NCBI GenBank assembly: GCA_036403155.1
Contig: DASWRM010000021.1
Location: 1-46,618, forward strand
DNA from: Gaiellales bacterium
Lineage (GTDB): Bacteria; Actinomycetota; Thermoleophilia; Gaiellales; JAICJC01
DNA length: 46,618 bases
Reading direction: 5' to 3'
Shown here: one piece after another, positions 1 through 46,618 of the stretch
How the letters are laid out: the number at the start of each line of letters is the position of its first letter
Numbering within the stretch: the stretch's first letter is position 1
Notes under the pieces: generated by a model
Seen by the model: only the letters and a program-made list of their open reading frames with translations
Database searches by the model: none
What the model was told of the DNA's origin: nothing
Translations under genes and position numbers: made by a program

Positions 1-103
1 CCTGTGGATCGATGTACAGCCGCGTGTCGTCTTGAACATCGACGTCCACGAAGTCCAGCTGAGGCTGGGTCAGGCCGAGACCGTAATGCTCGGAGATGCG
101 CAT
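1..103 (-). CDS. N-terminal end of an uncharacterised protein (truncated by window edge)
   Basis: Reading the minus strand from an ATG at 101-103 gives MRISEHYGLGLTQPQLDF followed by VDVDVQDDTRLYIDP, open to the left edge. The pattern 'LDFVDVD...D(T)xL(Y/F)IDP' resembles, from memory, the start of a family of uncharacterised proteins found in accessory regions; no function is known to me. Only 34 codons are visible and no clear Shine-Dalgarno precedes the ATG. Bases 104-251, upstream of it, hold nothing I can support. Confidence 0.5.
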   Translation of the reverse strand, partial: MRISEHYGLGLTQPQLDFVDVDVQDDTRLYIDPQ

Positions 104-251
104 GACCGCGAAGGATAGAAGCGGTGGGCGCTAGCGGCTTCTGGCGCGAGCGCCCGCTCGAGCCGGAAACGCGGATCGTCTGCATCGGGGACGGGCTCGG
201 CCCGTCGATTCACTCGCCGTCCGGCTGAGCCACACCCTGCGGCGTCGGGTT

Positions 252-1358
252 CTAGTCGCAGAAGTCGGCGATGATGCCGTCGAGGGCGGACACGCAGCGG
301 TCGAGCTGATCGAGGTCGACCCACTCCACCGCGGCGTGGGCGCCTTCCCCGCCGGGGCCGAAGATGACGGTGGGAATGCCGGCAGCGGAGAAGATGGCGC
401 TGTCGGCCCAGCCGATGCCGCCGGTAACGGGCGTCTCTTGGCCGAGCGCTCGGCGAGCAGCCGTCACGATCGGAGCGTGCGCGGCAATCTCGAACGGCTC
501 GCGTACGAGCGCGGTGTGCAGCGTGGCGTCGGCGTCGCCGAGGAGGGCGGCTAGCTCCGCTTCGACGCTCTCGATCGTCTCGCCGGGGAGCGTGCGCCGC
601 TCGAGTTGGAGGCGGCACGACTCGGGATAGGTCGAGAGCTCGCGGCCGCCGTCGATGATGGACGCGTGGATCGAGCCCGGGCCGAGCAGCGGATGGCCCG
701 GGCGCCCGTTCAGCTCGGCGGCGAAGTGGTCGAGCTCGACCAGGATTGGGCCCATGCGAGCAATGGCATCGATGCCGTCCTCCGGCCGCGACCCGTGTGC
801 GGCGCGGCCGCGGACGACGATCTCGTGCCAGGTGAAGCCCTTGTGCGCGATCGCGATGGTGATCTCGGCGCCGGTGGGCTCGGTGACGATCGCGGCGTCG
901 GCCCGCACCGACTCGGCGACAGCCTGGGCGCCGACCGAGGCGAACTCCTCGTCGCAGACGGCGGCAATGATGACGTCGCCCGCAACGCCCCGCTCGGCGA
1001 CGTTGGTGGCAGCCACCATGATGGCGGCCAGGCCGGCCTTCATGTCGTACGCACCGCGGCCGTAGAGGCGGTTTCCCTCGACCCGCGGCGAGAAGGGGTC
1101 GGCCATTCCGTCGACCCCAACGACATCCATGTGAGCGTACAGGAGCAGCGAGCGGCCGCCGCCCTTCCCCCGCGCCCGCGCGACGACGTTGGGCCGGCCA
1201 GGCTCGACGTCGGCAATGTCGACCTCGAGGCCGCGCTCGGACAGCCAGCCACCGACGAACCGAGCGATCTCGCCCTCACCCGCGCCGCCCGGAACGAGGC
1301 TGGGATTGATCGAGTCGATGGCGACGAGGTCAGCCAATAGCGCTCGGGCATCCTCCAC
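252..1358 (-). CDS. M20 family metallopeptidase (ArgE/DapE/CPG2-like)
   Basis: Predicted 368-aa cytoplasmic di-zinc amidohydrolase that removes an acyl or aminoacyl group from an amino-acid-type substrate; the exact substrate cannot be told. Visible M20 motifs: LLLYAHMDVV (His76, Asp78), GRGAYDMKAG (bridging Asp105), CDEEFAS (Glu137/138, catalytic base and ligand), TEPTGAEI (Glu160) and GEGAHAAVEW near the C-terminus (last His ligand). The dimerisation lid lies between, around HKGFTWHEIVVRGRAAHGS. I take the GTG at 1356-1358 as start because GGTAGG lies about 10 bases upstream and the nearby ATGs are out of frame. It is transcribed away from the inserted element to its right. Succinyl-diaminopimelate desuccinylase, acetylornithine deacetylase or a dipeptidase are all possible. 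Confidence 0.85.
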   Translation of the reverse strand: MEDARALLADLVAIDSINPSLVPGGAGEGEIARFVGGWLSERGLEVDIADVEPGRPNVVARARGKGGGRSLLLYAHMDVVGVDGMADPFSPRVEGNRLYGRGAYDMKAGLAAIMVAATNVAERGVAGDVIIAAVCDEEFASVGAQAVAESVRADAAIVTEPTGAEITIAIAHKGFTWHEIVVRGRAAHGSRPEDGIDAIARMGPILVELDHFAAELNGRPGHPLLGPGSIHASIIDGGRELSTYPESCRLQLERRTLPGETIESVEAELAALLGDADATLHTALVREPFEIAAHAPIVTAARRALGQETPVTGGIGWADSAIFSAAGIPTVIFGPGGEGAHAAVEWVDLDQLDRCVSALDGIIADFCD

Positions 1359-1558
1359 GCGATCATCCTACCGACCGGGCTTCGGTCGTGGAATGAGCGA
1401 ATCGCGCACAACCGAGGCGAGGATAGGCGTCGAACACCATCCGGTCCAACGTGCGACCGGCGTGACGGGACTGTGACGTCTAGCTCGCGTTCGGGCGGCG
1501 TAGTGTGGTCTTCACGCCCTTACCGCCCCCGCGGCGTTTCGCCCTCTCTATCTACTCT

Positions 1559-1576
1559 CCCCGGGCCGGTTTGACG
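1559..1576. repeat. Left 18-bp direct repeat
   Basis: CCCCGGGCCGGTTTGACG, identical to 4321-4338. The flanking bases differ on both sides (T1558 against A4320, G1577 against C4339), so the identity is exactly 18 bases. It directly abuts the outer end of the left inverted repeat. Confidence 0.8.
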
Positions 1577-1577
1577 G

Positions 1578-1606
1578 TTATAGGGATTGCGCGAACTCGG
1601 ACAGTG
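1578..1606 (+). repeat. Left terminal inverted repeat (29 bp)
   Basis: Starts TTATAGGG and ends TCGGACAGTG. The reverse complement of 4292-4320 matches at 26 of 29 positions, with mismatches at repeat positions 9, 11 and 19. G1577 can also pair with C4321, extending the repeat by one base into the direct repeat. Confidence 0.75.
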
Positions 1607-1802
1607 GGATTATTCGCGCCGACAGACTGAGCGTTCTCCTGTGTGGCGGGGGTCGCTCGGACGAGCCCGATGTCCTTGGTCATTCATGACCCGTCCGCGA
1701 TATGAAGACGCGGTGGTCTCGGTCAAGCGCATCCAAGGCGGCGTCGTCGGGAAAGTCCTCATCTGCCTCGTGTAGCGTCCAGAGCGCGTGGAAGCTTCAA
1801 TC

Positions 1803-2915
1803 GTGAACGACCCGATCGAGTTCGGGGAACGCGCCATTGCCCTGCTTGACCGGGCCGCCGTCTCCACGAGCTTGAAGTACGCCCTGCTCCTCGGGCTGAT
1901 CGAGTTGGCGCACGAAAGAACGGATTCCCGCGGAGAACCGCCGGACATCGTCACAACCCGCGAGATAGCCATGAAGGTCGCAGAGTTGTACTGGCCTCAA
2001 ACGCGAGCGTTCACCGCCTCGCATACGGGGCAGTCCGCCGTGCTGAAACAGAGCGGCACAGGCCAACTGGCGGTCGTGAGGCAGCTTGGCGAGCTCCGCA
2101 ACCTGCCAAGCATCAAGCCGACCACCACTCTTACGAGGGCGGCCGCGCTCCATCCGATCCACGCTGAACGCGTGCTTCGACGAGTCGAGTGGTCACTGAT
2201 CGTCGACCCCCTCCCTCGACTCCAGCACGTGGGTACGGATGCGCCGTTCATCTACAGCGTTGACTGGACATCCACCGAGCCCGGGTCATCCAAGAACCTG
2301 CCCCGCGCCGTCGTGTTCCTGCCCGGAGCTGGCCGGCATCTGCAGCGGTTGACTGCCCTGCTCCGACCATTGCTCGAACGCCGATGGGCGGATTACGTCG
2401 CCGCCCGGAACTCTGCACTTCTGGACTACGGCCGTCTCGATTCCCACCTATTCGGTCAGATCCGACGTCCGACCGGTAAGTTGATGACCGGTCTCCGCGA
2501 TCTTCAACGCGGAAGTTGCTTCTACTGCCGTACGCCGCTCAGCGGGGCGACGGCAATCGACCACTTCATCCCGTGGTCACTCCACTTCGACGATGGCGCG
2601 TTCAACCTCATCGCTACCCACGCCCGCTGCAATGGCTCCAAGGCCGACCACCTACCGGCCGCAGTCCACGTTGAACGATGGGTGCGACGCTTCGCCGGTT
2701 CCGAACGCGTCGGAATTGAACAGTTGACGAAAGCAACCACCTGGGAGACGAATCCAGCAAGAACACTCAGCATCGCTCGTAGCGTCTACGCGCCGCTACA
2801 ACCAGACTCCCGCCTCTGGATCCATGGAGACAGCTTCGAGGCCGCCGATGCCAAGACGATTCTCCAACTGCTCGCAGCAGCGCCAGCGATCACAGAGGAC
2901 GACACGAACGAGTAG
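1803..2915 (+). CDS. HNH endonuclease domain protein, element cargo
   Basis: A 370-aa protein with a C-terminal treble-clef HNH nuclease fold: CFYC (Cys239, Cys242), AIDHFIPW (Asp253-His254), FNLIATHARCN (Asn268, His273, Cys276-Asn277) and a trailing Lys. These supply two metal-binding Cys pairs and the His-Asn-His/Asn catalytic set expected of an HNH nuclease. The first ~230 residues are helical (SLKYALLLGLIEL near residue 22) and not a domain I recognise; they probably give specificity. I prefer the GTG at 1803 because GGAAG lies 8 bases before it; an in-frame GTG at 1788 would add five residues. Codon use is less GC-biased than in lexA next door. A restriction or abortive-infection nuclease is the natural guess. 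A 29-codon ORF just upstream (1686-1775) is too weak to call. Confidence 0.75.
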   Translation: MNDPIEFGERAIALLDRAAVSTSLKYALLLGLIELAHERTDSRGEPPDIVTTREIAMKVAELYWPQTRAFTASHTGQSAVLKQSGTGQLAVVRQLGELRNLPSIKPTTTLTRAAALHPIHAERVLRRVEWSLIVDPLPRLQHVGTDAPFIYSVDWTSTEPGSSKNLPRAVVFLPGAGRHLQRLTALLRPLLERRWADYVAARNSALLDYGRLDSHLFGQIRRPTGKLMTGLRDLQRGSCFYCRTPLSGATAIDHFIPWSLHFDDGAFNLIATHARCNGSKADHLPAAVHVERWVRRFAGSERVGIEQLTKATTWETNPARTLSIARSVYAPLQPDSRLWIHGDSFEAADAKTILQLLAAAPAITEDDTNE

Positions 2916-3004
2916 GCAAGAGATGCATCCGCCCACGCAGCTGCCCGTTCAGAGGTTCAGTAGACCGGGTGCGCGCGCTCTCTATTTCGGGCTGCCGCTA
3001 GCCT

Positions 3005-3661
3005 GTGGTTCAGGGGCTGGACGGGCCATGCGGACCGCATGACCGAGCGCTCGGCCGCTCAAGTCTTCCGAACATCCACCGCAGGGGTGTCAACCTCGCA
3101 ATCCGAGCGGATGTGGAGGAGATCCTAGAAGCACTGGGCATCGAGAAGCCGTGGGGCCAGATCACGGCAATGGCCGGTCGCGCGGGATTTGGGTCACTGC
3201 CACTCGAGGGTGCGTTCAAAGACGCAGCAACTGAACGGCACACTGCGGCACACCAAGCGGCAGCGGGTGTGGAGGTTCCTGATCTGGTGGATCACCTCCG
3301 AAACATCAGGGCGATTGCGCTCGGGTTCGACGTACTTGCAAGTAGAGGCGGCCAACGGCTGCTGGAGGGGGACATGCGGGTAGCGCACGGTACGGGCGCA
3401 ATCCGCGCGAGCCACTTAGAATTACGGTTCGTGTCGGCCGTCGGCTCCAAGTGGGTCGACAAGAGCGAACGAGCAGTGAGAGCCCGCCGGCGACACGACT
3501 CAAAGGAGCAAGCGATACTAGAAGCCATGAGCATCGCCCGGGCGAGCCGTAATCCGGTCGTCTGCCTAGGGTCGGACGGTCGCGCCATTCAGTGGTTCAC
3601 GACAGATCTAGAGTGGATCCTCTACACCCGGCACCCGAGGGACACTGGATGCGATGAGTGA
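3005..3661 (+). CDS. Putative HEPN-domain ribonuclease (RiboL-PSP-HEPN-like)
   Basis: A 218-aa protein with an R-x4-H motif (Arg78-HTAA-His83) inside a helical segment, followed by a helix DLVDHLRNIRAIALGFDVLA. This layout resembles HEPN RNases such as the RiboL-PSP-HEPN group, where the Arg and His form the active site across a dimer. The last ~100 residues, containing a conserved-looking FVSAVGSKWVDKSERAV stretch, are unknown to me. The only upstream start is the GTG at 3005, directly after an in-frame TAG; a later GTG at 'RRG|VNLAIRAD' would drop ~28 poorly structured residues and may be the true start. The final codons overlap the next gene by 8 bases, implying translational coupling. HEPN assignment is from motif and helix pattern only. 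Confidence 0.55.
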   Translation: MVQGLDGPCGPHDRALGRSSLPNIHRRGVNLAIRADVEEILEALGIEKPWGQITAMAGRAGFGSLPLEGAFKDAATERHTAAHQAAAGVEVPDLVDHLRNIRAIALGFDVLASRGGQRLLEGDMRVAHGTGAIRASHLELRFVSAVGSKWVDKSERAVRARRRHDSKEQAILEAMSIARASRNPVVCLGSDGRAIQWFTTDLEWILYTRHPRDTGCDE

Positions 3662-4223
3662 AGCCCCGTTGGCGGTGGGGCGCCGCGTCATAGTCACTGG
3701 GCTGGCCGGGTCCGGGAAGAGCACGTTCGCGCTCGCGCTGGCTGCCAAGACCGGCTTGCCGGTCATTCATCTCGACCTCCACTTCTGGAAGCCCGGCTGG
3801 GTTGCACCCTCGGAGACCGAGTGGCGCGAGAAGCAACGTGGCGTTCTCGCCGGTGACGCGTGGATCGCGGACGGCAACTACGACGAGACGCTCGATCTCA
3901 GACTCGAACGCGCGGACACCGTTGTGGTTCTCGACATGCCTTGGTGGCTTTGCGCAGGACGCGCATTCCGGCGCGGCTTCCGAATGCCGGATGAGTTGCC
4001 CGAAGGATGCATCTATTCGCGCCGGCTGCGGCTACGCGATGAGTGGCGTTTGGCCATGCGCATCTGGCGGAAACGCCGGTCAGAACCGGACGGCGAACGC
4101 GAGATCGTCTCGCGGCACGGGCAGCATGCGGCCGTTTATGTGCTCCGCTCCAAGCGGGCGACCAGGGAGTTTCTCGACGGTCTTGACGCCGGGCATTTGA
4201 AGGCTGTGAGACCCGGGCTCTGA
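3654..4223 (+). CDS. P-loop nucleoside/nucleotide kinase-like protein (FlaR/adenylate-kinase-like)
   Basis: A 189-aa protein with a Walker A loop GLAGSGKST (residues 16-24), followed by PVIHLDLHFWKPGW and then DAWIADGNYDETLDLRL, VVLDMPWW and an Arg-rich lid region (RAFRRGFR, RKRRSEPDG). This is the layout of the family often annotated 'DNA topology modulation protein FlaR' or AAA/adenylate-kinase-like; the true substrate is not established for most members. The ATG at 3654 overlaps the HEPN gene's end (ATGAGTGA), so the two are probably translated together. It is the last gene inside the inverted repeats, leaving 68 bases to the right repeat. Confidence 0.75.
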   Translation: MSEAPLAVGRRVIVTGLAGSGKSTFALALAAKTGLPVIHLDLHFWKPGWVAPSETEWREKQRGVLAGDAWIADGNYDETLDLRLERADTVVVLDMPWWLCAGRAFRRGFRMPDELPEGCIYSRRLRLRDEWRLAMRIWRKRRSEPDGEREIVSRHGQHAAVYVLRSKRATREFLDGLDAGHLKAVRPGL

Positions 4224-4291
4224 CCGGAATGCTCGCACATGCTCTTGGCGGCCGTTCGCCCGATGCGGTGCGGGTCTGCCGTAAGGAGTCA

Positions 4292-4320
4292 CACTGTCCG
4301 ACTTCGCGCGACCCCTATAA
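4292..4320 (-). repeat. Right terminal inverted repeat (29 bp)
   Basis: Inverted, 26/29 matching copy of 1578-1606; reads CACTGTCCGA... to ...CCCCTATAA on the plus strand. It ends immediately before the right direct repeat. Confidence 0.75.
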
Positions 4321-4338
4321 CCCCGGGCCGGTTTGACG
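4321..4338. repeat. Right 18-bp direct repeat, overlapping the lexA -35 element
   Basis: Identical to 1559-1576. Its last six bases, TTGACG, form the likely -35 hexamer of the lexA promoter, so the copy next to lexA is probably the functional one. Confidence 0.8.
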
Positions 4339-4383
4339 CCGTCCGATCGCTCTGGCACACTATGACTCCGAACACACGTTCGG
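4333..4383 (+). promoter_or_regulatory. lexA promoter with SOS box
   Basis: TTGACG (4333-4338) and CACACT (4356-4361) are spaced by 17 bases and make a plausible sigma-70-type promoter. Just downstream, CCGAACACACGTTCGG (4368-4383) is a perfect palindrome with the GAAC-N4-GTTC core of the Gram-positive/actinobacterial LexA operator. This predicts that LexA represses its own gene and is relieved by DNA damage. Confidence 0.85.
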
Positions 4384-4398
4384 ACAAAGGAGTCGGTT

Positions 4399-5028
4399 GT
4401 GGAGCTATCACCAAGACAGCGCGAGATCCTCGAATTCGTCAACAGCCACGTCGATGCGAACGGCTATCCGCCGACGGTGCGCGAGATCGGGCAGGCCGTC
4501 GGCCTGACCTCGCCCTCGACGGTGCACGCGCACCTCGCGCGGCTCGAGAGCTCCGGCCTGATCCGCCGTGACCGCACCAAGCCGCGTGCGCTCGAGGTGA
4601 TCGAGGGCGGCCGTGGTCGCGACCGTGCCGCCGTGCAGGTCGACCTTCCCAGCCGTACCACCATGCTTCCGCTCGTCGGCGATGTCGCCGCGGGCGCGGG
4701 ACTCATCGCCGAGGAGCGCGTCGAGGACATGGTCGCGATCCCCGACCAGCTCTGTGCGGACGCCGACTTCCTGCTCACGATCAACGGCGACAGCATGATC
4801 AACGCCGGCATCCTCGACGGCGACCTCGTCGTCGTCCGCAAGCAGGACGACGCCCGCAACGGGGAGATCGTGGTTGCCCTGATGGGCGACGAGGACGCGA
4901 CCGTGAAGCGGTTCTTCCGAGAGTCGGGCCGCGTGCGCCTGCAGCCCGAGAACGACGACATGGAGCCGATGTTCCCCGAGCAGGTCCGGATCCTGGGCGT
5001 TGTCAAGGCGGTGCTCCGGAGGCTATGA
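4399..5028 (+). CDS. lexA: LexA, SOS transcriptional repressor
   Basis: A 209-aa LexA. The N-terminal winged helix-turn-helix (residues 1-65) contains NGYPPTVREIGQAVGL and SPSTVHAHLARLE. The C-terminal S24 peptidase-like domain has the self-cleavage Ala98-Gly99 in DVAAGAG, catalytic Ser132 in NGDSMINAGI and Lys170 in DATVKRFF. On DNA damage RecA filaments trigger autocleavage and derepress SOS genes. The GTG start at 4399 follows a strong AAAGGAG (4387-4393). The upstream operator predicts autoregulation. Length and motifs are typical, with nothing missing. The stop overlaps the next start as ATGA. Confidence 0.97.
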   Translation: MELSPRQREILEFVNSHVDANGYPPTVREIGQAVGLTSPSTVHAHLARLESSGLIRRDRTKPRALEVIEGGRGRDRAAVQVDLPSRTTMLPLVGDVAAGAGLIAEERVEDMVAIPDQLCADADFLLTINGDSMINAGILDGDLVVVRKQDDARNGEIVVALMGDEDATVKRFFRESGRVRLQPENDDMEPMFPEQVRILGVVKAVLRRL

Positions 5029-5270
5029 GCCCGGTCCGGACAGTCGACGACGCCTTCGGGCCGACGCTCGACGAGGTGATCGTGGCCGCGCTCAGGCGGG
5101 CCGCTCGCCCCGCCCGCTCGGCGATCTGTCCGGTATGCGAAGGAACGATGCGGCGGCTCGGCGACGCGGCCGGCGGGATGCCGCCGAGCGACCCGCTGGT
5201 GTGCGGTGAGTGCGGCAGCACGATCGAGGACGCTCAGCCGGCTCACTCCCAGCTCCGCCTGGTCGCCTGA
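5025..5270 (+). CDS. Small zinc-ribbon protein coupled to lexA
   Basis: An 81-aa protein with two Cys pairs, CPVC (Cys35, Cys38) and CGEC (Cys60, Cys63), spaced as in a zinc ribbon, after an N-terminal helix (TLDEVIVAALRRA). Its ATG overlaps the lexA stop (ATGA), so it is probably translated with LexA and under the same SOS control. No enzymatic motif is present. It may bind nucleic acid or a protein partner, but I do not recognise a named family. Confidence 0.7.
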   Translation: MSPVRTVDDAFGPTLDEVIVAALRRAARPARSAICPVCEGTMRRLGDAAGGMPPSDPLVCGECGSTIEDAQPAHSQLRLVA

Positions 5271-5304
5271 CCGGCGCCGGCGGCATCCCGCCGCCTGCCA
5301 CAAT

Positions 5305-6393
5305 GTGGCGGTGAGAACGCGGCGCGAGTTCCTCGCCTCGGCGAGCCTGCTGCTGGCCGGTGCTGGATGCCTTGGCCGTGGCGGCTCCAGCGTCGAGACA
5401 TTCGGCGCCGGATTCGTCTCCCACGACCAGAAGCTCGAGAAGCGCCTCCACCTGGTCGCGGCCGGCAACGAGGTACCCGCCTTCGCCGTGTCCGAGTACC
5501 AGGGGCGCACCGGCGTCCAGGTCGACACCGAGTCCACGGGCTCGGACGAGGCGCTGCTGCTGCGGCTTGCCGCCGGTGGCTACGGAGACTTCGACATCAT
5601 CATGGTCGGCGCCGACTCACTCGGCTACCTCGTCCAATCCGGGCAGGTCGAACCCATCGCGCGCAGCCTCGTCCCCGGGCTGTCGCTCCTGCAACCGCCC
5701 TTCGACGACTCGCCGGACGACGGCGGCCTCCGCCACGATGTGCCCGCCTGGTATGAGACGGTCGGCGTGGCCGCCCAGACCGACGCGCCGCTCGCAGCCG
5801 ACAGCTGGGTCGCCTTCTTCGGCCTTGCCGAACAGGAGCCCGGCCGCGTCGTGGTGCCCGACGACCCCAACCAGGTGATCGGTGCGACGCTCGTCTCGCT
5901 CGGCCACGCCTGGGACAGCGACTCGAGCGGTGACCTCGACGACGCGGGCGCCCGCCTGCAGGAGGTGTTCGCCGGCCTGCGCGTGCTGGGACGCCGCGCG
6001 CCGTCGTCGGTCGCCCCCGGACACCGGCCGCTCGCCGCGATCGCCAACTCCCAGGACTATCGGGTCCCGCCCGGCGGCGTTCGCTTCTTCCTCCCGGAAG
6101 AGGGCACGGCGCTGACCGTGCGAAGCTACTGCATTCCCGTCTATGCACCCCATCCGGTCGCCGCACATGCCTGGCTTCAGAACTGGTTGCAGCCGGTCGT
6201 CGAGGCCGGGTCGATGTCCGAGCTGCACGTCTCGGTGCCGCTCGCCCAGGCCCGGACGCTCGCCGACCCCGCACTCGGCGCCAACCAGGCGATCTGCCCG
6301 CCCCTGGCTGCGCTGGCCGCGTCGGTCCAGCCGGTCATCTCCGCTGACGGCGCGGCCGCCCGCGAGCAGATCTGGTCGGAGCTGACGGCATGA
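5305..6393 (+). CDS. Exported substrate-binding protein (PotD/spermidine-putrescine type)
   Basis: About 362 aa. The N-terminus VRTRREFLASASLLLAGAGC has a twin-arginine motif (TRREFL), a hydrophobic stretch and a Cys suited to lipid attachment, though the lipobox is not canonical. The body resembles periplasmic polyamine/Fe-type binding proteins: EVPAFAVSEYQGRTGVQV, YGDFDIIMVGADSLGYLVQ, then a hinge region and PVYAPHPVAAHAWLQNWLQP near the end. I chose the GTG at 5305 (GTG at 5311 is also possible); earlier in-frame starts would precede the signal sequence. No permease or ATPase is adjacent, so it either serves a distant transporter or has another role. The stop overlaps the next start (ATGA). 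Confidence 0.75.
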   Translation: MAVRTRREFLASASLLLAGAGCLGRGGSSVETFGAGFVSHDQKLEKRLHLVAAGNEVPAFAVSEYQGRTGVQVDTESTGSDEALLLRLAAGGYGDFDIIMVGADSLGYLVQSGQVEPIARSLVPGLSLLQPPFDDSPDDGGLRHDVPAWYETVGVAAQTDAPLAADSWVAFFGLAEQEPGRVVVPDDPNQVIGATLVSLGHAWDSDSSGDLDDAGARLQEVFAGLRVLGRRAPSSVAPGHRPLAAIANSQDYRVPPGGVRFFLPEEGTALTVRSYCIPVYAPHPVAAHAWLQNWLQPVVEAGSMSELHVSVPLAQARTLADPALGANQAICPPLAALAASVQPVISADGAAAREQIWSELTA

Positions 6394-6755
6394 CCGGGCC
6401 ATTGGCCTGGCTGCTGCTCTCCGCGCTCGCGCTGCTCGCGCCGCCCGCCGCGCACGGCCCCGCCCAGTGGAAGGGCAGGCCGCTGGCCGTCGTCACGTCG
6501 CCGTCTCAGCCCACCGAGGGCACGCCCGTCCGCGTCGTCGTCGCGCTGCTTCCCCGTGCGGCGCGCGACGTCGTCGTCTCGGGCGGTGGTCATCACGCGG
6601 CTGCCCGTCCTGCGGGCGAGGGACTTCGGCGCGCGACCCTGCTGACCCCGGCTGCCGGGCCGCTCACCCTGACCGTGCGCTTCGCCGTGCACGGCCGGCG
6701 GTTCACGGCGCCCGGCGGCGTCATCTTCGTGGTTCCCGATACGAGCGTCGACTAG
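6390..6755 (+). CDS. Small secreted protein of unknown function
   Basis: A 121-aa protein with a signal peptide (MTGPLAWLLLSALALLAPPAAHG) and a mature part rich in beta-prone segments (PLAVVTSPSQPTEGTPVRVVV, GPLTLTVRFAVHGRRFT), perhaps an Ig-like or copper-resistance-type fold. Its ATG overlaps the stop of the solute-binding protein, so the two are likely made together. No catalytic or metal motif is evident apart from a GGGHHAAA stretch. It ends just before rnpB. Confidence 0.6.
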   Translation: MTGPLAWLLLSALALLAPPAAHGPAQWKGRPLAVVTSPSQPTEGTPVRVVVALLPRAARDVVVSGGGHHAAARPAGEGLRRATLLTPAAGPLTLTVRFAVHGRRFTAPGGVIFVVPDTSVD

Positions 6756-6757
6756 AC

Positions 6758-7109
6758 TGGCAGAGCCGGTCAGGCAGCCGCGGCGCCTCGTGCGTCGAGG
6801 AAAGTCGGGACACCACAGGGCAAGGGTGCCGGGTAACGCCCGGACGGGGAAACCCGCTGGATAGCGCAACAGAGAGGAGACCGCCCCGGCGTCACACGTG
6901 AACGCCGGGGTAAGGGTGAAACGGTGGTGTAAGAGACCACCAGCGCCTCCGGTAACGGAGGCGGCTAGGCAAGCCCCACTCGGTGCAACGCCAATCGGAG
7001 CGATGACGCGGCCCGCCGAGCTCCAGGTAGGCGGCAATGAGCCGGATGGAGACAGCCGGCCCAGATGGATGGCTGCCCGCGACAGAATCCCGCTTACAGA
7101 CCGGCTACA
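6758..7109 (+). ncRNA. rnpB: RNase P RNA, bacterial type A
   Basis: The catalytic RNA of RNase P, which matures tRNA 5' ends. Seen directly: helix P1 from AGCCGGTC (6764-6771) pairing with GACCGGCT (7099-7106); the conserved GAGGAAAGTCGGGAC block in the 5' half; AGGGTGCCGGGTAACGCCCGG and GGGGAAACC; and ACAGAGAGGAGACCGCC. CGGTAAGGGTGAAA-like, GGTGGTGTAAGAGACCACC, GGCTAGGCAAGCCCCA and the 3' ACAGAATCCCGCTTACAG stretch follow. The overall order and ~350-nt length are those of type A. The exact 5' and 3' ends are estimated. Confidence 0.95.
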
Positions 7110-7137
7110 GGAAGGCCCCGCTTCGGTGGGGTCTTCC
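7110..7137 (+). terminator. Hairpin terminator after rnpB
   Basis: GGAAGGCCCC (7110-7119) pairs with GGGGTCTTCC (7128-7137) through one G-U pair, with an 8-base loop containing TTCG. There is no following T run, as is common in high-GC actinobacteria. Confidence 0.6.
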
Positions 7138-7208
7138 CATGTCGGACATGCGCGCTACCCCCGGGTGCACGCCAGCTGGCCGGCTGTGGCGAGGAGTAGA
7201 GTCGGCGC

Positions 7209-8648
7209 ATGTCCGTTCCCGCCGATGTGCTGCTCGACTCCGCCGTCCGCCAGGCCGAGCGAGTCCGCGCCGGCGAGATCTCCGCGGTCGAGCTGGTCGA
7301 GGCGTCGCTCCGGGAGATCGAGCGTCGAAACGGTGAGATCAACGCCTTCGTCCACATCTGTGCCGAACGTGCTCTCGACGAGGCCGACGCGATACGGCCG
7401 GGTGACCCGCGTCCGCTCTGCGGTGTGCCGATCGGCATCAAGGACCTGCTCTCGGCGACCGCGGGGCTTCCCACGAGCGAGGGGAGCGCCGCCTTCGGCG
7501 ATTGGGTCGCCGAGCACGACAGCGCGCACGTCCGCCGGCTGCGGGAGGCGGGCGCGATCATCGTCGGCAAGACCAACACGCCGGAGCTGGGGTTGCGGCC
7601 CGTCACCGAGAACGCCCGATTCGGCGCGACGCGCAATCCGCGCAATCCCGCGCTCTCGCCGGGCGGCTCATCCGGAGGCAGCGCTGCGGCGGTCGCCTCC
7701 GGCATGGTGGCGCTCGCCGATGCGAGCGATCTCGGCGGATCGATCCGCATCCCGGCTGCGTGCTGCGGGCTTGTCGGCCTCAAGCCGAGCACCGGCCGTG
7801 TCTCGATCGGACCGGACTACGGCGACGTCGCGGGCGGCATGCCTCTCGATGCCGTCCTCTCGCGCACGGTGCTCGACACCGCCACGGCGCTCGACGTCAT
7901 GGCCGGCTACGAGCCGGGTGATCGCCACACCGCTCCGCCGGCCGCCACGTCGTTCGCCGCTGCCGCCCGCCGCGATCCGGGCCGGACCCGCATCAGGCTC
8001 TGCACCACCGCGCCGCACGGGATCCCGGTCGACGACGAGCCGCGTGCTGCGGCGAACCAGGCTGCCGAGGCGTTGCGAGCGCTGGGACACGATGTGAGCG
8101 AGGGCGAGCCGCCGTGGGAGGATGGATTCGCACGGGCGTGGGGGACGTACATGACGGGGGCGGCCCAACACCTTCTCCGCGCGGTGGAGCGAATCCACGG
8201 ACAGCCGGCCGATGTCGAGCGGCTGGAGCCTGCCACCCGCGAGTGGCTGGTCGACGCAACCCCCGTCCCGCTGGTCGACTACCTCGAGGCGGCCGAGCAG
8301 CTGTGGGCCTTCGGCCGGAGGATGCTGACCGACTGGGGCCTCAATGACCTCCTGCTGACGCCGACCCTGACTCGGCTGCCTGCTCCGGTCGGCGGGATCC
8401 GCTCGAAGGCGGGGGTGACCGACGACGCCAGTCGGTTCAGCGCGTTCGTGCGCATCTGGAATGCCACCGGCCAGCCGGCGATCAGCCTGCCGTTCGCGGC
8501 GACGGACGACGGCACGCCCGTCGGCGTGCAGCTCGTCGCGGCGCCCGGCCGAGAGGATCTCCTGCTCGGCGTCGCCGCGCAGCTGGAGGCGGGCCGAAGC
8601 TGGGACGCCCCGGCGCTCGGCGTTGCGACCGTTTCAGATCCCGGGTAG
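7209..8648 (+). CDS. Amidase signature family hydrolase
   Basis: A 479-aa amidase with the Ser-cisSer-Lys triad: Lys79 in PIGIKDLL, the Ser pair 154/155 in SPGGSSGGSAAAVASG, and the nucleophile Ser178 in SDLGGSIRIPAACCG. The family hydrolyses carboxylic amides and includes GatA. The C-terminal half is typical of stand-alone amidases (TLTRLPAPVG, AFVRIWNATGQPAISLP, VGVQLVAAPGREDLLL). There is no adjacent gatB or gatC, so a catabolic amidase (indoleacetamide or aryl-amide type) is likelier than the tRNA amidotransferase. Its 3' end overlaps the convergent PNPOx-like gene by 15 bases. Confidence 0.88.
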   Translation: MSVPADVLLDSAVRQAERVRAGEISAVELVEASLREIERRNGEINAFVHICAERALDEADAIRPGDPRPLCGVPIGIKDLLSATAGLPTSEGSAAFGDWVAEHDSAHVRRLREAGAIIVGKTNTPELGLRPVTENARFGATRNPRNPALSPGGSSGGSAAAVASGMVALADASDLGGSIRIPAACCGLVGLKPSTGRVSIGPDYGDVAGGMPLDAVLSRTVLDTATALDVMAGYEPGDRHTAPPAATSFAAAARRDPGRTRIRLCTTAPHGIPVDDEPRAAANQAAEALRALGHDVSEGEPPWEDGFARAWGTYMTGAAQHLLRAVERIHGQPADVERLEPATREWLVDATPVPLVDYLEAAEQLWAFGRRMLTDWGLNDLLLTPTLTRLPAPVGGIRSKAGVTDDASRFSAFVRIWNATGQPAISLPFAATDDGTPVGVQLVAAPGREDLLLGVAAQLEAGRSWDAPALGVATVSDPG

Positions 8649-9203
8649 CGCGTCGATGCTCTCGGCGTTGCGGGTGGCGACGTACTCCTCGAGCGCCGCG
8701 ACCCCGCCGCGGCTGAGCCGGTTCTGCACCCACGCCTCCCGCTGCGGCCTGCGTCCGCCGTAGCTCATCAGCGGCACGTCGAATCCGCACGAGTCCGAGA
8801 CGCGCTCGACCGCCACACGCACGAGCGAGCGGGTGCCCGGCTGCGAGCCGGGGATCGCCGTCCGGTCGAACCGCGGCAGCAGCGCCTCGTACTCGGGCGT
8901 CGCCGACCCGAGCGCCTCCGCGTGGCCGTGCAGTCGCACGATCTTCGGCGGCCCGTCGAACGCGCAGAACATGATGCAGATGCGGCCGTTCTGCCGGACG
9001 TGCGCGACCGTCTCGATCCCGCTGCCGATCAGGTCGAGGTAGGCGACGGTGTGCGGGTCGAGCACGAGGAAGCTCTCCATCGGCGCCTTCGGCGAGACGT
9101 TGACATGTCCGCCGCTGTCCGGCGCCGTGGCGACGAAGAACATGGGCTGCTTCGCGATCCAGCGCTCGAGCGTCTCGTCGATGCCTTCGTAGACCTTGCC
9201 CAT
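8634..9203 (-). CDS. Pyridoxamine 5'-phosphate oxidase-fold protein
   Basis: A 189-aa split-barrel flavin-binding-type protein: KQPMFFVATAPDSGGHVNVSPKAP, VAYLDLIGSGIETVAHVRQNGRICIMFCAF and RLHGHAEALG are the core strands of the PNPOx-like family. The closing segment, MSYGGRRPQREAWVQNRL, is common in the 'pyridoxamine 5'-phosphate oxidase family' proteins of actinobacteria. The substrate is unknown; relatives bind FMN or F420. It runs into the amidase gene tail to tail. Confidence 0.8.
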   Translation of the reverse strand: MGKVYEGIDETLERWIAKQPMFFVATAPDSGGHVNVSPKAPMESFLVLDPHTVAYLDLIGSGIETVAHVRQNGRICIMFCAFDGPPKIVRLHGHAEALGSATPEYEALLPRFDRTAIPGSQPGTRSLVRVAVERVSDSCGFDVPLMSYGGRRPQREAWVQNRLSRGGVAALEEYVATRNAESIDALPGI

Positions 9204-9234
9204 CGATGGAGCCTAGCCATCCCGCCCCTTAAAG

Positions 9235-9281
9235 CCCGACGCCAGGCCTGAGAGGACGGAATGCGAGGGCCTGGCGTCGGG
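9235..9281 (-). terminator. Long inverted repeat, probable terminator
   Basis: CCCGACGCCAGGCC (9235-9248) and GGCCTGGCGTCGGG (9268-9281) are a perfect 14-bp inverted repeat with a 19-base loop. Short T tracts follow on both strands (TTTGGGG to the right; TTTAAGG reading left). It lies about 160 bases downstream of the M20 gene end at 9444 and just upstream of the PNPOx gene. Confidence 0.6.
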
Positions 9282-9388
9282 TTTGGGGGATTGGGGAGGC
9301 ACAGCCTGCAATGTTCCCCAGGCCCCCGTCAAGGCGTGGGTGGGATTTCCCCAGCCAGAAGGCCGCTTCGAGCGGGAATTGCGTGGAG

Positions 9389-9443
9389 TTGTCCACACGC
9401 TTTCCACCGGTCCGGCGGGACGCTGTGGACGGGCTGTGGAGAA
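9389..9443. promoter_or_regulatory. Cluster of DnaA-box-like 9-mers
   Basis: TTGTCCACA at 9389-9397 is an exact match to the high-GC actinobacterial DnaA box. TGTGGACGG (9424-9432) and TGTGGAGAA (9435-9443) are reverse-orientation variants with two and one mismatches. All three lie in 55 bases just after the stop of the M20 gene. The rest of this 240-base gap (9204-9443) shows only the inverted repeat. Confidence 0.35.
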
Positions 9444-10631
9444 CTATTCGGCGATCAGCTCTGCGCACAGCGCGTCGGTCAGCACCTGCGCGGCGGCGAC
9501 GCAGTCGCTCTCAGAGGCCGACTCGGCCGGCGTGTGGCTCGCGCCGGTCGGGTTGCGCACGAACAGCATCGCCGCCGGCCGCACCGGCGCCAGGATGCCC
9601 GCGTCGTGGCCCGCGTAGGACGGCAGGTCGCCCGCCGCGACGCCGCGCGCGCTCGCCGCGTCGGTCAGCCGGCCCCGCAGTCCCGCGTCGAACGTGGCGC
9701 CCTCGTTCGCCGACTCCCGGCCGAAGGTGGCCTCGGGAAACCTGTCCCGAAGCTCCGCCACCATCTCCTCGACGGTCTGCAGCTCGAGTGCCCGCACGTC
9801 GAGCGAGGCCGCGACATGTCCCGGGATGGAGTTGGTCGAGCCGGGGGCAATCTCCATCCGGCCGACCGTCCCCACGGCGCCGGGGCGTGCCCTGGCCACC
9901 TCGTCCACGGCGAGCACGAACCGCGCCGCGGGCAGCAGCGCGTCGCGGCGGCCGGCCATGGCGGTCGTCCCGGCATGGTTCGCCTCGCCCTCGAACTCCA
10001 CCCGCCAGCGCTGCCGCGGCGCCAGCACGTCGGCGATTCCGACAACGAGGTCCCGGTCGACCAGCGCACGGCCCTGCTCGACGTGCACCTCGAAGAAGCA
10101 TCGCACGCGGTCGAGCTGGCTTCGGCTCGAGGCCAGCGAGTCGCGCGTCACGCCGTAGATGGCCGGCGCGTCGCCCATCACCTCGAGCACGTGGTCGATT
10201 TCCAGCCGCCCCGTGATGGCAAGGCTGGCGAACGTCGGCGTCCGGAACCGCGCGCCCTCCTCGTCCACGAACGCGACCACCGCCAGCGGGTGCCTGCGTC
10301 CGACGCCTGCTTCGAGCACCGCGGCCGCCGCCTCGAGCGCCGCCACGACGCCGAGCGCGCCGTCGTAGGCGCCGCCGTCCGGCTGGGTGTCCAGGTGCGA
10401 CCCCGCGCACACCCAGGGGCCGCGCTCGGCATCCTCGGTCACCGCCCACAGGGTGCCGGCGCCGTCCTGCCGCACCTCCAGGCCGATCGACGTCGCCGTG
10501 CGCGAGAACCAGGCTCGTGCCTCGGCCTCGAGCGGGCTCCATGCGAGGCGGTTCCACCCGGTATCGGTGTGGCCGATCGCGGCCAGCTCGCCAAACCACG
10601 ACACGAACCGTTCTCGGGATACGTCGGGCAT
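9444..10631 (-). CDS. M20 amidase/hydantoinase-carbamoylase family (allantoate amidohydrolase-like); candidate partner of HutF
   Basis: A 395-aa di-metal amidohydrolase of the AtzB/HyuC/AllC branch: AGSHLDTQPDGGAYDGALGV (His79, bridging Asp90), AFVDEEGARF (Glu124/125), FFEVHVEQG (His ligand) and PSYAGHDAG (last His). The start is the ATG at 10629-10631, just 21 bases from the divergent hutF start; the open frame continues further upstream only as antisense to hutF. Family members hydrolyse N-carbamoyl amino acids, allantoate or N-formyl/N-carbamoyl amides. In many actinobacterial hut clusters, as I recall, a gene annotated 'allantoate amidohydrolase' sits beside hutF. A role hydrolysing N-formylglutamate is therefore a reasonable inference. 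Confidence 0.82.
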   Translation of the reverse strand: MPDVSRERFVSWFGELAAIGHTDTGWNRLAWSPLEAEARAWFSRTATSIGLEVRQDGAGTLWAVTEDAERGPWVCAGSHLDTQPDGGAYDGALGVVAALEAAAAVLEAGVGRRHPLAVVAFVDEEGARFRTPTFASLAITGRLEIDHVLEVMGDAPAIYGVTRDSLASSRSQLDRVRCFFEVHVEQGRALVDRDLVVGIADVLAPRQRWRVEFEGEANHAGTTAMAGRRDALLPAARFVLAVDEVARARPGAVGTVGRMEIAPGSTNSIPGHVAASLDVRALELQTVEEMVAELRDRFPEATFGRESANEGATFDAGLRGRLTDAASARGVAAGDLPSYAGHDAGILAPVRPAAMLFVRNPTGASHTPAESASESDCVAAAQVLTDALCAELIAE

Positions 10632-10652
10632 CGGTCTGGGAGGATACGTCCA

Positions 10653-11777
10653 ATGCCCGAGCCGACGCTTCGCCTTCCCGGGTTCGTCAACGCCCATAGC
10701 CATGCCTTCCAGCGGATGCTCCGGGGCCGGGTCGAGCACGTCGACCCGGATCACCCGCACGACGATTTCTGGACGTGGCGCGAGGCGATGTACCGGGCCG
10801 CCAACGCGATCGATCCCGACGGCGCCTACGACGTCGCGCTCATGCTGTACCGCGAGATGGTCGCAGCCGGATACACGGCGGTCGGGGAGTTCCACTATCC
10901 GCACCACCAGCCCGGTGGCGAGCCGTACCCGGATCCCAATGCGATGGCCAAGGCGACGGCCGCCGCCGCCCGCGACGCCGGCATCGAGATCGTGATGCTG
11001 ATGACCGCGTATGCCCGGGCGGGCGCCGGGCTCCCGCCCACCGAGGGTCAGCGCAGGTTCTGCGACGCGACGGTCGGCGACTACCTGCGGCGGGTGGAGG
11101 CGCTCGCGGGCGAGATGCCGGTCGGTCTCGCCCCCCACAGCGTGCGCGCCGTCCCGCGCGACTGGCTGGAGGAGATCGCGGCGTTCGCGTCGGCGAGCGA
11201 GATGGTCGTGCACATCCACGCGAACGAGCAGCGGCGCGAGATCGAGGAGTCGATGGACGAGCACGGCATGCGGCCGATCGAGCTGCTCGCAGACATCGGC
11301 CTGCTTGGCCCGCGGACGACCGTGATCCACGCCACGCACGTCTCCGACGCGGAGCTCGACCTGCTCGCCTCGTCCGGTGCCACCGTGTGTGCATGCCCAA
11401 CGACCGAGGCGAACCTCGGCGACGGCTTCCTGCCCGCGCTGGAGCTCATGGAGCTGCGGGTACCGGTGTGCATCGGCACCGATTCGAACACGATCATCGA
11501 TCCACTCGCCGAGCTGCGCGAGATCGAGCACTGCGCGCGCCGGCTGGTCGAGCGGCGAAACGTGCTCGTGCCGCCGGGAGACGACGGGCCGACCGCCCAC
11601 CTGCTCGAGATCGGCGGGCGAAACGGCGCACGGGCGCTCGGCCTCGGCGATGCTCCGGGAGAGGTCGAGATCGACCTGTCGCACCCCCTGCTGGCAGGGG
11701 TGGCGTCCGAAGACGTGCCCGCCGCGCTGATCTTCGGCGGCGCCTCGGCCGCGCTTCGCCCAGTACCGAAAGGATGA
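10653..11777 (+). CDS. hutF: Formimidoylglutamate deiminase (HutF)
   Basis: A 374-aa amidohydrolase-superfamily enzyme that converts N-formimidoyl-L-glutamate to N-formyl-L-glutamate and ammonia in histidine breakdown. Visible motifs: GFVNAHSHAFQRMLRG (His15, His17 metal ligands), the HutF-typical GYTAVGEFHYPHHQPGG, APHSVRAV, VVHIHANEQ (His), VIHATHVSD (His), CPTTEANLGDG and GTDSN (Asp ligand). GGGAGGA at 10638-10644 precedes the ATG at 10653. It is divergent from the M20 gene and followed by an acyl-CoA dehydrogenase six bases downstream. hutU and hutI are not in the window. Confidence 0.9.
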   Translation: MPEPTLRLPGFVNAHSHAFQRMLRGRVEHVDPDHPHDDFWTWREAMYRAANAIDPDGAYDVALMLYREMVAAGYTAVGEFHYPHHQPGGEPYPDPNAMAKATAAAARDAGIEIVMLMTAYARAGAGLPPTEGQRRFCDATVGDYLRRVEALAGEMPVGLAPHSVRAVPRDWLEEIAAFASASEMVVHIHANEQRREIEESMDEHGMRPIELLADIGLLGPRTTVIHATHVSDAELDLLASSGATVCACPTTEANLGDGFLPALELMELRVPVCIGTDSNTIIDPLAELREIEHCARRLVERRNVLVPPGDDGPTAHLLEIGGRNGARALGLGDAPGEVEIDLSHPLLAGVASEDVPAALIFGGASAALRPVPKG

Positions 11778-11782
11778 CCTGC

Positions 11783-12955
11783 ATGGATTTCACGCTCAGC
11801 CCCGAGTTGAAGGAGCTGCGGTCCCGCGTGCGGACGCTCGTCGACGACGTGCTGCAGCCGCTCGAGCTCGAGGCCGAGCAGAACCATGGCCGCCTGTCGG
11901 CCGAGGTGCACGCGAAGGTCAAGCAGGCGGTGCTCGAGTCCGGCCTGAACGCGGCGAACATCCCGACGGAGTACGGCGGCGGCGGGCTTGACCTCACCCA
12001 CCAGATCGTCATGCACGAGCAGCTGGGCAGGCTGACGAACTGCCTGTGGGTGCTGGTATGGAGCCCGTCGAATGTGCTCGTCCACGGCACGCCCGCCCAG
12101 ATCGAGCGCTACCTGCTGCCGGACGTGCGCGGTGACCACCGCCACGCCTACGCGATCACGGAGGAGGACGCCGGGTCGGACGCCCGCGGCATCCGCGCCG
12201 AGGCCGTCCGCGACGGCGACGTGTACCGGCTCTCCGGGAAGAAGTGGTTCGTCACCGACGGCGACATCGCGAGCTACTTCCTGGTGCTGGCATGGGCGGT
12301 CGACGGCCAGGAGCGCCAGCCGACGCTGTTCATCGTCGACAAGGACGCGCCCGGCGTCGAGATGACCGACGACCCCGACTTCACGCACAACTTCCCGTAC
12401 CGCCACCCCGAGTTCACGTTCACGCAGACGCCCGTGCCCGTGGAGAACGTCCTGGGCGAGGTGGGGCAGGGGTTCGACCTCACCGGCGAGTGGTTCATCG
12501 AGGAGCGGGTTCACATCGCCGCCCGGTGCTGCGGCGCCTGCGACCGGCTGATCGAGCTCGGCACGGAATGGGCGCTCGAGCGCGAACAGTTCGGCGGCCG
12601 CATCTTCGACCACCAGGCGATCTCGTTCATGCTCGCCGACTGCGCCGCCGAGACCACCGCCGCGCGGCTGCTCACGTACTACGTCGGGCAGCTGCACGAT
12701 TCCGGCGCCGATCCGAAGCTCGTGCACGCCAAGGCGTCGATGGCCAAGCTGGTCGCGTCCGAGACGGCGGGGAGGGTCGCTGACCGGGTCGTCCAGATCT
12801 TCGGCGGCCGCGGCTACATGCGGCGCAACCCGGCGGAGCGGCTCTGGCGCGAGCTCCGCGTCGACAGGATCTGGGAGGGCACCTCCGAGATCCAGCGGCT
12901 GATCATCAGCCGCGGCCTGGAGCGGCGGGGCGTCGAGCGGCTGCTCGAGCTGTAG
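11783..12955 (+). CDS. Acyl-CoA dehydrogenase
   Basis: A 390-aa FAD-dependent acyl-CoA dehydrogenase: N-terminal helices, ANIPTEYGGGGLDL, the flavin/substrate loop YAITEEDAGSDARGI, KKWFVTDGD, and the C-terminal GGRGYMRRNPAERLWRELRVDRIWEGTSEIQR, with the usual catalytic Glu in WEGT. It probably oxidises an acyl-CoA thioester to the enoyl-CoA and passes electrons to ETF. The ATG at 11783 has AAAGG nine bases upstream; an in-frame ATG at 11774 is too close to that site. The substrate cannot be told. It may be co-transcribed with hutF by position, though no functional link is evident. Confidence 0.9.
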   Translation: MDFTLSPELKELRSRVRTLVDDVLQPLELEAEQNHGRLSAEVHAKVKQAVLESGLNAANIPTEYGGGGLDLTHQIVMHEQLGRLTNCLWVLVWSPSNVLVHGTPAQIERYLLPDVRGDHRHAYAITEEDAGSDARGIRAEAVRDGDVYRLSGKKWFVTDGDIASYFLVLAWAVDGQERQPTLFIVDKDAPGVEMTDDPDFTHNFPYRHPEFTFTQTPVPVENVLGEVGQGFDLTGEWFIEERVHIAARCCGACDRLIELGTEWALEREQFGGRIFDHQAISFMLADCAAETTAARLLTYYVGQLHDSGADPKLVHAKASMAKLVASETAGRVADRVVQIFGGRGYMRRNPAERLWRELRVDRIWEGTSEIQRLIISRGLERRGVERLLEL

Positions 12956-12961
12956 CCGGCG

Positions 12962-13585
12962 TCAGGCGGCGAGCGGGGGCTCGTCGACGGCGAGCACGTC
13001 GGCGATCCGGTCGAGCTCCCGCTGCAGCTCGCGGCGGTCGGCGTTCACCCGGTAGAGCGGGCTGGTGGCGCCGTCGGTGACCAGGCGCGTGAGCAGCACC
13101 ATCCCGGCGGGCTCCAGCTCGACCTCCTCGGTGCGGAGGATCAGCGACAGCCGGCGCACCTGCGGCTGCACCGCGATCAGCGCGTGGCGGTGCACGGGGA
13201 CGGGCGTGGGGTGGTTCTCGACCGCCGCGCTGACGAAGCGGTCGAGCGTGTCGGCCAGCTGGCGGCGGCGCGTCCGCGAGACCAGGGCGGCGGCCCGGCG
13301 GGCGACCGCGTGGCGGTGCACGTGGCGGAAGCCGTGCAGCACGATGTCGTCGTAGACCTCCTCGCGCTTCCAGACGTAGAACTTGTATGCCGCCATCAGC
13401 GCGAGCCAGCCCAGCACGGAGAAGAAGGCCATCGTCTTGGCCATGCCGGGCTGGATCCGATGCACGCCGTACCCTCCGACGATCGCGACGACGGCGAGCA
13501 CCGCGAGCGACGAGGCGCCCGTCACGGCCGTGGATATCCTGTCATTCAGACGGGCGAGAATTGCTGTCAGCTCGGAGGGCGTCAT
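12962..13585 (-). CDS. Two-TM membrane protein of unknown function
   Basis: A 207-aa protein with two predicted membrane segments near the N-terminus (GASSLAVLAVVAIVGGYGV and AFFSVLGWLALMAAYKFYV), then a charged cytoplasmic part rich in Arg and His (HGFRHVHRHAVARRAAALVSRTRRRQLADTL). A C-terminal helical domain ends LQRELDRIADVLAVDEPP. I recognise no family. It is convergent with the acyl-CoA dehydrogenase gene (6-base gap) and divergent from the small zinc-ribbon gene. Confidence 0.6.
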   Translation of the reverse strand: MTPSELTAILARLNDRISTAVTGASSLAVLAVVAIVGGYGVHRIQPGMAKTMAFFSVLGWLALMAAYKFYVWKREEVYDDIVLHGFRHVHRHAVARRAAALVSRTRRRQLADTLDRFVSAAVENHPTPVPVHRHALIAVQPQVRRLSLILRTEEVELEPAGMVLLTRLVTDGATSPLYRVNADRRELQRELDRIADVLAVDEPPLAA

Positions 13586-13643
13586 CTCACTGGTTCATCG
13601 TTCGTCAACCCCGGTCGCTTGAGGGCGATTACCTCAAGGTGGG

Positions 13644-13664
13644 GACGATCTACCGCAGATCGTC
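13644..13664. promoter_or_regulatory. Perfect dyad, possible operator
   Basis: GACGATCT, five bases, then AGATCGTC form a perfect 8-bp inverted repeat centred in the 148-base divergent gap between 13585 and 13734. Its size and place suit a repressor site or a small hairpin, but no regulator is implicated. Confidence 0.35.
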
Positions 13665-13733
13665 TATGGCGCATGACCTACCCCACTGTGACGATCCATA
13701 GTCGTGATCGCACGGTATCGGAGGCATTGATCG

Positions 13734-13949
13734 ATGTACGGCACCTATCCGCAGCCGGATCCCCGCGCAAGGGCCGCCGACCTGCTCGAGGGCGATGTCT
13801 GCATCTGGTGCGAGGCGGCGCCGAAGGCGGACACGTCGCACCTGTGCGAGACGTGCCGCGTGCAGGACCCCGAGGGCGTCCTGCGGCGGCCCTATCAGCT
13901 GCGCGGCGCCGGGTCGAGACCCCGGCGCCGGGCCACATCCGGCGGTTAA
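13734..13949 (+). CDS. Small zinc-ribbon-like protein
   Basis: A 71-aa protein with CIWC (Cys23, Cys26) and CETC (Cys38, Cys41), a compact four-Cys zinc-binding knuckle pair, and an Arg-rich tail (SRPRRRATS). Upstream, TCGGAGG lies about 9 bases before the ATG. It has no recognised family. Its layout echoes the lexA-coupled zinc-ribbon protein at 5025, but the sequences are otherwise different. Confidence 0.5.
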   Translation: MYGTYPQPDPRARAADLLEGDVCIWCEAAPKADTSHLCETCRVQDPEGVLRRPYQLRGAGSRPRRRATSGG

Positions 13950-13955
13950 ACGCAG

Positions 13956-13979
13956 GAGGGGGCGCCGAGGCACCCCCTC
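13956..13979. terminator. Hairpin between convergent genes
   Basis: GAGGGGG (13956-13962) and CCCCCTC (13973-13979) form a 7-bp stem with a 10-base loop, just after the zinc-ribbon gene's stop and just beyond the 3' end of the LPFTG gene. It probably serves both. Confidence 0.5.
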
Positions 13980-14002
13980 AAAGATCTGCGTGTGCGTCGG
14001 TG

Positions 14003-14245
14003 CTAGCTGACGCGCCGCGCCGAGTAGGCGCGGAGGGCGAGGCCGCTCGCGACAACCGCGAGGCCGATCACCACGTACAGGGCCAGCTCGGCGCCCGTGA
14101 ACGGCAGCGTGCCGCCGCCGCCGGTGGACTCACCGGCCACACCACCGCTGGCATAGCCCTCGCCGGCAAAAGCCGCCGTGGCCGACACGGCCAGGATGGC
14201 CATGGCGCCGACCAGCGAGATCACACCCCTGAGAATCTTCGTCAT
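14003..14245 (-). CDS. Very small LPXTG-type cell-surface protein
   Basis: An 80-aa protein with a signal peptide (TKILRGVISLVGAMAILAVSATAAFA, cleavage likely after Ala27), a ~19-residue Gly/Ser-rich segment, the sorting motif LPFTG (residues 47-51), a membrane helix (LALYVVIGLAVVASGLALRA) and a basic tail (YSARRVS). This is a complete sortase substrate, but the mature surface part is only about 20 residues. The start is well supported by GGAGAGGTGGAGAG directly upstream. No sortase gene lies in the window. The 241 bases upstream (14246-14486) contain nothing else I can support. Confidence 0.75.
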   Translation of the reverse strand: MTKILRGVISLVGAMAILAVSATAAFAGEGYASGGVAGESTGGGGTLPFTGAELALYVVIGLAVVASGLALRAYSARRVS

Positions 14246-14486
14246 CTCTCCACCTCTCCTCTATGTACCCCGATGAAGCCCGCGCTGATCAAGCGTGCGT
14301 GTCGAGAATACGAGCTTTCGGCCCAAAGTGCAAGGGGGAAACCGTCATGTTGGGATCCCCCGCCGCCCCGATCGTTGTCGATCCGGCAGTGTCGATCTAC
14401 CCGCGCCTCCACCATCGTACGCATAGGCTGCCAAATCTAGCCGGTGGCCAGGACGTCGTCCCCCTGTTCCGTCCGTCTGGAACCGG

Positions 14487-14942
14487 TCAAACCGACCGTG
14501 CGGCCCAGGCCTGGAGGCCCTCGAGCTGCCACGGGAGCGGCCGGAAGATCGGCCGCCCGGCGCGCGCACGCTCGAGTGCCTCGTCGATGGGCACGCCCTC
14601 GCTGGCCGCGAGCAGCGCCGTGGCCACCGTTGCCGAGCGCTCACGGCCGCCCCGGCAATGCACGTACACGACGCCATGCTGCATCCCCTCGACGGCAGCG
14701 TCGATCACATCGTGCGGCACCGTCGACCCGTCCTTGACCGGGAGATGCAGCTCGCGGATGCCGGCATCGCGGTAGGCCTCGGCGATCGTCTCGCGCTCGC
14801 CGTCCCAGTACTCCCGCTCCTCACAGAGGTTCACGACCACGACGACACCCTCGGCGCGCAGTGCTTCGACGTGCTCGCGGGCGTGCGGCATCGGACCGGC
14901 CAGCAGGTGGTCGTTCAGGCGCGAGTAGGGCAGCCGGGCCAT
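14487..14942 (-). CDS. Dual-specificity/tyrosine phosphatase-like protein
   Basis: A 151-aa cysteine phosphatase: the P-loop VHCRGGRERS carries Cys96 and Arg102 (HC-x5-R-S), and Asp71 in LPVKDGS is a good general acid. The fold start RLNDHLLAGPMP is typical of small DSP/PTEN-like phosphatases. It hydrolyses a phosphoester by a Cys-phosphate intermediate; the substrate may be a protein, nucleotide or phosphoinositide. The ATG at 14940-14942 begins the conserved part; the longer open frame upstream has poor coding character. Confidence 0.85.
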   Translation of the reverse strand: MARLPYSRLNDHLLAGPMPHAREHVEALRAEGVVVVVNLCEEREYWDGERETIAEAYRDAGIRELHLPVKDGSTVPHDVIDAAVEGMQHGVVYVHCRGGRERSATVATALLAASEGVPIDEALERARAGRPIFRPLPWQLEGLQAWAARSV

Positions 14943-14970
14943 GTCCGTATGGTAGTGGCCGCGGTGTGCG

Positions 14971-15102
14971 CTAGTCCGCGTCGACCATGCGCGCGGCGGC
15001 CTCCGTGCGCGCATCCAGCTGGGCCCGATATCGCAGCTCGAGCGCACGGGCGAGTCGCCGGTCGCGCCGGCGGCCGAGCAGTCGCGCGATCACACCTCGC
15101 AT
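14971..15102 (-). CDS. Possible 43-aa Arg-rich small protein
   Basis: A short minus-strand frame from ATG 15100-15102 to TAG, encoding MRGVIARLLGRRRDRRLARA and ending RTEAAARMVDAD. Third positions are strongly G/C as in real genes here, and it stops 28 bases before the phosphatase start. The N-terminal half is an amphipathic basic helix. No Shine-Dalgarno is obvious, so it may be spurious. Confidence 0.35.
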   Translation of the reverse strand: MRGVIARLLGRRRDRRLARALELRYRAQLDARTEAAARMVDAD

Positions 15103-15216
15103 GCGTGAAGCATGCATGCCAGGCGGCCGAAAAGCGAGGGATTTGCAGGAATTTCACGATATCCACGGCAGGTCTTCACCAGCCGGCCCGGTGGCCGCGG
15201 GACGTACACTCCGCCG

Positions 15217-16026
15217 ATGGCGCGGACGGCCGTCGAGGATGAGCTGCTGCTGGCACTGGCCGAGCGGGCGGCGCGGGCGGCCGGCGAGCTCCTGCTCGAC
15301 CGCTTCGTCAGGCCCGCCACGGGGGTCGACCGCAAGAGCTCGGCGACCGACATGGTCTCGGATGCCGACCGGGACGCCGAGGCGCTGATCCGGGAGCTCC
15401 TGCGAGGCGAGCGCCCCGGCGACGCGATCCTCGGGGAGGAGGGGGGCGGGAGCGACGCGGCCGGCAGCGGCGACCAGCTGCTCTGGGTGATCGACCCGCT
15501 CGACGGCACCACCAACTATCTCTACCGCCATCCCGTCTGGTCGGTGTCTGTCGCGTGCGAGGACGAGGGCGGTGCGCGCGCCGGCGTGGTGCACCATCCC
15601 TCGATCGGCGAGACGTTCACGGGGGTGCGCGGCGGGGGCGCCTTCCTCAACGGCCGGCCGATCGCGGTGTCGGAGGCCCGTGACCTGTCGCGGAGCCTGA
15701 TTGCCACCGGGTTCTCGTACAGCGCGGAGGTCCGCGAGGGACAGGCGCGCTCGCTGGTCGACATCCTGCCGGCCGTCCGCGACGTGCGGCGGGGCGGGTC
15801 GGCCGCGATCGACCTGTGCTGGGTCGCGTGCGGGCGCCTGGACGGGTACTTCGAGTTCGGAACGCAGCGCTGGGACCGGGCGGCGGGGGCGCTGATCGCA
15901 CGGGAGGCGGGCGCCGTCGTCAGCGAGCCGGAGCCGGTCGGCGCGGGCGGCGAAGGTGTGGTCGCTGCGGCGCCGGGCATCCACGCGTCGCTGAGCAGCC
16001 TCGTCCGCGCCGCGCTGCTACACTGA
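15217..16026 (+). CDS. Inositol monophosphatase family protein
   Basis: A 269-aa Mg-dependent phosphatase. Metal-site motifs are all present: ILGEEGGG (Glu74/75), WVIDPLDGTTNYLYRHP (Asp93, Asp96) and the C-terminal TQRWDRAAGALIAREAGA (Asp). Family members act on inositol-1-phosphate, histidinol phosphate, fructose-1,6-bisphosphate or PAP. The motif GTTNYLYRHPVWSVSVAC fits the IMPase/HisN branch. The ATG at 15217 starts the conserved helix; upstream codons of the open frame look non-coding. Confidence 0.88.
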   Translation: MARTAVEDELLLALAERAARAAGELLLDRFVRPATGVDRKSSATDMVSDADRDAEALIRELLRGERPGDAILGEEGGGSDAAGSGDQLLWVIDPLDGTTNYLYRHPVWSVSVACEDEGGARAGVVHHPSIGETFTGVRGGGAFLNGRPIAVSEARDLSRSLIATGFSYSAEVREGQARSLVDILPAVRDVRRGGSAAIDLCWVACGRLDGYFEFGTQRWDRAAGALIAREAGAVVSEPEPVGAGGEGVVAAAPGIHASLSSLVRAALLH

Positions 16027-16084
16027 TCCTGGCCTTCCGGAGCCGCCGTAACGGCGCCCGCTTTACCCGGTTGGCCCGAACTGC

Positions 16085-19000
16085 ATGACTTTGGGGATCA
16101 CGGCCGATCTAGAAGCGGCCGCGCAACGCGCTTCCGCGTGGTGCGGAGAACCGCTTCTGCACGAGGGCGAGGACGCCGCGCTGGCGCTCGCCCTGGGCAC
16201 CGCTCGCCGTGCCGCGCTCGACGCTGCCCTGGCCGAGATGGATCGCGGCCTGACCGAGCCGAGCTACACCTGGCGCCGGGACTTCTCACTGATCCTCGGG
16301 CTCGACCGCATGCTCTCCGGCCAGCCGCCGAAGCTGGCCTCCGGGACGACGCTTCGCCGCCATCAGGTTGACGCGCTGGCCGGGCAGCTGGCCGCCCTGA
16401 TCGCCGACCTCGAGCGCGACGATGCGGACGAGGACGAGGAGGACGACGACGAGTCCAACGGCAACGGCAATGGGAGCGGCAACGGCGACGACCATGACGC
16501 CGATGCCGGCTTCGACGTTGCGGTCGCCCACGTCAGCACCGTCCAGGAGGAGGAGCAGCCGGAGGTGCGCGACGATCCGGGCGCGCGGCGGCGCTACCGG
16601 TTCAAGCATCCGACCGCGTCCGGGAAGACGATCGCTGCGGCCGGCTTCGTCGACGCGGCCCGCACGACCGGCGTCCTGATCCTGACGCACCGCCGCCTGC
16701 TGGTCGACCAGTTCACGCGCGACCTGACGAAGGAGGGCTACAGCGCGCGGATGCACGATGCGGTGCTGCGGGGCGATCCGACGCCGAAGACGCCGCCGCT
16801 GACGGTGAACACCTACTCCTGGTTCATCAAGCACGCGGACCAGCTGAAGCCCGACGTGTACGGCGTGATCCTGTGCGACGAGGCGCACACCGCCCTGGGC
16901 GACAAGACCTCCGCCGCCATCCGCCGTCTCTCGGAGCCGGTCTTCATCGGCATGACGGCAACCGACCAGCTGCTGCAGAAGCACGTCAGCGACGTGTTCC
17001 CTGCCGAGGTCGCGGACCTGCCGCTGGCCGAGGCCGTCCGCCGCGGCGTGGTCGCGCCGCTTCGCTGCAGCCGCGTGCGCCCGATCGCGTCGCTGCGATC
17101 CGTCGAGATCGTCGGCGGCGACTTCGATCAGGGCCAGCTGGCCGCCGCCCTCGACCTCGATCCGCTCAACCTCGCGGCCGCCGACCTCTACCAGAGCCGG
17201 TTCGGCGACACGCCGGGAATCGTCTATGCAGCCGGCGTCGAGCACGCTGAGCGCGTCGCGGCTGCGATGAAGGCGATCGGGATGAAGGCTGCGGCGGTGT
17301 CCGGCCGGACGCCGCCCCGCCAGCTGGCCGAGACGCTCGCGGCGTACGAGCGCGGCGAGATCAACGTGCTGGTCAATGCGATGCTGCTCGCGGAGGGCTG
17401 GAACGCGCCTCGCGCGACCGTCTGCATGCACCTGGCTCCCACCGCCAGCCGCCGCGTGTACCAGCAGCGCGTCGGCCGGATCATGCGCCTCCACCGGCGC
17501 AAGGAGGCCGGCATCGTCGTCGACTTCGCCGAGCCCGGCGCGCCGCACACCGAGCGCGTGATCACCCTGCATTCGCTGCTCGACGTGGACGCGTACCGCC
17601 CCAACGGCCTGGTCACCCCGCCTCCTCCGCGCAGGCGCCGGTGGCGCCGCCGCCCGCCCAAGCCGATCATCAAGGAAGCGTCGTGGATCGTCCCGGTGTC
17701 CGACGATCCCGAGAAGCGGATCGCGGTGATCGCCAACCAGTGGCGGCTGGTCGACGGCTCGAAGCTCCCGCTCGACGAGCAGCGCGCATGGGCGGTCGTG
17801 GCCGCCCGCGCCGTCACGCCGGCGGACGCCCAGCAGCTGGCCGAGCGGATCGCGTCGCTGCAGCCGGAGTCAAGGGAGCTGTTCCTCTTCACCTGTGCCG
17901 CCGAAAACAAGCACCGCAAGCTCCGGCTCGCCGCGCTGGGCGACCTGTCCTCGCAGCGGCCGAGTCAGACGACGTTCGCGATGGCGTGCCGCCTGGTGGA
18001 GGCGGCGCCCACGTGGCAGCAGGACCGTGGCCAGGGCGCCCGCGTGCTGCTGCTGGCGATGGGCGACGGCAAGATCGAGGCGCCGGCCGACCGCATCGTC
18101 ACGTGGACGTGGCAGCTGGCGCGCGCCGCCCGCGACCACGAGTACCGCTATGCCGGCTCGCACGTGACGGACGGCCGCAGCCTGCTCGGCGCGCTCGCCG
18201 CCGCGTCCGGGGAGCAGGCCCACACGGAAGCCGCCGCCCGTCTGGCGCAGATGGCGACGGCGGCCCCGCTCGAAGCCGGAGCCGCGATCCTCGCCGTCGC
18301 CTCGCCCCGGCGCAACACGATGGCCGAGCGCATGGTCGAGCGGGCTCGCCTGGAGCTCTCGGCCGATCCCCAGCGCCTCGCCGCCGCGCTCGGGTCGAAC
18401 ATCCCGGCACCGCAGCCCAAGACGAAGCAGGCCAAGCGGGCGAAGGCGAAGGAGAAGGACAAGGGCGAGACCGTCTCGTTCAACGGTGCGGTCGTCGGCG
18501 CGACCCCGCCCGCCATCCCCGTGCAGCGTGAGAACGGCGTGGTGGTCGTCGATGTGCCGGCCGGCGTGGCCGTGCGGCTGCGTGACGATGCCGACGAGGT
18601 GGTGCGCGCATCGCTCAAGGACGAGCCGGAGGTGCGCTGGAAGCTGGCCGGTGTCGACGGTGCGACGCCGATGAGCGCGCAGGAGGTGCGGGCCGCCGCA
18701 TCCGAGATCGAGGCGCTCGAGATCGCGATCGGCAAGGTGCTGAGCGAGCCGGAGCGCAGCGACCGCCGAGCCAGGGTGTCGGTCGACGGCGCCGGGCTCG
18801 TTGTGCCCTTGACGGTGGACGAGGCGCAGGTGCTGCTCGACGACGCCGCGCGCCGGGTGCTGGTGCAGCTGAAGGGTGCCGGCGTGCGCGGCCGCGTGCG
18901 AGTGGAGTTCGAGATCGAGACCGGCGACGGCACGACCCGCGACTCGCGGCCCGGGGCGGTGCGGAAGCTGGCGCGGGGTGAGACGGTGGGGGCGTCGCCG

Positions 19001-19123
19001 GAGCGGCGCGAGCGGCGGCGCCGGTCGCGGTCCCGGCGAGGCCCCAAGCCGCCCGGTGAGGGCGGCGCGGGAGCCGAGGTCGAGGCCGCTCCGGTGGCCG
19101 ACCTGCCCGCCGAACGGGCCTGA
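16085..19123 (+). CDS. Large SF2 DEAH-type helicase with acidic insertion and basic tail
   Basis: A 1012-aa superfamily 2 helicase. The core runs from LRRHQVDAL (Q-like motif, residue ~90) through motif I HPTASGKT (175-182), motif II DEAH (265-268), motif III MTAT (290-293) and motif VI QRVGRIMR (461-468). Between the Q-like motif and motif I lies a low-complexity segment (about 109-145) of Asp/Glu followed by Asn-Gly repeats. Residues ~520-830 are helical and unrecognised, and the C-terminus ends in an RRERRRRSRSRRG tract and Pro/Gly-rich tail. It resembles the ResIII/RAD3-like helicases often tied to nucleic-acid repair or RNA remodelling. The ATG at 16085 is the first plausible start. A cold-shock protein and IF-1 follow. 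Confidence 0.85.
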   Translation: MTLGITADLEAAAQRASAWCGEPLLHEGEDAALALALGTARRAALDAALAEMDRGLTEPSYTWRRDFSLILGLDRMLSGQPPKLASGTTLRRHQVDALAGQLAALIADLERDDADEDEEDDDESNGNGNGSGNGDDHDADAGFDVAVAHVSTVQEEEQPEVRDDPGARRRYRFKHPTASGKTIAAAGFVDAARTTGVLILTHRRLLVDQFTRDLTKEGYSARMHDAVLRGDPTPKTPPLTVNTYSWFIKHADQLKPDVYGVILCDEAHTALGDKTSAAIRRLSEPVFIGMTATDQLLQKHVSDVFPAEVADLPLAEAVRRGVVAPLRCSRVRPIASLRSVEIVGGDFDQGQLAAALDLDPLNLAAADLYQSRFGDTPGIVYAAGVEHAERVAAAMKAIGMKAAAVSGRTPPRQLAETLAAYERGEINVLVNAMLLAEGWNAPRATVCMHLAPTASRRVYQQRVGRIMRLHRRKEAGIVVDFAEPGAPHTERVITLHSLLDVDAYRPNGLVTPPPPRRRRWRRRPPKPIIKEASWIVPVSDDPEKRIAVIANQWRLVDGSKLPLDEQRAWAVVAARAVTPADAQQLAERIASLQPESRELFLFTCAAENKHRKLRLAALGDLSSQRPSQTTFAMACRLVEAAPTWQQDRGQGARVLLLAMGDGKIEAPADRIVTWTWQLARAARDHEYRYAGSHVTDGRSLLGALAAASGEQAHTEAAARLAQMATAAPLEAGAAILAVASPRRNTMAERMVERARLELSADPQRLAAALGSNIPAPQPKTKQAKRAKAKEKDKGETVSFNGAVVGATPPAIPVQRENGVVVVDVPAGVAVRLRDDADEVVRASLKDEPEVRWKLAGVDGATPMSAQEVRAAASEIEALEIAIGKVLSEPERSDRRARVSVDGAGLVVPLTVDEAQVLLDDAARRVLVQLKGAGVRGRVRVEFEIETGDGTTRDSRPGAVRKLARGETVGASPERRERRRRSRSRRGPKPPGEGGAGAEVEAAPVADLPAERA

Positions 19124-19153
19124 GAATTTCGCGCCGACCCGGGCGCGGTTGGG

Positions 19154-19188
19154 TATAGTTGCCCGCGTGAACCGTTCAGCTGGTTCAT
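19154..19188 (+). promoter_or_regulatory. Probable cold-shock gene promoter -10 and 5' leader hairpin
   Basis: TATAGT at 19154-19159 is a good -10 hexamer in a GC-rich context. About eight bases downstream the leader can form a hairpin (GTGAACC 19167-19173 with GGTTCAT 19182-19188). The resulting leader before the ATG at 19256 is roughly 90 nt. Long structured leaders are usual for cold-shock genes; no -35 hexamer is clear. Confidence 0.45.
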
Positions 19189-19255
19189 GGACGTGCGTGT
19201 GGTGGCATCAATGCTGTTCCTGCGTCGTTCCAAACCATCGACCAGGAGAGCTTCA

Positions 19256-19462
19256 ATGGCTACTGGCACCGTGAAGTGGTTCTCGCAGGCGAAGGGCTAC
19301 GGGTTCATCAGCCCCGACGACGGCGGGAACGACGTGTTCGTCCACTTCTCGAACATCTCCGGCTCCGGGTTCCGCAACCTGGACGAGGGGCAGAAGGTCG
19401 AGTACGAAGCCCAGGAGGGACGCAAGGGTCTCGAGGCCACCAACGTCACGGTGGTCAGTTAA
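19256..19462 (+). CDS. Cold-shock protein (CspA family)
   Basis: A 68-aa single-stranded nucleic-acid-binding OB-fold protein: [16 protein letters not shown] (RNP1 KGYGFI) and DVFVHFSNI (RNP2 VFVHF), then a short C-terminal strand. It acts as an RNA chaperone or transcription anti-terminator. The ATG at 19256 is fixed by AGGAGAG at 19243-19249; the frame extends upstream into the leader but is not likely coding. It sits between the large helicase and IF-1. Confidence 0.96.
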
Positions 19463-19473
19463 GCTCTTCGCCC

Positions 19474-19692
19474 ATGCCGAAGGAGGAGACCGTCGAGGTT
19501 GAGGGAGAGGTGACGGAAGCGCTCCCCAACACGATGTTCCGCGTCCAACTCGACACCGGGCAATCCGTGCTCGGCCATATTTCCGGCAAGATGCGGCGGT
19601 ACTACATCCGCATCCTGCCGGGCGACCGCGTCAAGGTCGAGCTCTCGCCGTACGACCTGACCCGCGGCCGCATCACCTACCGGTTCAAGTAG
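19474..19692 (+). CDS. infA: Translation initiation factor IF-1
   Basis: A 72-aa S1/OB-fold protein matching IF-1 along its whole length: [40 protein letters not shown] and [15 protein letters not shown]. It occupies the 30S A site during initiation. The ATG lies 11 bases after the cold-shock gene stop, suggesting co-transcription. In most bacteria infA lies in the ribosomal-protein alpha region, and no ribosomal gene is present here. This could be the sole copy relocated or a second paralogue. Confidence 0.96.
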
Positions 19693-19721
19693 GCGTCCGC
19701 TGTCTGGCGACTGAACCGGCG

Positions 19722-19895
19722 GTGGAGACGCTCCTTCACCTGGCCGTTGCCGCGCCCGCGCCGGTGCTCCTGTTCTTCGGCGCCCGGCGCATGCGGACAC
19801 CCATCGGCCGCGGCCTGCTGTTCGGGATCGCCGGCATCCTGTTTCCGGTGCTGTTCTTCGCCTCGTATGCGGTGTTCTGCGCGTCGTGCGACTGA
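19722..19895 (+). CDS. 57-aa predicted membrane protein
   Basis: A short gene starting GTG at 19722 and encoding METLLHLAVAAPAPVLLFFG, ARRMRTPIGRG, then GLLFGIAGILFPVLFFASYAV and ending FCASCD. It has two hydrophobic helices joined by a basic loop, strong G/C third-position bias, and follows infA by 29 bases. GGCGG precedes the start weakly. No known family. Confidence 0.55.
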   Translation: METLLHLAVAAPAPVLLFFGARRMRTPIGRGLLFGIAGILFPVLFFASYAVFCASCD

Positions 19896-19915
19896 GCGAA
19901 GGCCGGCGGGTGATT

Positions 19916-19956
19916 GCGAGGCATGCGACGGACGTCACGCCCGTCGCATGCCTCGC
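19916..19956. terminator. Perfect 16-bp inverted repeat, bidirectional terminator
   Basis: GCGAGGCATGCGACGG (19916-19931) and CCGTCGCATGCCTCGC (19941-19956) with a 9-base loop. It lies between the 3' ends of the plus-strand membrane protein gene and the minus-strand lipoprotein gene, as expected for a shared terminator. Confidence 0.7.
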
Positions 19957-19997
19957 GCCCCCATCAGCAGGCCGTGACTGCCCGGTTCACGACGCCG

Positions 19998-20504
19998 TCA
20001 ATCCTTCGAGCAGGCCCGTAGCAGCGCACCGCTCGGATCAGCCTCACGGGCCGCCGCCTCTCCCGCGCGCATGCCGTCGCGCTGGAATGCCGCGGCGTCG
20101 TCTCGGCCCAGGTCCTCCCGTGTCGCATGGATGAACCGCTGCTCCTCGGCGATGGCGTCGGCCAGGTGGCCGGCGGCGGCGCGGCAATCGCGCGAGCCGC
20201 CGCGGCCGATCGCGAGGACATGGCTTCGGAACCGCTCGATCGACTGCTCGAGGCCGGACGCCGTCAGGCTGTCCATGAGGCAGCGCGCCGCCTCGTCGTC
20301 GCTCGTGATCTCGCCCGTGCGCATCTCGTGGATGCAGGCACCCTGCCCCTTCGACTCGGCGCGGTAGGCGACGGCCACCAGGTGGTTGTCGGTGACGATG
20401 CGTTCGAGGTCGGACCTGGAGCTGCCGCTCTTCGTCGCGTTGCACGCCCCCGCCAGCGCCGCCGAGACCGCGAGCATCGAGAGGGTGGTGATCGGAGACC
20501 GCAT
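19998..20504 (-). CDS. Putative lipoprotein of unknown function
   Basis: A 168-aa exported protein. The N-terminus SPITTLSMLAVSAALAGACN has a signal sequence ending in a Cys that could be lipidated (lipobox-like ALAGAC). The mature part is helical and charged, with Cys in GQGACIHEMR, ARCLMDSL, SRDCRAAA and LLRACSKD. Even numbers of Cys suggest disulfides outside the membrane. I do not recognise the family. An ATG with AAGGCAGG nearby upstream supports the start. Confidence 0.6.
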   Translation of the reverse strand: MRSPITTLSMLAVSAALAGACNATKSGSSRSDLERIVTDNHLVAVAYRAESKGQGACIHEMRTGEITSDDEAARCLMDSLTASGLEQSIERFRSHVLAIGRGGSRDCRAAAGHLADAIAEEQRFIHATREDLGRDDAAAFQRDGMRAGEAAAREADPSGALLRACSKD

Positions 20505-20587
20505 GGTGACCTGCCTTTCTCGTGTGCAGGTCCACTGTGCGCCGTCGCGCCGTTTGCGGCGTCGGGGAAACCCCTCGGGAAGCGGTG

Positions 20588-21328
20588 TCAGGCCTGTGCG
20601 GCGAGCGCTGCCTGGCGGCTTGCGATCAGCTGCTCCACGGCCCGGCGGTCGCCGGCGCGGAGCAGCTCGACGGGATCGGGGTCACCGTTGACGATGCCCT
20701 CGAAGAACGTCTTGCGCTCGTCGTAGGTCGGCAGCGTCGCCTTGGCCCATCCCCGCGCGTCGTTCAGCAGCTCGGCCAGCTCGGCGTACTCCGTGCCGAA
20801 GAGCTCGCCGATCTCGCGCTTCATCCGCTTCGCCAGTGCCGGGCTCGAACCCGCGGTCGAGATGGCGATCGCGATCGGGCCCGTGCGGACGATGGCCGGG
20901 AGGATGAAGCTGCAGAGCGGCGGGACGTCGACCACGTTGCACAGCATTGCGCGGCGCTCCGCCTCCTCGAAGATCGCCACGTTGACGTCCGTGTCGCTCG
21001 TCGCCGCGATCGCCAGGAAGTGCCCCTCCAGGTCACCCGGCTGGTATCGGCGAACGCTCAGCTCGATGTCGCCGGCATCGGCCAGCTGCTGGAGCGGCGC
21101 GCTCACGTCGGGCGCGATCACGTGCACCCGCGCGTCGCAGGCGAGCAGTCCCTCCACCTTCTCGAGCCCCACGGACCCCGCCCCGACCACCAGGCAGCGG
21201 CGTCCCGTCAGCTTCAGGCAGGCCATGTAGAAGGTGGTCGAGAGCATGTCCGCAACGCAGCGCTGGTCGCAGAACTCGAGGCGGTGCTGGCAGACGCACG
21301 GCTTTCCACGGTAGGCCTGAGCGGGCAT
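20588..21328 (-). CDS. Precorrin-2 dehydrogenase / sirohydrochlorin ferrochelatase-like (Met8/CysG N-terminal type) with Cys-rich extension
   Basis: The core from MLSTTFYMACLKLTGRRCLVVGAGSVGLEKVEGLL has the NAD-binding Rossmann motif GAGSVG. It continues with AAT(S)DTDVN, NVVDVPPLCSFILPAIV and IAISTAGSSPALAKRMKREI, all hallmarks of Met8/CysG-type enzymes that oxidise precorrin-2 and may insert iron to make siroheme. The conserved core would start at the ATG ending at 21247. The frame continues upstream with coding-like codons to an ATG at 21326-21328, adding 27 residues with Cys11-x-Cys13-x6-Cys20-x3-Cys24. I include this extension tentatively. It is divergent from the CBS gene; no cobA or hemD lies nearby. 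Confidence 0.8.
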   Translation of the reverse strand: MPAQAYRGKPCVCQHRLEFCDQRCVADMLSTTFYMACLKLTGRRCLVVGAGSVGLEKVEGLLACDARVHVIAPDVSAPLQQLADAGDIELSVRRYQPGDLEGHFLAIAATSDTDVNVAIFEEAERRAMLCNVVDVPPLCSFILPAIVRTGPIAIAISTAGSSPALAKRMKREIGELFGTEYAELAELLNDARGWAKATLPTYDERKTFFEGIVNGDPDPVELLRAGDRRAVEQLIASRQAALAAQA

Positions 21329-21403
21329 CGCTCGCATCGTAGCGACGGGCCGCGAGCCGCCATCCGGCATGCGGTAGACTCGCATGCCCGAACGGAGGTA
21401 TCG

Positions 21404-21811
21404 ATGGGCATGACGTATCAGCGGCCGCGCGAGGACTATGTCTCCAGCACGATGGCGACGCGGCTGCTCACCATCGAGCCGAGCGCCATGCTCCAGGACG
21501 CGGCCCACCGCATGGCCGACCGGCGCGTGGGGGCGATCCTCGTCACCGACGGCGCCTCCCTGGTCGGGATCCTCACCGAGCGCGACGTGCTGCGCGCCGT
21601 CGGGCGGGGAACGATCGAGGGCACCGTCGAGCAGTGGATGACGCGCGATCCGATCACCGTCGGGCCCGAGGCGACCAACGGCGAGGCCGCGATGATGATG
21701 ATCCACGGCGGCTTCCGGCACGTCCCCGTCTGCGACGACGGGCGGCTGGTCGGGATCGTGTCGATCCGCGACCTGCTGACGCTGCCGAACGAGTCGCCGA
21801 AGGGCGTGTAG
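21404..21811 (+). CDS. CBS-domain protein (tandem CBS pair)
   Basis: A 135-aa protein made almost entirely of two CBS domains: VSSTMATRLLTIEPSAMLQDAAHRMADRRVGAILVTDGASLVGILTERDVLRAV and then VEQWMTRDPITVGPEATNGEAAMMMIHGGFRHVPVCDDGRLVGIVSIRDLL, summarised here by motif. Such stand-alone pairs bind adenosine nucleotides or SAM and act as energy or ligand sensors. GGAGG at 21394-21398 fixes the ATG. It is divergent from the siroheme-type gene. Confidence 0.9.
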   Translation: MGMTYQRPREDYVSSTMATRLLTIEPSAMLQDAAHRMADRRVGAILVTDGASLVGILTERDVLRAVGRGTIEGTVEQWMTRDPITVGPEATNGEAAMMMIHGGFRHVPVCDDGRLVGIVSIRDLLTLPNESPKGV

Positions 21812-21827
21812 CCGGCCTCGGCCGGCT
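21810..21827 (+). terminator. Short GC-rich hairpin after the CBS gene
   Basis: AGCCGGCC (21810-21817) and GGCCGGCT (21820-21827) overlap the stop codon and can form a tight stem. No T run follows, so its strength as a terminator is uncertain. Confidence 0.4.
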
Positions 21828-21933
21828 GCTTCGTCGGCGTCACACAACTGCGAAGGTCGGCAATCCCCTGTCACGCCCCTATGGGGGGATGACGGCCGGC
21901 AGCGCGACCTGCGCAGCAGGTAGGCTTGCCTCC

Positions 21934-23565
21934 ATGAGCACAGGCATCTTCACCCTCCCCAGTCCGTACAACGAACCGGTCCGGGACTACGCGCCCGGAT
22001 CACCCGACCGCGCCAGCCTGAAGAAGCGGCTGGCGGAGCTGGACGGCCAGCAGATCGAGATCCCGATGATCATCGGCGGCAAGGAGGTGCGCACCGGGCA
22101 GACCGCGAACGCGGTCAAGCCTCACGCCACGTCGCACGTCCTCGCCGAGTACCACAAGGGCGGCGGCGAGCAGGTCGAGCAGGCCATCGCCGCAGCACGC
22201 GACGCGCACCGCGAGTGGTCGAACACGCCCTGGGAGGAGCGCGCGGCCGTGTTCCTCCGCGCGGCCGACCTCCTGACGGGGCCGTGGCGGGACACGATGA
22301 ACGCCGCCACGATGCTCGGCCAATCGAAGACCGTCTACCAGGCCGAGATCGACGCCGCGTGCGAGCTCGCCGACTTCTGGCGCTTCAACCCGACCTACAT
22401 GCGCCGCATCATGGAGGAGCAGCCGCGCTCGTCGCCGGGCGTCTGGAACCGCATGGAGTACCGGCCGCTCGAGGGCTTCGTGTTCGCCGTCGCGCCGTTC
22501 AACTTCACCGCGATCGCGGGCAACCTCTCGACCGCACCGGCGCTGATGGGCAACACCGTGGTGCTGAAGCCGGCGTCGACCGCCGTGTACTCGACGTACT
22601 TCCTGATGAAGCTGCTCGAGGCGGCCGGCCTGCCGCCCGGTGTGATCAACATGGTGCTCGGGTCGGGCGCCGAGATCGGCGACGCCGCGCTGCGCTCGCC
22701 GGAGCTGGCGGGCATCCACTTCACCGGCTCGACCGCGGTGTTCCAGTCGATGTGGAAGTCCGTCGGTGACAACATCGCGAGCTATCACGGCTACCCTCGC
22801 ATCGTCGGCGAGACGGGCGGCAAGGACTTCATCGTCGCGCATCCGTCCGCCGACGCGCAGGCCGTCGCCACCGCCGTCCTGCGCGGGGCGTTCGAGTACC
22901 AGGGGCAGAAGTGCTCGGCGGCCTCGCGGATCTACGCGCCGAGCAACCTGTGGCCGGAGATCAGGCAGACGCTCGAGACCGAGGTGCCGACGATCCGCAT
23001 GGGGCCGGTGGAGGACTTCCGGAACTTCATGGGAGCCGTCATCGACAGGAACGCCTTCCGCACGCAGGAGGAGGCGATCAACCAGGTCAAGCAATCCGAG
23101 CAGGCGGAGATCGTCGTCGGCGGGGACGTCGACGACAGCGAGGGCTACTTCGTCGCGCCGACCGTCGTGGCCACGACCGACCCGAACTTCGACCTGATGG
23201 AGCGCGAGCTGTTCGGCCCGGTCGTGACGGCGTACGTGTATGACGAGAAGCGGTTCGACGACACGCTGGACGTCGTCAACGAGACGTCGCCCTACGCGCT
23301 CACCGGCGCGGTGTTCGCGACCGAGCGGCCGGCGATCGAGAAGGCCCACGAGCGCCTGATCCATGCCGCCGGCAACTTCTACGTCAACGACAAGCCGACC
23401 GGCGCGGTGGTCGGGCAGCAGCCGTTCGGCGGCTCGCGCGCGTCCGGCACGAACGACAAGGCCGGGTCGATGTGGAACCTGATCCGGTGGACGAGCCCGC
23501 GGACGATCAAGGAGACGTTCGTGGCGGCGACGGACTACCGGTATCCGTTCATGGCCGAGGAGTAG
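21934..23565 (+). CDS. pruA: L-glutamate gamma-semialdehyde dehydrogenase (1-pyrroline-5-carboxylate dehydrogenase)
   Basis: A 543-aa aldehyde dehydrogenase of the PruA group, oxidising glutamate semialdehyde/P5C to glutamate with NAD, the second step of proline breakdown. Seen: APFNFTAIAGNLSTAPALMGNTVVLKPAS (NAD site), GETGGKDF (Glu293), GQKCSAASR (catalytic Cys327) and the C-terminal PFGGSRASGTNDKAGS typical of this group rather than general ALDHs. The N-terminus NEPVRDYAPGSPDRASLKKRL also matches mitochondrial-type P5CDHs. The ATG at 21934 suits the family length (~540). The PilZ gene begins directly after its stop. Proline dehydrogenase is not in the window. Confidence 0.94.
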   Translation: MSTGIFTLPSPYNEPVRDYAPGSPDRASLKKRLAELDGQQIEIPMIIGGKEVRTGQTANAVKPHATSHVLAEYHKGGGEQVEQAIAAARDAHREWSNTPWEERAAVFLRAADLLTGPWRDTMNAATMLGQSKTVYQAEIDAACELADFWRFNPTYMRRIMEEQPRSSPGVWNRMEYRPLEGFVFAVAPFNFTAIAGNLSTAPALMGNTVVLKPASTAVYSTYFLMKLLEAAGLPPGVINMVLGSGAEIGDAALRSPELAGIHFTGSTAVFQSMWKSVGDNIASYHGYPRIVGETGGKDFIVAHPSADAQAVATAVLRGAFEYQGQKCSAASRIYAPSNLWPEIRQTLETEVPTIRMGPVEDFRNFMGAVIDRNAFRTQEEAINQVKQSEQAEIVVGGDVDDSEGYFVAPTVVATTDPNFDLMERELFGPVVTAYVYDEKRFDDTLDVVNETSPYALTGAVFATERPAIEKAHERLIHAAGNFYVNDKPTGAVVGQQPFGGSRASGTNDKAGSMWNLIRWTSPRTIKETFVAATDYRYPFMAEE

Positions 23566-24183
23566 GTGGACGCCCCGGCGTCGCAGGCGCTCGCTTCGCT
23601 GCCGGGCCGCCGGGGCGTTCCCGCCACCTCGCAGGACGGCGCCCAGATCGCCTGCGATCCGTTCCAGCTCGACGGCGAGCTGCTTCGGGCATACCTGCCA
23701 CGGCTGCAGATGGCGGGCATCGACCGTCTCACGCTGCGGTTCGCCGTCGGAAACGCCCCGTGGCGTGCGGAGTTCGAGCTGACGGAGGCGGAGTACCACT
23801 CGTTCGAGCAGGCGATCGGCGTGCTGCGGCTGGTCGCCATCGAGCCCGACGGTGCCGGGCGGCAGTCGGCCCGGGTGGAGCTGCGCGCCCCGGGCGTGCT
23901 GACCGCCATCTTCTGCGCCAACGCGGTGGACGGGAACGAGTATGACGTGCGCATCGAGGACATCTCCGAGACGGGCGTGCAGCTGTCGACCGAGCTGCGC
24001 GTGGAGCCGGGTGACGAGTTCGCGGTGACGACCGAGCTCGAGGGGCGCCGCGTTCGCCTGGAGGCAAAGGCGGTCAAGGGGTCCGCAGGCGCGTACGGAC
24101 GTACGACGGTCGGCGCGAGGATCACGAAGGTCTCGGACTCGGATCTGCTCGCTATCCGCCGGCTCGCCGTCCGCGGCAGCTGA
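23566..24183 (+). CDS. PilZ-domain protein, probable c-di-GMP receptor
   Basis: A 205-aa protein. The C-terminal half has the PilZ signature: RQSAR (RxxxR), DVRIEDISETGVQLST (D-x-S-x-x-G) and VGARITKVSD, with the beta-barrel strands between. The N-terminal ~90 residues (AYLPRLQMAGIDRLTLRFAVG) resemble the YcgR-type partner domain in length only. The GTG start follows the pruA stop with no gap, and GAGGAG in the end of pruA serves as Shine-Dalgarno, so the two are probably translationally coupled. It would link c-di-GMP level to an unknown output. Confidence 0.82.
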   Translation: MDAPASQALASLPGRRGVPATSQDGAQIACDPFQLDGELLRAYLPRLQMAGIDRLTLRFAVGNAPWRAEFELTEAEYHSFEQAIGVLRLVAIEPDGAGRQSARVELRAPGVLTAIFCANAVDGNEYDVRIEDISETGVQLSTELRVEPGDEFAVTTELEGRRVRLEAKAVKGSAGAYGRTTVGARITKVSDSDLLAIRRLAVRGS

Positions 24184-24217
24184 ACCGCCGCGAGTCGGTC
24201 GTCACTAGCGTACGCTC

Positions 24218-25168
24218 ATGCCGCAGCCGGCCACTTCGCGGGTGGCGGCGTCCTTCGCCGCCATCTACCTGGTCTGGGGCTCGACGTTTCTCGCCATCCG
24301 CTGGGCCGTCGAGACGATCCCGCCGTTTCCGATGATGGCGCTGCGCTGCCTGATGGGCGGCGGGATCCTGCTCGCGCTGTCGCGGGCGCGCGAGCCTGCG
24401 TCCAAGTGGCCGGCGCTCAGGCAATGGATGGGGTCGGGGGTGGTCGGGACGTTCTTCTTCGTCTGCTGCCACGGCCTGCTCGCCCGCGAGGAGCAGTTCG
24501 TCCCGTCCGGGATCTCGGCGCTCTGCCTCGCGACCATCCCGCTGTTCGTCCCGCTGCTGGCCTGGGGGGTGCTCGGCTCGGGCCGCCCGTCGGTGCGAAC
24601 GGCGCTTGCGCTGCTGGCGGCCTTCGCGGGCGTCGCGCTGCTGGTCGCCGGCCAGGGCGCGAGCGGAGGGCTGGCGGCGACCGACGCGGGGCTGCTGCTC
24701 TTCACAGCGTTTTCCTGGGCCGCCGGGACGATTGCCAGCCGCAGGCTGCCTGTGCCCAGCGCTCCGCTTGCCGCCGCCGCCGCGCCGCTGCTGGCCGGGG
24801 GAGTGCTGCTCGTGCTGCTCTCCGTCGTCACGGGGCAGGCGGGCGACCTGCATCCGTCCCAGGTGAGCGCGCGCTCGCTGGGCGGGCTGCTCTACCTCGT
24901 CCTCATGGGCACCGTCATCACCTTCGCGGCCTACATGTGGCTGCTCGACCACGTCGCGCCGACCCGGGTGGCGACCTACGCCTTCGTCAACCCGGCGGTT
25001 GCGGTGCTGATCGGCTGGGCGATCGCGGACGAGCACGTCGAGGTGGCGACGCTGCTCGCGACCGCGGTGATCATCGTGGCGGTGGCGGTCGCCGTCACCG
25101 ACCGGTCGGCGGGCACGCCACGGGAACGGGCCGAGGCCGCCGAGCCGGTCAGCGCGGTCGTGGACTAG
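24218..25168 (+). CDS. EamA/DMT-family exporter
   Basis: A 316-aa inner-membrane protein with about ten hydrophobic segments in two EamA repeats: FAAIYLVWGSTFLAIRWAVETIPPFPMMALR opens the first and LLLFTAFSWAAGTIASRRL the second; VAPTRVATYAFVNPAVAVLIGWAI is the usual late segment. The family exports amino acids, nucleosides and other metabolites. It stops two bases from the convergent LysR gene. Substrate unknown. Confidence 0.9.
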   Translation: MPQPATSRVAASFAAIYLVWGSTFLAIRWAVETIPPFPMMALRCLMGGGILLALSRAREPASKWPALRQWMGSGVVGTFFFVCCHGLLAREEQFVPSGISALCLATIPLFVPLLAWGVLGSGRPSVRTALALLAAFAGVALLVAGQGASGGLAATDAGLLLFTAFSWAAGTIASRRLPVPSAPLAAAAAPLLAGGVLLVLLSVVTGQAGDLHPSQVSARSLGGLLYLVLMGTVITFAAYMWLLDHVAPTRVATYAFVNPAVAVLIGWAIADEHVEVATLLATAVIIVAVAVAVTDRSAGTPRERAEAAEPVSAVVD

Positions 25169-25170
25169 GG

Positions 25171-26052
25171 CTACGCGGGCGGGCGGACGGCCGCGAGCAC
25201 CGCCGCCTTGGCCTCGCGCGAGCGGCAGAACGCGCGGAACACGGCTGCCTCGGGAAGCACCGGACCTCCCTCGCGCTCGAGCACGTACCACGAGCGGCGA
25301 AGCGGCGCGCCCGCCATCTGCACCCGGACGAGCGCGCCGGATGCGAGCTCGGGGCCCGCGGCATGGGTCGAGAGCAGCGTGACGCCGAGCCCGACGGCGG
25401 CCGCCTGCTTGACGGCGCCGTTCGAGCCGAGCGTCATCGTCGAGCGAGGCGCGATCCCGGCGTCCTCGAGGAATGCCTCGACCGTCGCGCGCGTTCCCGA
25501 CCCGCGCTCCCGCAGCAGCCACGTCTCGTCCGCGGGATCGCGCACCGGGTGGTCGGCGGCCGCCACCACCACCAGCCGGTAGTCGAGGAAGGGCGCTCCG
25601 GTGATCCCCGCGCCGGCGGGCGGCCTGCCGCCGATTGCGAGGTCGACCTGACGTCGCGCCAGCAGCTCGAACACCTGTGCGCGGTTGCCCACCTCCAGCG
25701 TGATCTCGATCGCCGGCTGCTCTCCGCGGAAGGCCTTCAGGAGCGGCGGGACGACGTGCTCGGCGGCCGTCGTCACAGCCGCAAGCCGCAGCGCCCGCGC
25801 CCCGCGGATCTCGCGCAGCGCCTGGTCGCGCAGGCCGAGCAGCTCGGCGGCGTAGCGGGCGAGCGTCTCGCCCGCTGGGGTCAGCGCGATGCCCCGGCCC
25901 TGCCGGGCGACGAGCTCGACACCGAGGTCTCGCTGCAGCGCGGCCACCGCGGCCGAGACGGCCGGCTCGGTCACGACCAGTGCGGCGGCCGCGCCGCGCA
26001 CCGAGCCGGCGCGCGCGACCGCGACAAACGTTGCGAGCTGCCCGAACGTCAT
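25171..26052 (-). CDS. LysR-family transcriptional regulator (CbbR-like by context)
   Basis: A 293-aa LTTR: N-terminal winged HTH (MTFGQLATFVAVARAGSVRGAAAAL then TEPAVSAAVAALQRDLGVELVARQGRGIALTPAG), linker helix, and a periplasmic-binding-fold effector domain (EVGNRAQVFELLARRQVDLAIGG, GLGVTLLSTHA). The ATG at 26050-26052 begins the HTH; longer frames upstream are antisense to the kinase. It is divergent from phosphoribulokinase across 75 bases, the classic cbbR arrangement, so it probably regulates that gene. This role is inferred from position only. Confidence 0.88.
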   Translation of the reverse strand: MTFGQLATFVAVARAGSVRGAAAALVVTEPAVSAAVAALQRDLGVELVARQGRGIALTPAGETLARYAAELLGLRDQALREIRGARALRLAAVTTAAEHVVPPLLKAFRGEQPAIEITLEVGNRAQVFELLARRQVDLAIGGRPPAGAGITGAPFLDYRLVVVAAADHPVRDPADETWLLRERGSGTRATVEAFLEDAGIAPRSTMTLGSNGAVKQAAAVGLGVTLLSTHAAGPELASGALVRVQMAGAPLRRSWYVLEREGGPVLPEAAVFRAFCRSREAKAAVLAAVRPPA

Positions 26053-26127
26053 GAACGGCGACGTTATCAGTCCCGGGCGATGCTTCACCGCAGGCTTCGC
26101 CGTCGTTCCGGTCGGTAGAGTGCGCAG

Positions 26128-27060
26128 ATGGCGCGACCGATCATCCTGGGCGTCGTGGGGGACTCTGCAAGCGGCAAGACCACGCTGACGCGCGGCCTCG
26201 TCCGGCTGCTCGGCCAGGAGAAGGTCTCGCTGATGTGCCTGGACGACTACCACCGGTTCGACCGGTCGCAGCGCGCGGCGATGGCGATCACGCCGCTGCA
26301 TCCCGACTGCAACCACATGGACATCATGGCCCAGCACCTTGCGCTGCTCCGGCGCGGCGAACCGGTGCTGAAACCGGTCTACCGGCACGCCGATGGCAGC
26401 TTCGGGCCGCCGGTGCGGCTGGAGCCGGGCCGTTTCCTGATCGTCGAGGGCCTGCTCGGCTACCACACCGACGCGCTGCGCGACTGCTTCGACATCCGCG
26501 TCTTCCTCGACCCGCCCGAGAGCCAGCGGCGCCGGTGGAAGGTCGTGCGCGACTGCTCGCGCCGCGGATACACGACGACGCAGGTGCTGGAGGAGATCGA
26601 CCGCCGCGAGGCCGATTCGGAGCAGTTCATCCGGCCGCAGCGCCACCACGCGGACATGGTCGTCCGCTTCTCGCCGCCGCCCGGAGCGGACGAGGGCGAC
26701 GGCACCCACCTGGACGCCCACCTGCTGCTGCGGCCGGGGCTCCCGCATCCCGACCTCTCCGACGTGGTCGGCGACGATCCCGAGCAGCGGCTGTCACTGG
26801 TCGGCGCGGACGGTGACCAGGACCTGCGAGTGCCGGGGCGCCTCGACCCGTCCGTCGCCCTGGAGCTCGAGGAGCGGATCTGGGAGCACATGCACTTCGC
26901 CAACCACCTGCGGTCGGAACGGCTCGGCGAGTTCACCGTCGGAACCGACCTGCATCGCAGCGACTCGCTCGCGATATCGCAGCTGCTCGTGCTCTACCAC
27001 CTGGTCACAGCCCGGGCCAAGGTCGCCCTGGGCGGCGCTGACGCCGCTACCCGCTCCTGA
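26128..27060 (+). CDS. prk: Phosphoribulokinase
   Basis: A 310-aa P-loop kinase that phosphorylates ribulose-5-phosphate to ribulose-1,5-bisphosphate. Seen: Walker A GDSASGKTT (residues 11-19), the family's CLDDYHRFDR, TPLHPDCNHMDIMAQHL, KPVYRHADGSFG, IVEGLLGYHTDALRDCFDIRVFLDPPESQRRRWKVVRD and HHADMVVRF. The 'N(HMD)', Tyr and Arg positions are as in Class I bacterial PRKs, and the length is slightly longer than usual (~290). There is no RuBisCO or other Calvin-cycle gene in this window. The 3' end overlaps the convergent lyase-like gene by 14 bases. Confidence 0.9.
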   Translation: MARPIILGVVGDSASGKTTLTRGLVRLLGQEKVSLMCLDDYHRFDRSQRAAMAITPLHPDCNHMDIMAQHLALLRRGEPVLKPVYRHADGSFGPPVRLEPGRFLIVEGLLGYHTDALRDCFDIRVFLDPPESQRRRWKVVRDCSRRGYTTTQVLEEIDRREADSEQFIRPQRHHADMVVRFSPPPGADEGDGTHLDAHLLLRPGLPHPDLSDVVGDDPEQRLSLVGADGDQDLRVPGRLDPSVALELEERIWEHMHFANHLRSERLGEFTVGTDLHRSDSLAISQLLVLYHLVTARAKVALGGADAATRS

Positions 27061-28558
27061 TGCCGGTCTCCCAGGCCTCGCCTGCCATGGCCTCCTCGAG
27101 CGGGGCCAGGTCGGCGAGCGGGGGAGTGCCAAGGCGCCAGCGCGGAGCCCGTTCGCGAACCTGCTCGTACACGCGGCGCGTGCCCCGGCCGAGCTCGGCC
27201 GACCGGTCGCGCAGGTCGACCGCCTGAGCCGCCAGGTACAGCTCCACGGCGGCGACGTACCGGGCCAGGCGCGCCATGTCGGCGAGGCGGCGCGCGGAGA
27301 TGGTGGTCGGGATGACGCGATCCTCGATGCCCTCGGCGACGCTGCTGGTCGGCAGCTCGAGGGTCGCCGGCTGCGCCAGCAGCCGCACCTCCGCGGCCGC
27401 CGCCGTGGCGCCGTAGACGACGATACCCAGCCCGTCCTCGCTCGAGCCGTCATCGTCCCGCAGGCCGGTCGGCAGGCCGCTGAACGCCGGGTGCGCAAGC
27501 TTGTTCGACCGCTCGCACGACGCCGTGACGACGTGCGCCAGTGCCAGCCGCAGATAGTCGATCGTCACGCCGTAGGGCACCGAGTCGAAGTTGCCGTTCG
27601 AGAGCGCGCGGCCGTCCGGGCTGATCGACGGGTTGTCGTGCGAGGCAACGAGCTCGGCCTCGACGATCGACCGCGCGTGGGCGAGCGCCACTCGCGCCGC
27701 CGAATGCGTCTGCGGAACCACCCGCATGGTGAGCGGGTCCTGGAGGTGGCGGTGCATCCCGCCGTCGATCAGCCGGCCGCCGGCGAGCAGGGCGCGCATC
27801 CGCTCGACGGCCTCAGCGATGCCGGGCACCGGCCGGGCGTCCGCGACCGCCGGGTCGAGCGCCTCGACGTTGCCCAGCATGCCCTCGAACGTCAGTGCGG
27901 CCGCCTCGTCGAAGTTGTCGAGCAGCCGCTGCACGTCGCTCATCGCGAGCGCCGTCCACCCGAGCGTGAAGGCGTTCGAGTTGACGAAGGCGAGGGCCTC
28001 CTTGTCCGTCGGCTGCCACGGCTCGAGGTCGAGGCGCGCGAGTTCCGCCGCCCAGTCGCCGTCCCCGGCCAGCGCCGAGCCGAGCTCCGCCAGCGGGCCG
28101 AGGTCCGACTGGCCGAGCGATCCGGTCGTTCGCATGCGCGGCGTGAACCCGGCATTCAGCGCGTCGACCAGCAGCTCCACCAGCTCCACCCGAACGCCGG
28201 CGCGCCCCTTCGCGAACCCGGCCGCCTGGGCGAGCATCGCGGCGCGAACCACCGCCTGCTCCACCGCGGGGCCGGTGCCCGTGCGATGCGACAGGACGAG
28301 CAGGCGGTTGAACTGGGCCTGCTCCTGCGTGCCGACCGCGACGCGCTTCAGGGCGCCCACACCGGTGGTCAGCCCGTAGACGCGCGTTCCCTCGCGCAGC
28401 AGGGACTCGGTGACCTCGCGGCCCCGCCGGATCCGCGCCGCGGCGCCGTCCGACAGCGTGACGCGACGGCCGCGCGTGGCGACCGCGGCGACATCCGCGA
28501 TCGTCAGGTGGTCGTCGAGGAGCAGGTCGCCGGCCGGCATGGCGTGATCATCACCCAT
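27047..28558 (-). CDS. Aromatic amino acid lyase homologue lacking the MIO triad
   Basis: A 503-aa member of the HutH/PAL superfamily: RVYGLTTGVGALK (Tyr61 at the catalytic Tyr position), FNRLLVLSHRTGTG, MRTTGSLGQSDLGPLAELGSAL, QDPLTMRVVPQTHSA, SNGNFDSVPYGVTIDYL and EGIEDRVIPTTI. In active HAL/PAL the segment reads G-A-S-G-D-L-x-P-L and Ala-Ser-Gly cyclises to MIO. Here it is G149-Q150-S151-D152-L, so the Ala is Gln and the Gly is missing. Standard MIO chemistry is therefore not expected. MIO-less members that release trimethylamine from betaines (ergothionase) are known. The upstream gene ends five bases before the ATG at 28558; an ATG at 28540 is an equally plausible start. Plain histidine ammonia-lyase is unlikely. 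Confidence 0.85.
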   Translation of the reverse strand: MGDDHAMPAGDLLLDDHLTIADVAAVATRGRRVTLSDGAAARIRRGREVTESLLREGTRVYGLTTGVGALKRVAVGTQEQAQFNRLLVLSHRTGTGPAVEQAVVRAAMLAQAAGFAKGRAGVRVELVELLVDALNAGFTPRMRTTGSLGQSDLGPLAELGSALAGDGDWAAELARLDLEPWQPTDKEALAFVNSNAFTLGWTALAMSDVQRLLDNFDEAAALTFEGMLGNVEALDPAVADARPVPGIAEAVERMRALLAGGRLIDGGMHRHLQDPLTMRVVPQTHSAARVALAHARSIVEAELVASHDNPSISPDGRALSNGNFDSVPYGVTIDYLRLALAHVVTASCERSNKLAHPAFSGLPTGLRDDDGSSEDGLGIVVYGATAAAAEVRLLAQPATLELPTSSVAEGIEDRVIPTTISARRLADMARLARYVAAVELYLAAQAVDLRDRSAELGRGTRRVYEQVRERAPRWRLGTPPLADLAPLEEAMAGEAWETGIRSG

Positions 28559-28563
28559 CGCGC

Positions 28564-29667
28564 TCACGCCACGTCGACGAAGGGGTCGCCGAGCGCATCC
28601 TCGAGCACGGTCACGCCCAGGCCCGGGCCGTCCGGCGAGGCCAGCCGTCCGGCGCGGGGCGCAGGCATTCCGACGGCGTTGTCGGCCGTCACCCACGCGT
28701 TGAAGTCGACCGTTGCGCCCCTGACCTGCGCCGGCGTCGACAGCGACATGTGCACCATCGCGGCGGTGTCGATGGACGCGCCGCCCGTGTCCTCGACCGT
28801 CACCTCGAGGCCCTGTCCGGCGGCGACGTCGCGCAGCAGGGCGGCCGGCGTGATGCCTCCCACCCGCGAGAGCTTGACCGTGACCCCGTCGGCGATGCCC
28901 CCCGCACGCACCGCCAGCAGATCGTCGAGCGTGACGATCGACTCGTCGAGCAGCATCGGCACGCCGCAGCGGCGACGGACGGCTGCGCACTCGCCGATCG
29001 TCGCGCACGGCTGCTCGAGCGCGTAGTCCAGCGTCCCGGCCAGGGCCGCGAACCGGATCGCGGAGGCGGACGTCCAGCCGCCGTTTGCGTCGGCGACCAG
29101 GCGGATCTCCGGTCCCGCCGCGTCACGAACCGCGAGCAGGCGCTCGACGTCCAGGGCCGGATCACCGCCCACCTTCACCTGCAGCCGGCGGTACCCGGCT
29201 GCCACCAGCCCGCCCGCCATGGCGGCCGCCTCCTCGGGAGAGTGCGGGGGGATCGAGCGGTAGAGCTCCACCGCGTCGCCGAACCGCCCGCCCAGCGCCT
29301 CGCACAGCGGCCGGCCGCGCTCGCGCGCCGCGGCGTCCCAGCAGGCCATGTCGATGGCCGAGCGCACGTACGGGTGTCCGCGCAGGAGCGCCCCCATGCG
29401 GGCGGCAAGCGCCCGCGGCTGGCCGGCGTCGAGCCCGAGCAGCTGCGGAGCCAGCTCCGCGACCCCGGCTCGTGCGCCTGCGGCGAACGCGTCGGAGTAG
29501 AACGAGCCGAGCGGCGCCATCTCGCCCCAGCCCGTCACCCCGGCCGCCGTCTCGACGGCGACGACCACGGAGTCGAACCCGTCGGCCGTACCGCCCGACG
29601 TGCCATACGTCCCCTCGGCGAACGGCTGCCACTGCCGGTACGCGCGGATGGCGGCGATCGCGCTCAA
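28564..29667 (-). CDS. Enolase-superfamily enzyme, muconate-lactonizing/dipeptide-epimerase-like subgroup
   Basis: About 367 aa. Capping domain first, then a TIM barrel: LQVKVGG (Lys165, with Gln163 where a first Lys is usual), metal ligands Asp193 (VADANGGW), Glu218 (YALEQP) and Asp241 (LLDES), and the opposite-face acid/base Lys265 (VTVKLSR). The two-Lys arrangement marks the MLE subgroup, which holds cycloisomerases, dipeptide epimerases and the betaine epimerase HpbD. No ATG fits; the TTG at 29665-29667 overlaps the upstream stop (TTGA) and is the likely start. Lying between an MttB-like and a lyase-like gene, it probably epimerises or dehydrates the same substrate. The reaction is unknown. 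Confidence 0.82.
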   Translation of the reverse strand: MSAIAAIRAYRQWQPFAEGTYGTSGGTADGFDSVVVAVETAAGVTGWGEMAPLGSFYSDAFAAGARAGVAELAPQLLGLDAGQPRALAARMGALLRGHPYVRSAIDMACWDAAARERGRPLCEALGGRFGDAVELYRSIPPHSPEEAAAMAGGLVAAGYRRLQVKVGGDPALDVERLLAVRDAAGPEIRLVADANGGWTSASAIRFAALAGTLDYALEQPCATIGECAAVRRRCGVPMLLDESIVTLDDLLAVRAGGIADGVTVKLSRVGGITPAALLRDVAAGQGLEVTVEDTGGASIDTAAMVHMSLSTPAQVRGATVDFNAWVTADNAVGMPAPRAGRLASPDGPGLGVTVLEDALGDPFVDVA

Positions 29668-31106
29668 TCGCCCAGCTCGGCCCGGCGGCGCACCACATAG
29701 GCGTCGAGCTGCTCGCGCAGGGCCGGATCCAGCGGCGGCTGCTCGTACCGGTCGAGCGCCTCGCGCCACAGCCTCGCCGCCCGCTCCGCCGCATCCTGTC
29801 CGCCCCGGGTCTGCCAGCGCTCGAAGTTCTCGGTGGACGACAACAGCGGCCGGTAGAAGCAGTCGCGGAACCGCTCGAGCGTGTGTGCAGCGCCGAAGAA
29901 GTGCCCGCCGTACCCGACCTCCCGGTGCGCGTCGAAGGCCAGGCTGGCCTCGTCGATCTCCATCGGCCGGAACTCCTCCTTGAGCACGCGCAGCATCTCG
30001 ATGTCGACGATGAACTTCTCGAAGCTCGCAACCAGCCCCGACTCCAGCCAGCCGGCCGCGTGCTCGACGTAGTGCGCCCCGGCCAGGAAGGCGGGGAGCA
30101 TGGTGTTGAGCCCCTCGTATGCGGCCTGGGCGTCCGGTGTCTGGCTCGAGGTCAGGAACCCGCCGCCCGCTCGCCACGGCACGCCGAACCGCCGCGCGAT
30201 CTGGCCCGAGGCGAGCAGGCCCAGCGCGGACTCCGGGCCGCCGAAGCCCGGCGAGCCGGACTGCATGTCGGTGTGCGAGAGGAACGAGCCCAGGATCACC
30301 GGGGCGCCGGGGCGCACGAGCTGTGTGAGGCAGAGGCCGGCCAGCGCCTCGGTCGTCTGCTGCACCAGTGCGGCCGGCGTCGAGACGGGCGCCATCGCGC
30401 CCATCAGCAGGAACGGGGTGATCACGTTCACCTGCCCGGCCTCCGCGTAGACCAGCATCGCCTCGAGCATGCGCGTGTCGAAGCGCAGCGGCGAGTTCGC
30501 GTTGACCACCGCGAAGACGCGGGCCTCGGGCCGTTCGGGGTCGTTGGCGCCGTGCAGGATGTCCGTCATCGCGATCGAGTCGCGGGCCGCCTCACCGGTG
30601 ATGACGGCCCCGAGATATGGCTTGTCGGTGAGCGTCTGAACGGCGAGCAGCATGTCCAGGTGGCGCGAGTCGAGCGGCCGGTCGTTCGGCTCGCAGCAGA
30701 GACCGCCCGGCGTGTCCAGCTCGTCGAACACCTGGCTGAGCTGCGCGAGCTGCTCGAAGTCGGCCATCGTCGCCTCGCGCCGCTCGTCGCCCATCCGGAC
30801 GAACGGCGGCCCCTGCGTGGGGGCGAAGAACATGTGGCGTCCGCCGACGTGGATGGTGCGCTCGGGATTCCGCGCCGCCAGATCGAACTCGGACGGCGCC
30901 TTCGCCACCTGCTCGAGCACGAACTCCGGGTCGAACCTCACGACGTTCCCGTCGACCGCCTGGCCGGCCCGGCGGAACCGGTCGACGGCCTCGTCGTGCA
31001 GGAACTCGACGCCCATCTCCGAGATCAGGCGGCGCCAGCCCCGCTCGAGAACGGCCATCGCCTCCTCGGAGAGCACCTCATAGCGGGGCATCAGGTTCTC
31101 GAACAC
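29664..31106 (-). CDS. MttB-superfamily (trimethylamine/glycine-betaine-type) corrinoid methyltransferase, non-pyrrolysine
   Basis: About 480 aa, homologous to the MttB superfamily: MPRYEVLSEEAMAVLERGWRRLI, GVEFLHDEAVDRFRRAG, HMFFAPTQGPPFVRMGDERREATMADF, NANSPLRFDTRMLEAMLVYAEAGQ, TPFLLMGAMAPVS and AGAHYVEHAAGWLESGLVASFEKF. The frame runs the full family length with no internal TAG, so it lacks the pyrrolysine of true TMA methyltransferase. Non-Pyl members demethylate quaternary amines (glycine betaine, proline betaine, carnitine), passing CH3 to a corrinoid protein. No corrinoid protein is nearby. I take the GTG at 31104-31106; ATG at 31091 is the alternative. First gene of the operon with the enolase-type and lyase-type genes. 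Confidence 0.88.
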   Translation of the reverse strand: MFENLMPRYEVLSEEAMAVLERGWRRLISEMGVEFLHDEAVDRFRRAGQAVDGNVVRFDPEFVLEQVAKAPSEFDLAARNPERTIHVGGRHMFFAPTQGPPFVRMGDERREATMADFEQLAQLSQVFDELDTPGGLCCEPNDRPLDSRHLDMLLAVQTLTDKPYLGAVITGEAARDSIAMTDILHGANDPERPEARVFAVVNANSPLRFDTRMLEAMLVYAEAGQVNVITPFLLMGAMAPVSTPAALVQQTTEALAGLCLTQLVRPGAPVILGSFLSHTDMQSGSPGFGGPESALGLLASGQIARRFGVPWRAGGGFLTSSQTPDAQAAYEGLNTMLPAFLAGAHYVEHAAGWLESGLVASFEKFIVDIEMLRVLKEEFRPMEIDEASLAFDAHREVGYGGHFFGAAHTLERFRDCFYRPLLSSTENFERWQTRGGQDAAERAARLWREALDRYEQPPLDPALREQLDAYVVRRRAELGD

Positions 31107-31194
31107 GACGCCGGAGGCTAACGGAGTCGGCCGTCCGCTGCCTGTGGGTGGGCCTGGCCGCCGGTTCCCGGGCTGGCGATATGATCGCCCGCCT

Positions 31195-32070
31195 ATGCGC
31201 GTTGCGGTCGTGGGACTGGGGACGATGGGTGCGCCGATGGCCCGGCATCTGCTCGAGGCGGGCCACGACGTGACCGTCCACAACCGCACGCGGGAGCGCG
31301 AGCAGCCGCTGGCGGAGCTGGGAGCCGCGCGGGCGGCGACGCCGTCGCAGGCCGCCTCCGGTGCGGACGCCGTGCTCACATGCGTCTCGGACACGCCCGA
31401 CCTGGAGCAGGTCGTCTTCGGCGCGGACGGCGTGGCGGAGGGCCTCGGGCAGGGCGGCATCGTCGTCGACTGCTCGACCGTCTCGCCTTCGGCGACCGCG
31501 GACATGGCGGCCCGGCTCGAGCAGCGGGGGCTCGGCCTCGTCGACGCGCCGGTGTCGGGCGGCTCGGAGGGGGCGGAGAAGGGCACCCTGACGATCTTCG
31601 TCGGCGGCCGGCCCGAGCACGTCGCCACGGCCCGCCCGGTGCTCGAGGCATTCGGCGCCCGGATCACGCATCTCGGGCCGAGCGGCTCGGGGCAGATGGC
31701 CAAGGCCGTGAACCAGGTGATGATCGCCGGCACGTACGCGACGGTGGGGGAGGGGATCGCGCTCGCGCAGGCCGCCGGTCTTCCGCTTCCCGAGCTGCTG
31801 GAGGCGCTGTCGGCGGGGGCGGCGGGGTCCTGGGTGCTCGCGAACCGGGCGGGGAACATGGTGGACGACCGCTATCCGCTCGGCTTCAAGGTGTCGCTCC
31901 ACCGCAAGGACGTGGCCATTGCTCTGGACGAGGCCCGGCGGCTGGGCGTCGGCACGGCCGTCTCCGACCTCGTCCTCTCCGAGGAGGACGAGCTGATCCG
32001 CGAGGGGTTCGGCGACGAGGACGTGAGCGCGCTGGCGCGGATCGCCAAGCGCCCGCGGGGCGGGTCGTGA
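31195..32070 (+). CDS. NAD(P)-dependent beta-hydroxyacid dehydrogenase (HIBADH/tartronate semialdehyde reductase family)
   Basis: A 291-aa oxidoreductase: Rossmann GLGTMGAPMA (7-), substrate loop DAPVSGGSEGAEKGTL (Ser121-Gly-Gly), catalytic Lys170 in GQMAKAVNQ with Asn173, then the all-helical C-terminal domain. It interconverts a 3-hydroxyacid and a semialdehyde (3-hydroxyisobutyrate, tartronate semialdehyde or similar). It is divergent from the MttB-like gene and its stop overlaps the acetyltransferase start (GTGA). Confidence 0.92.
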   Translation: MRVAVVGLGTMGAPMARHLLEAGHDVTVHNRTREREQPLAELGAARAATPSQAASGADAVLTCVSDTPDLEQVVFGADGVAEGLGQGGIVVDCSTVSPSATADMAARLEQRGLGLVDAPVSGGSEGAEKGTLTIFVGGRPEHVATARPVLEAFGARITHLGPSGSGQMAKAVNQVMIAGTYATVGEGIALAQAAGLPLPELLEALSAGAAGSWVLANRAGNMVDDRYPLGFKVSLHRKDVAIALDEARRLGVGTAVSDLVLSEEDELIREGFGDEDVSALARIAKRPRGGS

Positions 32071-33269
32071 CGCTCGAGGTCCGCCGCCTCGAGGAGCAGG
32101 CCGAGTTCCGGGAGTTCGCGCGGGTGCACGCGACCGCCTTCGGCCACCGGTGGGAGGATGACAAGCTCGAGAACGTGATCCTGCCGTGGCTGCCGCTCGT
32201 GCACTGCGTGGCCGCCTTCGACGACGGCCGGATGGTGGGTGTCACCGTCGACCAGCCGTTCGAGATGACGCTGCCGGGCGGCCGCATGGCCCCGACCCGC
32301 GGCATCACGTGGGTGGGCGTCCTGCCGACGGCCCGTCGTCGCGGGGCGCTGCGGGCGATGATCGAGTACCAGCACGCCACGTTCCGGGAACAGGGGCTCG
32401 CGTTCGCGGCGCTGTTCGCCTCCGAGACGACGATCTACGGGCGGTTCGGCTACGGGCCGGCGACCGTGGTCGCCACGGAGGCGGACATCGACACCCGGTA
32501 CGGGGCCTTCGCCTCGCCGTTCATCGACACCGGATCGGTCGAGATGGTCGACGACCCCGCTCCCGTCGCGCTGGTGCGCGAGGTGCTCGACCGCGCGCGG
32601 CCGGGGATACCCGGCGAGATCGACCGCATGGACCAGGACATCGCGGACGGCTTCCGTGTGGCGGACCGCAAGGAGTTCCGGGTGGCCCACCGCGACGCGT
32701 CCGGTGCGCCCGACGGCTATGCGGCCTACAGGATCGACCAGCACTGGGAGCACGAGGCGATACCGCGCAACCGGCTGGTCGTCGGCACCCTCCTGGCGGC
32801 CACCCGTGAGGCGTACGCCGCGCTGTGGCGGTACCTGCTGGACATGCGCCTGATCGGCACGGTGGTGATTCGCAACCGGCCGCTGGACGAGCCGATCCGG
32901 TGGCTGCTCGCCGAGTGGCGCCACTACCGCATCCGGCACGTCACCGACGGGCTCTGGGTCGGGCTGCTCGACCTGGCCGCGGCGCTGGAGGCGCGCGGCT
33001 ACCTCACCGACGGCCGGCTGGTGCTGGGGGTTGGCGGCCGGCGGCTGCTGCTCCGGGTGGAGGGCGGGGACGCCCGCTGTGAGGCGACCGAACGCGAGCC
33101 GGAGATCGAGCTCGACGAGCACACGCTTGCGGCGGTCTTTCTGGGCGGCAACCGGTTCACGACGCTTTGCGCCGGCCTGCGCCTGCGCGAGGTCGTCCCC
33201 GGCGCGTGCGTGCGCGCCGACTCCCTGTTTCGCGCCGAGCGCGAGCCGTGGTGCAGCTACGACTTCTGA
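32067..33269 (+). CDS. Eis-family GNAT N-acetyltransferase
   Basis: A 400-aa protein with the Eis layout: a GNAT domain with WVGVLPTARRRGALRAMI (acetyl-CoA loop), the conserved IYGRFGYG holding the catalytic Tyr, a second atypical GNAT domain, and an SCP2-like C-terminal domain. It ends in SYDF so that the terminal carboxylate Phe can act as base. Relatives acetylate aminoglycosides, peptides or proteins at several amines. The GTG start overlaps the upstream stop by four bases. Substrate unknown. Confidence 0.88.
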   Translation: MTLEVRRLEEQAEFREFARVHATAFGHRWEDDKLENVILPWLPLVHCVAAFDDGRMVGVTVDQPFEMTLPGGRMAPTRGITWVGVLPTARRRGALRAMIEYQHATFREQGLAFAALFASETTIYGRFGYGPATVVATEADIDTRYGAFASPFIDTGSVEMVDDPAPVALVREVLDRARPGIPGEIDRMDQDIADGFRVADRKEFRVAHRDASGAPDGYAAYRIDQHWEHEAIPRNRLVVGTLLAATREAYAALWRYLLDMRLIGTVVIRNRPLDEPIRWLLAEWRHYRIRHVTDGLWVGLLDLAAALEARGYLTDGRLVLGVGGRRLLLRVEGGDARCEATEREPEIELDEHTLAAVFLGGNRFTTLCAGLRLREVVPGACVRADSLFRAEREPWCSYDF

Positions 33270-33279
33270 GAGGTGATCC

Positions 33280-33807
33280 ATGCAGCGTGTCAACATCCAC
33301 ACCGTCCCACTCGACCAGGCGCAGCAGCAGCGCGGCTACAGCTGGACAGCGGCGGCGCTGGGGCCGGCCATCGGCGCGGAGGCGATGGGTGCGACGCTGT
33401 ACGAGCTGCCGCCCGGCGAGGCGAGCTTCCCGTACCACTACGAGTACGGCTGCGAGGAGTGGCTGCTGGTCGTCACCGGAACTCCCACGCTGCGTGATCC
33501 CGACGGCACCCACACGCTCGACGCGGGGGACCTCGTCTGCTTCCGCGAGGGCCCGGCCGGCGCGCATCGGCTCGTCAACGAGGGGGACGAGCCCAGCCGG
33601 GTGATCCTCTTCTCGACCAAGGGACGGCCCGCGGTCGTGGTCTTCCCGGACAGCGCGAAGCTGCTGGCGTTCACCGGGGACGAGCGCGACGACGTCATCG
33701 TCCGGCGTGCGGACGCGGTCGACTACTGGGACGGCGAGGTCGACCGGAGCAGCGGGACGGGAAGCGGCGCCAATTCGAAGGGCAGCAGCTCGACCGCCCG
33801 CTCGTAG
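33280..33807 (+). CDS. Cupin-domain protein
   Basis: A 175-aa single-cupin protein: PPGEASFPYHYEYGCEEWLLVVTGTPTLRDPDG (metal-site motif 1 with His53-x-... Glu) and GDLVCFREGPAGAHRLVNEGDEPSRVILFS (motif 2, His). It resembles the YhhW/ChrR-like small cupins of unknown substrate. GAGAGG precedes the ATG. Its last 85 bases overlap the convergent ATP-grasp gene; the tail after DYWDGEVDRSSG is low-complexity and may be poorly conserved. Confidence 0.82.
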   Translation: MQRVNIHTVPLDQAQQQRGYSWTAAALGPAIGAEAMGATLYELPPGEASFPYHYEYGCEEWLLVVTGTPTLRDPDGTHTLDAGDLVCFREGPAGAHRLVNEGDEPSRVILFSTKGRPAVVVFPDSAKLLAFTGDERDDVIVRRADAVDYWDGEVDRSSGTGSGANSKGSSSTARS

Positions 33808-34856
33808 CGCTCGACCAGCGTCCGGCGATCGGGCCCGGAGAGCGCGATCACGGCGAGGCGGTGCGAGAGTACGTCGTCGTCGTTCTCGCTCAGCCGCTGG
33901 CCCTCGCGCACGAGGATCTCGACGCGTGCGCCCGGCAGCGCGTCGGTCACGATCGCCGGGTCGGGCACGCTGCGAACGATGGCGTCGCTGTAGGCGCGCA
34001 GCAGGAAGCTGGCGGCGACGACGTCCGTGCGCGCCGGCGGCAGCACCGGCGAGCCGCCCGCCGCGAGCTCCAGCTGCAGCTCGTAGGTCGACACGCCGTG
34101 CACCGCTCTCACCAGTGGGGCGAACTGCGAGGCCATCCGGCCGTTCACCTCCACGATCCAGACGCGGCCGTCCCCGGCCACGAAGAACTCGATGTTGAAG
34201 AGCGACTGGTCGAACCCGAGGGCGGGCATCAGCGTCTCGGCGACCTCGGCCATCCGCTCGTGCGCGGCCTCCGGCACGGTGCTCGGGTACTCGAAGCGCA
34301 GGAAGCTGATGCCGTTGGGGTGCAGCACCGCATCGGTCACGCCGATCGGCGTCATCCGGCCGCGATGCATGAACCCTTCGAAGGTGACCAGGCGGCCGGA
34401 CAGCAGCTGCTCGGCGATCAGGTGGCGGAAGCTCGCGCGCCGGGCGCTCGCGAGCACCTCGGCGAGCCGCTCGTCGGAGTCGACGCGGTAGGCGTGCTGC
34501 GACAGGTGGCCCAGCACCGGCTTGAGGAAGAACGGATAGGGGAGGGGCGGGCGGTCCGGCGGTCGCAGGGCGTCGAGCGGCGCGAATGCGGGGGTGGCCT
34601 CCGGAACCGTCGCGGCCTGGATGCGGCGGCACGCGAGCTTGTCGTGGCAGCGCATGAACGCCTCGTATCCCGGCCCGGGGAGCCCGAGCCGGTCCGCGAC
34701 CACGACTGCAAGCGCCGCAGTGGAGTCGCTCGAGCCGAACACGCCGTCGACGCCGGGCCCCTCGTCGAACGTCAGGTCGTACCGCGCGAGCAGCCTGCCG
34801 TCGGCGAGATTCAGGAGGTCTCGCCTGGTGGGCGCAACCACCAGCAGCCGCTTCAT
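33723..34856 (-). CDS. ATP-grasp family ligase
   Basis: A 377-aa ATP-grasp protein: YPFFLKPVLGHLSQHAYRV (ATP-binding Lys), LIAEQLLSGRLVTFEGF and IEFFVAGDGRVWIVEVNGRMASQF (Glu and Asn Mg ligands) are the carbamoyl-phosphate-synthase-like core. The N-terminal FDEGPGVDGVFGSSDSTAALAVVVADRLGLPG and CHDKLACR is the usual pre-domain. It probably makes an amide or peptide bond between a carboxylate and an amine; the substrate is not evident. GGAGGG lies about 10 bases before the ATG. It is downstream of the MetE-like gene, 89 bases away. Confidence 0.85.
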   Translation of the reverse strand: MKRLLVVAPTRRDLLNLADGRLLARYDLTFDEGPGVDGVFGSSDSTAALAVVVADRLGLPGPGYEAFMRCHDKLACRRIQAATVPEATPAFAPLDALRPPDRPPLPYPFFLKPVLGHLSQHAYRVDSDERLAEVLASARRASFRHLIAEQLLSGRLVTFEGFMHRGRMTPIGVTDAVLHPNGISFLRFEYPSTVPEAAHERMAEVAETLMPALGFDQSLFNIEFFVAGDGRVWIVEVNGRMASQFAPLVRAVHGVSTYELQLELAAGGSPVLPPARTDVVAASFLLRAYSDAIVRSVPDPAIVTDALPGARVEILVREGQRLSENDDDVLSHRLAVIALSGPDRRTLVERYERAVELLPFELAPLPVPLLRSTSPSQ

Positions 34857-34945
34857 GCTCGTCGATCCCTCCAGTGCGCGAGCGTTTCGCCCGCCGCCGC
34901 GGCGGCGGTTGGCAGATGGTAGCGACCGATCGCGTCCCGCGCGAC

Positions 34946-36055
34946 TCAGCCCCAGAGGCGGGCGGCGGCCTCCGCGATCGTGCGCAGCTTGGCGCGCTCG
35001 TCGTCCACGGTGACGGCGTTGCCGATCACGGACGTCGCGAACCCGCACTGCGGCGAGATCGCGAGCCGCTCGAGGTCGATGTGCGCGGCGGCCTCGCGCG
35101 TGCGCCGCTGGAGTTCGTCGGCGGTCTCCCGGCGTCCGGACTTCGTCGTGACCAGCCCGAGCACCACCATACGGTCGTCGGGCACCTCGCGCAGCGGCTC
35201 GAACCCGCCGGACCGCTCGTCGTCGTACTCGAGCAGCAGCCGCTGCGCCCGGACGCCGCGGAACACGCGTGGCGCGATCGGGTCGTAGCCGCCGGACACG
35301 AGCCAGCGGCTGCCCTGGTTGCCGCGGCAGAGGTGGAAGCCGAACGTGACCCCCGGCGCCGCGTCGATCACCGCGTTGTCGAGCTCGATGCCGCGGTCGA
35401 GCCATCGCTCCAGCGTCCAGCCCTGCGATTCGTAGAACGCCCGCGTGGCGGGATCGATCAGCAGCGGGTAGTGGGGCGCGTCGAGCTGGAGGTAGACGGC
35501 GCCCAGCCGGGCCAGCTCCCGCACCTCGTCGCACATGATGGCCACGACGTCCTCGAGGAACGCGTCCAGGGTCGGATAGGCGTCGCGCGACACGTCCGGC
35601 GACCAGAGGTTCGCGTATAGGCTGGGGCTTGTCAGCGTCACCTTCGGGATCCGCGTGGTGCGGCCGCGCAGGTACGTGAGCTCCTCGGCCGCGATGTGCC
35701 GGCGCCTCGCGAGCGGCTGTTTCACGCCGAGCCGGGGCGGCCGGTCGGTGGCCTTGTCGCCGACGTCCTGGCCGCCGTGCCACTCGCCCCAGAGGTAGGC
35801 ATCGAGCGGAACCTCGCCGAAGCCGTCGACCGCGTCCGGCAGGCCGCTCTGGAAGGACAGGCGGCGCATCTCGCCGTCGGTCACGACGTCGATGCCGGCC
35901 TGCTCCTGGAGGCGCACGGCGGCGTCGACGGCCTCGTCCTCGATGCGCTTGAACTCCGGCGGGGCAAGGTCACCGCGCTCGAAGCGCTCACGGGCGGCGA
36001 GCAGCTCAGGCGGGCGCAGCAGGCTGCCGACGACGTCAGTATGGGCGCGCACCAT
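34946..36055 (-). CDS. MetE C-terminal-domain-like zinc methyltransferase (core-MetE type)
   Basis: A 369-aa TIM-barrel protein equal in size to the catalytic domain of cobalamin-independent methionine synthase. It keeps the zinc ligands: His241-x-Cys243 in FGFHLCRGN, Glu276 in LLLEYDDE and Cys337 in ISPQCGFAT; VGSLLRPPEL and DVVTDGEMRR mark the barrel start. Core-MetE proteins without the N-terminal half transfer methyl groups to homocysteine from donors other than polyglutamyl folate, or serve other thiols. The ATG at 36053-36055 begins the conserved part. Near an MttB-like demethylase this may form part of methyl-group handling, which is inference. Confidence 0.82.
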   Translation of the reverse strand: MVRAHTDVVGSLLRPPELLAARERFERGDLAPPEFKRIEDEAVDAAVRLQEQAGIDVVTDGEMRRLSFQSGLPDAVDGFGEVPLDAYLWGEWHGGQDVGDKATDRPPRLGVKQPLARRRHIAAEELTYLRGRTTRIPKVTLTSPSLYANLWSPDVSRDAYPTLDAFLEDVVAIMCDEVRELARLGAVYLQLDAPHYPLLIDPATRAFYESQGWTLERWLDRGIELDNAVIDAAPGVTFGFHLCRGNQGSRWLVSGGYDPIAPRVFRGVRAQRLLLEYDDERSGGFEPLREVPDDRMVVLGLVTTKSGRRETADELQRRTREAAAHIDLERLAISPQCGFATSVIGNAVTVDDERAKLRTIAEAAARLWG

Positions 36056-36093
36056 GCGGCGGCAGCCTACCGCGCCGCCGCCGGGCGGAACCG

Positions 36094-36165
36094 GCGCAGG
36101 AGCGTCACGAAGCCGTAGCAGCCCCCGGCACGGGCTCTGAGCCCTTTTCGGGCCGATATCGGACG
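36094..36165. repeat. Intergenic repeat copy A (~72 bp)
   Basis: Matches copy B at 36201-36274. The right half, from CGGGCTCTGAGCCC through TTTTCGGGCC to GATATCGGAC (36131-36164), differs from B at only one base; the left half is more diverged. It contains the self-complementary GGGCTC-T-GAGCCC followed by TTTT. Confidence 0.7.
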
Positions 36166-36200
36166 CTGGCGCCGGTTCGGTGTGACGATCACCGCCCGAC

Positions 36201-36274
36201 GCGCACGAGGGCGTGCCGCAGCCGTCGCAGCGCCCGACGCGGGCTCTGAGCCCTTTTCGGGCCGGTATCGGACG
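36201..36274. repeat. Intergenic repeat copy B (~74 bp)
   Basis: Second copy, 109 bases to the right of A, ending 53 bases before the AraC-type regulator start. The core 36240-36273 is 33/34 identical to A. The rest of the 271-base gap (36056-36326) shows no gene. Confidence 0.7.
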
Positions 36275-36326
36275 GTTCGGGGTCGTGGTCTTTCGATGGG
36301 GAGCGCCTGCCCGGTACGCTTGTCCC

Positions 36327-37211
36327 ATGCCGGCAGTCGCCATCACGCCCCACCAGTGGGTCGCGCGCCTGCGCGGCCGCGATCTGGCGCCCGTGGGCGC
36401 CGACGGCACCGCGCCCCTGCGGGTCGGCATGTTCCGCTTTCCCGGCCTGCCCGAGCGGCTCGTGCTCCCGCCGCTCGACGCGCACTACATCTCCTTCACC
36501 GTGGCCGGCCGCCTGATCATCGAGCGCGAGCTCAGCGGCCGCCGCGAGCGGGCCGCGTTCCGGCCGGGCATGTCGCTGATCTTCCCGGCCGGCGAGGAGA
36601 ACGCCTGGCGGTGGAACCGCTCGACGGACGAGCTGCACCTCTACGTGTCACCGTCGTGGCTCGCCGAGGCCGCCGACGCGGCCGGCGCGGCGGCCCCCGT
36701 CCTGCGTCCGCGGTTCGCGTTCGAGGACCGCGTCCTGCACTCCCTGGCGACCGCGCTACTCGAGGAGCACCGCACCGGCGGGCTCGGCGGGGCGCTGTTC
36801 CGGCAGTCGGCGGCCGAGACGATCGCGCTGCGTCTGCTCCGCGACCACTGCACCGTCGCGTCGGCGCCTGCGCCGGCTGCCGCCCTTGCGCCGGCCCGCC
36901 TGCGCCGCGTCCGCGATCTGGTCGAGGACCGGCTCGACGAGCCGCTGTCCCTCGACGACATGGCCGATGCCGCCGGCCTCAGCCGCGCCCACTTCGCGCG
37001 CTGCTTCCGCGCGGCGACCGGGACGACGCCGTACGGCTATGTTCGGGAGCGGCGCGTGGCTCGCGCACGCGACCTGCTCCAGCGATCCGCGCTCTCCATC
37101 GCCGAGATCGCCGCGACGACCGGCTTCCACTCCCAGAGCCACATGGGGCGCGTCTTCCGCGGCTCCACGGGCATGTCGCCGGGTGAGTACCGCCGGCGCG
37201 TCGGCGGCTGA
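36327..37211 (+). CDS. AraC-family transcriptional regulator
   Basis: A 294-aa regulator: an N-terminal cupin-like ligand domain (VGMFRFPGLPERLVLPPLDAHYISFTVAG, IFPAGEENAWRW), an Ala-rich linker, and a C-terminal double HTH with DDMADAAGLSRAHFARCFRAATGTTPYGYV and IAEIAATTGFHSQSHMGRVFRGSTGMSPGEYRR. It probably controls the acyl-CoA-dehydrogenase-like and cupin genes just downstream on the same strand, and may bind the repeats upstream. Confidence 0.9.
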   Translation: MPAVAITPHQWVARLRGRDLAPVGADGTAPLRVGMFRFPGLPERLVLPPLDAHYISFTVAGRLIIERELSGRRERAAFRPGMSLIFPAGEENAWRWNRSTDELHLYVSPSWLAEAADAAGAAAPVLRPRFAFEDRVLHSLATALLEEHRTGGLGGALFRQSAAETIALRLLRDHCTVASAPAPAAALAPARLRRVRDLVEDRLDEPLSLDDMADAAGLSRAHFARCFRAATGTTPYGYVRERRVARARDLLQRSALSIAEIAATTGFHSQSHMGRVFRGSTGMSPGEYRRRVGG

Positions 37212-37281
37212 ACCGCACCGCCGTGCCAGCCGCAGCACGGATGTGCCAGCGCGGCGAGCCGCGGCGCGGGATCATGACCCT

Positions 37282-38688
37282 GTGGACGAGTTTCCGGCCA
37301 AGATGTGGGGCGACGAGGAGTACTTCGGGCTCGGCCACGAGTTCGACCCGCACTGGTTCCTGAGCGACGACGACCGGGCGCTCGAGCGCGACATCATCGA
37401 CGCGTGCCAGCGGGTGATCCGTCCGCTCGCCGTCGAGTGCGACCGCACGGGGGAGTACCCCCGCGCGAGCGTCGACGAGCTGGGCCGCCTGCGGCTGCTC
37501 GCCATGATCGCACCGGAGCGGTACGGCTGCCGCGCGTCCAGCCACACCCAGGTGCTGATGGCGACCGAGGCGATCGCCCGCTACGGCTGCCCGTCCACCG
37601 CGGTCATCTTCATGATGCACCTGGTGGCCGTCGCCGGACTGGTCTTCCGGTCCGGCGGCAACGACGAGATCGAGTCGCTGCTCCGGCGCTTGGATCCCGA
37701 GGCGCTGATCGGCACCGCGTCCTACACCGACCCCGAGACGGGCGGGCACTTCTGGTATCCCAAGACCTCGGGCGCGGAGCGGGTGGACGGCGGCTGGCAC
37801 GTCCGCAAGTCCGGCGCGTTCACCACCTCCAGCGGCTACGCGGACTGGTACCTGACCCAGACGACCAGCCCCGACTTCGACGGCAACTACGCCGACCTCA
37901 GCGTGTTCCTGCTCTACGGCGACGAGGTGCAGGGCAGCCCCGGCCGGTGGGACGCGATGGGGATGCATGCAAACCAGTCCGGCCCCGTGACGATCGACGC
38001 GGTGATCCCCGCGAACCGGATCGTCGGATGGCCGGGCGACGGCGCCCGCTCGAACGACGAGGCGATCGACCCGCTCGCGTTCCTCATGTACGCCGGCGCG
38101 TACAACGGCGTTGCGATGGCCTGCCTCGACGTCGCCCGTCGGCACGCCCTGCGCACCTCGCACGCGCAGTACGGCCGCCGCATCGCCGACTACGCCACCT
38201 CGCAGGATGCCTACGGCCGCGCGCTGTGCGAGGCGCAGGCGTCCCGGCTGTTCGCCTACGGCATGGCCCAGGCGCTCGACCGGGCCACGGACGGGGGCGA
38301 CTGGACGCTGTACGAGACCGACCCCGACGCCGCCCCGCGCGCCGCCTTCACGTCCTGGGGGCTCGAGGCGAAGGTGCTCGCCACCGGCCTCGCCTCGCGC
38401 GTGTCGGACGCGATGCTGCAGCTCTGCGGTGGCCGCGGGTACACCCGCGCGGCCGAGATCGAGCGGCTCGTGCGCGACGCGAAGGCGGGCTGGGTGATGG
38501 CCCCGTCCAACGAGGTGTCGCAGGGCATCGTCGGCCGCTGGGCGCTGCTCGGCGCCGACGCCGTCGACTGGTGGAACCAGAAGGTCGACGAGCGCGCCCT
38601 GCGAAACGAGCTCGGGAAGCTGGACGACGAGCAGAAGCGGCGGCTGGTCGAGGAGCTCGAAGCCGAGCTGCCCCGCGCCGGCGCCTGA
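37282..38688 (+). CDS. Acyl-CoA-dehydrogenase-fold flavoprotein lacking the usual catalytic Glu
   Basis: A 468-aa protein with the ACAD fold: DIIDACQRVIRPLAVECDRTGEYP, IAPERYGC, IGTASYTDPETGGHFWYP, KSGAFTTSSGYADWYL and ATGLASRVSDAMLQLCGGRGYTRAAEIERLVRDAKAGWVM. Where dehydrogenases have (Y/W)EGTxEIQR, this has MAPSNEVSQ, with Ala407 in the Glu position. It may therefore be a flavin monooxygenase, an oxidase or an enzyme using another base. A GTG at 37282 is chosen; ATG at 37303 is possible. It lies between an AraC regulator and a dihydroxyacetophenone-dioxygenase-like cupin, suggesting one small degradation pathway. Confidence 0.82.
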   Translation: MDEFPAKMWGDEEYFGLGHEFDPHWFLSDDDRALERDIIDACQRVIRPLAVECDRTGEYPRASVDELGRLRLLAMIAPERYGCRASSHTQVLMATEAIARYGCPSTAVIFMMHLVAVAGLVFRSGGNDEIESLLRRLDPEALIGTASYTDPETGGHFWYPKTSGAERVDGGWHVRKSGAFTTSSGYADWYLTQTTSPDFDGNYADLSVFLLYGDEVQGSPGRWDAMGMHANQSGPVTIDAVIPANRIVGWPGDGARSNDEAIDPLAFLMYAGAYNGVAMACLDVARRHALRTSHAQYGRRIADYATSQDAYGRALCEAQASRLFAYGMAQALDRATDGGDWTLYETDPDAAPRAAFTSWGLEAKVLATGLASRVSDAMLQLCGGRGYTRAAEIERLVRDAKAGWVMAPSNEVSQGIVGRWALLGADAVDWWNQKVDERALRNELGKLDDEQKRRLVEELEAELPRAGA

Positions 38689-38702
38689 CGAGAGGAGACA
38701 CC

Positions 38703-39230
38703 GTGGAGACCATTCTTCCGCCCAGGTCGGAGGACGTCACGTTCGACCCACCGGTGCTCGGCCACCTCGGCATGAAGCCCGAGCTGGTCGTGCGGGAGCC
38801 CACGGACGAGCGCGTCTGGGTCGAGATCGAGCCGAACGTGTGGTTCCGTCCGCTGTTCTTCGACATGAACTCGGGCTCGCACGGCGAGGTGCTGCGCGTA
38901 CGCCGCGGCGGCGTGCTGAGCAGGCACCGCCATCCATCGCCCGTTCACGGCTTCGTGCTCAAGGGCAGCTGGCACTACCTGGAGCACACCTGGAAGGCGA
39001 CGGAGGGCAGCTACGTGTTCGAGCCGCCCGGCGAGATCCACACGCTCACCGTCGAGGACGACTGCCCCGAGATGCAGACCGTGTTCATCATATGCGGGCC
39101 GGTGCTCTACATCGATGACAAGGACACCGTCGTCCACGTCGAGGACAACGTCGGGCTGATCGAGCTATGCAAGACGACCTACGAGGCGAACGGGCTCGGC
39201 GCCGACTACGTCGACCAGTTCATCCGCTGA
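38703..39230 (+). CDS. Cupin of the 2,4'-dihydroxyacetophenone dioxygenase type
   Basis: A 175-aa cupin: GGVLSRHRHPSPVHGFVLKGSWHYLEHTWKA (His75, His77, His82), GSYVFEPPGEIHTLTV (His113) and the C-terminal ADYVDQFIR. This pattern matches the 2,4'-dihydroxyacetophenone dioxygenase/ChrR-like cupins, which use a metal to cleave a C-C bond next to a ketone. GAGAGGAG precedes the GTG at 38703. It follows the ACAD-like gene by 14 bases, and the two are likely a functional pair. The actual substrate is inferred only from family name. Confidence 0.82.
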   Translation: METILPPRSEDVTFDPPVLGHLGMKPELVVREPTDERVWVEIEPNVWFRPLFFDMNSGSHGEVLRVRRGGVLSRHRHPSPVHGFVLKGSWHYLEHTWKATEGSYVFEPPGEIHTLTVEDDCPEMQTVFIICGPVLYIDDKDTVVHVEDNVGLIELCKTTYEANGLGADYVDQFIR

Positions 39231-39236
39231 CGCCGG

Positions 39237-39650
39237 TTACCCCTGCCGCCCGGCAGGCGACGGGATGCCGGCCAGGCGCCTGACGACGTCGAGGCCCTCC
39301 GGGGTGCCCGGCCAGTTCCGCGACAGCGTCTCGCTGCCGGTGCGGCGCACGACCGCGCGCACGACCCAGATCACGAGGATCGCATCGTCCGCCCAGCCAA
39401 CGACGGGGATCACGTCTGGGACGAGGTCGATCGGCACGGCCAGGTAGAAGAGCAGCAGCCACAGCCGCAGCCGCACCGCCCACGGGAGCGAGCGGTCCTG
39501 CGCGATGCCGCCGAGCAGCAGCAGCAGGTCGGGCAACACGCGCGCCGCCTCGCGCAGATCCGTCCGCGGACGGAAGATCATCAGCCCGCCGACGAACGCG
39601 ACCCAGACGATCACGAGGCTGGCCAGGACGGCGATGACGAGCGTCAGCAT
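39237..39650 (-). CDS. DUF1232 (YkvA-like) membrane protein
   Basis: A 137-aa protein with an N-terminal membrane helix (LTLVIAVLASLVIVWVAFVGGL) and the DUF1232 core LFYLAVPIDLVPDVIPVVGWADDAILVIWVVRAV. Function unknown. Its ATG overlaps the stop of the enolase-type gene by one base (TGATG), making it the last gene of the transporter-Fae operon. Confidence 0.88.
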   Translation of the reverse strand: MLTLVIAVLASLVIVWVAFVGGLMIFRPRTDLREAARVLPDLLLLLGGIAQDRSLPWAVRLRLWLLLFYLAVPIDLVPDVIPVVGWADDAILVIWVVRAVVRRTGSETLSRNWPGTPEGLDVVRRLAGIPSPAGRQG

Positions 39651-40762
39651 CAGGCGACTCGCCAGCGCTCGAGCGCATCGAGGTCAGGGTCCATCCCGAG
39701 CCCGGGCCCGGGCGGCGGGGCGATGCTGCCGTCGTCCCCGATGTCGACCACCGACGGGAGCATCCAGTCGCGGCGCTCGGCCGACCACGCGGGCGGGTCG
39801 TAGGGCACCTCGACGAAGGGGTGCGTCGAGAAGCCGCAGGCCGCATGCAGGTTCGCGACCAGCCCATAGCCGTTCGACCAGGTGTGCGGCGACCAGACGC
39901 GGCCGAGCTGCTCGGCCCGCCGCGCGATCCGCCGGCACCCTTCGATGCCGCCGCAGAACAGGACGTCGCATTGGATCACCGCAATGCCCCCGCGCTCGAG
40001 CAGGTCGAGCGCCTCGTGCTCCTGGCGCACCATCTCGCCGGCGCCGATGCGGATCGGCGTGCCGGCCGTCAGCGCGGCGTAGCCCTCGATGTCCGCCGTG
40101 TCGAGCGGCTCCTCCAGCCAGTGGACGCGCAGCGGCTCGAGCGCCTCGGCGCAGCGGCGCGCCGTGTCGAGCTCCCACCGCGGGGAGATGTCCCCCGGCA
40201 TGCGCCATCCCTGGTTGGCGTCCACCATGATCTCCATCTCGTCCCCGACTGCTGCCCTGACCGCCTCGACGACCCGCACGTCGTCGCGCCAGTCGGCATG
40301 GTGGAACCGGATCTTGAGAGCTCCCAGCCCTGCGTCCCGCAGCTCCACCGCGCGGCGCGCTCGCTCGCCGGGCTCGGCCAGCTCGCCCGTCGACGCGTAC
40401 GCCCGCAGGCTCGGCTGGCGCCCACCGAGCAGCTCCCACAGCGGCCGCCCCGCGGCGCGCCCGGCGAGATCCCAGCAGGCCACCTCGACCGCCCACGGCC
40501 GCCCTCCGTGGAAGTCGACGGTCGCGCACACCCGTTGCACCGTCCCGGCGTCGCGTGGGTCGATGTCGGCGAGCAGGCGCTCGAGCAGCGCGCGGTCCGG
40601 CAGGCCGTCGCCACCGCTGGCAAAGCCGCGGCTGCCGTCGTCCGCCGTGACAATGACGAGCGTCGCATCCTGCGAGGTCCGCGGGACGGGGTCCCATGCC
40701 GCGCGGAAGGGCGGGTCGAACGGATGCCGGTAGGTTCGGGTCTCGATCGAGACGATGCGCAT
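39650..40762 (-). CDS. Enolase-superfamily enzyme of mandelate-racemase type
   Basis: A 370-aa enzyme: LGALKIRFH (Lys150-Ile-Arg152 at the KxK position), metal ligands Asp181 (MVDANQGW), Glu217 (WLEEPLD) and Glu243 (IGAGEM), and the His-Asp dyad Asp266/His293 (VIQCD, SPHTWSNGYG). The His293 base marks the MR subgroup, whose members racemise alpha-hydroxyacids or dehydrate sugar acids. The first catalytic Lys pair being Lys-x-Arg suggests a dehydratase-like, His-based reaction. Its start overlaps the Fae stop by one base (TGATG). With the importer and dehydrogenase it likely acts on an imported acid or derivative. Confidence 0.87.
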   Translation of the reverse strand: MRIVSIETRTYRHPFDPPFRAAWDPVPRTSQDATLVIVTADDGSRGFASGGDGLPDRALLERLLADIDPRDAGTVQRVCATVDFHGGRPWAVEVACWDLAGRAAGRPLWELLGGRQPSLRAYASTGELAEPGERARRAVELRDAGLGALKIRFHHADWRDDVRVVEAVRAAVGDEMEIMVDANQGWRMPGDISPRWELDTARRCAEALEPLRVHWLEEPLDTADIEGYAALTAGTPIRIGAGEMVRQEHEALDLLERGGIAVIQCDVLFCGGIEGCRRIARRAEQLGRVWSPHTWSNGYGLVANLHAACGFSTHPFVEVPYDPPAWSAERRDWMLPSVVDIGDDGSIAPPPGPGLGMDPDLDALERWRVA

Positions 40763-41286
40763 CAGGATCCGCCGTAGAAGGCGTTCCGCGCCGTCTCCCG
40801 CCCTTCGGCGATCGCCCGGACGGACGCCTCTGGAGCGCCCGACAGCGCGTCGTCGATCGCCTCCCTGGTGGCGACCCGCGCCGCGATCCGGCTCGCGGTC
40901 TCGTCGTTTGCCTCGGGGTCCACCCAGACCGCGACCAGCAGCACCAGCTCGCCCGCGATCTCGGCGGGCAGCCTGCCGTCGGCAACCGCGTCCATCACCC
41001 CCTGGCCGATGCCCAGCTGCGCCGCGCCCCACGTGATGCGCTGGTGGAGGTCCTCGATCGCCGGGGCCTTGTTCGTCATGATCGTGACCGGGCGCACCGC
41101 GTTACCGGCGCCCAGGCACACGACCACCGGGGCGTGCCCCGGCCGCGGGTTCGCGAGCGCTGACACGGCCGCGGCCGCGGTTGCCGACCCGCGGCGGCCG
41201 ATCGCCAGATTGATGTGGCTGCCGTTCGGCACGTCGCCGGCCCAGGCCTCGCCGATCCGCCCGTCGTACTCGTCCAGGTCAGTCAT
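40762..41286 (-). CDS. fae: Formaldehyde-activating enzyme (Fae) homologue
   Basis: A 174-aa protein matching the Fae family along its length: IGEAWAGDVPNGSHINLAIG with His24 at the catalytic His position, AVSALANPRPGHAPVVVCLG, AVRPVTIMTNKAPAI, WGAAQLGIGQGVMDAVADG, LVLLVAVWVDPEANDE and a C-terminal helix of ATREAIDDAL type. Classical Fae condenses formaldehyde with tetrahydromethanopterin. Actinobacteria generally lack that cofactor, and orphan Fae paralogues of unknown role are known. It overlaps the dehydrogenase stop (ATGA) and the enolase-type start, so it is tightly built into a catabolic operon. A formaldehyde or other aldehyde by-product is a plausible substrate. Confidence 0.85.
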   Translation of the reverse strand: MTDLDEYDGRIGEAWAGDVPNGSHINLAIGRRGSATAAAAVSALANPRPGHAPVVVCLGAGNAVRPVTIMTNKAPAIEDLHQRITWGAAQLGIGQGVMDAVADGRLPAEIAGELVLLVAVWVDPEANDETASRIAARVATREAIDDALSGAPEASVRAIAEGRETARNAFYGGS

Positions 41287-42404
41287 GCCGCTGCTCCCGT
41301 CATGTCGAGCACCGCCCGAAGCGCCGACCCGGACTGGAGGAGGGCGAACGCCTCGTCGATGCGGTCGAGCGGCAACCTATGCGAGATCAGCCGGTCGAGC
41401 GGCAGGCGGCCGCGGCGGTAGGCGTCGAGGATGACCAGGAAGTCACGCTCCGGGCGCGCCGATCCGTACAGCGCGCCGATCACCCGGCGCTCCATGCGCG
41501 GGATGCTGAGCGCGGGCAGCGGCACGACGGCGTCCTCTCGCGGAATGCCGATGCAGACGGCGGCACCGCGGCGGCGGGTGCTGAGGAACGCCGCGAGCAT
41601 CGCTTCCGGGCGTCCCGTCGCCTCGAACGCGAAGTCGACGCCGCCCCCGCTCACCGCCGCGACGGCCTCGGCGGTCGCCTCGGGCGAGCCCGCCCACTCG
41701 ACCGCGTCCGTCGCGCCCAGCTCCAGGGCCGCCTCCAGCTTGGCGCCGTCCACGTCGACCGCGACGATCGGAGACGCGGACACGGCGGCGAGCCCGATCA
41801 CGGCCGACAGGCCGACGCCCCCGCAGCCGACCACGGCCGCTCGCTGGCCCGGGCGCACGTTCGCCGACCGCCAGACCGCGCAGATGCCGGTGGTAACCGC
41901 GCACCCGACCAGCCCTGCGATCTCGAGCGGCACGTCCGCCGGGATAGCGACGCACGAGCGCTCCGGCACGACGGCGTGCTCGGCGAACGACGACAGGAAC
42001 GAGTAGTGGTGGACGGGCTCGCCACCGCGGGACAGGCGGGTCGTCCCGTCCAGGAGGGTGCCCCGCGCCATCATCGGCCACGCCGTCCCGCAGAGGTGGG
42101 GCAGGTCGTCCAGGCACTCGGCGCACCGGCCGCACGACGGTGCCCACGACAGCGCGACGTGGTCGCCCGGCGCCACCCGCGTCACGCCGGGCCCGACCTG
42201 CTCCACGACGCCGCCGCCCTCGTGGCCGAGCACCGCCGGGCACGGCGTCTCGGCCGTGCCGTCGATCGCGTTCATGTCCGAGTGGCAGACGCCGCTCGCG
42301 TGGATGCGTACGAGCACCTCGCCGGCACCGGGCGGCGCCAGCTCGAGCTCCGTGACGACGAGCGGGTCGCCGACCCGCTCGAGCACCGCGGCCCGGGTGA
42401 TCAC
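41283..42404 (-). CDS. Zinc-dependent medium-chain alcohol dehydrogenase
   Basis: A 373-aa MDR: catalytic zinc motif GVCHSDMNAIDG and GHEGGGVVEQVG, the structural zinc Cys set CGRCAECLDDLPHLC, catalytic Cys in GLVGCAVTTG, and NAD-binding AVVGCGGVGLS. It is closest in outline to class III/NDMA-type dehydrogenases that act on alcohols or thiol-formaldehyde adducts. A GTG start overlaps the ABC ATPase stop (GTGA) and its own stop overlaps the fae start, so it may make or remove the aldehyde that Fae handles. Confidence 0.9.
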   Translation of the reverse strand: MITRAAVLERVGDPLVVTELELAPPGAGEVLVRIHASGVCHSDMNAIDGTAETPCPAVLGHEGGGVVEQVGPGVTRVAPGDHVALSWAPSCGRCAECLDDLPHLCGTAWPMMARGTLLDGTTRLSRGGEPVHHYSFLSSFAEHAVVPERSCVAIPADVPLEIAGLVGCAVTTGICAVWRSANVRPGQRAAVVGCGGVGLSAVIGLAAVSASPIVAVDVDGAKLEAALELGATDAVEWAGSPEATAEAVAAVSGGGVDFAFEATGRPEAMLAAFLSTRRRGAAVCIGIPREDAVVPLPALSIPRMERRVIGALYGSARPERDFLVILDAYRRGRLPLDRLISHRLPLDRIDEAFALLQSGSALRAVLDMTGAAA

Positions 42405-44488
42405 CCGGCGGCCGGGGCCGGGTCGCCGTCCACGGCGCCGACCGGCTCCGCCGGCTCGTTCTGCAGGCGCCGCAGCTCGTCGATCGGGATGTGACAGCGG
42501 ATGTGGTGCCCCGGCTCGACCTCCGCCAGCGGCGGCTCGCTGTTCACGCAGACGTCGCCCAGGAACCGCGGGCAGCGGGTGTGGAAGACGCAGCCGGTGG
42601 GCGGATCGGCCACGCTCGGCACCTCGCCGGACAGCCGGATCCGTTCGCGCTCGCCGCCCAGCGTCGGCACGGCGGAGAGCAGCGCCTCCGTGTAGGGGTG
42701 GTGCGGGCCGTCGAACACGACCTCGGCGGGGCCCAGCTCCATCAGCCGGCCGAGGTAGAGCACCGCGATCCGGTCCGACAGGTACCGGACGACGCCGAGG
42801 TCGTGGGAGATGAAGAGGTACGAGACGTGACGGTCCCGCTGCAGGTCGACGAGCAGGTTGAGGATCGCCGCCTGGACAGAGACGTCGAGCGCGCTGGTCG
42901 GCTCGTCGCAGACCACCACCTTCGGATCGCCGGCGAAAGCGCGGGCGATCGCGACCCGCTGCTTCAGCCCGCCGGACAGCGCGGTCGGGCGGACGGAGAG
43001 GTGGCGCTCCCGGAGCCGGACGCTGTCGGCCAGCGCCCGCAGCCGCTCCTCGCGCGCCTTGCCACGGAGGCCGGCGAGCTGCGAGAGCGCGCGGCCGATC
43101 AGCCGTCGCACCGTGTGGCTGCGGTTGAGCGCGCTGTCGGGGTTCTGGAACACGATCTGCAGCGCCGCCTGCTCCTCCTCGCCGCGCTTACCGACGCGGG
43201 AGGCGAGCGAGCGCCCGTCCATCTCGATGCTGCCGCCCTCATCCGGCTCGATGATGCCGAGGATGCTCTTCGCCAGAGTGGTCTTGCCGCTGCCGGATTC
43301 GCCCACGAGCCCGAGCGTCTCGCCCGGCCAGATCTCGACGGTGACGCCGTCCAGCACGTGCACCGCCGCTCCCGCCTGCCGGAACGTCTTGCCGACGTCG
43401 TTCGCCTTCAGCAGCGGCACGTCCCCGCGGGGGGCGGGGGCGCCGGCCGCGATGTCGGCGGGCGTGGTTCGCGGCATCGCGGGCGCCTGCTGCCAGTGGT
43501 AGCAGCGGCTGATGTGGCCGGGAGCGGTCTCGACGGGGGGTGGAGGGCTGGCGTGGCACTCGTCGGTCGCGAGCGGGCAGCGGTCCGAGAACACGCAGCC
43601 CTGGAGGAACGCCCCGGGGAGCGGGAGGAACCCGGGGATGGTGTCGAGCCGGCCATGATCCTTGCGGTGGCCGCGCGCCGAGATGCAGCGCAGCAGGCCG
43701 ACGGTGTAGGGGTGCCGCGGATTCGCCAGCACCTCGGCGGACAGGCCCTCCTCGACCAGCTCGCCCGCGTAGAGCACGCCGATGCGGTCGCACATCTTCG
43801 AGATCACGCCGAGGTCGTGCGAGATGAACAGCACGGCGGTGTTGAACTCGGCCCGCAGGTGTGAGACCAGGTCGAGCACCTCGGCCTCGACCGTTGCATC
43901 GAGCGCGGTCGTCGGCTCGTCGAGGATCAGCAGCGTCGGGTCGGACGCGAGCGCCATCGCGATCACCACGCGCTGCTGCATGCCGCCGGAGAGCTGGTGG
44001 GGATAGCGCTGCGCCACCGAGTCGACGTCGGCGATCTGCACCTTGCGCAGCATGCCGGTCGCGAGGTCGCGTGCTTCCTTGCCGCGCTTCCCGGCCACCT
44101 CGAACGCCTCGGCCACCTGCCGGCCGATGCGGATGGACGGGTTGAGCGCGCGGCTCGGATCCTGGTAGACCATCGAGACGGGGCCTGCCCGGAGCCGACG
44201 CAGATCCGGGGCCGACATCGCCGTCAGGTCGCGGCCGTCGATGCGGATCGACCCGCTGCGGATACGGCCGTTGCCCGGCAGGTAGCGGACAGCCGCCTGG
44301 GCGACCGTCGATTTCCCGCATCCCGACTCGCCGACGAGCCCGTAGCTCTCGCCCTGGCCGATCGTGAACGAGATGCCGCGGAGCACCTGCCGGTCGATCC
44401 CGCGCACCCGGTACGCCACATCGAGGTCGAGCACCTCGAGCGCGGGCGCGGTGGCGACGGGCGTCTCGACGACGAGGTCCGCGCTCAT
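42401..44488 (-). CDS. Oligopeptide-type ABC importer, two ATPase domains fused (DppD-DppF)
   Basis: A 695-aa protein holding both nucleotide-binding domains. NBD1: GESGCGKST (53-61), [34 protein letters not shown], then the oligopeptide-type C-terminal Cys cluster ([15 protein letters not shown]). NBD2: GESGSGKTT (about 400), [35 protein letters not shown] and a second [10 protein letters not shown] Cys tail. The two Cys tails are typical of DppD and DppF, which are separate genes in most bacteria. It energises import with the two permeases upstream, into which its ATG start overlaps by four bases. Confidence 0.93.
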
Positions 44489-45378
44489 TCCGTCACCGCC
44501 CGCTGCAGGCCGTCAGCGATCAGATTCACGGCCACGACGAGCGACGCGATCGCCATGGCCGGGCCCAGCGACTCCCACCAGAAGCCGGCCGAGATCAGCG
44601 CGTAGGCGTCGTTGATCTGGGCGCCCCAGTCGGGCGACGGCGGCTGCGGCCCGAAGCCCAGGAACGAGAGCGTGGCGACCGCGAAGATGGCATAGCCGAC
44701 GCGCACGGTGAACTCGACGAGGACCGGCGGCAGCACATTCGGCAGCACCTCGGCGAAGAGGATGTAGGGCGCCTTCTCGCCGCGCAGCTCCGCCGCGGTG
44801 ACGTACTCCTGCTCGCGCTCCGAGAGCACGGCTGCGCGCACTGTGCGTGCGATGATCGGGGCGAACACCAGCCCGATCACGAGCACCAGCGTGAGGTTGG
44901 AGGTGCCCGTGGCGGCCAGCACGGTGAGCGCGACGATTACCAGGGGCAGCGCCAGCACCGCCTCCACCATGCGGCTGAGAATGTCGTCCGTGAGCCCGCG
45001 GAAGTAGCCCATCGTGAGCCCCAGCGCCGTGCCCAGGATCGTGCCGAGCAGCGTCGCCAGCGGAGCCACCAGCAGGATGTTGCGCGATCCCACGATCACA
45101 CGAGAGAAGACGTCGCGGCCGAGCGCGTCGGTGCCGGCCCAGTGCGCCGACGACGGGCGCGCGTTGTGGTCGAGCAGGTTCTGCTGGTAGGCGTCGTGCG
45201 GTGCGATGTGGCTGCCGAACAGCGCGCAGAGCACCCAGAACGCCAGGATCAGGCCACCCACCCACACGGTCTTCGAGCGGAGGATCAGGCGCAGCGTCTC
45301 GCGACGCGCCTGGGCGGCGGTCTCGGTCGCGGGCTGGAGGACGGCCGGGTTGTTGCCCTCGGCGGTCGTCGCGCTCAC
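44485..45378 (-). CDS. ABC permease, DppC/OppC type
   Basis: A 297-aa permease: cytoplasmic N-terminus ARRETLRLILRSKTVWVGGLILAFW, the DppC signature HWAGTDALGRDVFSRVIVGSRNILLVA, and the EAA loop EYVTAAELRGEKAPYILFAEVLPNVLPP, with about six membrane helices. GTG start at 45376-45378 overlaps the upstream permease stop (GTGA). It forms the channel with the DppB-type partner. Confidence 0.92.
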   Translation of the reverse strand: MSATTAEGNNPAVLQPATETAAQARRETLRLILRSKTVWVGGLILAFWVLCALFGSHIAPHDAYQQNLLDHNARPSSAHWAGTDALGRDVFSRVIVGSRNILLVAPLATLLGTILGTALGLTMGYFRGLTDDILSRMVEAVLALPLVIVALTVLAATGTSNLTLVLVIGLVFAPIIARTVRAAVLSEREQEYVTAAELRGEKAPYILFAEVLPNVLPPVLVEFTVRVGYAIFAVATLSFLGFGPQPPSPDWGAQINDAYALISAGFWWESLGPAMAIASLVVAVNLIADGLQRAVTE

Positions 45379-46331
45379 GATGCGTCGCCCCCCACCCGGA
45401 TCCGCGGGTTCAGCGCGGCCGACAGGATGTCGGCCGTGAGGGTGGCCAGGAGGTAGACCACGCCGACCAGCAGCACCGCCGACTCGAGCACGGGGTAGTC
45501 CTTCTGGTGGGCGGCGTTGAAGAGCAGCTGGCCGACGCCGTTGTAGTTGAACAGCCGCTCGACCACCACCAGGCCGCCGATCAGATATCCCGTCTGCGTG
45601 GCGACGACGGCGATCGTCGGCAGGAGCGAGTTGCGCAGGACGTGCCGGAAGATTACCGTGCGGCGGGACAGGCCCTTCAGGTATGCCGTGCGGGTGTAGT
45701 CGGAGTGCAGTGCGTCGATCGTGCCCGCGCGGGAGATGCGGGCGATGTAGCCGAACAGGACGAGGGTCAGTGCGAGCGCGGGGAGGAGCAGGTACTTGAG
45801 CTGCTCGATCGGGCCGGTGCCCGGCGGCCAGGATGCGGACACGGGGAGCAGGTTCAGCCACAGCCCGAAGATCGACAGCAGCACGATGCCTCCGACGAAT
45901 TCCGGCATCACGGCGGCGGACAGGCCGCCGACGGAGATCACCCGGTCGACCCACCGCCCCTCGTTGAGCGCGGACACGACGCCGCCGAGGATTCCCAGAG
46001 GGACGACGAGCACGAACGCCAGGAGCGCCAGCTTCAGCGAGTTGTCGAGCGCCGACCTGAGCATGTCGGACACCGGCCGCTTCTGGGCGTAGGACGTGCC
46101 GAGGTCACCGCGCACCACGCCGCCGATCCAGTCGCCGTACTGGGTGATCAGCGGACGGTCGGTGCCGAGGTCGTGGTTGATCGCCTTCACCGTTGCCTCG
46201 CTGGCGAACGGACCGGCGAGCGCCCGGCCCGGGTTGCCTGGAAGCACCGTCGTGCCGAGGAAGATCAGCATGGACAGCAGCCACAGGGTGACCAGGCCGA
46301 GCGCAAACCGTTTTGCGAGAAAGCGGATCAT
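45375..46331 (-). CDS. ABC permease, DppB/OppB type
   Basis: A 318-aa permease: MIRFLAKRFALGLVTLWLLSMLIFLG, PGNPGRALAGPFAS, GDLGTSYAQKRPVSDML and the EAA loop DYTRTAYLKGLSRRTVIFRHVLRNSLLP, with about six membrane helices. It starts 40 bases after the solute-binding protein ends. The substrates of this class include di- and oligopeptides, opines, nickel and glutathione; none can be chosen from sequence. Confidence 0.92.
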   Translation of the reverse strand: MIRFLAKRFALGLVTLWLLSMLIFLGTTVLPGNPGRALAGPFASEATVKAINHDLGTDRPLITQYGDWIGGVVRGDLGTSYAQKRPVSDMLRSALDNSLKLALLAFVLVVPLGILGGVVSALNEGRWVDRVISVGGLSAAVMPEFVGGIVLLSIFGLWLNLLPVSASWPPGTGPIEQLKYLLLPALALTLVLFGYIARISRAGTIDALHSDYTRTAYLKGLSRRTVIFRHVLRNSLLPTIAVVATQTGYLIGGLVVVERLFNYNGVGQLLFNAAHQKDYPVLESAVLLVGVVYLLATLTADILSAALNPRIRVGGDAS

Positions 46332-46371
46332 CTGGTGACGCCCGGGATGACGGCTCCGCAGTGAGCCGTCG

Positions 46372-46618
46372 TCAGGCCACCGACACCTGGTCGGTCCACG
46401 TCTGCCCCATCGCCGACGCCCGAAGACCGGAGAGGCCGGCGCGCGTCGCCGAGAGGTAGTTGTAGAAGTAGGCGAAGATGATCGGCGTCTCGTCGAGCAG
46501 CAGCTCCTGGAGCTGCTTGGCGTAGCCGCGCTGGCTCTGCAGATCGACAGCGCCGATGTACTGGGCCACCAGCTTGTCGTACTGCGGGTTCTTGAAGTGG
46601 GCCGCGTTCCAGGTGCCG
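46372..46618 (-). CDS. C-terminal end of an SBP_bac_5 (DppA/OppA-type) solute-binding protein
   Basis: The last 82 codons of a gene running off the right edge: TWNAAHFKNPQYDKLVAQYI, QRGYAKQLQELLLDETPIIFAYFYNYLSATRAGLSGLRASAMG. The 'Q..L.....P.I..Y.......' pattern and final 'DQVSVA' fit the family's C-terminus. It is the presumed exported receptor for the importer encoded just downstream on the same strand. Confidence 0.85.
   Translation of the reverse strand, partial: GTWNAAHFKNPQYDKLVAQYIGAVDLQSQRGYAKQLQELLLDETPIIFAYFYNYLSATRAGLSGLRASAMGQTWTDQVSVA

Follow-up and report, generated by a model that had tools for sequence, protein, structure and literature searches.

Our analysis has shown that, in a Gaiellales bacterium, the promoter of lexA, the master switch of the DNA-damage (SOS) response, holds 2.7 kb of foreign DNA with transposon-like ends and three genes, and that this DNA encodes no recombinase. 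The genome under study (G000) is that of an uncultured actinobacterium, and the window is positions 1 to 46,618 of its contig DASWRM010000021.1. We tentatively read positions 1577-4320 as a non-autonomous element, mobilised in trans, flanked by a duplication of 15-18 bp and targeted to the lexA promoter, a reading that we place just short of an even call. In the sister species, a junction at the same base is followed by different genes, which suggests that the lexA promoter may be a preferred landing site.

Results

The interior of the element is AT-richer than its surroundings, as an earlier note on this DNA had stated: its GC content is 63.2%, whereas the window has 71.3% and the flanks have 69-72%. 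Likewise, the three cargo genes have a GC3 of 0.67-0.76, and the neighbouring M20 peptidase gene and lexA one of 0.88-0.89. The composition of the interior is therefore foreign. The same note had described long inverted repeats and perfect 18-bp direct repeats of unusual length, and both descriptions hold (Table 1). The inverted repeats stand flush against the direct repeats and extend to about 47 bp when gaps are allowed. When the region was simulated 60 times with a first-order Markov model, no flush pair of direct and inverted repeats summed to more than 28, versus 39 observed. At the left junction the sequence reads TTTGACG/GTTATAGGG and at the right CCTATAAC/CCCCGGG; since one base overlaps the terminal repeat at each junction, the true duplication is 15-18 bp. 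The termini of the element are G(G)TTATAGGG..CCCTATAAC(C), that is, ends of the GGTTATAGGG type, GG(T)TATAGGG. As in non-autonomous transposons with terminal inverted repeats, these ends are bordered by a target duplication and enclose no transposase. Pfam, NCBIfam and PHROGs profiles found no recombinase domain in the element, in agreement with the earlier reading of the letters.

Table 1. Features of the element and of the lexA promoter (positions in the window).
Feature	Position	Strand	Detail
Left direct repeat copy, CCCCGGGCCGGTTTGACG	1559..1576	+	18 bp; target duplication or att core
Left terminal inverted repeat, GGTTATAGGGATTGCGCGAACTCGGACAGTGGGA	1576..1609	+	30/34 pairs with right end
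Cargo 1, 375-aa HNH endonuclease-domain protein	1788..2915	+	HNH_4, above cut-off
Cargo 2, 218-aa protein, weak C-terminal DUF2188 match	3005..3661	+	DUF2188, sub-threshold
Cargo 3, 189-aa P-loop kinase	3654..4223	+	Nearest PRK08118, 121 bits
Right terminal inverted repeat, minus strand reads GGTTATAGGGGTCGCGCGAAGTCGGACAGTGTGA	4289..4322	-	34 nt, 88%
Right direct repeat copy	4321..4338	+	18 bp, 100% identical to left copy
lexA -35 hexamer, TTGACG	4333-4338	+	Last six bases of right 18-mer
Native lexA promoter 3′ of insertion point, spacer CCGTCCGATCGCTCTGG	4339..4361	+	Sequence; conservation in 40 loci
-10-like CACACT	4356-4361	+	Sequence
LexA box CGAACACACGTTCG, intact	4369..4382	+	Sole exact match in window
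lexA	4399..5028	+	TIGR00498, 218 bits

Two of the three cargo assignments made earlier, the HNH nuclease and the P-loop kinase, were confirmed by profile matches. The HNH cargo belongs to a family of solo genes that occurs in 18 of 396 sampled Actinomycetota. Its homologues have no neighbour gene common to all, so the idea of a cargo system fails, and no comparable pair of direct and inverted repeats was seen at 16 loci that carry them. Homologues were absent from phages and viral contigs, and plasmids gave distant ones only. The second cargo protein had been called HEPN-like. This was not supported, as the protein shows only the C-terminal match given in Table 1 and its single-sequence fold was uninformative (pLDDT 35). 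It does match a candidate defence profile, PDC-S16 (E 6e-5), and has no homologue among the 396 genomes of the phylum. The profile nearest to the third protein is named 'DNA topology modulation protein', and the score lies below its 215-bit cut-off. At the DNA level this gene matches one from a different family of the order (L003 1501-2038) at 78% identity, and the homology sets in at the start of the ORF. Such likeness across families may reflect either recent transfer or strong constraint.

The right copy of the direct repeat was said to contain the lexA -35 hexamer and to leave the promoter intact, and this is what we found: everything downstream of the 18-mer is untouched, the LexA box included. 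Across the order, TTGACG is kept at lexA, and the promoter consensus at most loci is TTGACGCCGTCCG..TAnnnT..CGAACANNNGTTCG. Forty other lexA loci of the order, each searched over 1.2 to 17.5 kb upstream, carry no upstream copy of the -35 region; such a copy is thus present in 2/2 members of the genus versus 0/40 of the other loci. lexA and its downstream neighbours are collinear in this genome, in the sister species and in another genome of the family (G004), and the upstream side differs in all three. In no relative did we find the left flank of the element next to lexA. Since that flank is missing there and the 40 loci carry the -35 region only once, only the right side of the element has an empty counterpart.

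A link between cargo activity and the SOS response had also been suggested. No exact LexA box lies within the element; the only one in the window is downstream of it, and the cargo genes are upstream of the lexA promoter, so the idea that SOS controls the cargo has no support. The cargo is, at most, adjacent to the SOS control gene.

The sole other congeneric genome in the collections used is JAICYJ01, Thermoleophilia bacterium LS_ISSM_2_bin.20 (G001). Like G000, it is a fragmented draft assembly (about 150 and 79 contigs, respectively). On its contig C101 (L014:341-379), GCGGTTTGACG is followed by GGTTATAGGGAATGCGGGAAGTCGGACA, with the junction at the same base as in G000. This junction comprises 12/16 bp of the direct repeat and 25/28 bp of the left end, and is placed 8.6 kb upstream of lexA. 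The first 28 bp of the G000 left end match GGTTATAGGGAATGCGGGAAGTCGGACA; the likeness stops about 28 bp into the element, beyond which the interiors are unrelated, and the left flanks have no significant similarity. The 8.6 kb before lexA in G001 encode PCYCGC, ArsR-rhodanese, metallo-beta-lactamase-fold, MFS, methyltransferase, LuxR, SnoaL, DsrE and O-methyltransferase proteins, with no recombinase among them. A right inverted repeat is missing from G001. Instead, 61 bp of the sequence upstream of lexA occur a second time on the lexA side (87%), and this stretch is not conserved between G000 and G001. The two species also diverge in the outer half of the direct repeat; both have the same inner half, CGGTTTGACG, and the same flank, CCGTCCGAT. 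The 61-bp repeat occupies L014 291-351 and 8918-8978, and most differences between its copies fall in one 9-base block between near-perfect stretches. Hence, the same ends around other cargo, a check put forward in the earlier note, were found once, as a left end only.

Genomes of the order (129) and of the class (399) were searched for the end sequence at a tolerance of 3 mismatches or fewer. It was seen only at the lexA genes of G000 and G001 and, barring one chance match, was absent from the 397 other genomes of the class; none of these searches placed it beside another target gene. The one match, with 3 mismatches in genome G003, lies inside a coding region and was rejected. No autonomous element with the same ends was found in the 399 class genomes or, by exact pattern, in viral contigs, and plasmids and phages gave no convincing match to the ends. 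Three end-plus-core matches in viral contigs are AT-rich and were read as chance. The genome-wide enzyme search covered Cas1, rve and Phage_integrase. Cas1 (PF01867) is absent from G000, G001 and three other family genomes (G002-G004). The rve transposase (PF00665) is absent from G000, and its matches in G001 lack corresponding ends. Tyrosine recombinases (Phage_integrase) are present in both genomes; the ends and core are absent around their loci. A genome-encoded recombinase with matching ends, which the earlier note had proposed to look for, was therefore not found at the rve or Phage_integrase loci. Multi-copy repeated elements often fail to assemble in draft genomes.

Discussion

The reading that we favour, a non-autonomous element moved in trans, takes the two inverted repeats as sites recognised by a recombinase whose gene is not in the element. 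This enzyme would make a wide staggered cut, repair of which would duplicate 15-18 bp of the target. Insertion would occur at a single place, directly after the lexA -35 hexamer. We infer that the enzyme recognises the conserved core promoter of lexA, right of the cut, and that the duplicated bases are mostly passive, because the two species disagree in the outer half of the repeat and agree in its inner half and in the flank. Insertion would be tolerated because the -35, spacer, -10 and LexA box stay together and lexA keeps working. The main obstacle to this reading is the right side of the sister locus, which needs a later rearrangement, as plain transposon duplication gives no 61-bp copy. 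It also has against it that our searches of both genomes found no autonomous copy and no matching recombinase, although repeated elements are often lost from draft assemblies such as these. Further, site specificity rests on two cases, possibly one ancestral insertion, because there are two species only and no clean empty site.

The earlier note had left a choice between a unit moved in trans and a site-specific element with the 18-mer as its att site. The same-base junction in the sister species supports either one. In the second case, a tyrosine or serine recombinase acting in trans would have used the 18-mer as an att core common to the element and the lexA promoter; the inverted repeats would be attP arms, and the promoter half carried by the element would restore lexA. 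One such step would give both the exact 18-bp repeat of G000 and the imperfect 61-bp repeat of G001, since att homology can have any length. It would also explain the identical crossover point and the missing right inverted repeat of G001, and both genomes have tyrosine recombinases. We rank it above the transposon reading as an account of the G001 locus. Nevertheless, it neither needs nor explains the 34-bp inverted repeats of G000. The carried copy would have to come from a very near relative, because the upstream 61 bp is unlike in the two species, and no tyrosine-recombinase locus with matching ends or core was found. Overall, we consider att-type integration unlikely, while giving it real weight.

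The same attachment base in two congeneric species could also be given by one ancestral event. G000 would have kept the element, and in G001 the right end would have disappeared and the interior been rearranged, with gene conversion or recombination with another allele giving its 61-bp repeat; lexA would then not be a preferred site. The shared base and the 40 other lexA loci of the order that lack such a repeat are consistent with this, but the two species have no significant similarity in the left flank or in the interior past 28 bp, and their direct repeats disagree in the outer half. Moreover, the perfect match of the two 18-mers in G000 suggests a recent event in that genome. A single insertion in the genus thus appears improbable to us.

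Casposons, moved by a Cas1-type casposase, have terminal inverted repeats, 14-15-bp duplications able to overlap these repeats, HNH cargo and targeting by a conserved flank (PMC4046053, PMC4150552, PMC6614799), and our element resembles them in duplication length, end overlap, HNH cargo and flank-anchored targeting. In addition, 9/11 bases of the M. mazei casposon end GGGATATAGG.. (PMC10359463) align with GGGTTATAGGG, with one more G as in G001, although this is one post-hoc comparison. The duplication of 15-18 bp reaches the casposon range at its lower bound only. The element has no cas1 or polB, the genome and its family have no cas1, and the HNH cargo is a member of a family of solo genes in Actinomycetota. 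The target here is a promoter, whereas the casposons characterised so far are located at tRNA genes (PMC6614799, PMC6977970). A casposon derivative is therefore a long shot. Chance or an assembly artefact is very hard to credit: both genomes are fragmented drafts, but the simulations and the independent junction in G001 speak against it, and the 141-base overlap between contigs of the G000 assembly is longer than the repeats.

The element was also compared with other known systems. Duplications of 15-17 bp in IS1202 and of about 15 bp in some IS481 members (PMC10045372) bring the 15-18 bp seen here within range. However, the element has no transposase and G000 has no rve-domain transposase. 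Its ends are GG(T)TATAGGG rather than TG..CA (TGT..ACA). The TGT..ACA ends that are reported for IS481EU occur in the prokaryotic members of the IS1202/IS481 group as well. For casposons and IS1202/IS481 alike, the defining gene is missing. MITE-like and cargo-carrying non-autonomous transposons are similar in that genes unrelated to transposition lie between two related ends with a flanking duplication; in contrast to them, the G000 element is single copy, had no autonomous partner in our searches, has an unusually long duplication and is seen only at lexA. With att-type integrative elements it shares a direct repeat common with the target, a restored promoter and a fixed crossover point in two species. 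It differs from them in containing no integrase, and long inverted repeats just inside the direct repeats are unusual there; no matching att site was found beside the Phage_integrase loci of both genomes.

We can speculate, at a probability well below even, that the element represents an undescribed family of site-specific cassettes in which a wide-stagger recombinase reads the conserved lexA promoter flank and copies the 15-18 bp next to it; each insertion would thus rebuild the promoter, and the cargo could vary. If the favoured reading of a trans-mobilised element is correct, a mobile element that lands in the lexA promoter and keeps it intact would add a new safe harbour to tRNA genes and glmS. 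It would place cargo beside the SOS master gene and point to a wide-stagger recombinase not yet known. Among the titles and abstracts that literature searches listed, none gave a precedent for integration at lexA. The landing-site claim rests for now on two draft genomes of one genus.

Some further observations concern the surroundings of the element. Because positions 1-141 of the window are identical to the final 141 bases of contig C40 of G000, C40 is its left neighbour (assembly overlap). The M20 peptidase gene that adjoins the element (252-1358, minus strand) is an extra copy, with a 76% match to G000:C37:194978-196217; the latter copy and its orthologue on contig C50 of G001 lie in collinear stretches of about 10 kb. 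The region left of the element, with its extra M20 gene, may itself be acquired. Rfam and tRNA scans of positions 1-6000 returned nothing, and no tRNA lies close to the element.

The right terminal repeat (4291-4322) resembles the lexA core promoter (4336-4367), with 19/32 matches to the promoter of its own genome and 22/32 to the G004 promoter, for the most part in one register. The likeness is weak in gapped local-alignment tests, and that the right end may mimic its target promoter is a lead only. Finally, a GTCCG motif directly after the -35 (window 4339-4345; L096-L135) is conserved at lexA in most of the order, in addition to the promoter hexamers and the LexA box, and is possibly a second regulator site or a spacer element.

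Follow-up and report, generated by a model that had tools for sequence, protein, structure and literature searches.

Three adjoining genes in the genome of a Gaiellales bacterium, encoding an MttB-superfamily methyltransferase, an enolase of the MLE subgroup and a lyase without the MIO cofactor, form an operon. We propose, with a confidence evenly poised between acceptance and doubt, that the three genes are translationally coupled and that their products catabolise an N-methylated amino acid, with an alpha-trimethylammonio acid (amino-acid betaine) as the most likely substrate.

Architecture of the operon

The window, i.e. the whole stretch of 46,618 nucleotides that was analysed, has a GC content of 71% and belongs to a source genome (G000) of 3.2 Mb in 79 contigs. 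The features of the trio and its context are as follows.

29664–31106, minus strand: MttB-superfamily (non-pyrrolysine) corrinoid-dependent methyltransferase gene (480 aa, GTG start, PF06253 596 bits)
28564–29667, minus strand: MLE-subgroup enolase-superfamily gene (367 aa, TTG start, PF13378/PF02746)
27047–28567, minus strand: MIO-less aromatic-amino-acid-lyase-family gene, ergothionase-like (503–506 aa, PF00221 401 bits; start at GTG 28567, overlapping the MLE stop as GTGA, or at ATG 28558)
28100–28123, minus strand: codons for GSLGQSDL, at the site that reads GS.GASGDL in MIO enzymes (alignment with ergothionase and HAL)
34946–36055, minus strand: MetE-core-like gene, context, outside the operon (PF01717 56.7 bits; HxC, E and C present)
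42401–46331, minus strand: ATPase and two permeases of a Dpp/Opp-type ABC transporter, context (Pfam)

Pfam matches and reading frames agree with the initial annotation in placing the trio here, all on the minus strand. From the GC content at codon position 3 (0.92–0.95 in each) and the family matches, there is no doubt that these are three real genes. The TTG start of the MLE gene lies on the MttB stop, and the 4-bp TTGA overlap reported earlier is indeed present at 29664–29667. The junction between MLE and lyase had been described as a five-base gap. This is correct if the lyase starts at ATG 28558, but GTG 28567 would create a 4-bp GTGA overlap instead. In the orthologues of G641, a genome from another genus of the same family, the TTGA and GTGA overlaps are both kept. 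Because the lyase of G641 begins at the identical GTGA, the second junction is probably a 4-bp overlap as well. Overlaps of 4 bp are typical of translational coupling. Promoter and terminator scans of the trio region returned no sites. The characterisation of the three proteins as outlier members of large families is fair, as they score below the NCBIfam cut-offs of HutH, cis-3-hydroxyproline dehydratase and MttB.

The lyase has lost MIO and resembles ergothionase

The lyase is a member of PF00221 (401 bits against a cut-off of 27.3). When aligned to HAL and ergothionase, it reads GSLGQS-DLG in place of GSLGASGDLA. One residue is thus deleted and Ala-Ser-Gly is gone, which bears out its earlier description as MIO-less. 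The Ala/Thr/Cys-Ser-Gly triad of the MIO enzymes HAL, PAL and TAL is absent from all trio orthologues. Ergothionase, a HAL-family enzyme, also lacks MIO (PMC13405746), and its structure 6s7j has the same gap.

The AlphaFold model of the lyase (mean pLDDT 84.8) superimposes on HAL structures with a TM score of ~0.89 and finds its best fold match in ergothionase (TM 0.89–0.90). A profile built from 11 MIO-less lyases also matches ergothionase 6s7j best among PDB entries, with 317 bits vs 311 for the next HAL. Aligned MIO-less lyases share several signatures with ergothionase. These are LQDPL (VQDxY in canonical HAL), N-F-[DE] with few exceptions (NFH in canonical HAL), an x-x-N motif (NGT in canonical HAL), and a lysine after E-R (Td 355) that canonical HAL lacks. 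Judged by these signatures and by its predicted fold, the lyase belongs to the type represented by ergothionase, a trimethylamine-lyase. The lysine in the TIQKT motif of the T. denticola enzyme TdETL is missing, and the window lyase reads GIVVYGA in those columns; the MIO-less lyase of Rhizobium lusitanum has kept it. In the tree, the trio lyases make up a starred clade of three members, which sits on a long branch within a large MIO-less group that is also starred. The ergothionase branch is long too, and its position is unsure.

The enolase and the methyltransferase

The catalytic residues of the MLE subgroup, namely the second-strand lysine, the D/E/D metal ligands and the sixth-strand lysine, are all found in the window enolase (motifs QVKVGG, VADANGG, LEQPC, LLDES and VKLSRVGG). 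The first Lys of KxK is a Gln, likewise in 4mgg. The initial annotation had taken the presence of the betaine epimerase HpbD in this subgroup as strengthening a betaine theme. This argument does not hold, as the enolase scores 292 bits (42% identity) to 4mgg and ~197 bits to 4h2h and 2pmq, which we take to be the HpbD entries. Its closest structure is therefore not HpbD, and it passes as neither HpbD nor dehydratase. A Roseibium protein annotated as cis-3-hydroxyproline dehydratase shares 89% identity with 4mgg, and against the NCBIfam model for that enzyme the window protein reaches 342.7 bits, under the cut-off of 500. Its identity to a Paracoccus protein from an Hpb context is 37%.

The closest relative outside the family is an uncharacterised Phyllobacterium enzyme (48%). 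Both proteins carry EDTGGA and WVT motifs, which set them apart from the two characterised types as a separate subgroup. The relative is the first enolase of an operon on a Phyllobacterium zundukense plasmid (L152, 8995–18087), which comprises two enolase-superfamily genes, a Dpp-type transporter and an Ldh-family dehydrogenase. On plasmids, the closest matches (Phyllobacterium, 48%; Gemmatirosa, 46%) have neither lyase nor MttB beside them, and a scan of viral contigs with the enolase found nothing.

The MttB protein matches PF06253 over positions 25–500 of 500 and has no in-frame UAG. Its best PDB match is 4yyc (407 bits), followed by MtgB 2qne/9yce (~355 bits). Known substrates of non-pyrrolysine MttB proteins are quaternary amines, nearly all of them carboxylated (PMC12155760). 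The superfamily member MtpB is cited as using proline betaine, and MtgBCD is described as working in the aerobic Ruegeria pomeroyi (both PMC12478193). The partners that such a protein needs are encoded on another contig of the source genome, C53. Here, a corrinoid protein (PF02607/PF02310), a Pterin_bind methyltransferase (PF00809) and a RACo activase (PF14574) adjoin a second MttB, 68% identical to that of the trio. All four family genomes that carry an enolase/lyase/MttB cluster also encode RACo, which is absent from G573, a genome of the same genus as the window. A further C53 gene, initially taken for MetF-like, matches no Pfam family and was not used.

Distribution of the trio

The named relatives are metagenome assemblies of Thermoleophilia (Actinomycetota). 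In G641 and G551, both from another genus of the same family, the trio has the same order and strand, although in G551 it is visible only up to the contig end within MttB. Identities to the window proteins are 73% for the lyase, 64–66% for the enolase and 74–77% for MttB. The trio is hence conserved in three of the five family genomes: G000, G641 and, within the limit of its contig, G551. In G573, it is missing from an otherwise syntenic site. The flanks there (PRK, HIBADH-like, Eis-like, cupin, ATP-grasp and MetE; 59–86% identity to the window) are retained, and PRK and the HIBADH-like gene adjoin where the window has the trio. The surroundings of the trio in G641 differ from those in the window. 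From this absence and these different surroundings it follows that the trio behaves as one block that was gained or lost, in either direction.

The exact trio was found in one family only. In a fourth family genome, G571, the genes for an enolase of the mandelate-racemase type, a MIO-less lyase (46%) and MttB (60%) adjoin each other on one strand. In two Chloroflexi MAGs (L132, L142), MttB, an enolase of the type found in G571 and a MIO-less lyase lie within ~8 kb. The combination of enolase, MIO-less lyase and MttB thus recurs with two different enolases. The initial annotation had named scattered homologues as a finding that would speak against a pathway. This applies in part, as homologues beyond the family mostly occur singly and dispersed. 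In the literature searched, we found no description of the combination of MttB, enolase and MIO-less lyase.

Genes around the trio

A core-MetE homologue a few kb away had been suggested as a possible methyl acceptor. The gene is present at 34946–36055 with H-x-C, E and C kept, and the suggestion gains unexpected support from the clustering of such genes with MIO-less lyases, so that MetE may have a role. Relatives of the window protein (64–86% identical) directly adjoin MIO-less lyases. In G573 (L077, 9071–11668), one such lyase stands head-to-head with MetE beside a Dpp transporter, and genes homologous to the Dpp/Opp-type genes of the window flank it. MetE and Dpp genes are also present in the window, which lacks the adjoining lyase of the G573 type and carries the trio 4 kb away. 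The expected BCCT or ProVWX transporters were not seen next to the trio; the Dpp/Opp-type ABC system lies 11–15 kb away.

We also asked whether surrounding genes (P5C dehydrogenase, phosphoribulokinase, LysR, HIBADH-like and cupin) contribute to the pathway, and rejected this because G573 keeps them without the trio. At 25171–27060 of the window, phosphoribulokinase adjoins a CbbR-like LysR regulator, with no RuBisCO gene noticed close by.

Neighbours of MIO-less lyases

A scan of 84,980 species genomes yielded 57 MIO-less loci, which we compared with 39 loci from the same phylum that carry a canonical HAL with MIO. OpuAC betaine-binding proteins occur in 10 of the 57 MIO-less loci (p 0.004), cysteine-dioxygenase-like (CDO) proteins in 11 (p 0.002), MetE-like proteins in eight (p 0.012), amidohydrolase_2 in seven and rhodanese in six, each against 0/39 HAL loci; as the probes were drawn from MIO-less loci and the loci are mutually related, these p-values overstate the case. 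The control loci are longer on average (18.0 kb vs 14.2 kb), which makes the comparison conservative for the families enriched in MIO-less loci. The enolase MR69 is weakly enriched (9/57 vs 2/39, p 0.10). MttB shows no significant enrichment near MIO-less lyases (9/57 vs 5/39, p 0.46), and its enrichment was dropped as an argument for the trio. We give the recurrence with two different enolases more weight than this low overall count.

The Rhizobium lusitanum MIO-less lyase is flanked by two OpuAC systems. Together with the OpuAC, CDO and rhodanese neighbours, this points to imported betaines as substrates of the MIO-less clade, which in some loci would bear sulfur, e.g. ergothioneine. CDO-like, rhodanese and amidohydrolase_2 genes stand beside MIO-less lyases in L091, L095, L101, L103, L105, L108, L119, L121 and L139. 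These neighbours suggest an aerobic degradation pathway of the ergothioneine type (sulfur betaine) in Actinomycetota.

Two further loci deserve mention. In L126 (3278–9001), from an uncultured Thermoleophilia assembly, three tandem MttB paralogues lie between two HAL-family genes. L127 (CAMDVX010000035.1) is titled Bifidobacterium breve; its MIO-less lyase groups with uncultured actinobacterial assemblies, and the name is probably wrong.

Discussion

The operon structure, the loss of MIO, the ergothionase type of the lyase, the intact catalytic residues of the enolase and the presence of a methyl-transfer apparatus in the genome are established. The initial annotation had read the trio as an undescribed pathway for a quaternary ammonium compound. 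This theme is supported in outline by the ergothionase-type lyase, the OpuAC neighbours of its clade, the known MttB substrates and the C53 gene set, while a betaine as substrate, its identity and the order of the steps are what we infer. In the proposed scheme, the enolase would abstract the alpha-proton of the betaine and then either invert the alpha carbon, giving a stereoisomer that the other enzymes accept, or eliminate a beta-hydroxyl. The MIO-less lyase would remove the alpha amine without an electrophilic cofactor, yielding an unsaturated acid and trimethylamine, in parallel to ergothionase acting on ergothioneine. Elimination could proceed in this way since quaternary amines are good leaving groups by themselves. 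MttB may take a methyl group off the quaternary amine and load it onto the corrinoid protein of C53, from which the pterin-binding methyltransferase would pass it to folate.

The weak point of this model is how lyase and MttB share one substrate. Trimethylamine is not an expected substrate of a non-pyrrolysine MttB, and the two enzymes may therefore act in parallel or on different substrates, perhaps as alternative routes for two stereoisomers or two methylation states. Since the trio lyase sits on a long separate branch, its substrate may also differ from that of the OpuAC-linked members. That no betaine transporter adjoins the trio counts against a betaine operon, as do the lack of significant MttB enrichment near MIO-less lyases and the restriction of the exact trio to a single family.

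Other readings have to be weighed against this one. With ergothionase as the nearest structure to the lyase, and with CDO and rhodanese genes in MIO-less loci fitting a sulfur betaine, the trio could be an operon for ergothioneine or hercynine degradation, in which the lyase is ergothionase proper and the enolase and MttB are accessory. We consider this unlikely: of the genes seen beside the trio, none encodes a dioxygenase, a rhodanese or an enzyme that processes thiourocanate; the TIQKT lysine is replaced, and the trio lyases branch separately. The similarity of the enolase to 4mgg and the Hpb-context enzyme, together with the proline betaine use cited for MtpB, would instead fit a (hydroxy)proline-betaine route. 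Here, the enolase would be a cis-3-hydroxyproline(-betaine) dehydratase or epimerase and MttB an N-demethylase, and the lyase would open or deaminate the product. The shortfall of the enolase against the family cut-off (343 vs 500 bits) and the divergent motifs it shares with its Phyllobacterium relative make this route improbable too, and the nearby P5C dehydrogenase is a mere neighbour, as it is also present in the trio-less G573.

Most MIO-less lyases outside the family have no MLE or MttB neighbours, and MttB is not enriched over the HAL controls, as would be the case if the genes were co-transcribed but functionally separate, for instance an acquired block of unrelated catabolic enzymes. 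Against this stand the overlapping frames kept in another genus (G641) and the enolase/lyase/MttB sets built with another enolase elsewhere, and we regard separate functions as quite unlikely. It is very unlikely that the lyase acts as an ordinary ammonia-lyase, or that it is a HAL paralogue without catalytic activity. It shares fold and family with HAL and has 35–40% overall identity to HutH, but the MIO triad is deleted while Tyr53, Glu411, Lys355 and the Gln/Arg positions are retained throughout the MIO-less clade, and the source genome already has a canonical MIO-bearing HAL on contig C67.

Returning to the betaine operon, we tentatively put forward a broader joint reading, although the balance tilts somewhat against it: a new betaine pathway, in which enolase, MIO-independent lyase and MttB act on one substrate, and a large family of quaternary-ammonium lyases without MIO that has gone unrecognised in Actinomycetota and Chloroflexota and covers several substrate classes, with ergothionase as just one member. 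Ergothionase has been reported as confined to few bacterial genera, and divergent homologues may be missed (PMC13405746). If the MIO-less relatives are quaternary-amine lyases, trimethylamine release from amino-acid betaines by soil bacteria would be far commoner than assumed. The trio, if the proposal is true, would be a testable case of such release coupled to corrinoid demethylation.

Each protein of the trio has a known counterpart. The lyase shares with T. denticola ergothionase (6s7j/6s7q) the HAL-family fold, the one-residue MIO gap, LQDPL, N-F-E and the invariant lysine and glutamate. It differs in its 29% identity in the fold alignment, in the absence of the TdETL TIQKT lysine and in its place in an operon with MLE and MttB. 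The enolase belongs to the same MLE subgroup as the cis-3-hydroxyproline dehydratase 4mgg (42%) and the Hpb-context enzyme (37%), with the same catalytic residues and, in common with 4mgg, a DFN strand motif, but falls below the NCBIfam cut-off and carries the EDTGGA/WVT motifs. The window MetE-like protein has the zinc-ligand pattern HxC, E, C of core MetE (PF01717), yet its group occurs next to MIO-less lyases, and it lies outside the trio. Finally, as in MtgB, MtpB, MtcB and the MtgBCD system of Ruegeria pomeroyi, the trio MttB is a PF06253 protein with no pyrrolysine codon, in a genome that encodes a corrinoid protein, a pterin-binding methyltransferase and a reductive activase. In contrast to these systems, its gene lies away from those of the corrinoid apparatus and is coupled to enolase and lyase genes.

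Follow-up and report, generated by a model that had tools for sequence, protein, structure and literature searches.

The window, i.e., the whole stretch of 46,618 nucleotides analysed here (contig DASWRM010000021.1 of a Gaiellales bacterium), encodes a lyase of the HAL/PAL fold which lacks the MIO triad and which, judging from its sequence, probably eliminates trimethylamine from an amino-acid betaine without this cofactor. The betaine-lyase reading is well supported by inference, and the substrate is most likely an imidazole betaine, probably hercynine or a relative. In the literature searched, a MIO-free lyase on this fold is already known from ergothionase alone, which works without MIO and frees trimethylamine from ergothioneine (PMC13405746, 2026). 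The trait now extends to no fewer than 80 additional loci in Actinomycetota, Chloroflexota, Methylomirabilota and Pseudomonadota, and many of these loci have neighbourhoods of the betaine type. A literature search for a hercynine lyase or betaine lyase returned nothing, with the structure paper on ergothionase and two papers on ergothioneine catabolism outside its range; as far as searched, neither the MIO-less clade nor its distribution and gene context have been described, and part of this may be contained in those papers.

If the proposed reaction is correct, environmental bacteria would own a general route from amino-acid betaines to trimethylamine and acrylates, and the question of how a lyase loses its cofactor once and then diversifies would be opened. 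Annotations of histidine catabolism would also be corrected, many “HutH” labels being wrong, and, were hercynine the substrate, its breakdown would gain its first assigned enzyme.

The lyase gene and its shortened loop

The lyase open reading frame runs on the minus strand from an ATG at 28558 to a stop at 27047 (Table 1), and PF00221 (aromatic amino acid lyase domain) spans the product end to end with 401 bits. HutH is the usual label of genes of this type, but the window lyase scores 325.5 bits against the hutH equivalog TIGR01225, under the cut-off of 539. The earlier note on this DNA had pointed to a G-Q-S-D replacement of the MIO triad at 28096-28125; the replacement is real, and falls within TTGSLGQSDLGPL (28129-28091, minus strand). 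Alignment against the HAL counterpart, GSVGASGDLAPL, bears out the description of this loop as one residue shorter and devoid of Ala and Gly: the window lyase reads GSLG-QS-DLGPL where MIO enzymes have GSxG-ASG-DLAPL, and Ala-Ser-Gly is gone.

Table 1. Features of the window discussed in the text (positions on the window; strand in parentheses).
Feature	Position	Strand	Evidence
MIO-less PAL-fold lyase, 503 aa (predicted betaine/trimethylamine lyase)	27047..28558	(-)	PF00221, MIO-less clade, Foldseek
TTGSLGQSDLGPL, MIO-loop remnant one residue shorter than GSxGASGDLAPL	28091..28129	(-)	ORF translation, alignment
Enolase-superfamily enzyme (MLE type)	28564..29667	(-)	PF13378 + PF02746
MttB-superfamily methyltransferase	29664..31109 (end approximate)	(-)	PF06253 597 bits, whole length
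3-hydroxyisobutyrate-type dehydrogenase	31195..32070	(+)	PF03446/PF14833; near 7 MIO-less loci
ATP-grasp enzyme	33723..34856	(-)	PF13535
MetE-like (Meth_synt_2) methyltransferase	34946..36055	(-)	PF01717
Second enolase-superfamily enzyme	39650..40762	(-)	PF13378 184 bits
Formaldehyde-activating enzyme (Fae) homologue	40762..41286	(-)	PF08714 120 bits; under TIGR03126 cut-off
Zinc alcohol/formaldehyde dehydrogenase-like protein	41283..42404	(-)	
Dpp/Opp-type ABC importer (ATPases, permeases, partial binding protein)	42401..46617	(-)	PF00005 x2 with oligo_HPY, PF00528/OppC_N

A scan of GTDB species genomes with the family alignment recovered 243 relatives, and the short loop is found in the primary match of all of the best 80 among them. 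Actinobacterial carriers of MIO-less genes go by the names of Thermoleophilia, Acidimicrobiales, Streptosporangiaceae, Rubrobacter and Euzebyales, and further carriers are Chloroflexi, NC10, Bosea, Labrys, Paraburkholderia, Rhizobium, Advenella and Hydrogenophaga; the viral contigs searched for relatives of the window lyase yielded none. Across the family, the two residues ahead of the loop Asp vary (QS, QA, QG, ES, MG, AA, VS and others), with Ser, Ala or Gly at the Ser position. As this Ser, the would-be dehydroalanine, is not conserved, the family as a whole is incapable of forming MIO.

Closer to the window, two genomes of its own family carry 73%-identical orthologues with the identical GQSD motif. 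The ratio of non-synonymous to synonymous changes (dN/dS) of the window lyase against these orthologues is 0.28 and 0.32 (0.09 between the two), i.e., the gene is under purifying selection. Since the same motif recurs in orthologues from independent genomes, it is not a sequencing error, the outcome which the earlier note had set against its own reading. There is thus next to no chance that the gene encodes an ordinary histidine ammonia-lyase whose motif was misread through a sequencing or assembly error: PF00221 does match over the full length, but the orthologues refute such an error, the score is far under the hutH cut-off, the Tyr280 position is changed too (see below), and a true HutH is encoded elsewhere in the same genome (670 bits, loop GSLGASGDLAPL), adjoining urocanase and imidazolonepropionase genes on another contig.

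Two side observations concern these relatives. The family of the window genome also contains MIO-less paralogues of another type, with GSIG-SG-D (L232 on G002:C93 and L233 on G003:C96), which group with L106 and L116. In addition, L111 (CAMDVX010000035.1), filed as a Bifidobacterium breve metagenome-assembled genome, matches a contig from the window's own order (L031/L144) with the same motif and positions, and is probably a mis-labelled bin.

Phylogeny, predicted structure and active-site residues

In a maximum-likelihood tree of 63 proteins, MIO-less (50) and MIO (13) sequences are split by one branch with a support of 100 (the trees are quick ones, with SH-aLRT support only), and this split persists when the alignment is stripped of the MIO loop, of the LQDPL segment and of the Lys353 region. 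The superfamily phylogeny proposed in the earlier note, with the Treponema ergothionase included, thus places the window lyase on the MIO-less side (support 100) and outside any MIO-type clade. T. denticola ergothionase (6s7j, represented in the trees by residues 7-472, the stretch from the phmmer alignment) is on the same side, in its own clade with L157-L160 (support 100), its clade mates being plasmid-borne proteins of Polaromonas, Sinorhizobium, Burkholderia and Paracoccus. The window lyase groups with L121 in a MIO-less clade separate from that of ergothionase (support 99). A 105-row tree agrees on the MIO-less grouping, with ergothionase flagged there as a long branch. One protein of the ergothionase clade, L158 from pSymA of Sinorhizobium meliloti, has a GQAD motif, is annotated as hutH, and has an ABC importer and a gene labelled dimethylsulfoniopropionate lyase in its vicinity.

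An AlphaFold2 model of the window lyase (58 sequences; mean pLDDT 93, pTM 0.93) has ergothionase 6s7j as its top Foldseek match (E 2e-32, TM 0.90), above HAL, TAL and aminomutase, and VIA-align gives a tie between ergothionase (Z 45.0) and tyrosine aminomutase (Z 45.2). Ergothionase (PDB 6s7j/6s7q) shares with the window lyase the HAL/PAL fold, a loop that is one residue short (SSIGEGD), the LQDPL[ST] segment (LQDPLSFR in ergothionase) with Leu for HAL Tyr280, and all of the Tyr, His, Gln, Arg, Phe and Glu equivalents, the imidazole-site His and Glu among them. This likeness, together with the cysteine-dioxygenase-like cupins encoded close to 18 MIO-less loci and potentially acting on a sulfur-bearing substrate, would suit an ergothionase converting ergothioneine into thiourocanate and trimethylamine. 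We nonetheless consider this identity unlikely for the window lyase: the two proteins belong to separate, fully supported clades, their identity is ~29%, and the window lyase has Tyr in place of the TIQK-segment Lys that 4/5 of the ergothionase group possess. Its gene context, made of betaine demethylases and C1 genes, is also unlike that of ergothionase. On these comparisons, the window lyase is not an ergothionase orthologue. HutH (P. putida 1b8f, T. acidophilum 7tqr) likewise shares the fold and most pocket residues, including the His83 and Glu414 equivalents, but the window lyase differs from it by the loss of Ala-Ser-Gly and of Tyr280, and by its position across the branch between MIO and MIO-less enzymes.

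Residues were compared between 50 MIO-less and 13 MIO sequences, with numbers following P. putida HAL in a mapping that we take from the alignment; the roles given below to residues of the window lyase pocket are predicted from this alignment. The Tyr280 position, which contacts MIO in HAL, is Tyr in 13/13 MIO sequences, and every tabulated MIO-less sequence has Leu or, in a few cases, Ile there (Leu276 in the window lyase); Asn195, invariant in MIO enzymes, is variable in MIO-less ones. No variation occurs in the comparison set at Tyr53 (window Tyr61) or Arg283 (Arg279), and the catalytic Tyr61, noted earlier as kept, does not vary in any aligned relative. Gln277 (Gln273), Phe329 (Phe324) and Glu414 (Glu412) are nearly invariant, with Glu414 replaced by Leu or Met in one proteobacterial branch only. 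His91 and Glu412 of the window lyase, counterparts of the HAL imidazole-site residues His83 and Glu414, are both kept; some members adjoining urocanase genes have Cys or Gln instead of His91, and the Glu414 position is Gln in PAL/aminomutase (TAM)-type sequences of the set. We also considered Lys353 as a signature in common with ergothionase and dropped it, as Lys or Arg occurs on both sides.

Overall, the residues touching MIO have been lost and those serving the carboxylate, the base and (mostly) the imidazole ring retained, which suggests a changed mechanism rather than decay. The view in the earlier note that this is not simple decay is upheld by the motif shared with the 73%-identical orthologues, the dN/dS of ~0.3 and the retained pocket. 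An inactive or regulatory HutH paralogue, in which catalysis was lost together with MIO, would be in line with the missing triad, but is very improbable given that the Tyr, Gln, Arg and Phe equivalents are (nearly) invariant in a large family covering several phyla, that selection is purifying (dN/dS 0.28-0.32), that the metabolic operons are conserved, and that ergothionase, a MIO-less relative, is active (PMC13405746).

The branch with Leu or Met for Glu414 (L087, L090, L091, L093, L113, L118 and kin, with GQSD or GESD motifs, from Bosea, Paraburkholderia, Rhizobium and Advenella) also has a different neighbourhood, with IclR and Ttt transporters, and probably acts on another betaine substrate.

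Gene neighbourhoods of MIO-less lyases

In the window, the lyase is the last gene of a minus-strand operon in which the genes for MttB, the enolase-superfamily enzyme and the lyase overlap or nearly abut. The MttB gene has no in-frame stop and is of the non-pyrrolysine type; its nearest solved relatives are 4yyc, 2qne and the glycine-betaine methyltransferase MtgB (9yce, 354 bits), far above the Pyl-type 7xcl (115 bits), which points to a demethylase of the quaternary-amine type. The earlier note had named such an MttB-type demethylase as the operon partner, and this part stands, refined to the non-Pyl quaternary-amine type by the nearest solved relatives; the enolase-superfamily gene in between had gone unmentioned. 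MtgB itself is a corrinoid-dependent demethylase rather than an eliminating enzyme, and no gene for a corrinoid protein was identified in the window. Elsewhere in the same genome (G000:C53:12820-15316), another MttB gene adjoins a corrinoid-binding (B12-binding_2) gene, which may supply the corrinoid partner of the window MttB.

The enolase-superfamily enzyme of the operon scores 343 bits against NF043002 (cut-off 500) and aligns end to end with the 4mgg/4h2h/4e8g group, its nearest solved relatives (292, 196 and 190 bits, respectively), although it remains under the NCBIfam cut-off. These groups include cis-3-hydroxy-L-proline dehydratase and hydroxyproline-betaine epimerases, and the window enzyme is possibly a betaine epimerase or dehydratase. 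The remaining genes (Table 1) turn up again near relatives, combined in different ways, suggesting that the 27-46.6 kb region is for the most part one metabolic island. The pair formed by the ATP-grasp and MetE-like genes (33723-36055), for example, is found again near the MIO-less lyases L049, L126 and L134.

We compared ~9 kb around ~100 MIO-less genes with 15 separate canonical MIO loci; the neighbourhood rows are related, such that counts are not phylogenetically independent, and the tally of 100 is approximate, as it includes L231 as well as the divergent PF00221 matches L235 and L236, which have no readable motif. Importers near MIO-less genes were Dpp-type (DppA 27) or of the quaternary-amine kind, with the components ProW (11) and OsmF (8), and the enzymes included the enolase family (17), MttB (11), Fae (10), MetE-like (10) and BHMT-like (7) proteins, with GcvT genes also among the neighbours. 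At the 15 canonical loci, hut genes were present and no Dpp, OsmF/ProW, MttB, enolase-family, cysteine-dioxygenase-like cupin, GcvT, MetE-like or Fae genes were detected, the one exception among the sought types being a BHMT-like gene. The neighbourhoods of MIO-less genes thus fit betaine catabolism. Urocanase genes were recorded near 14 MIO-less genes, one of these being the mis-tallied L231 (G030:C26:6004-7304), a canonical HutH split over two frames, through either an assembly error or a broken gene.

Cupins of the cysteine-dioxygenase-like type (PF05995), often with an amidohydrolase (PF04909), adjoin the MIO-less lyases L050, L064, L127, L131, L132, L141, L142 and others, and possibly provide a sulfur-removing step for thio-betaines.

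Candidate reaction and substrate

A trimethylammonium group leaves without activation by MIO, which a free amine requires. As the quaternary nitrogen is a good leaving group in itself, the electrophilic MIO would be unneeded in the elimination that we propose for the window lyase, namely a 1,2-elimination of trimethylamine from an alpha-trimethylammonio acid to yield a trans-acrylate. By analogy with their HAL equivalents, Tyr61 would serve as the base or acid at the beta-carbon side, with Arg279 holding the carboxylate, and an imidazole betaine (hercynine or a relative) would be converted into urocanate or a modified urocanate. The importer, the enolase-family enzyme, MttB and the C1 genes would serve the uptake and other processing of the betaine and its methyl groups, and our guess is that this betaine could also be demethylated by MttB or epimerised by the enolase-family enzyme.

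An imidazole betaine is favoured because His91 and Glu412 are kept and because hut-like clusters occur among relatives. In L136, from the window's genus, genes for HutF-like, HutU and HutI proteins are followed by a MIO-less lyase overlapping hutI by 4 bases, and then by a Dpp importer. Divergent extra urocanases also lie near MIO-less lyases in G524-G526, the only urocanase of G520 (Streptosporangiaceae, completeness not stated) adjoins a MIO-less lyase in a genome where no HutH of canonical score was found, and the ergothionase-like gene of Paracoccus adjoins a complete hut operon. Given these clusters, at least some family members could plausibly form an imidazole acrylate. The HutF-like label is given by position only, to members of the amidohydrolase cluster c11 that lie beside HutU and HutI; a uniform assignment of c11 to HutF was rejected, its representative L144_11 not being HutF-like above the cut-off.

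Counting against an imidazole substrate, hut-like genes are absent from the window island, the single urocanase of the genome sits outside it, and the case is carried over from relatives and two residues. The lack of hut genes in the island, the canonical hut locus already present in the genome and the proline-type betaine enzymes found in the group of the enolase neighbour would all be compatible with elimination of trimethylamine from a non-imidazole aromatic betaine (trimethyl-Phe, trimethyl-Tyr or hypaphorine) or another alpha-trimethylammonio acid. Against this rather unlikely substrate range stands the HAL-type Glu412, which is Gln in PAL/TAM-type sequences. MttB and importers of the Dpp rather than the Opu type leave room for other betaines. 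With an imidazole betaine still the preferred substrate of the window lyase, it is possible, and here put forward tentatively, that the widespread MIO-less clade degrades hercynine or ring-modified relatives to urocanate-type products and trimethylamine, several lineages having recruited their own divergent urocanase or hut-like pathway.

EgtD (PF10017) was not found in the window's own 98%-complete genome and is present in only 2/11 of its kin; the betaine would thus come from outside, and salvage or catabolism is a more probable role than turnover of the cell's own hercynine.

A second urocanase was detected in only 2/17 genomes, those of L136 (G004) and L140 (G020), with 227 and 245 bits for these copies vs. 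242-306 for first copies. Both loci (L136:4351-10195 on G004:C143 and L140:8446-16359 on G020:C14) combine divergent HutF-like, HutU and HutI genes with a MIO-less lyase, in genomes that possess a canonical HutH and urocanase as well, and their second urocanases may act on a modified urocanate.
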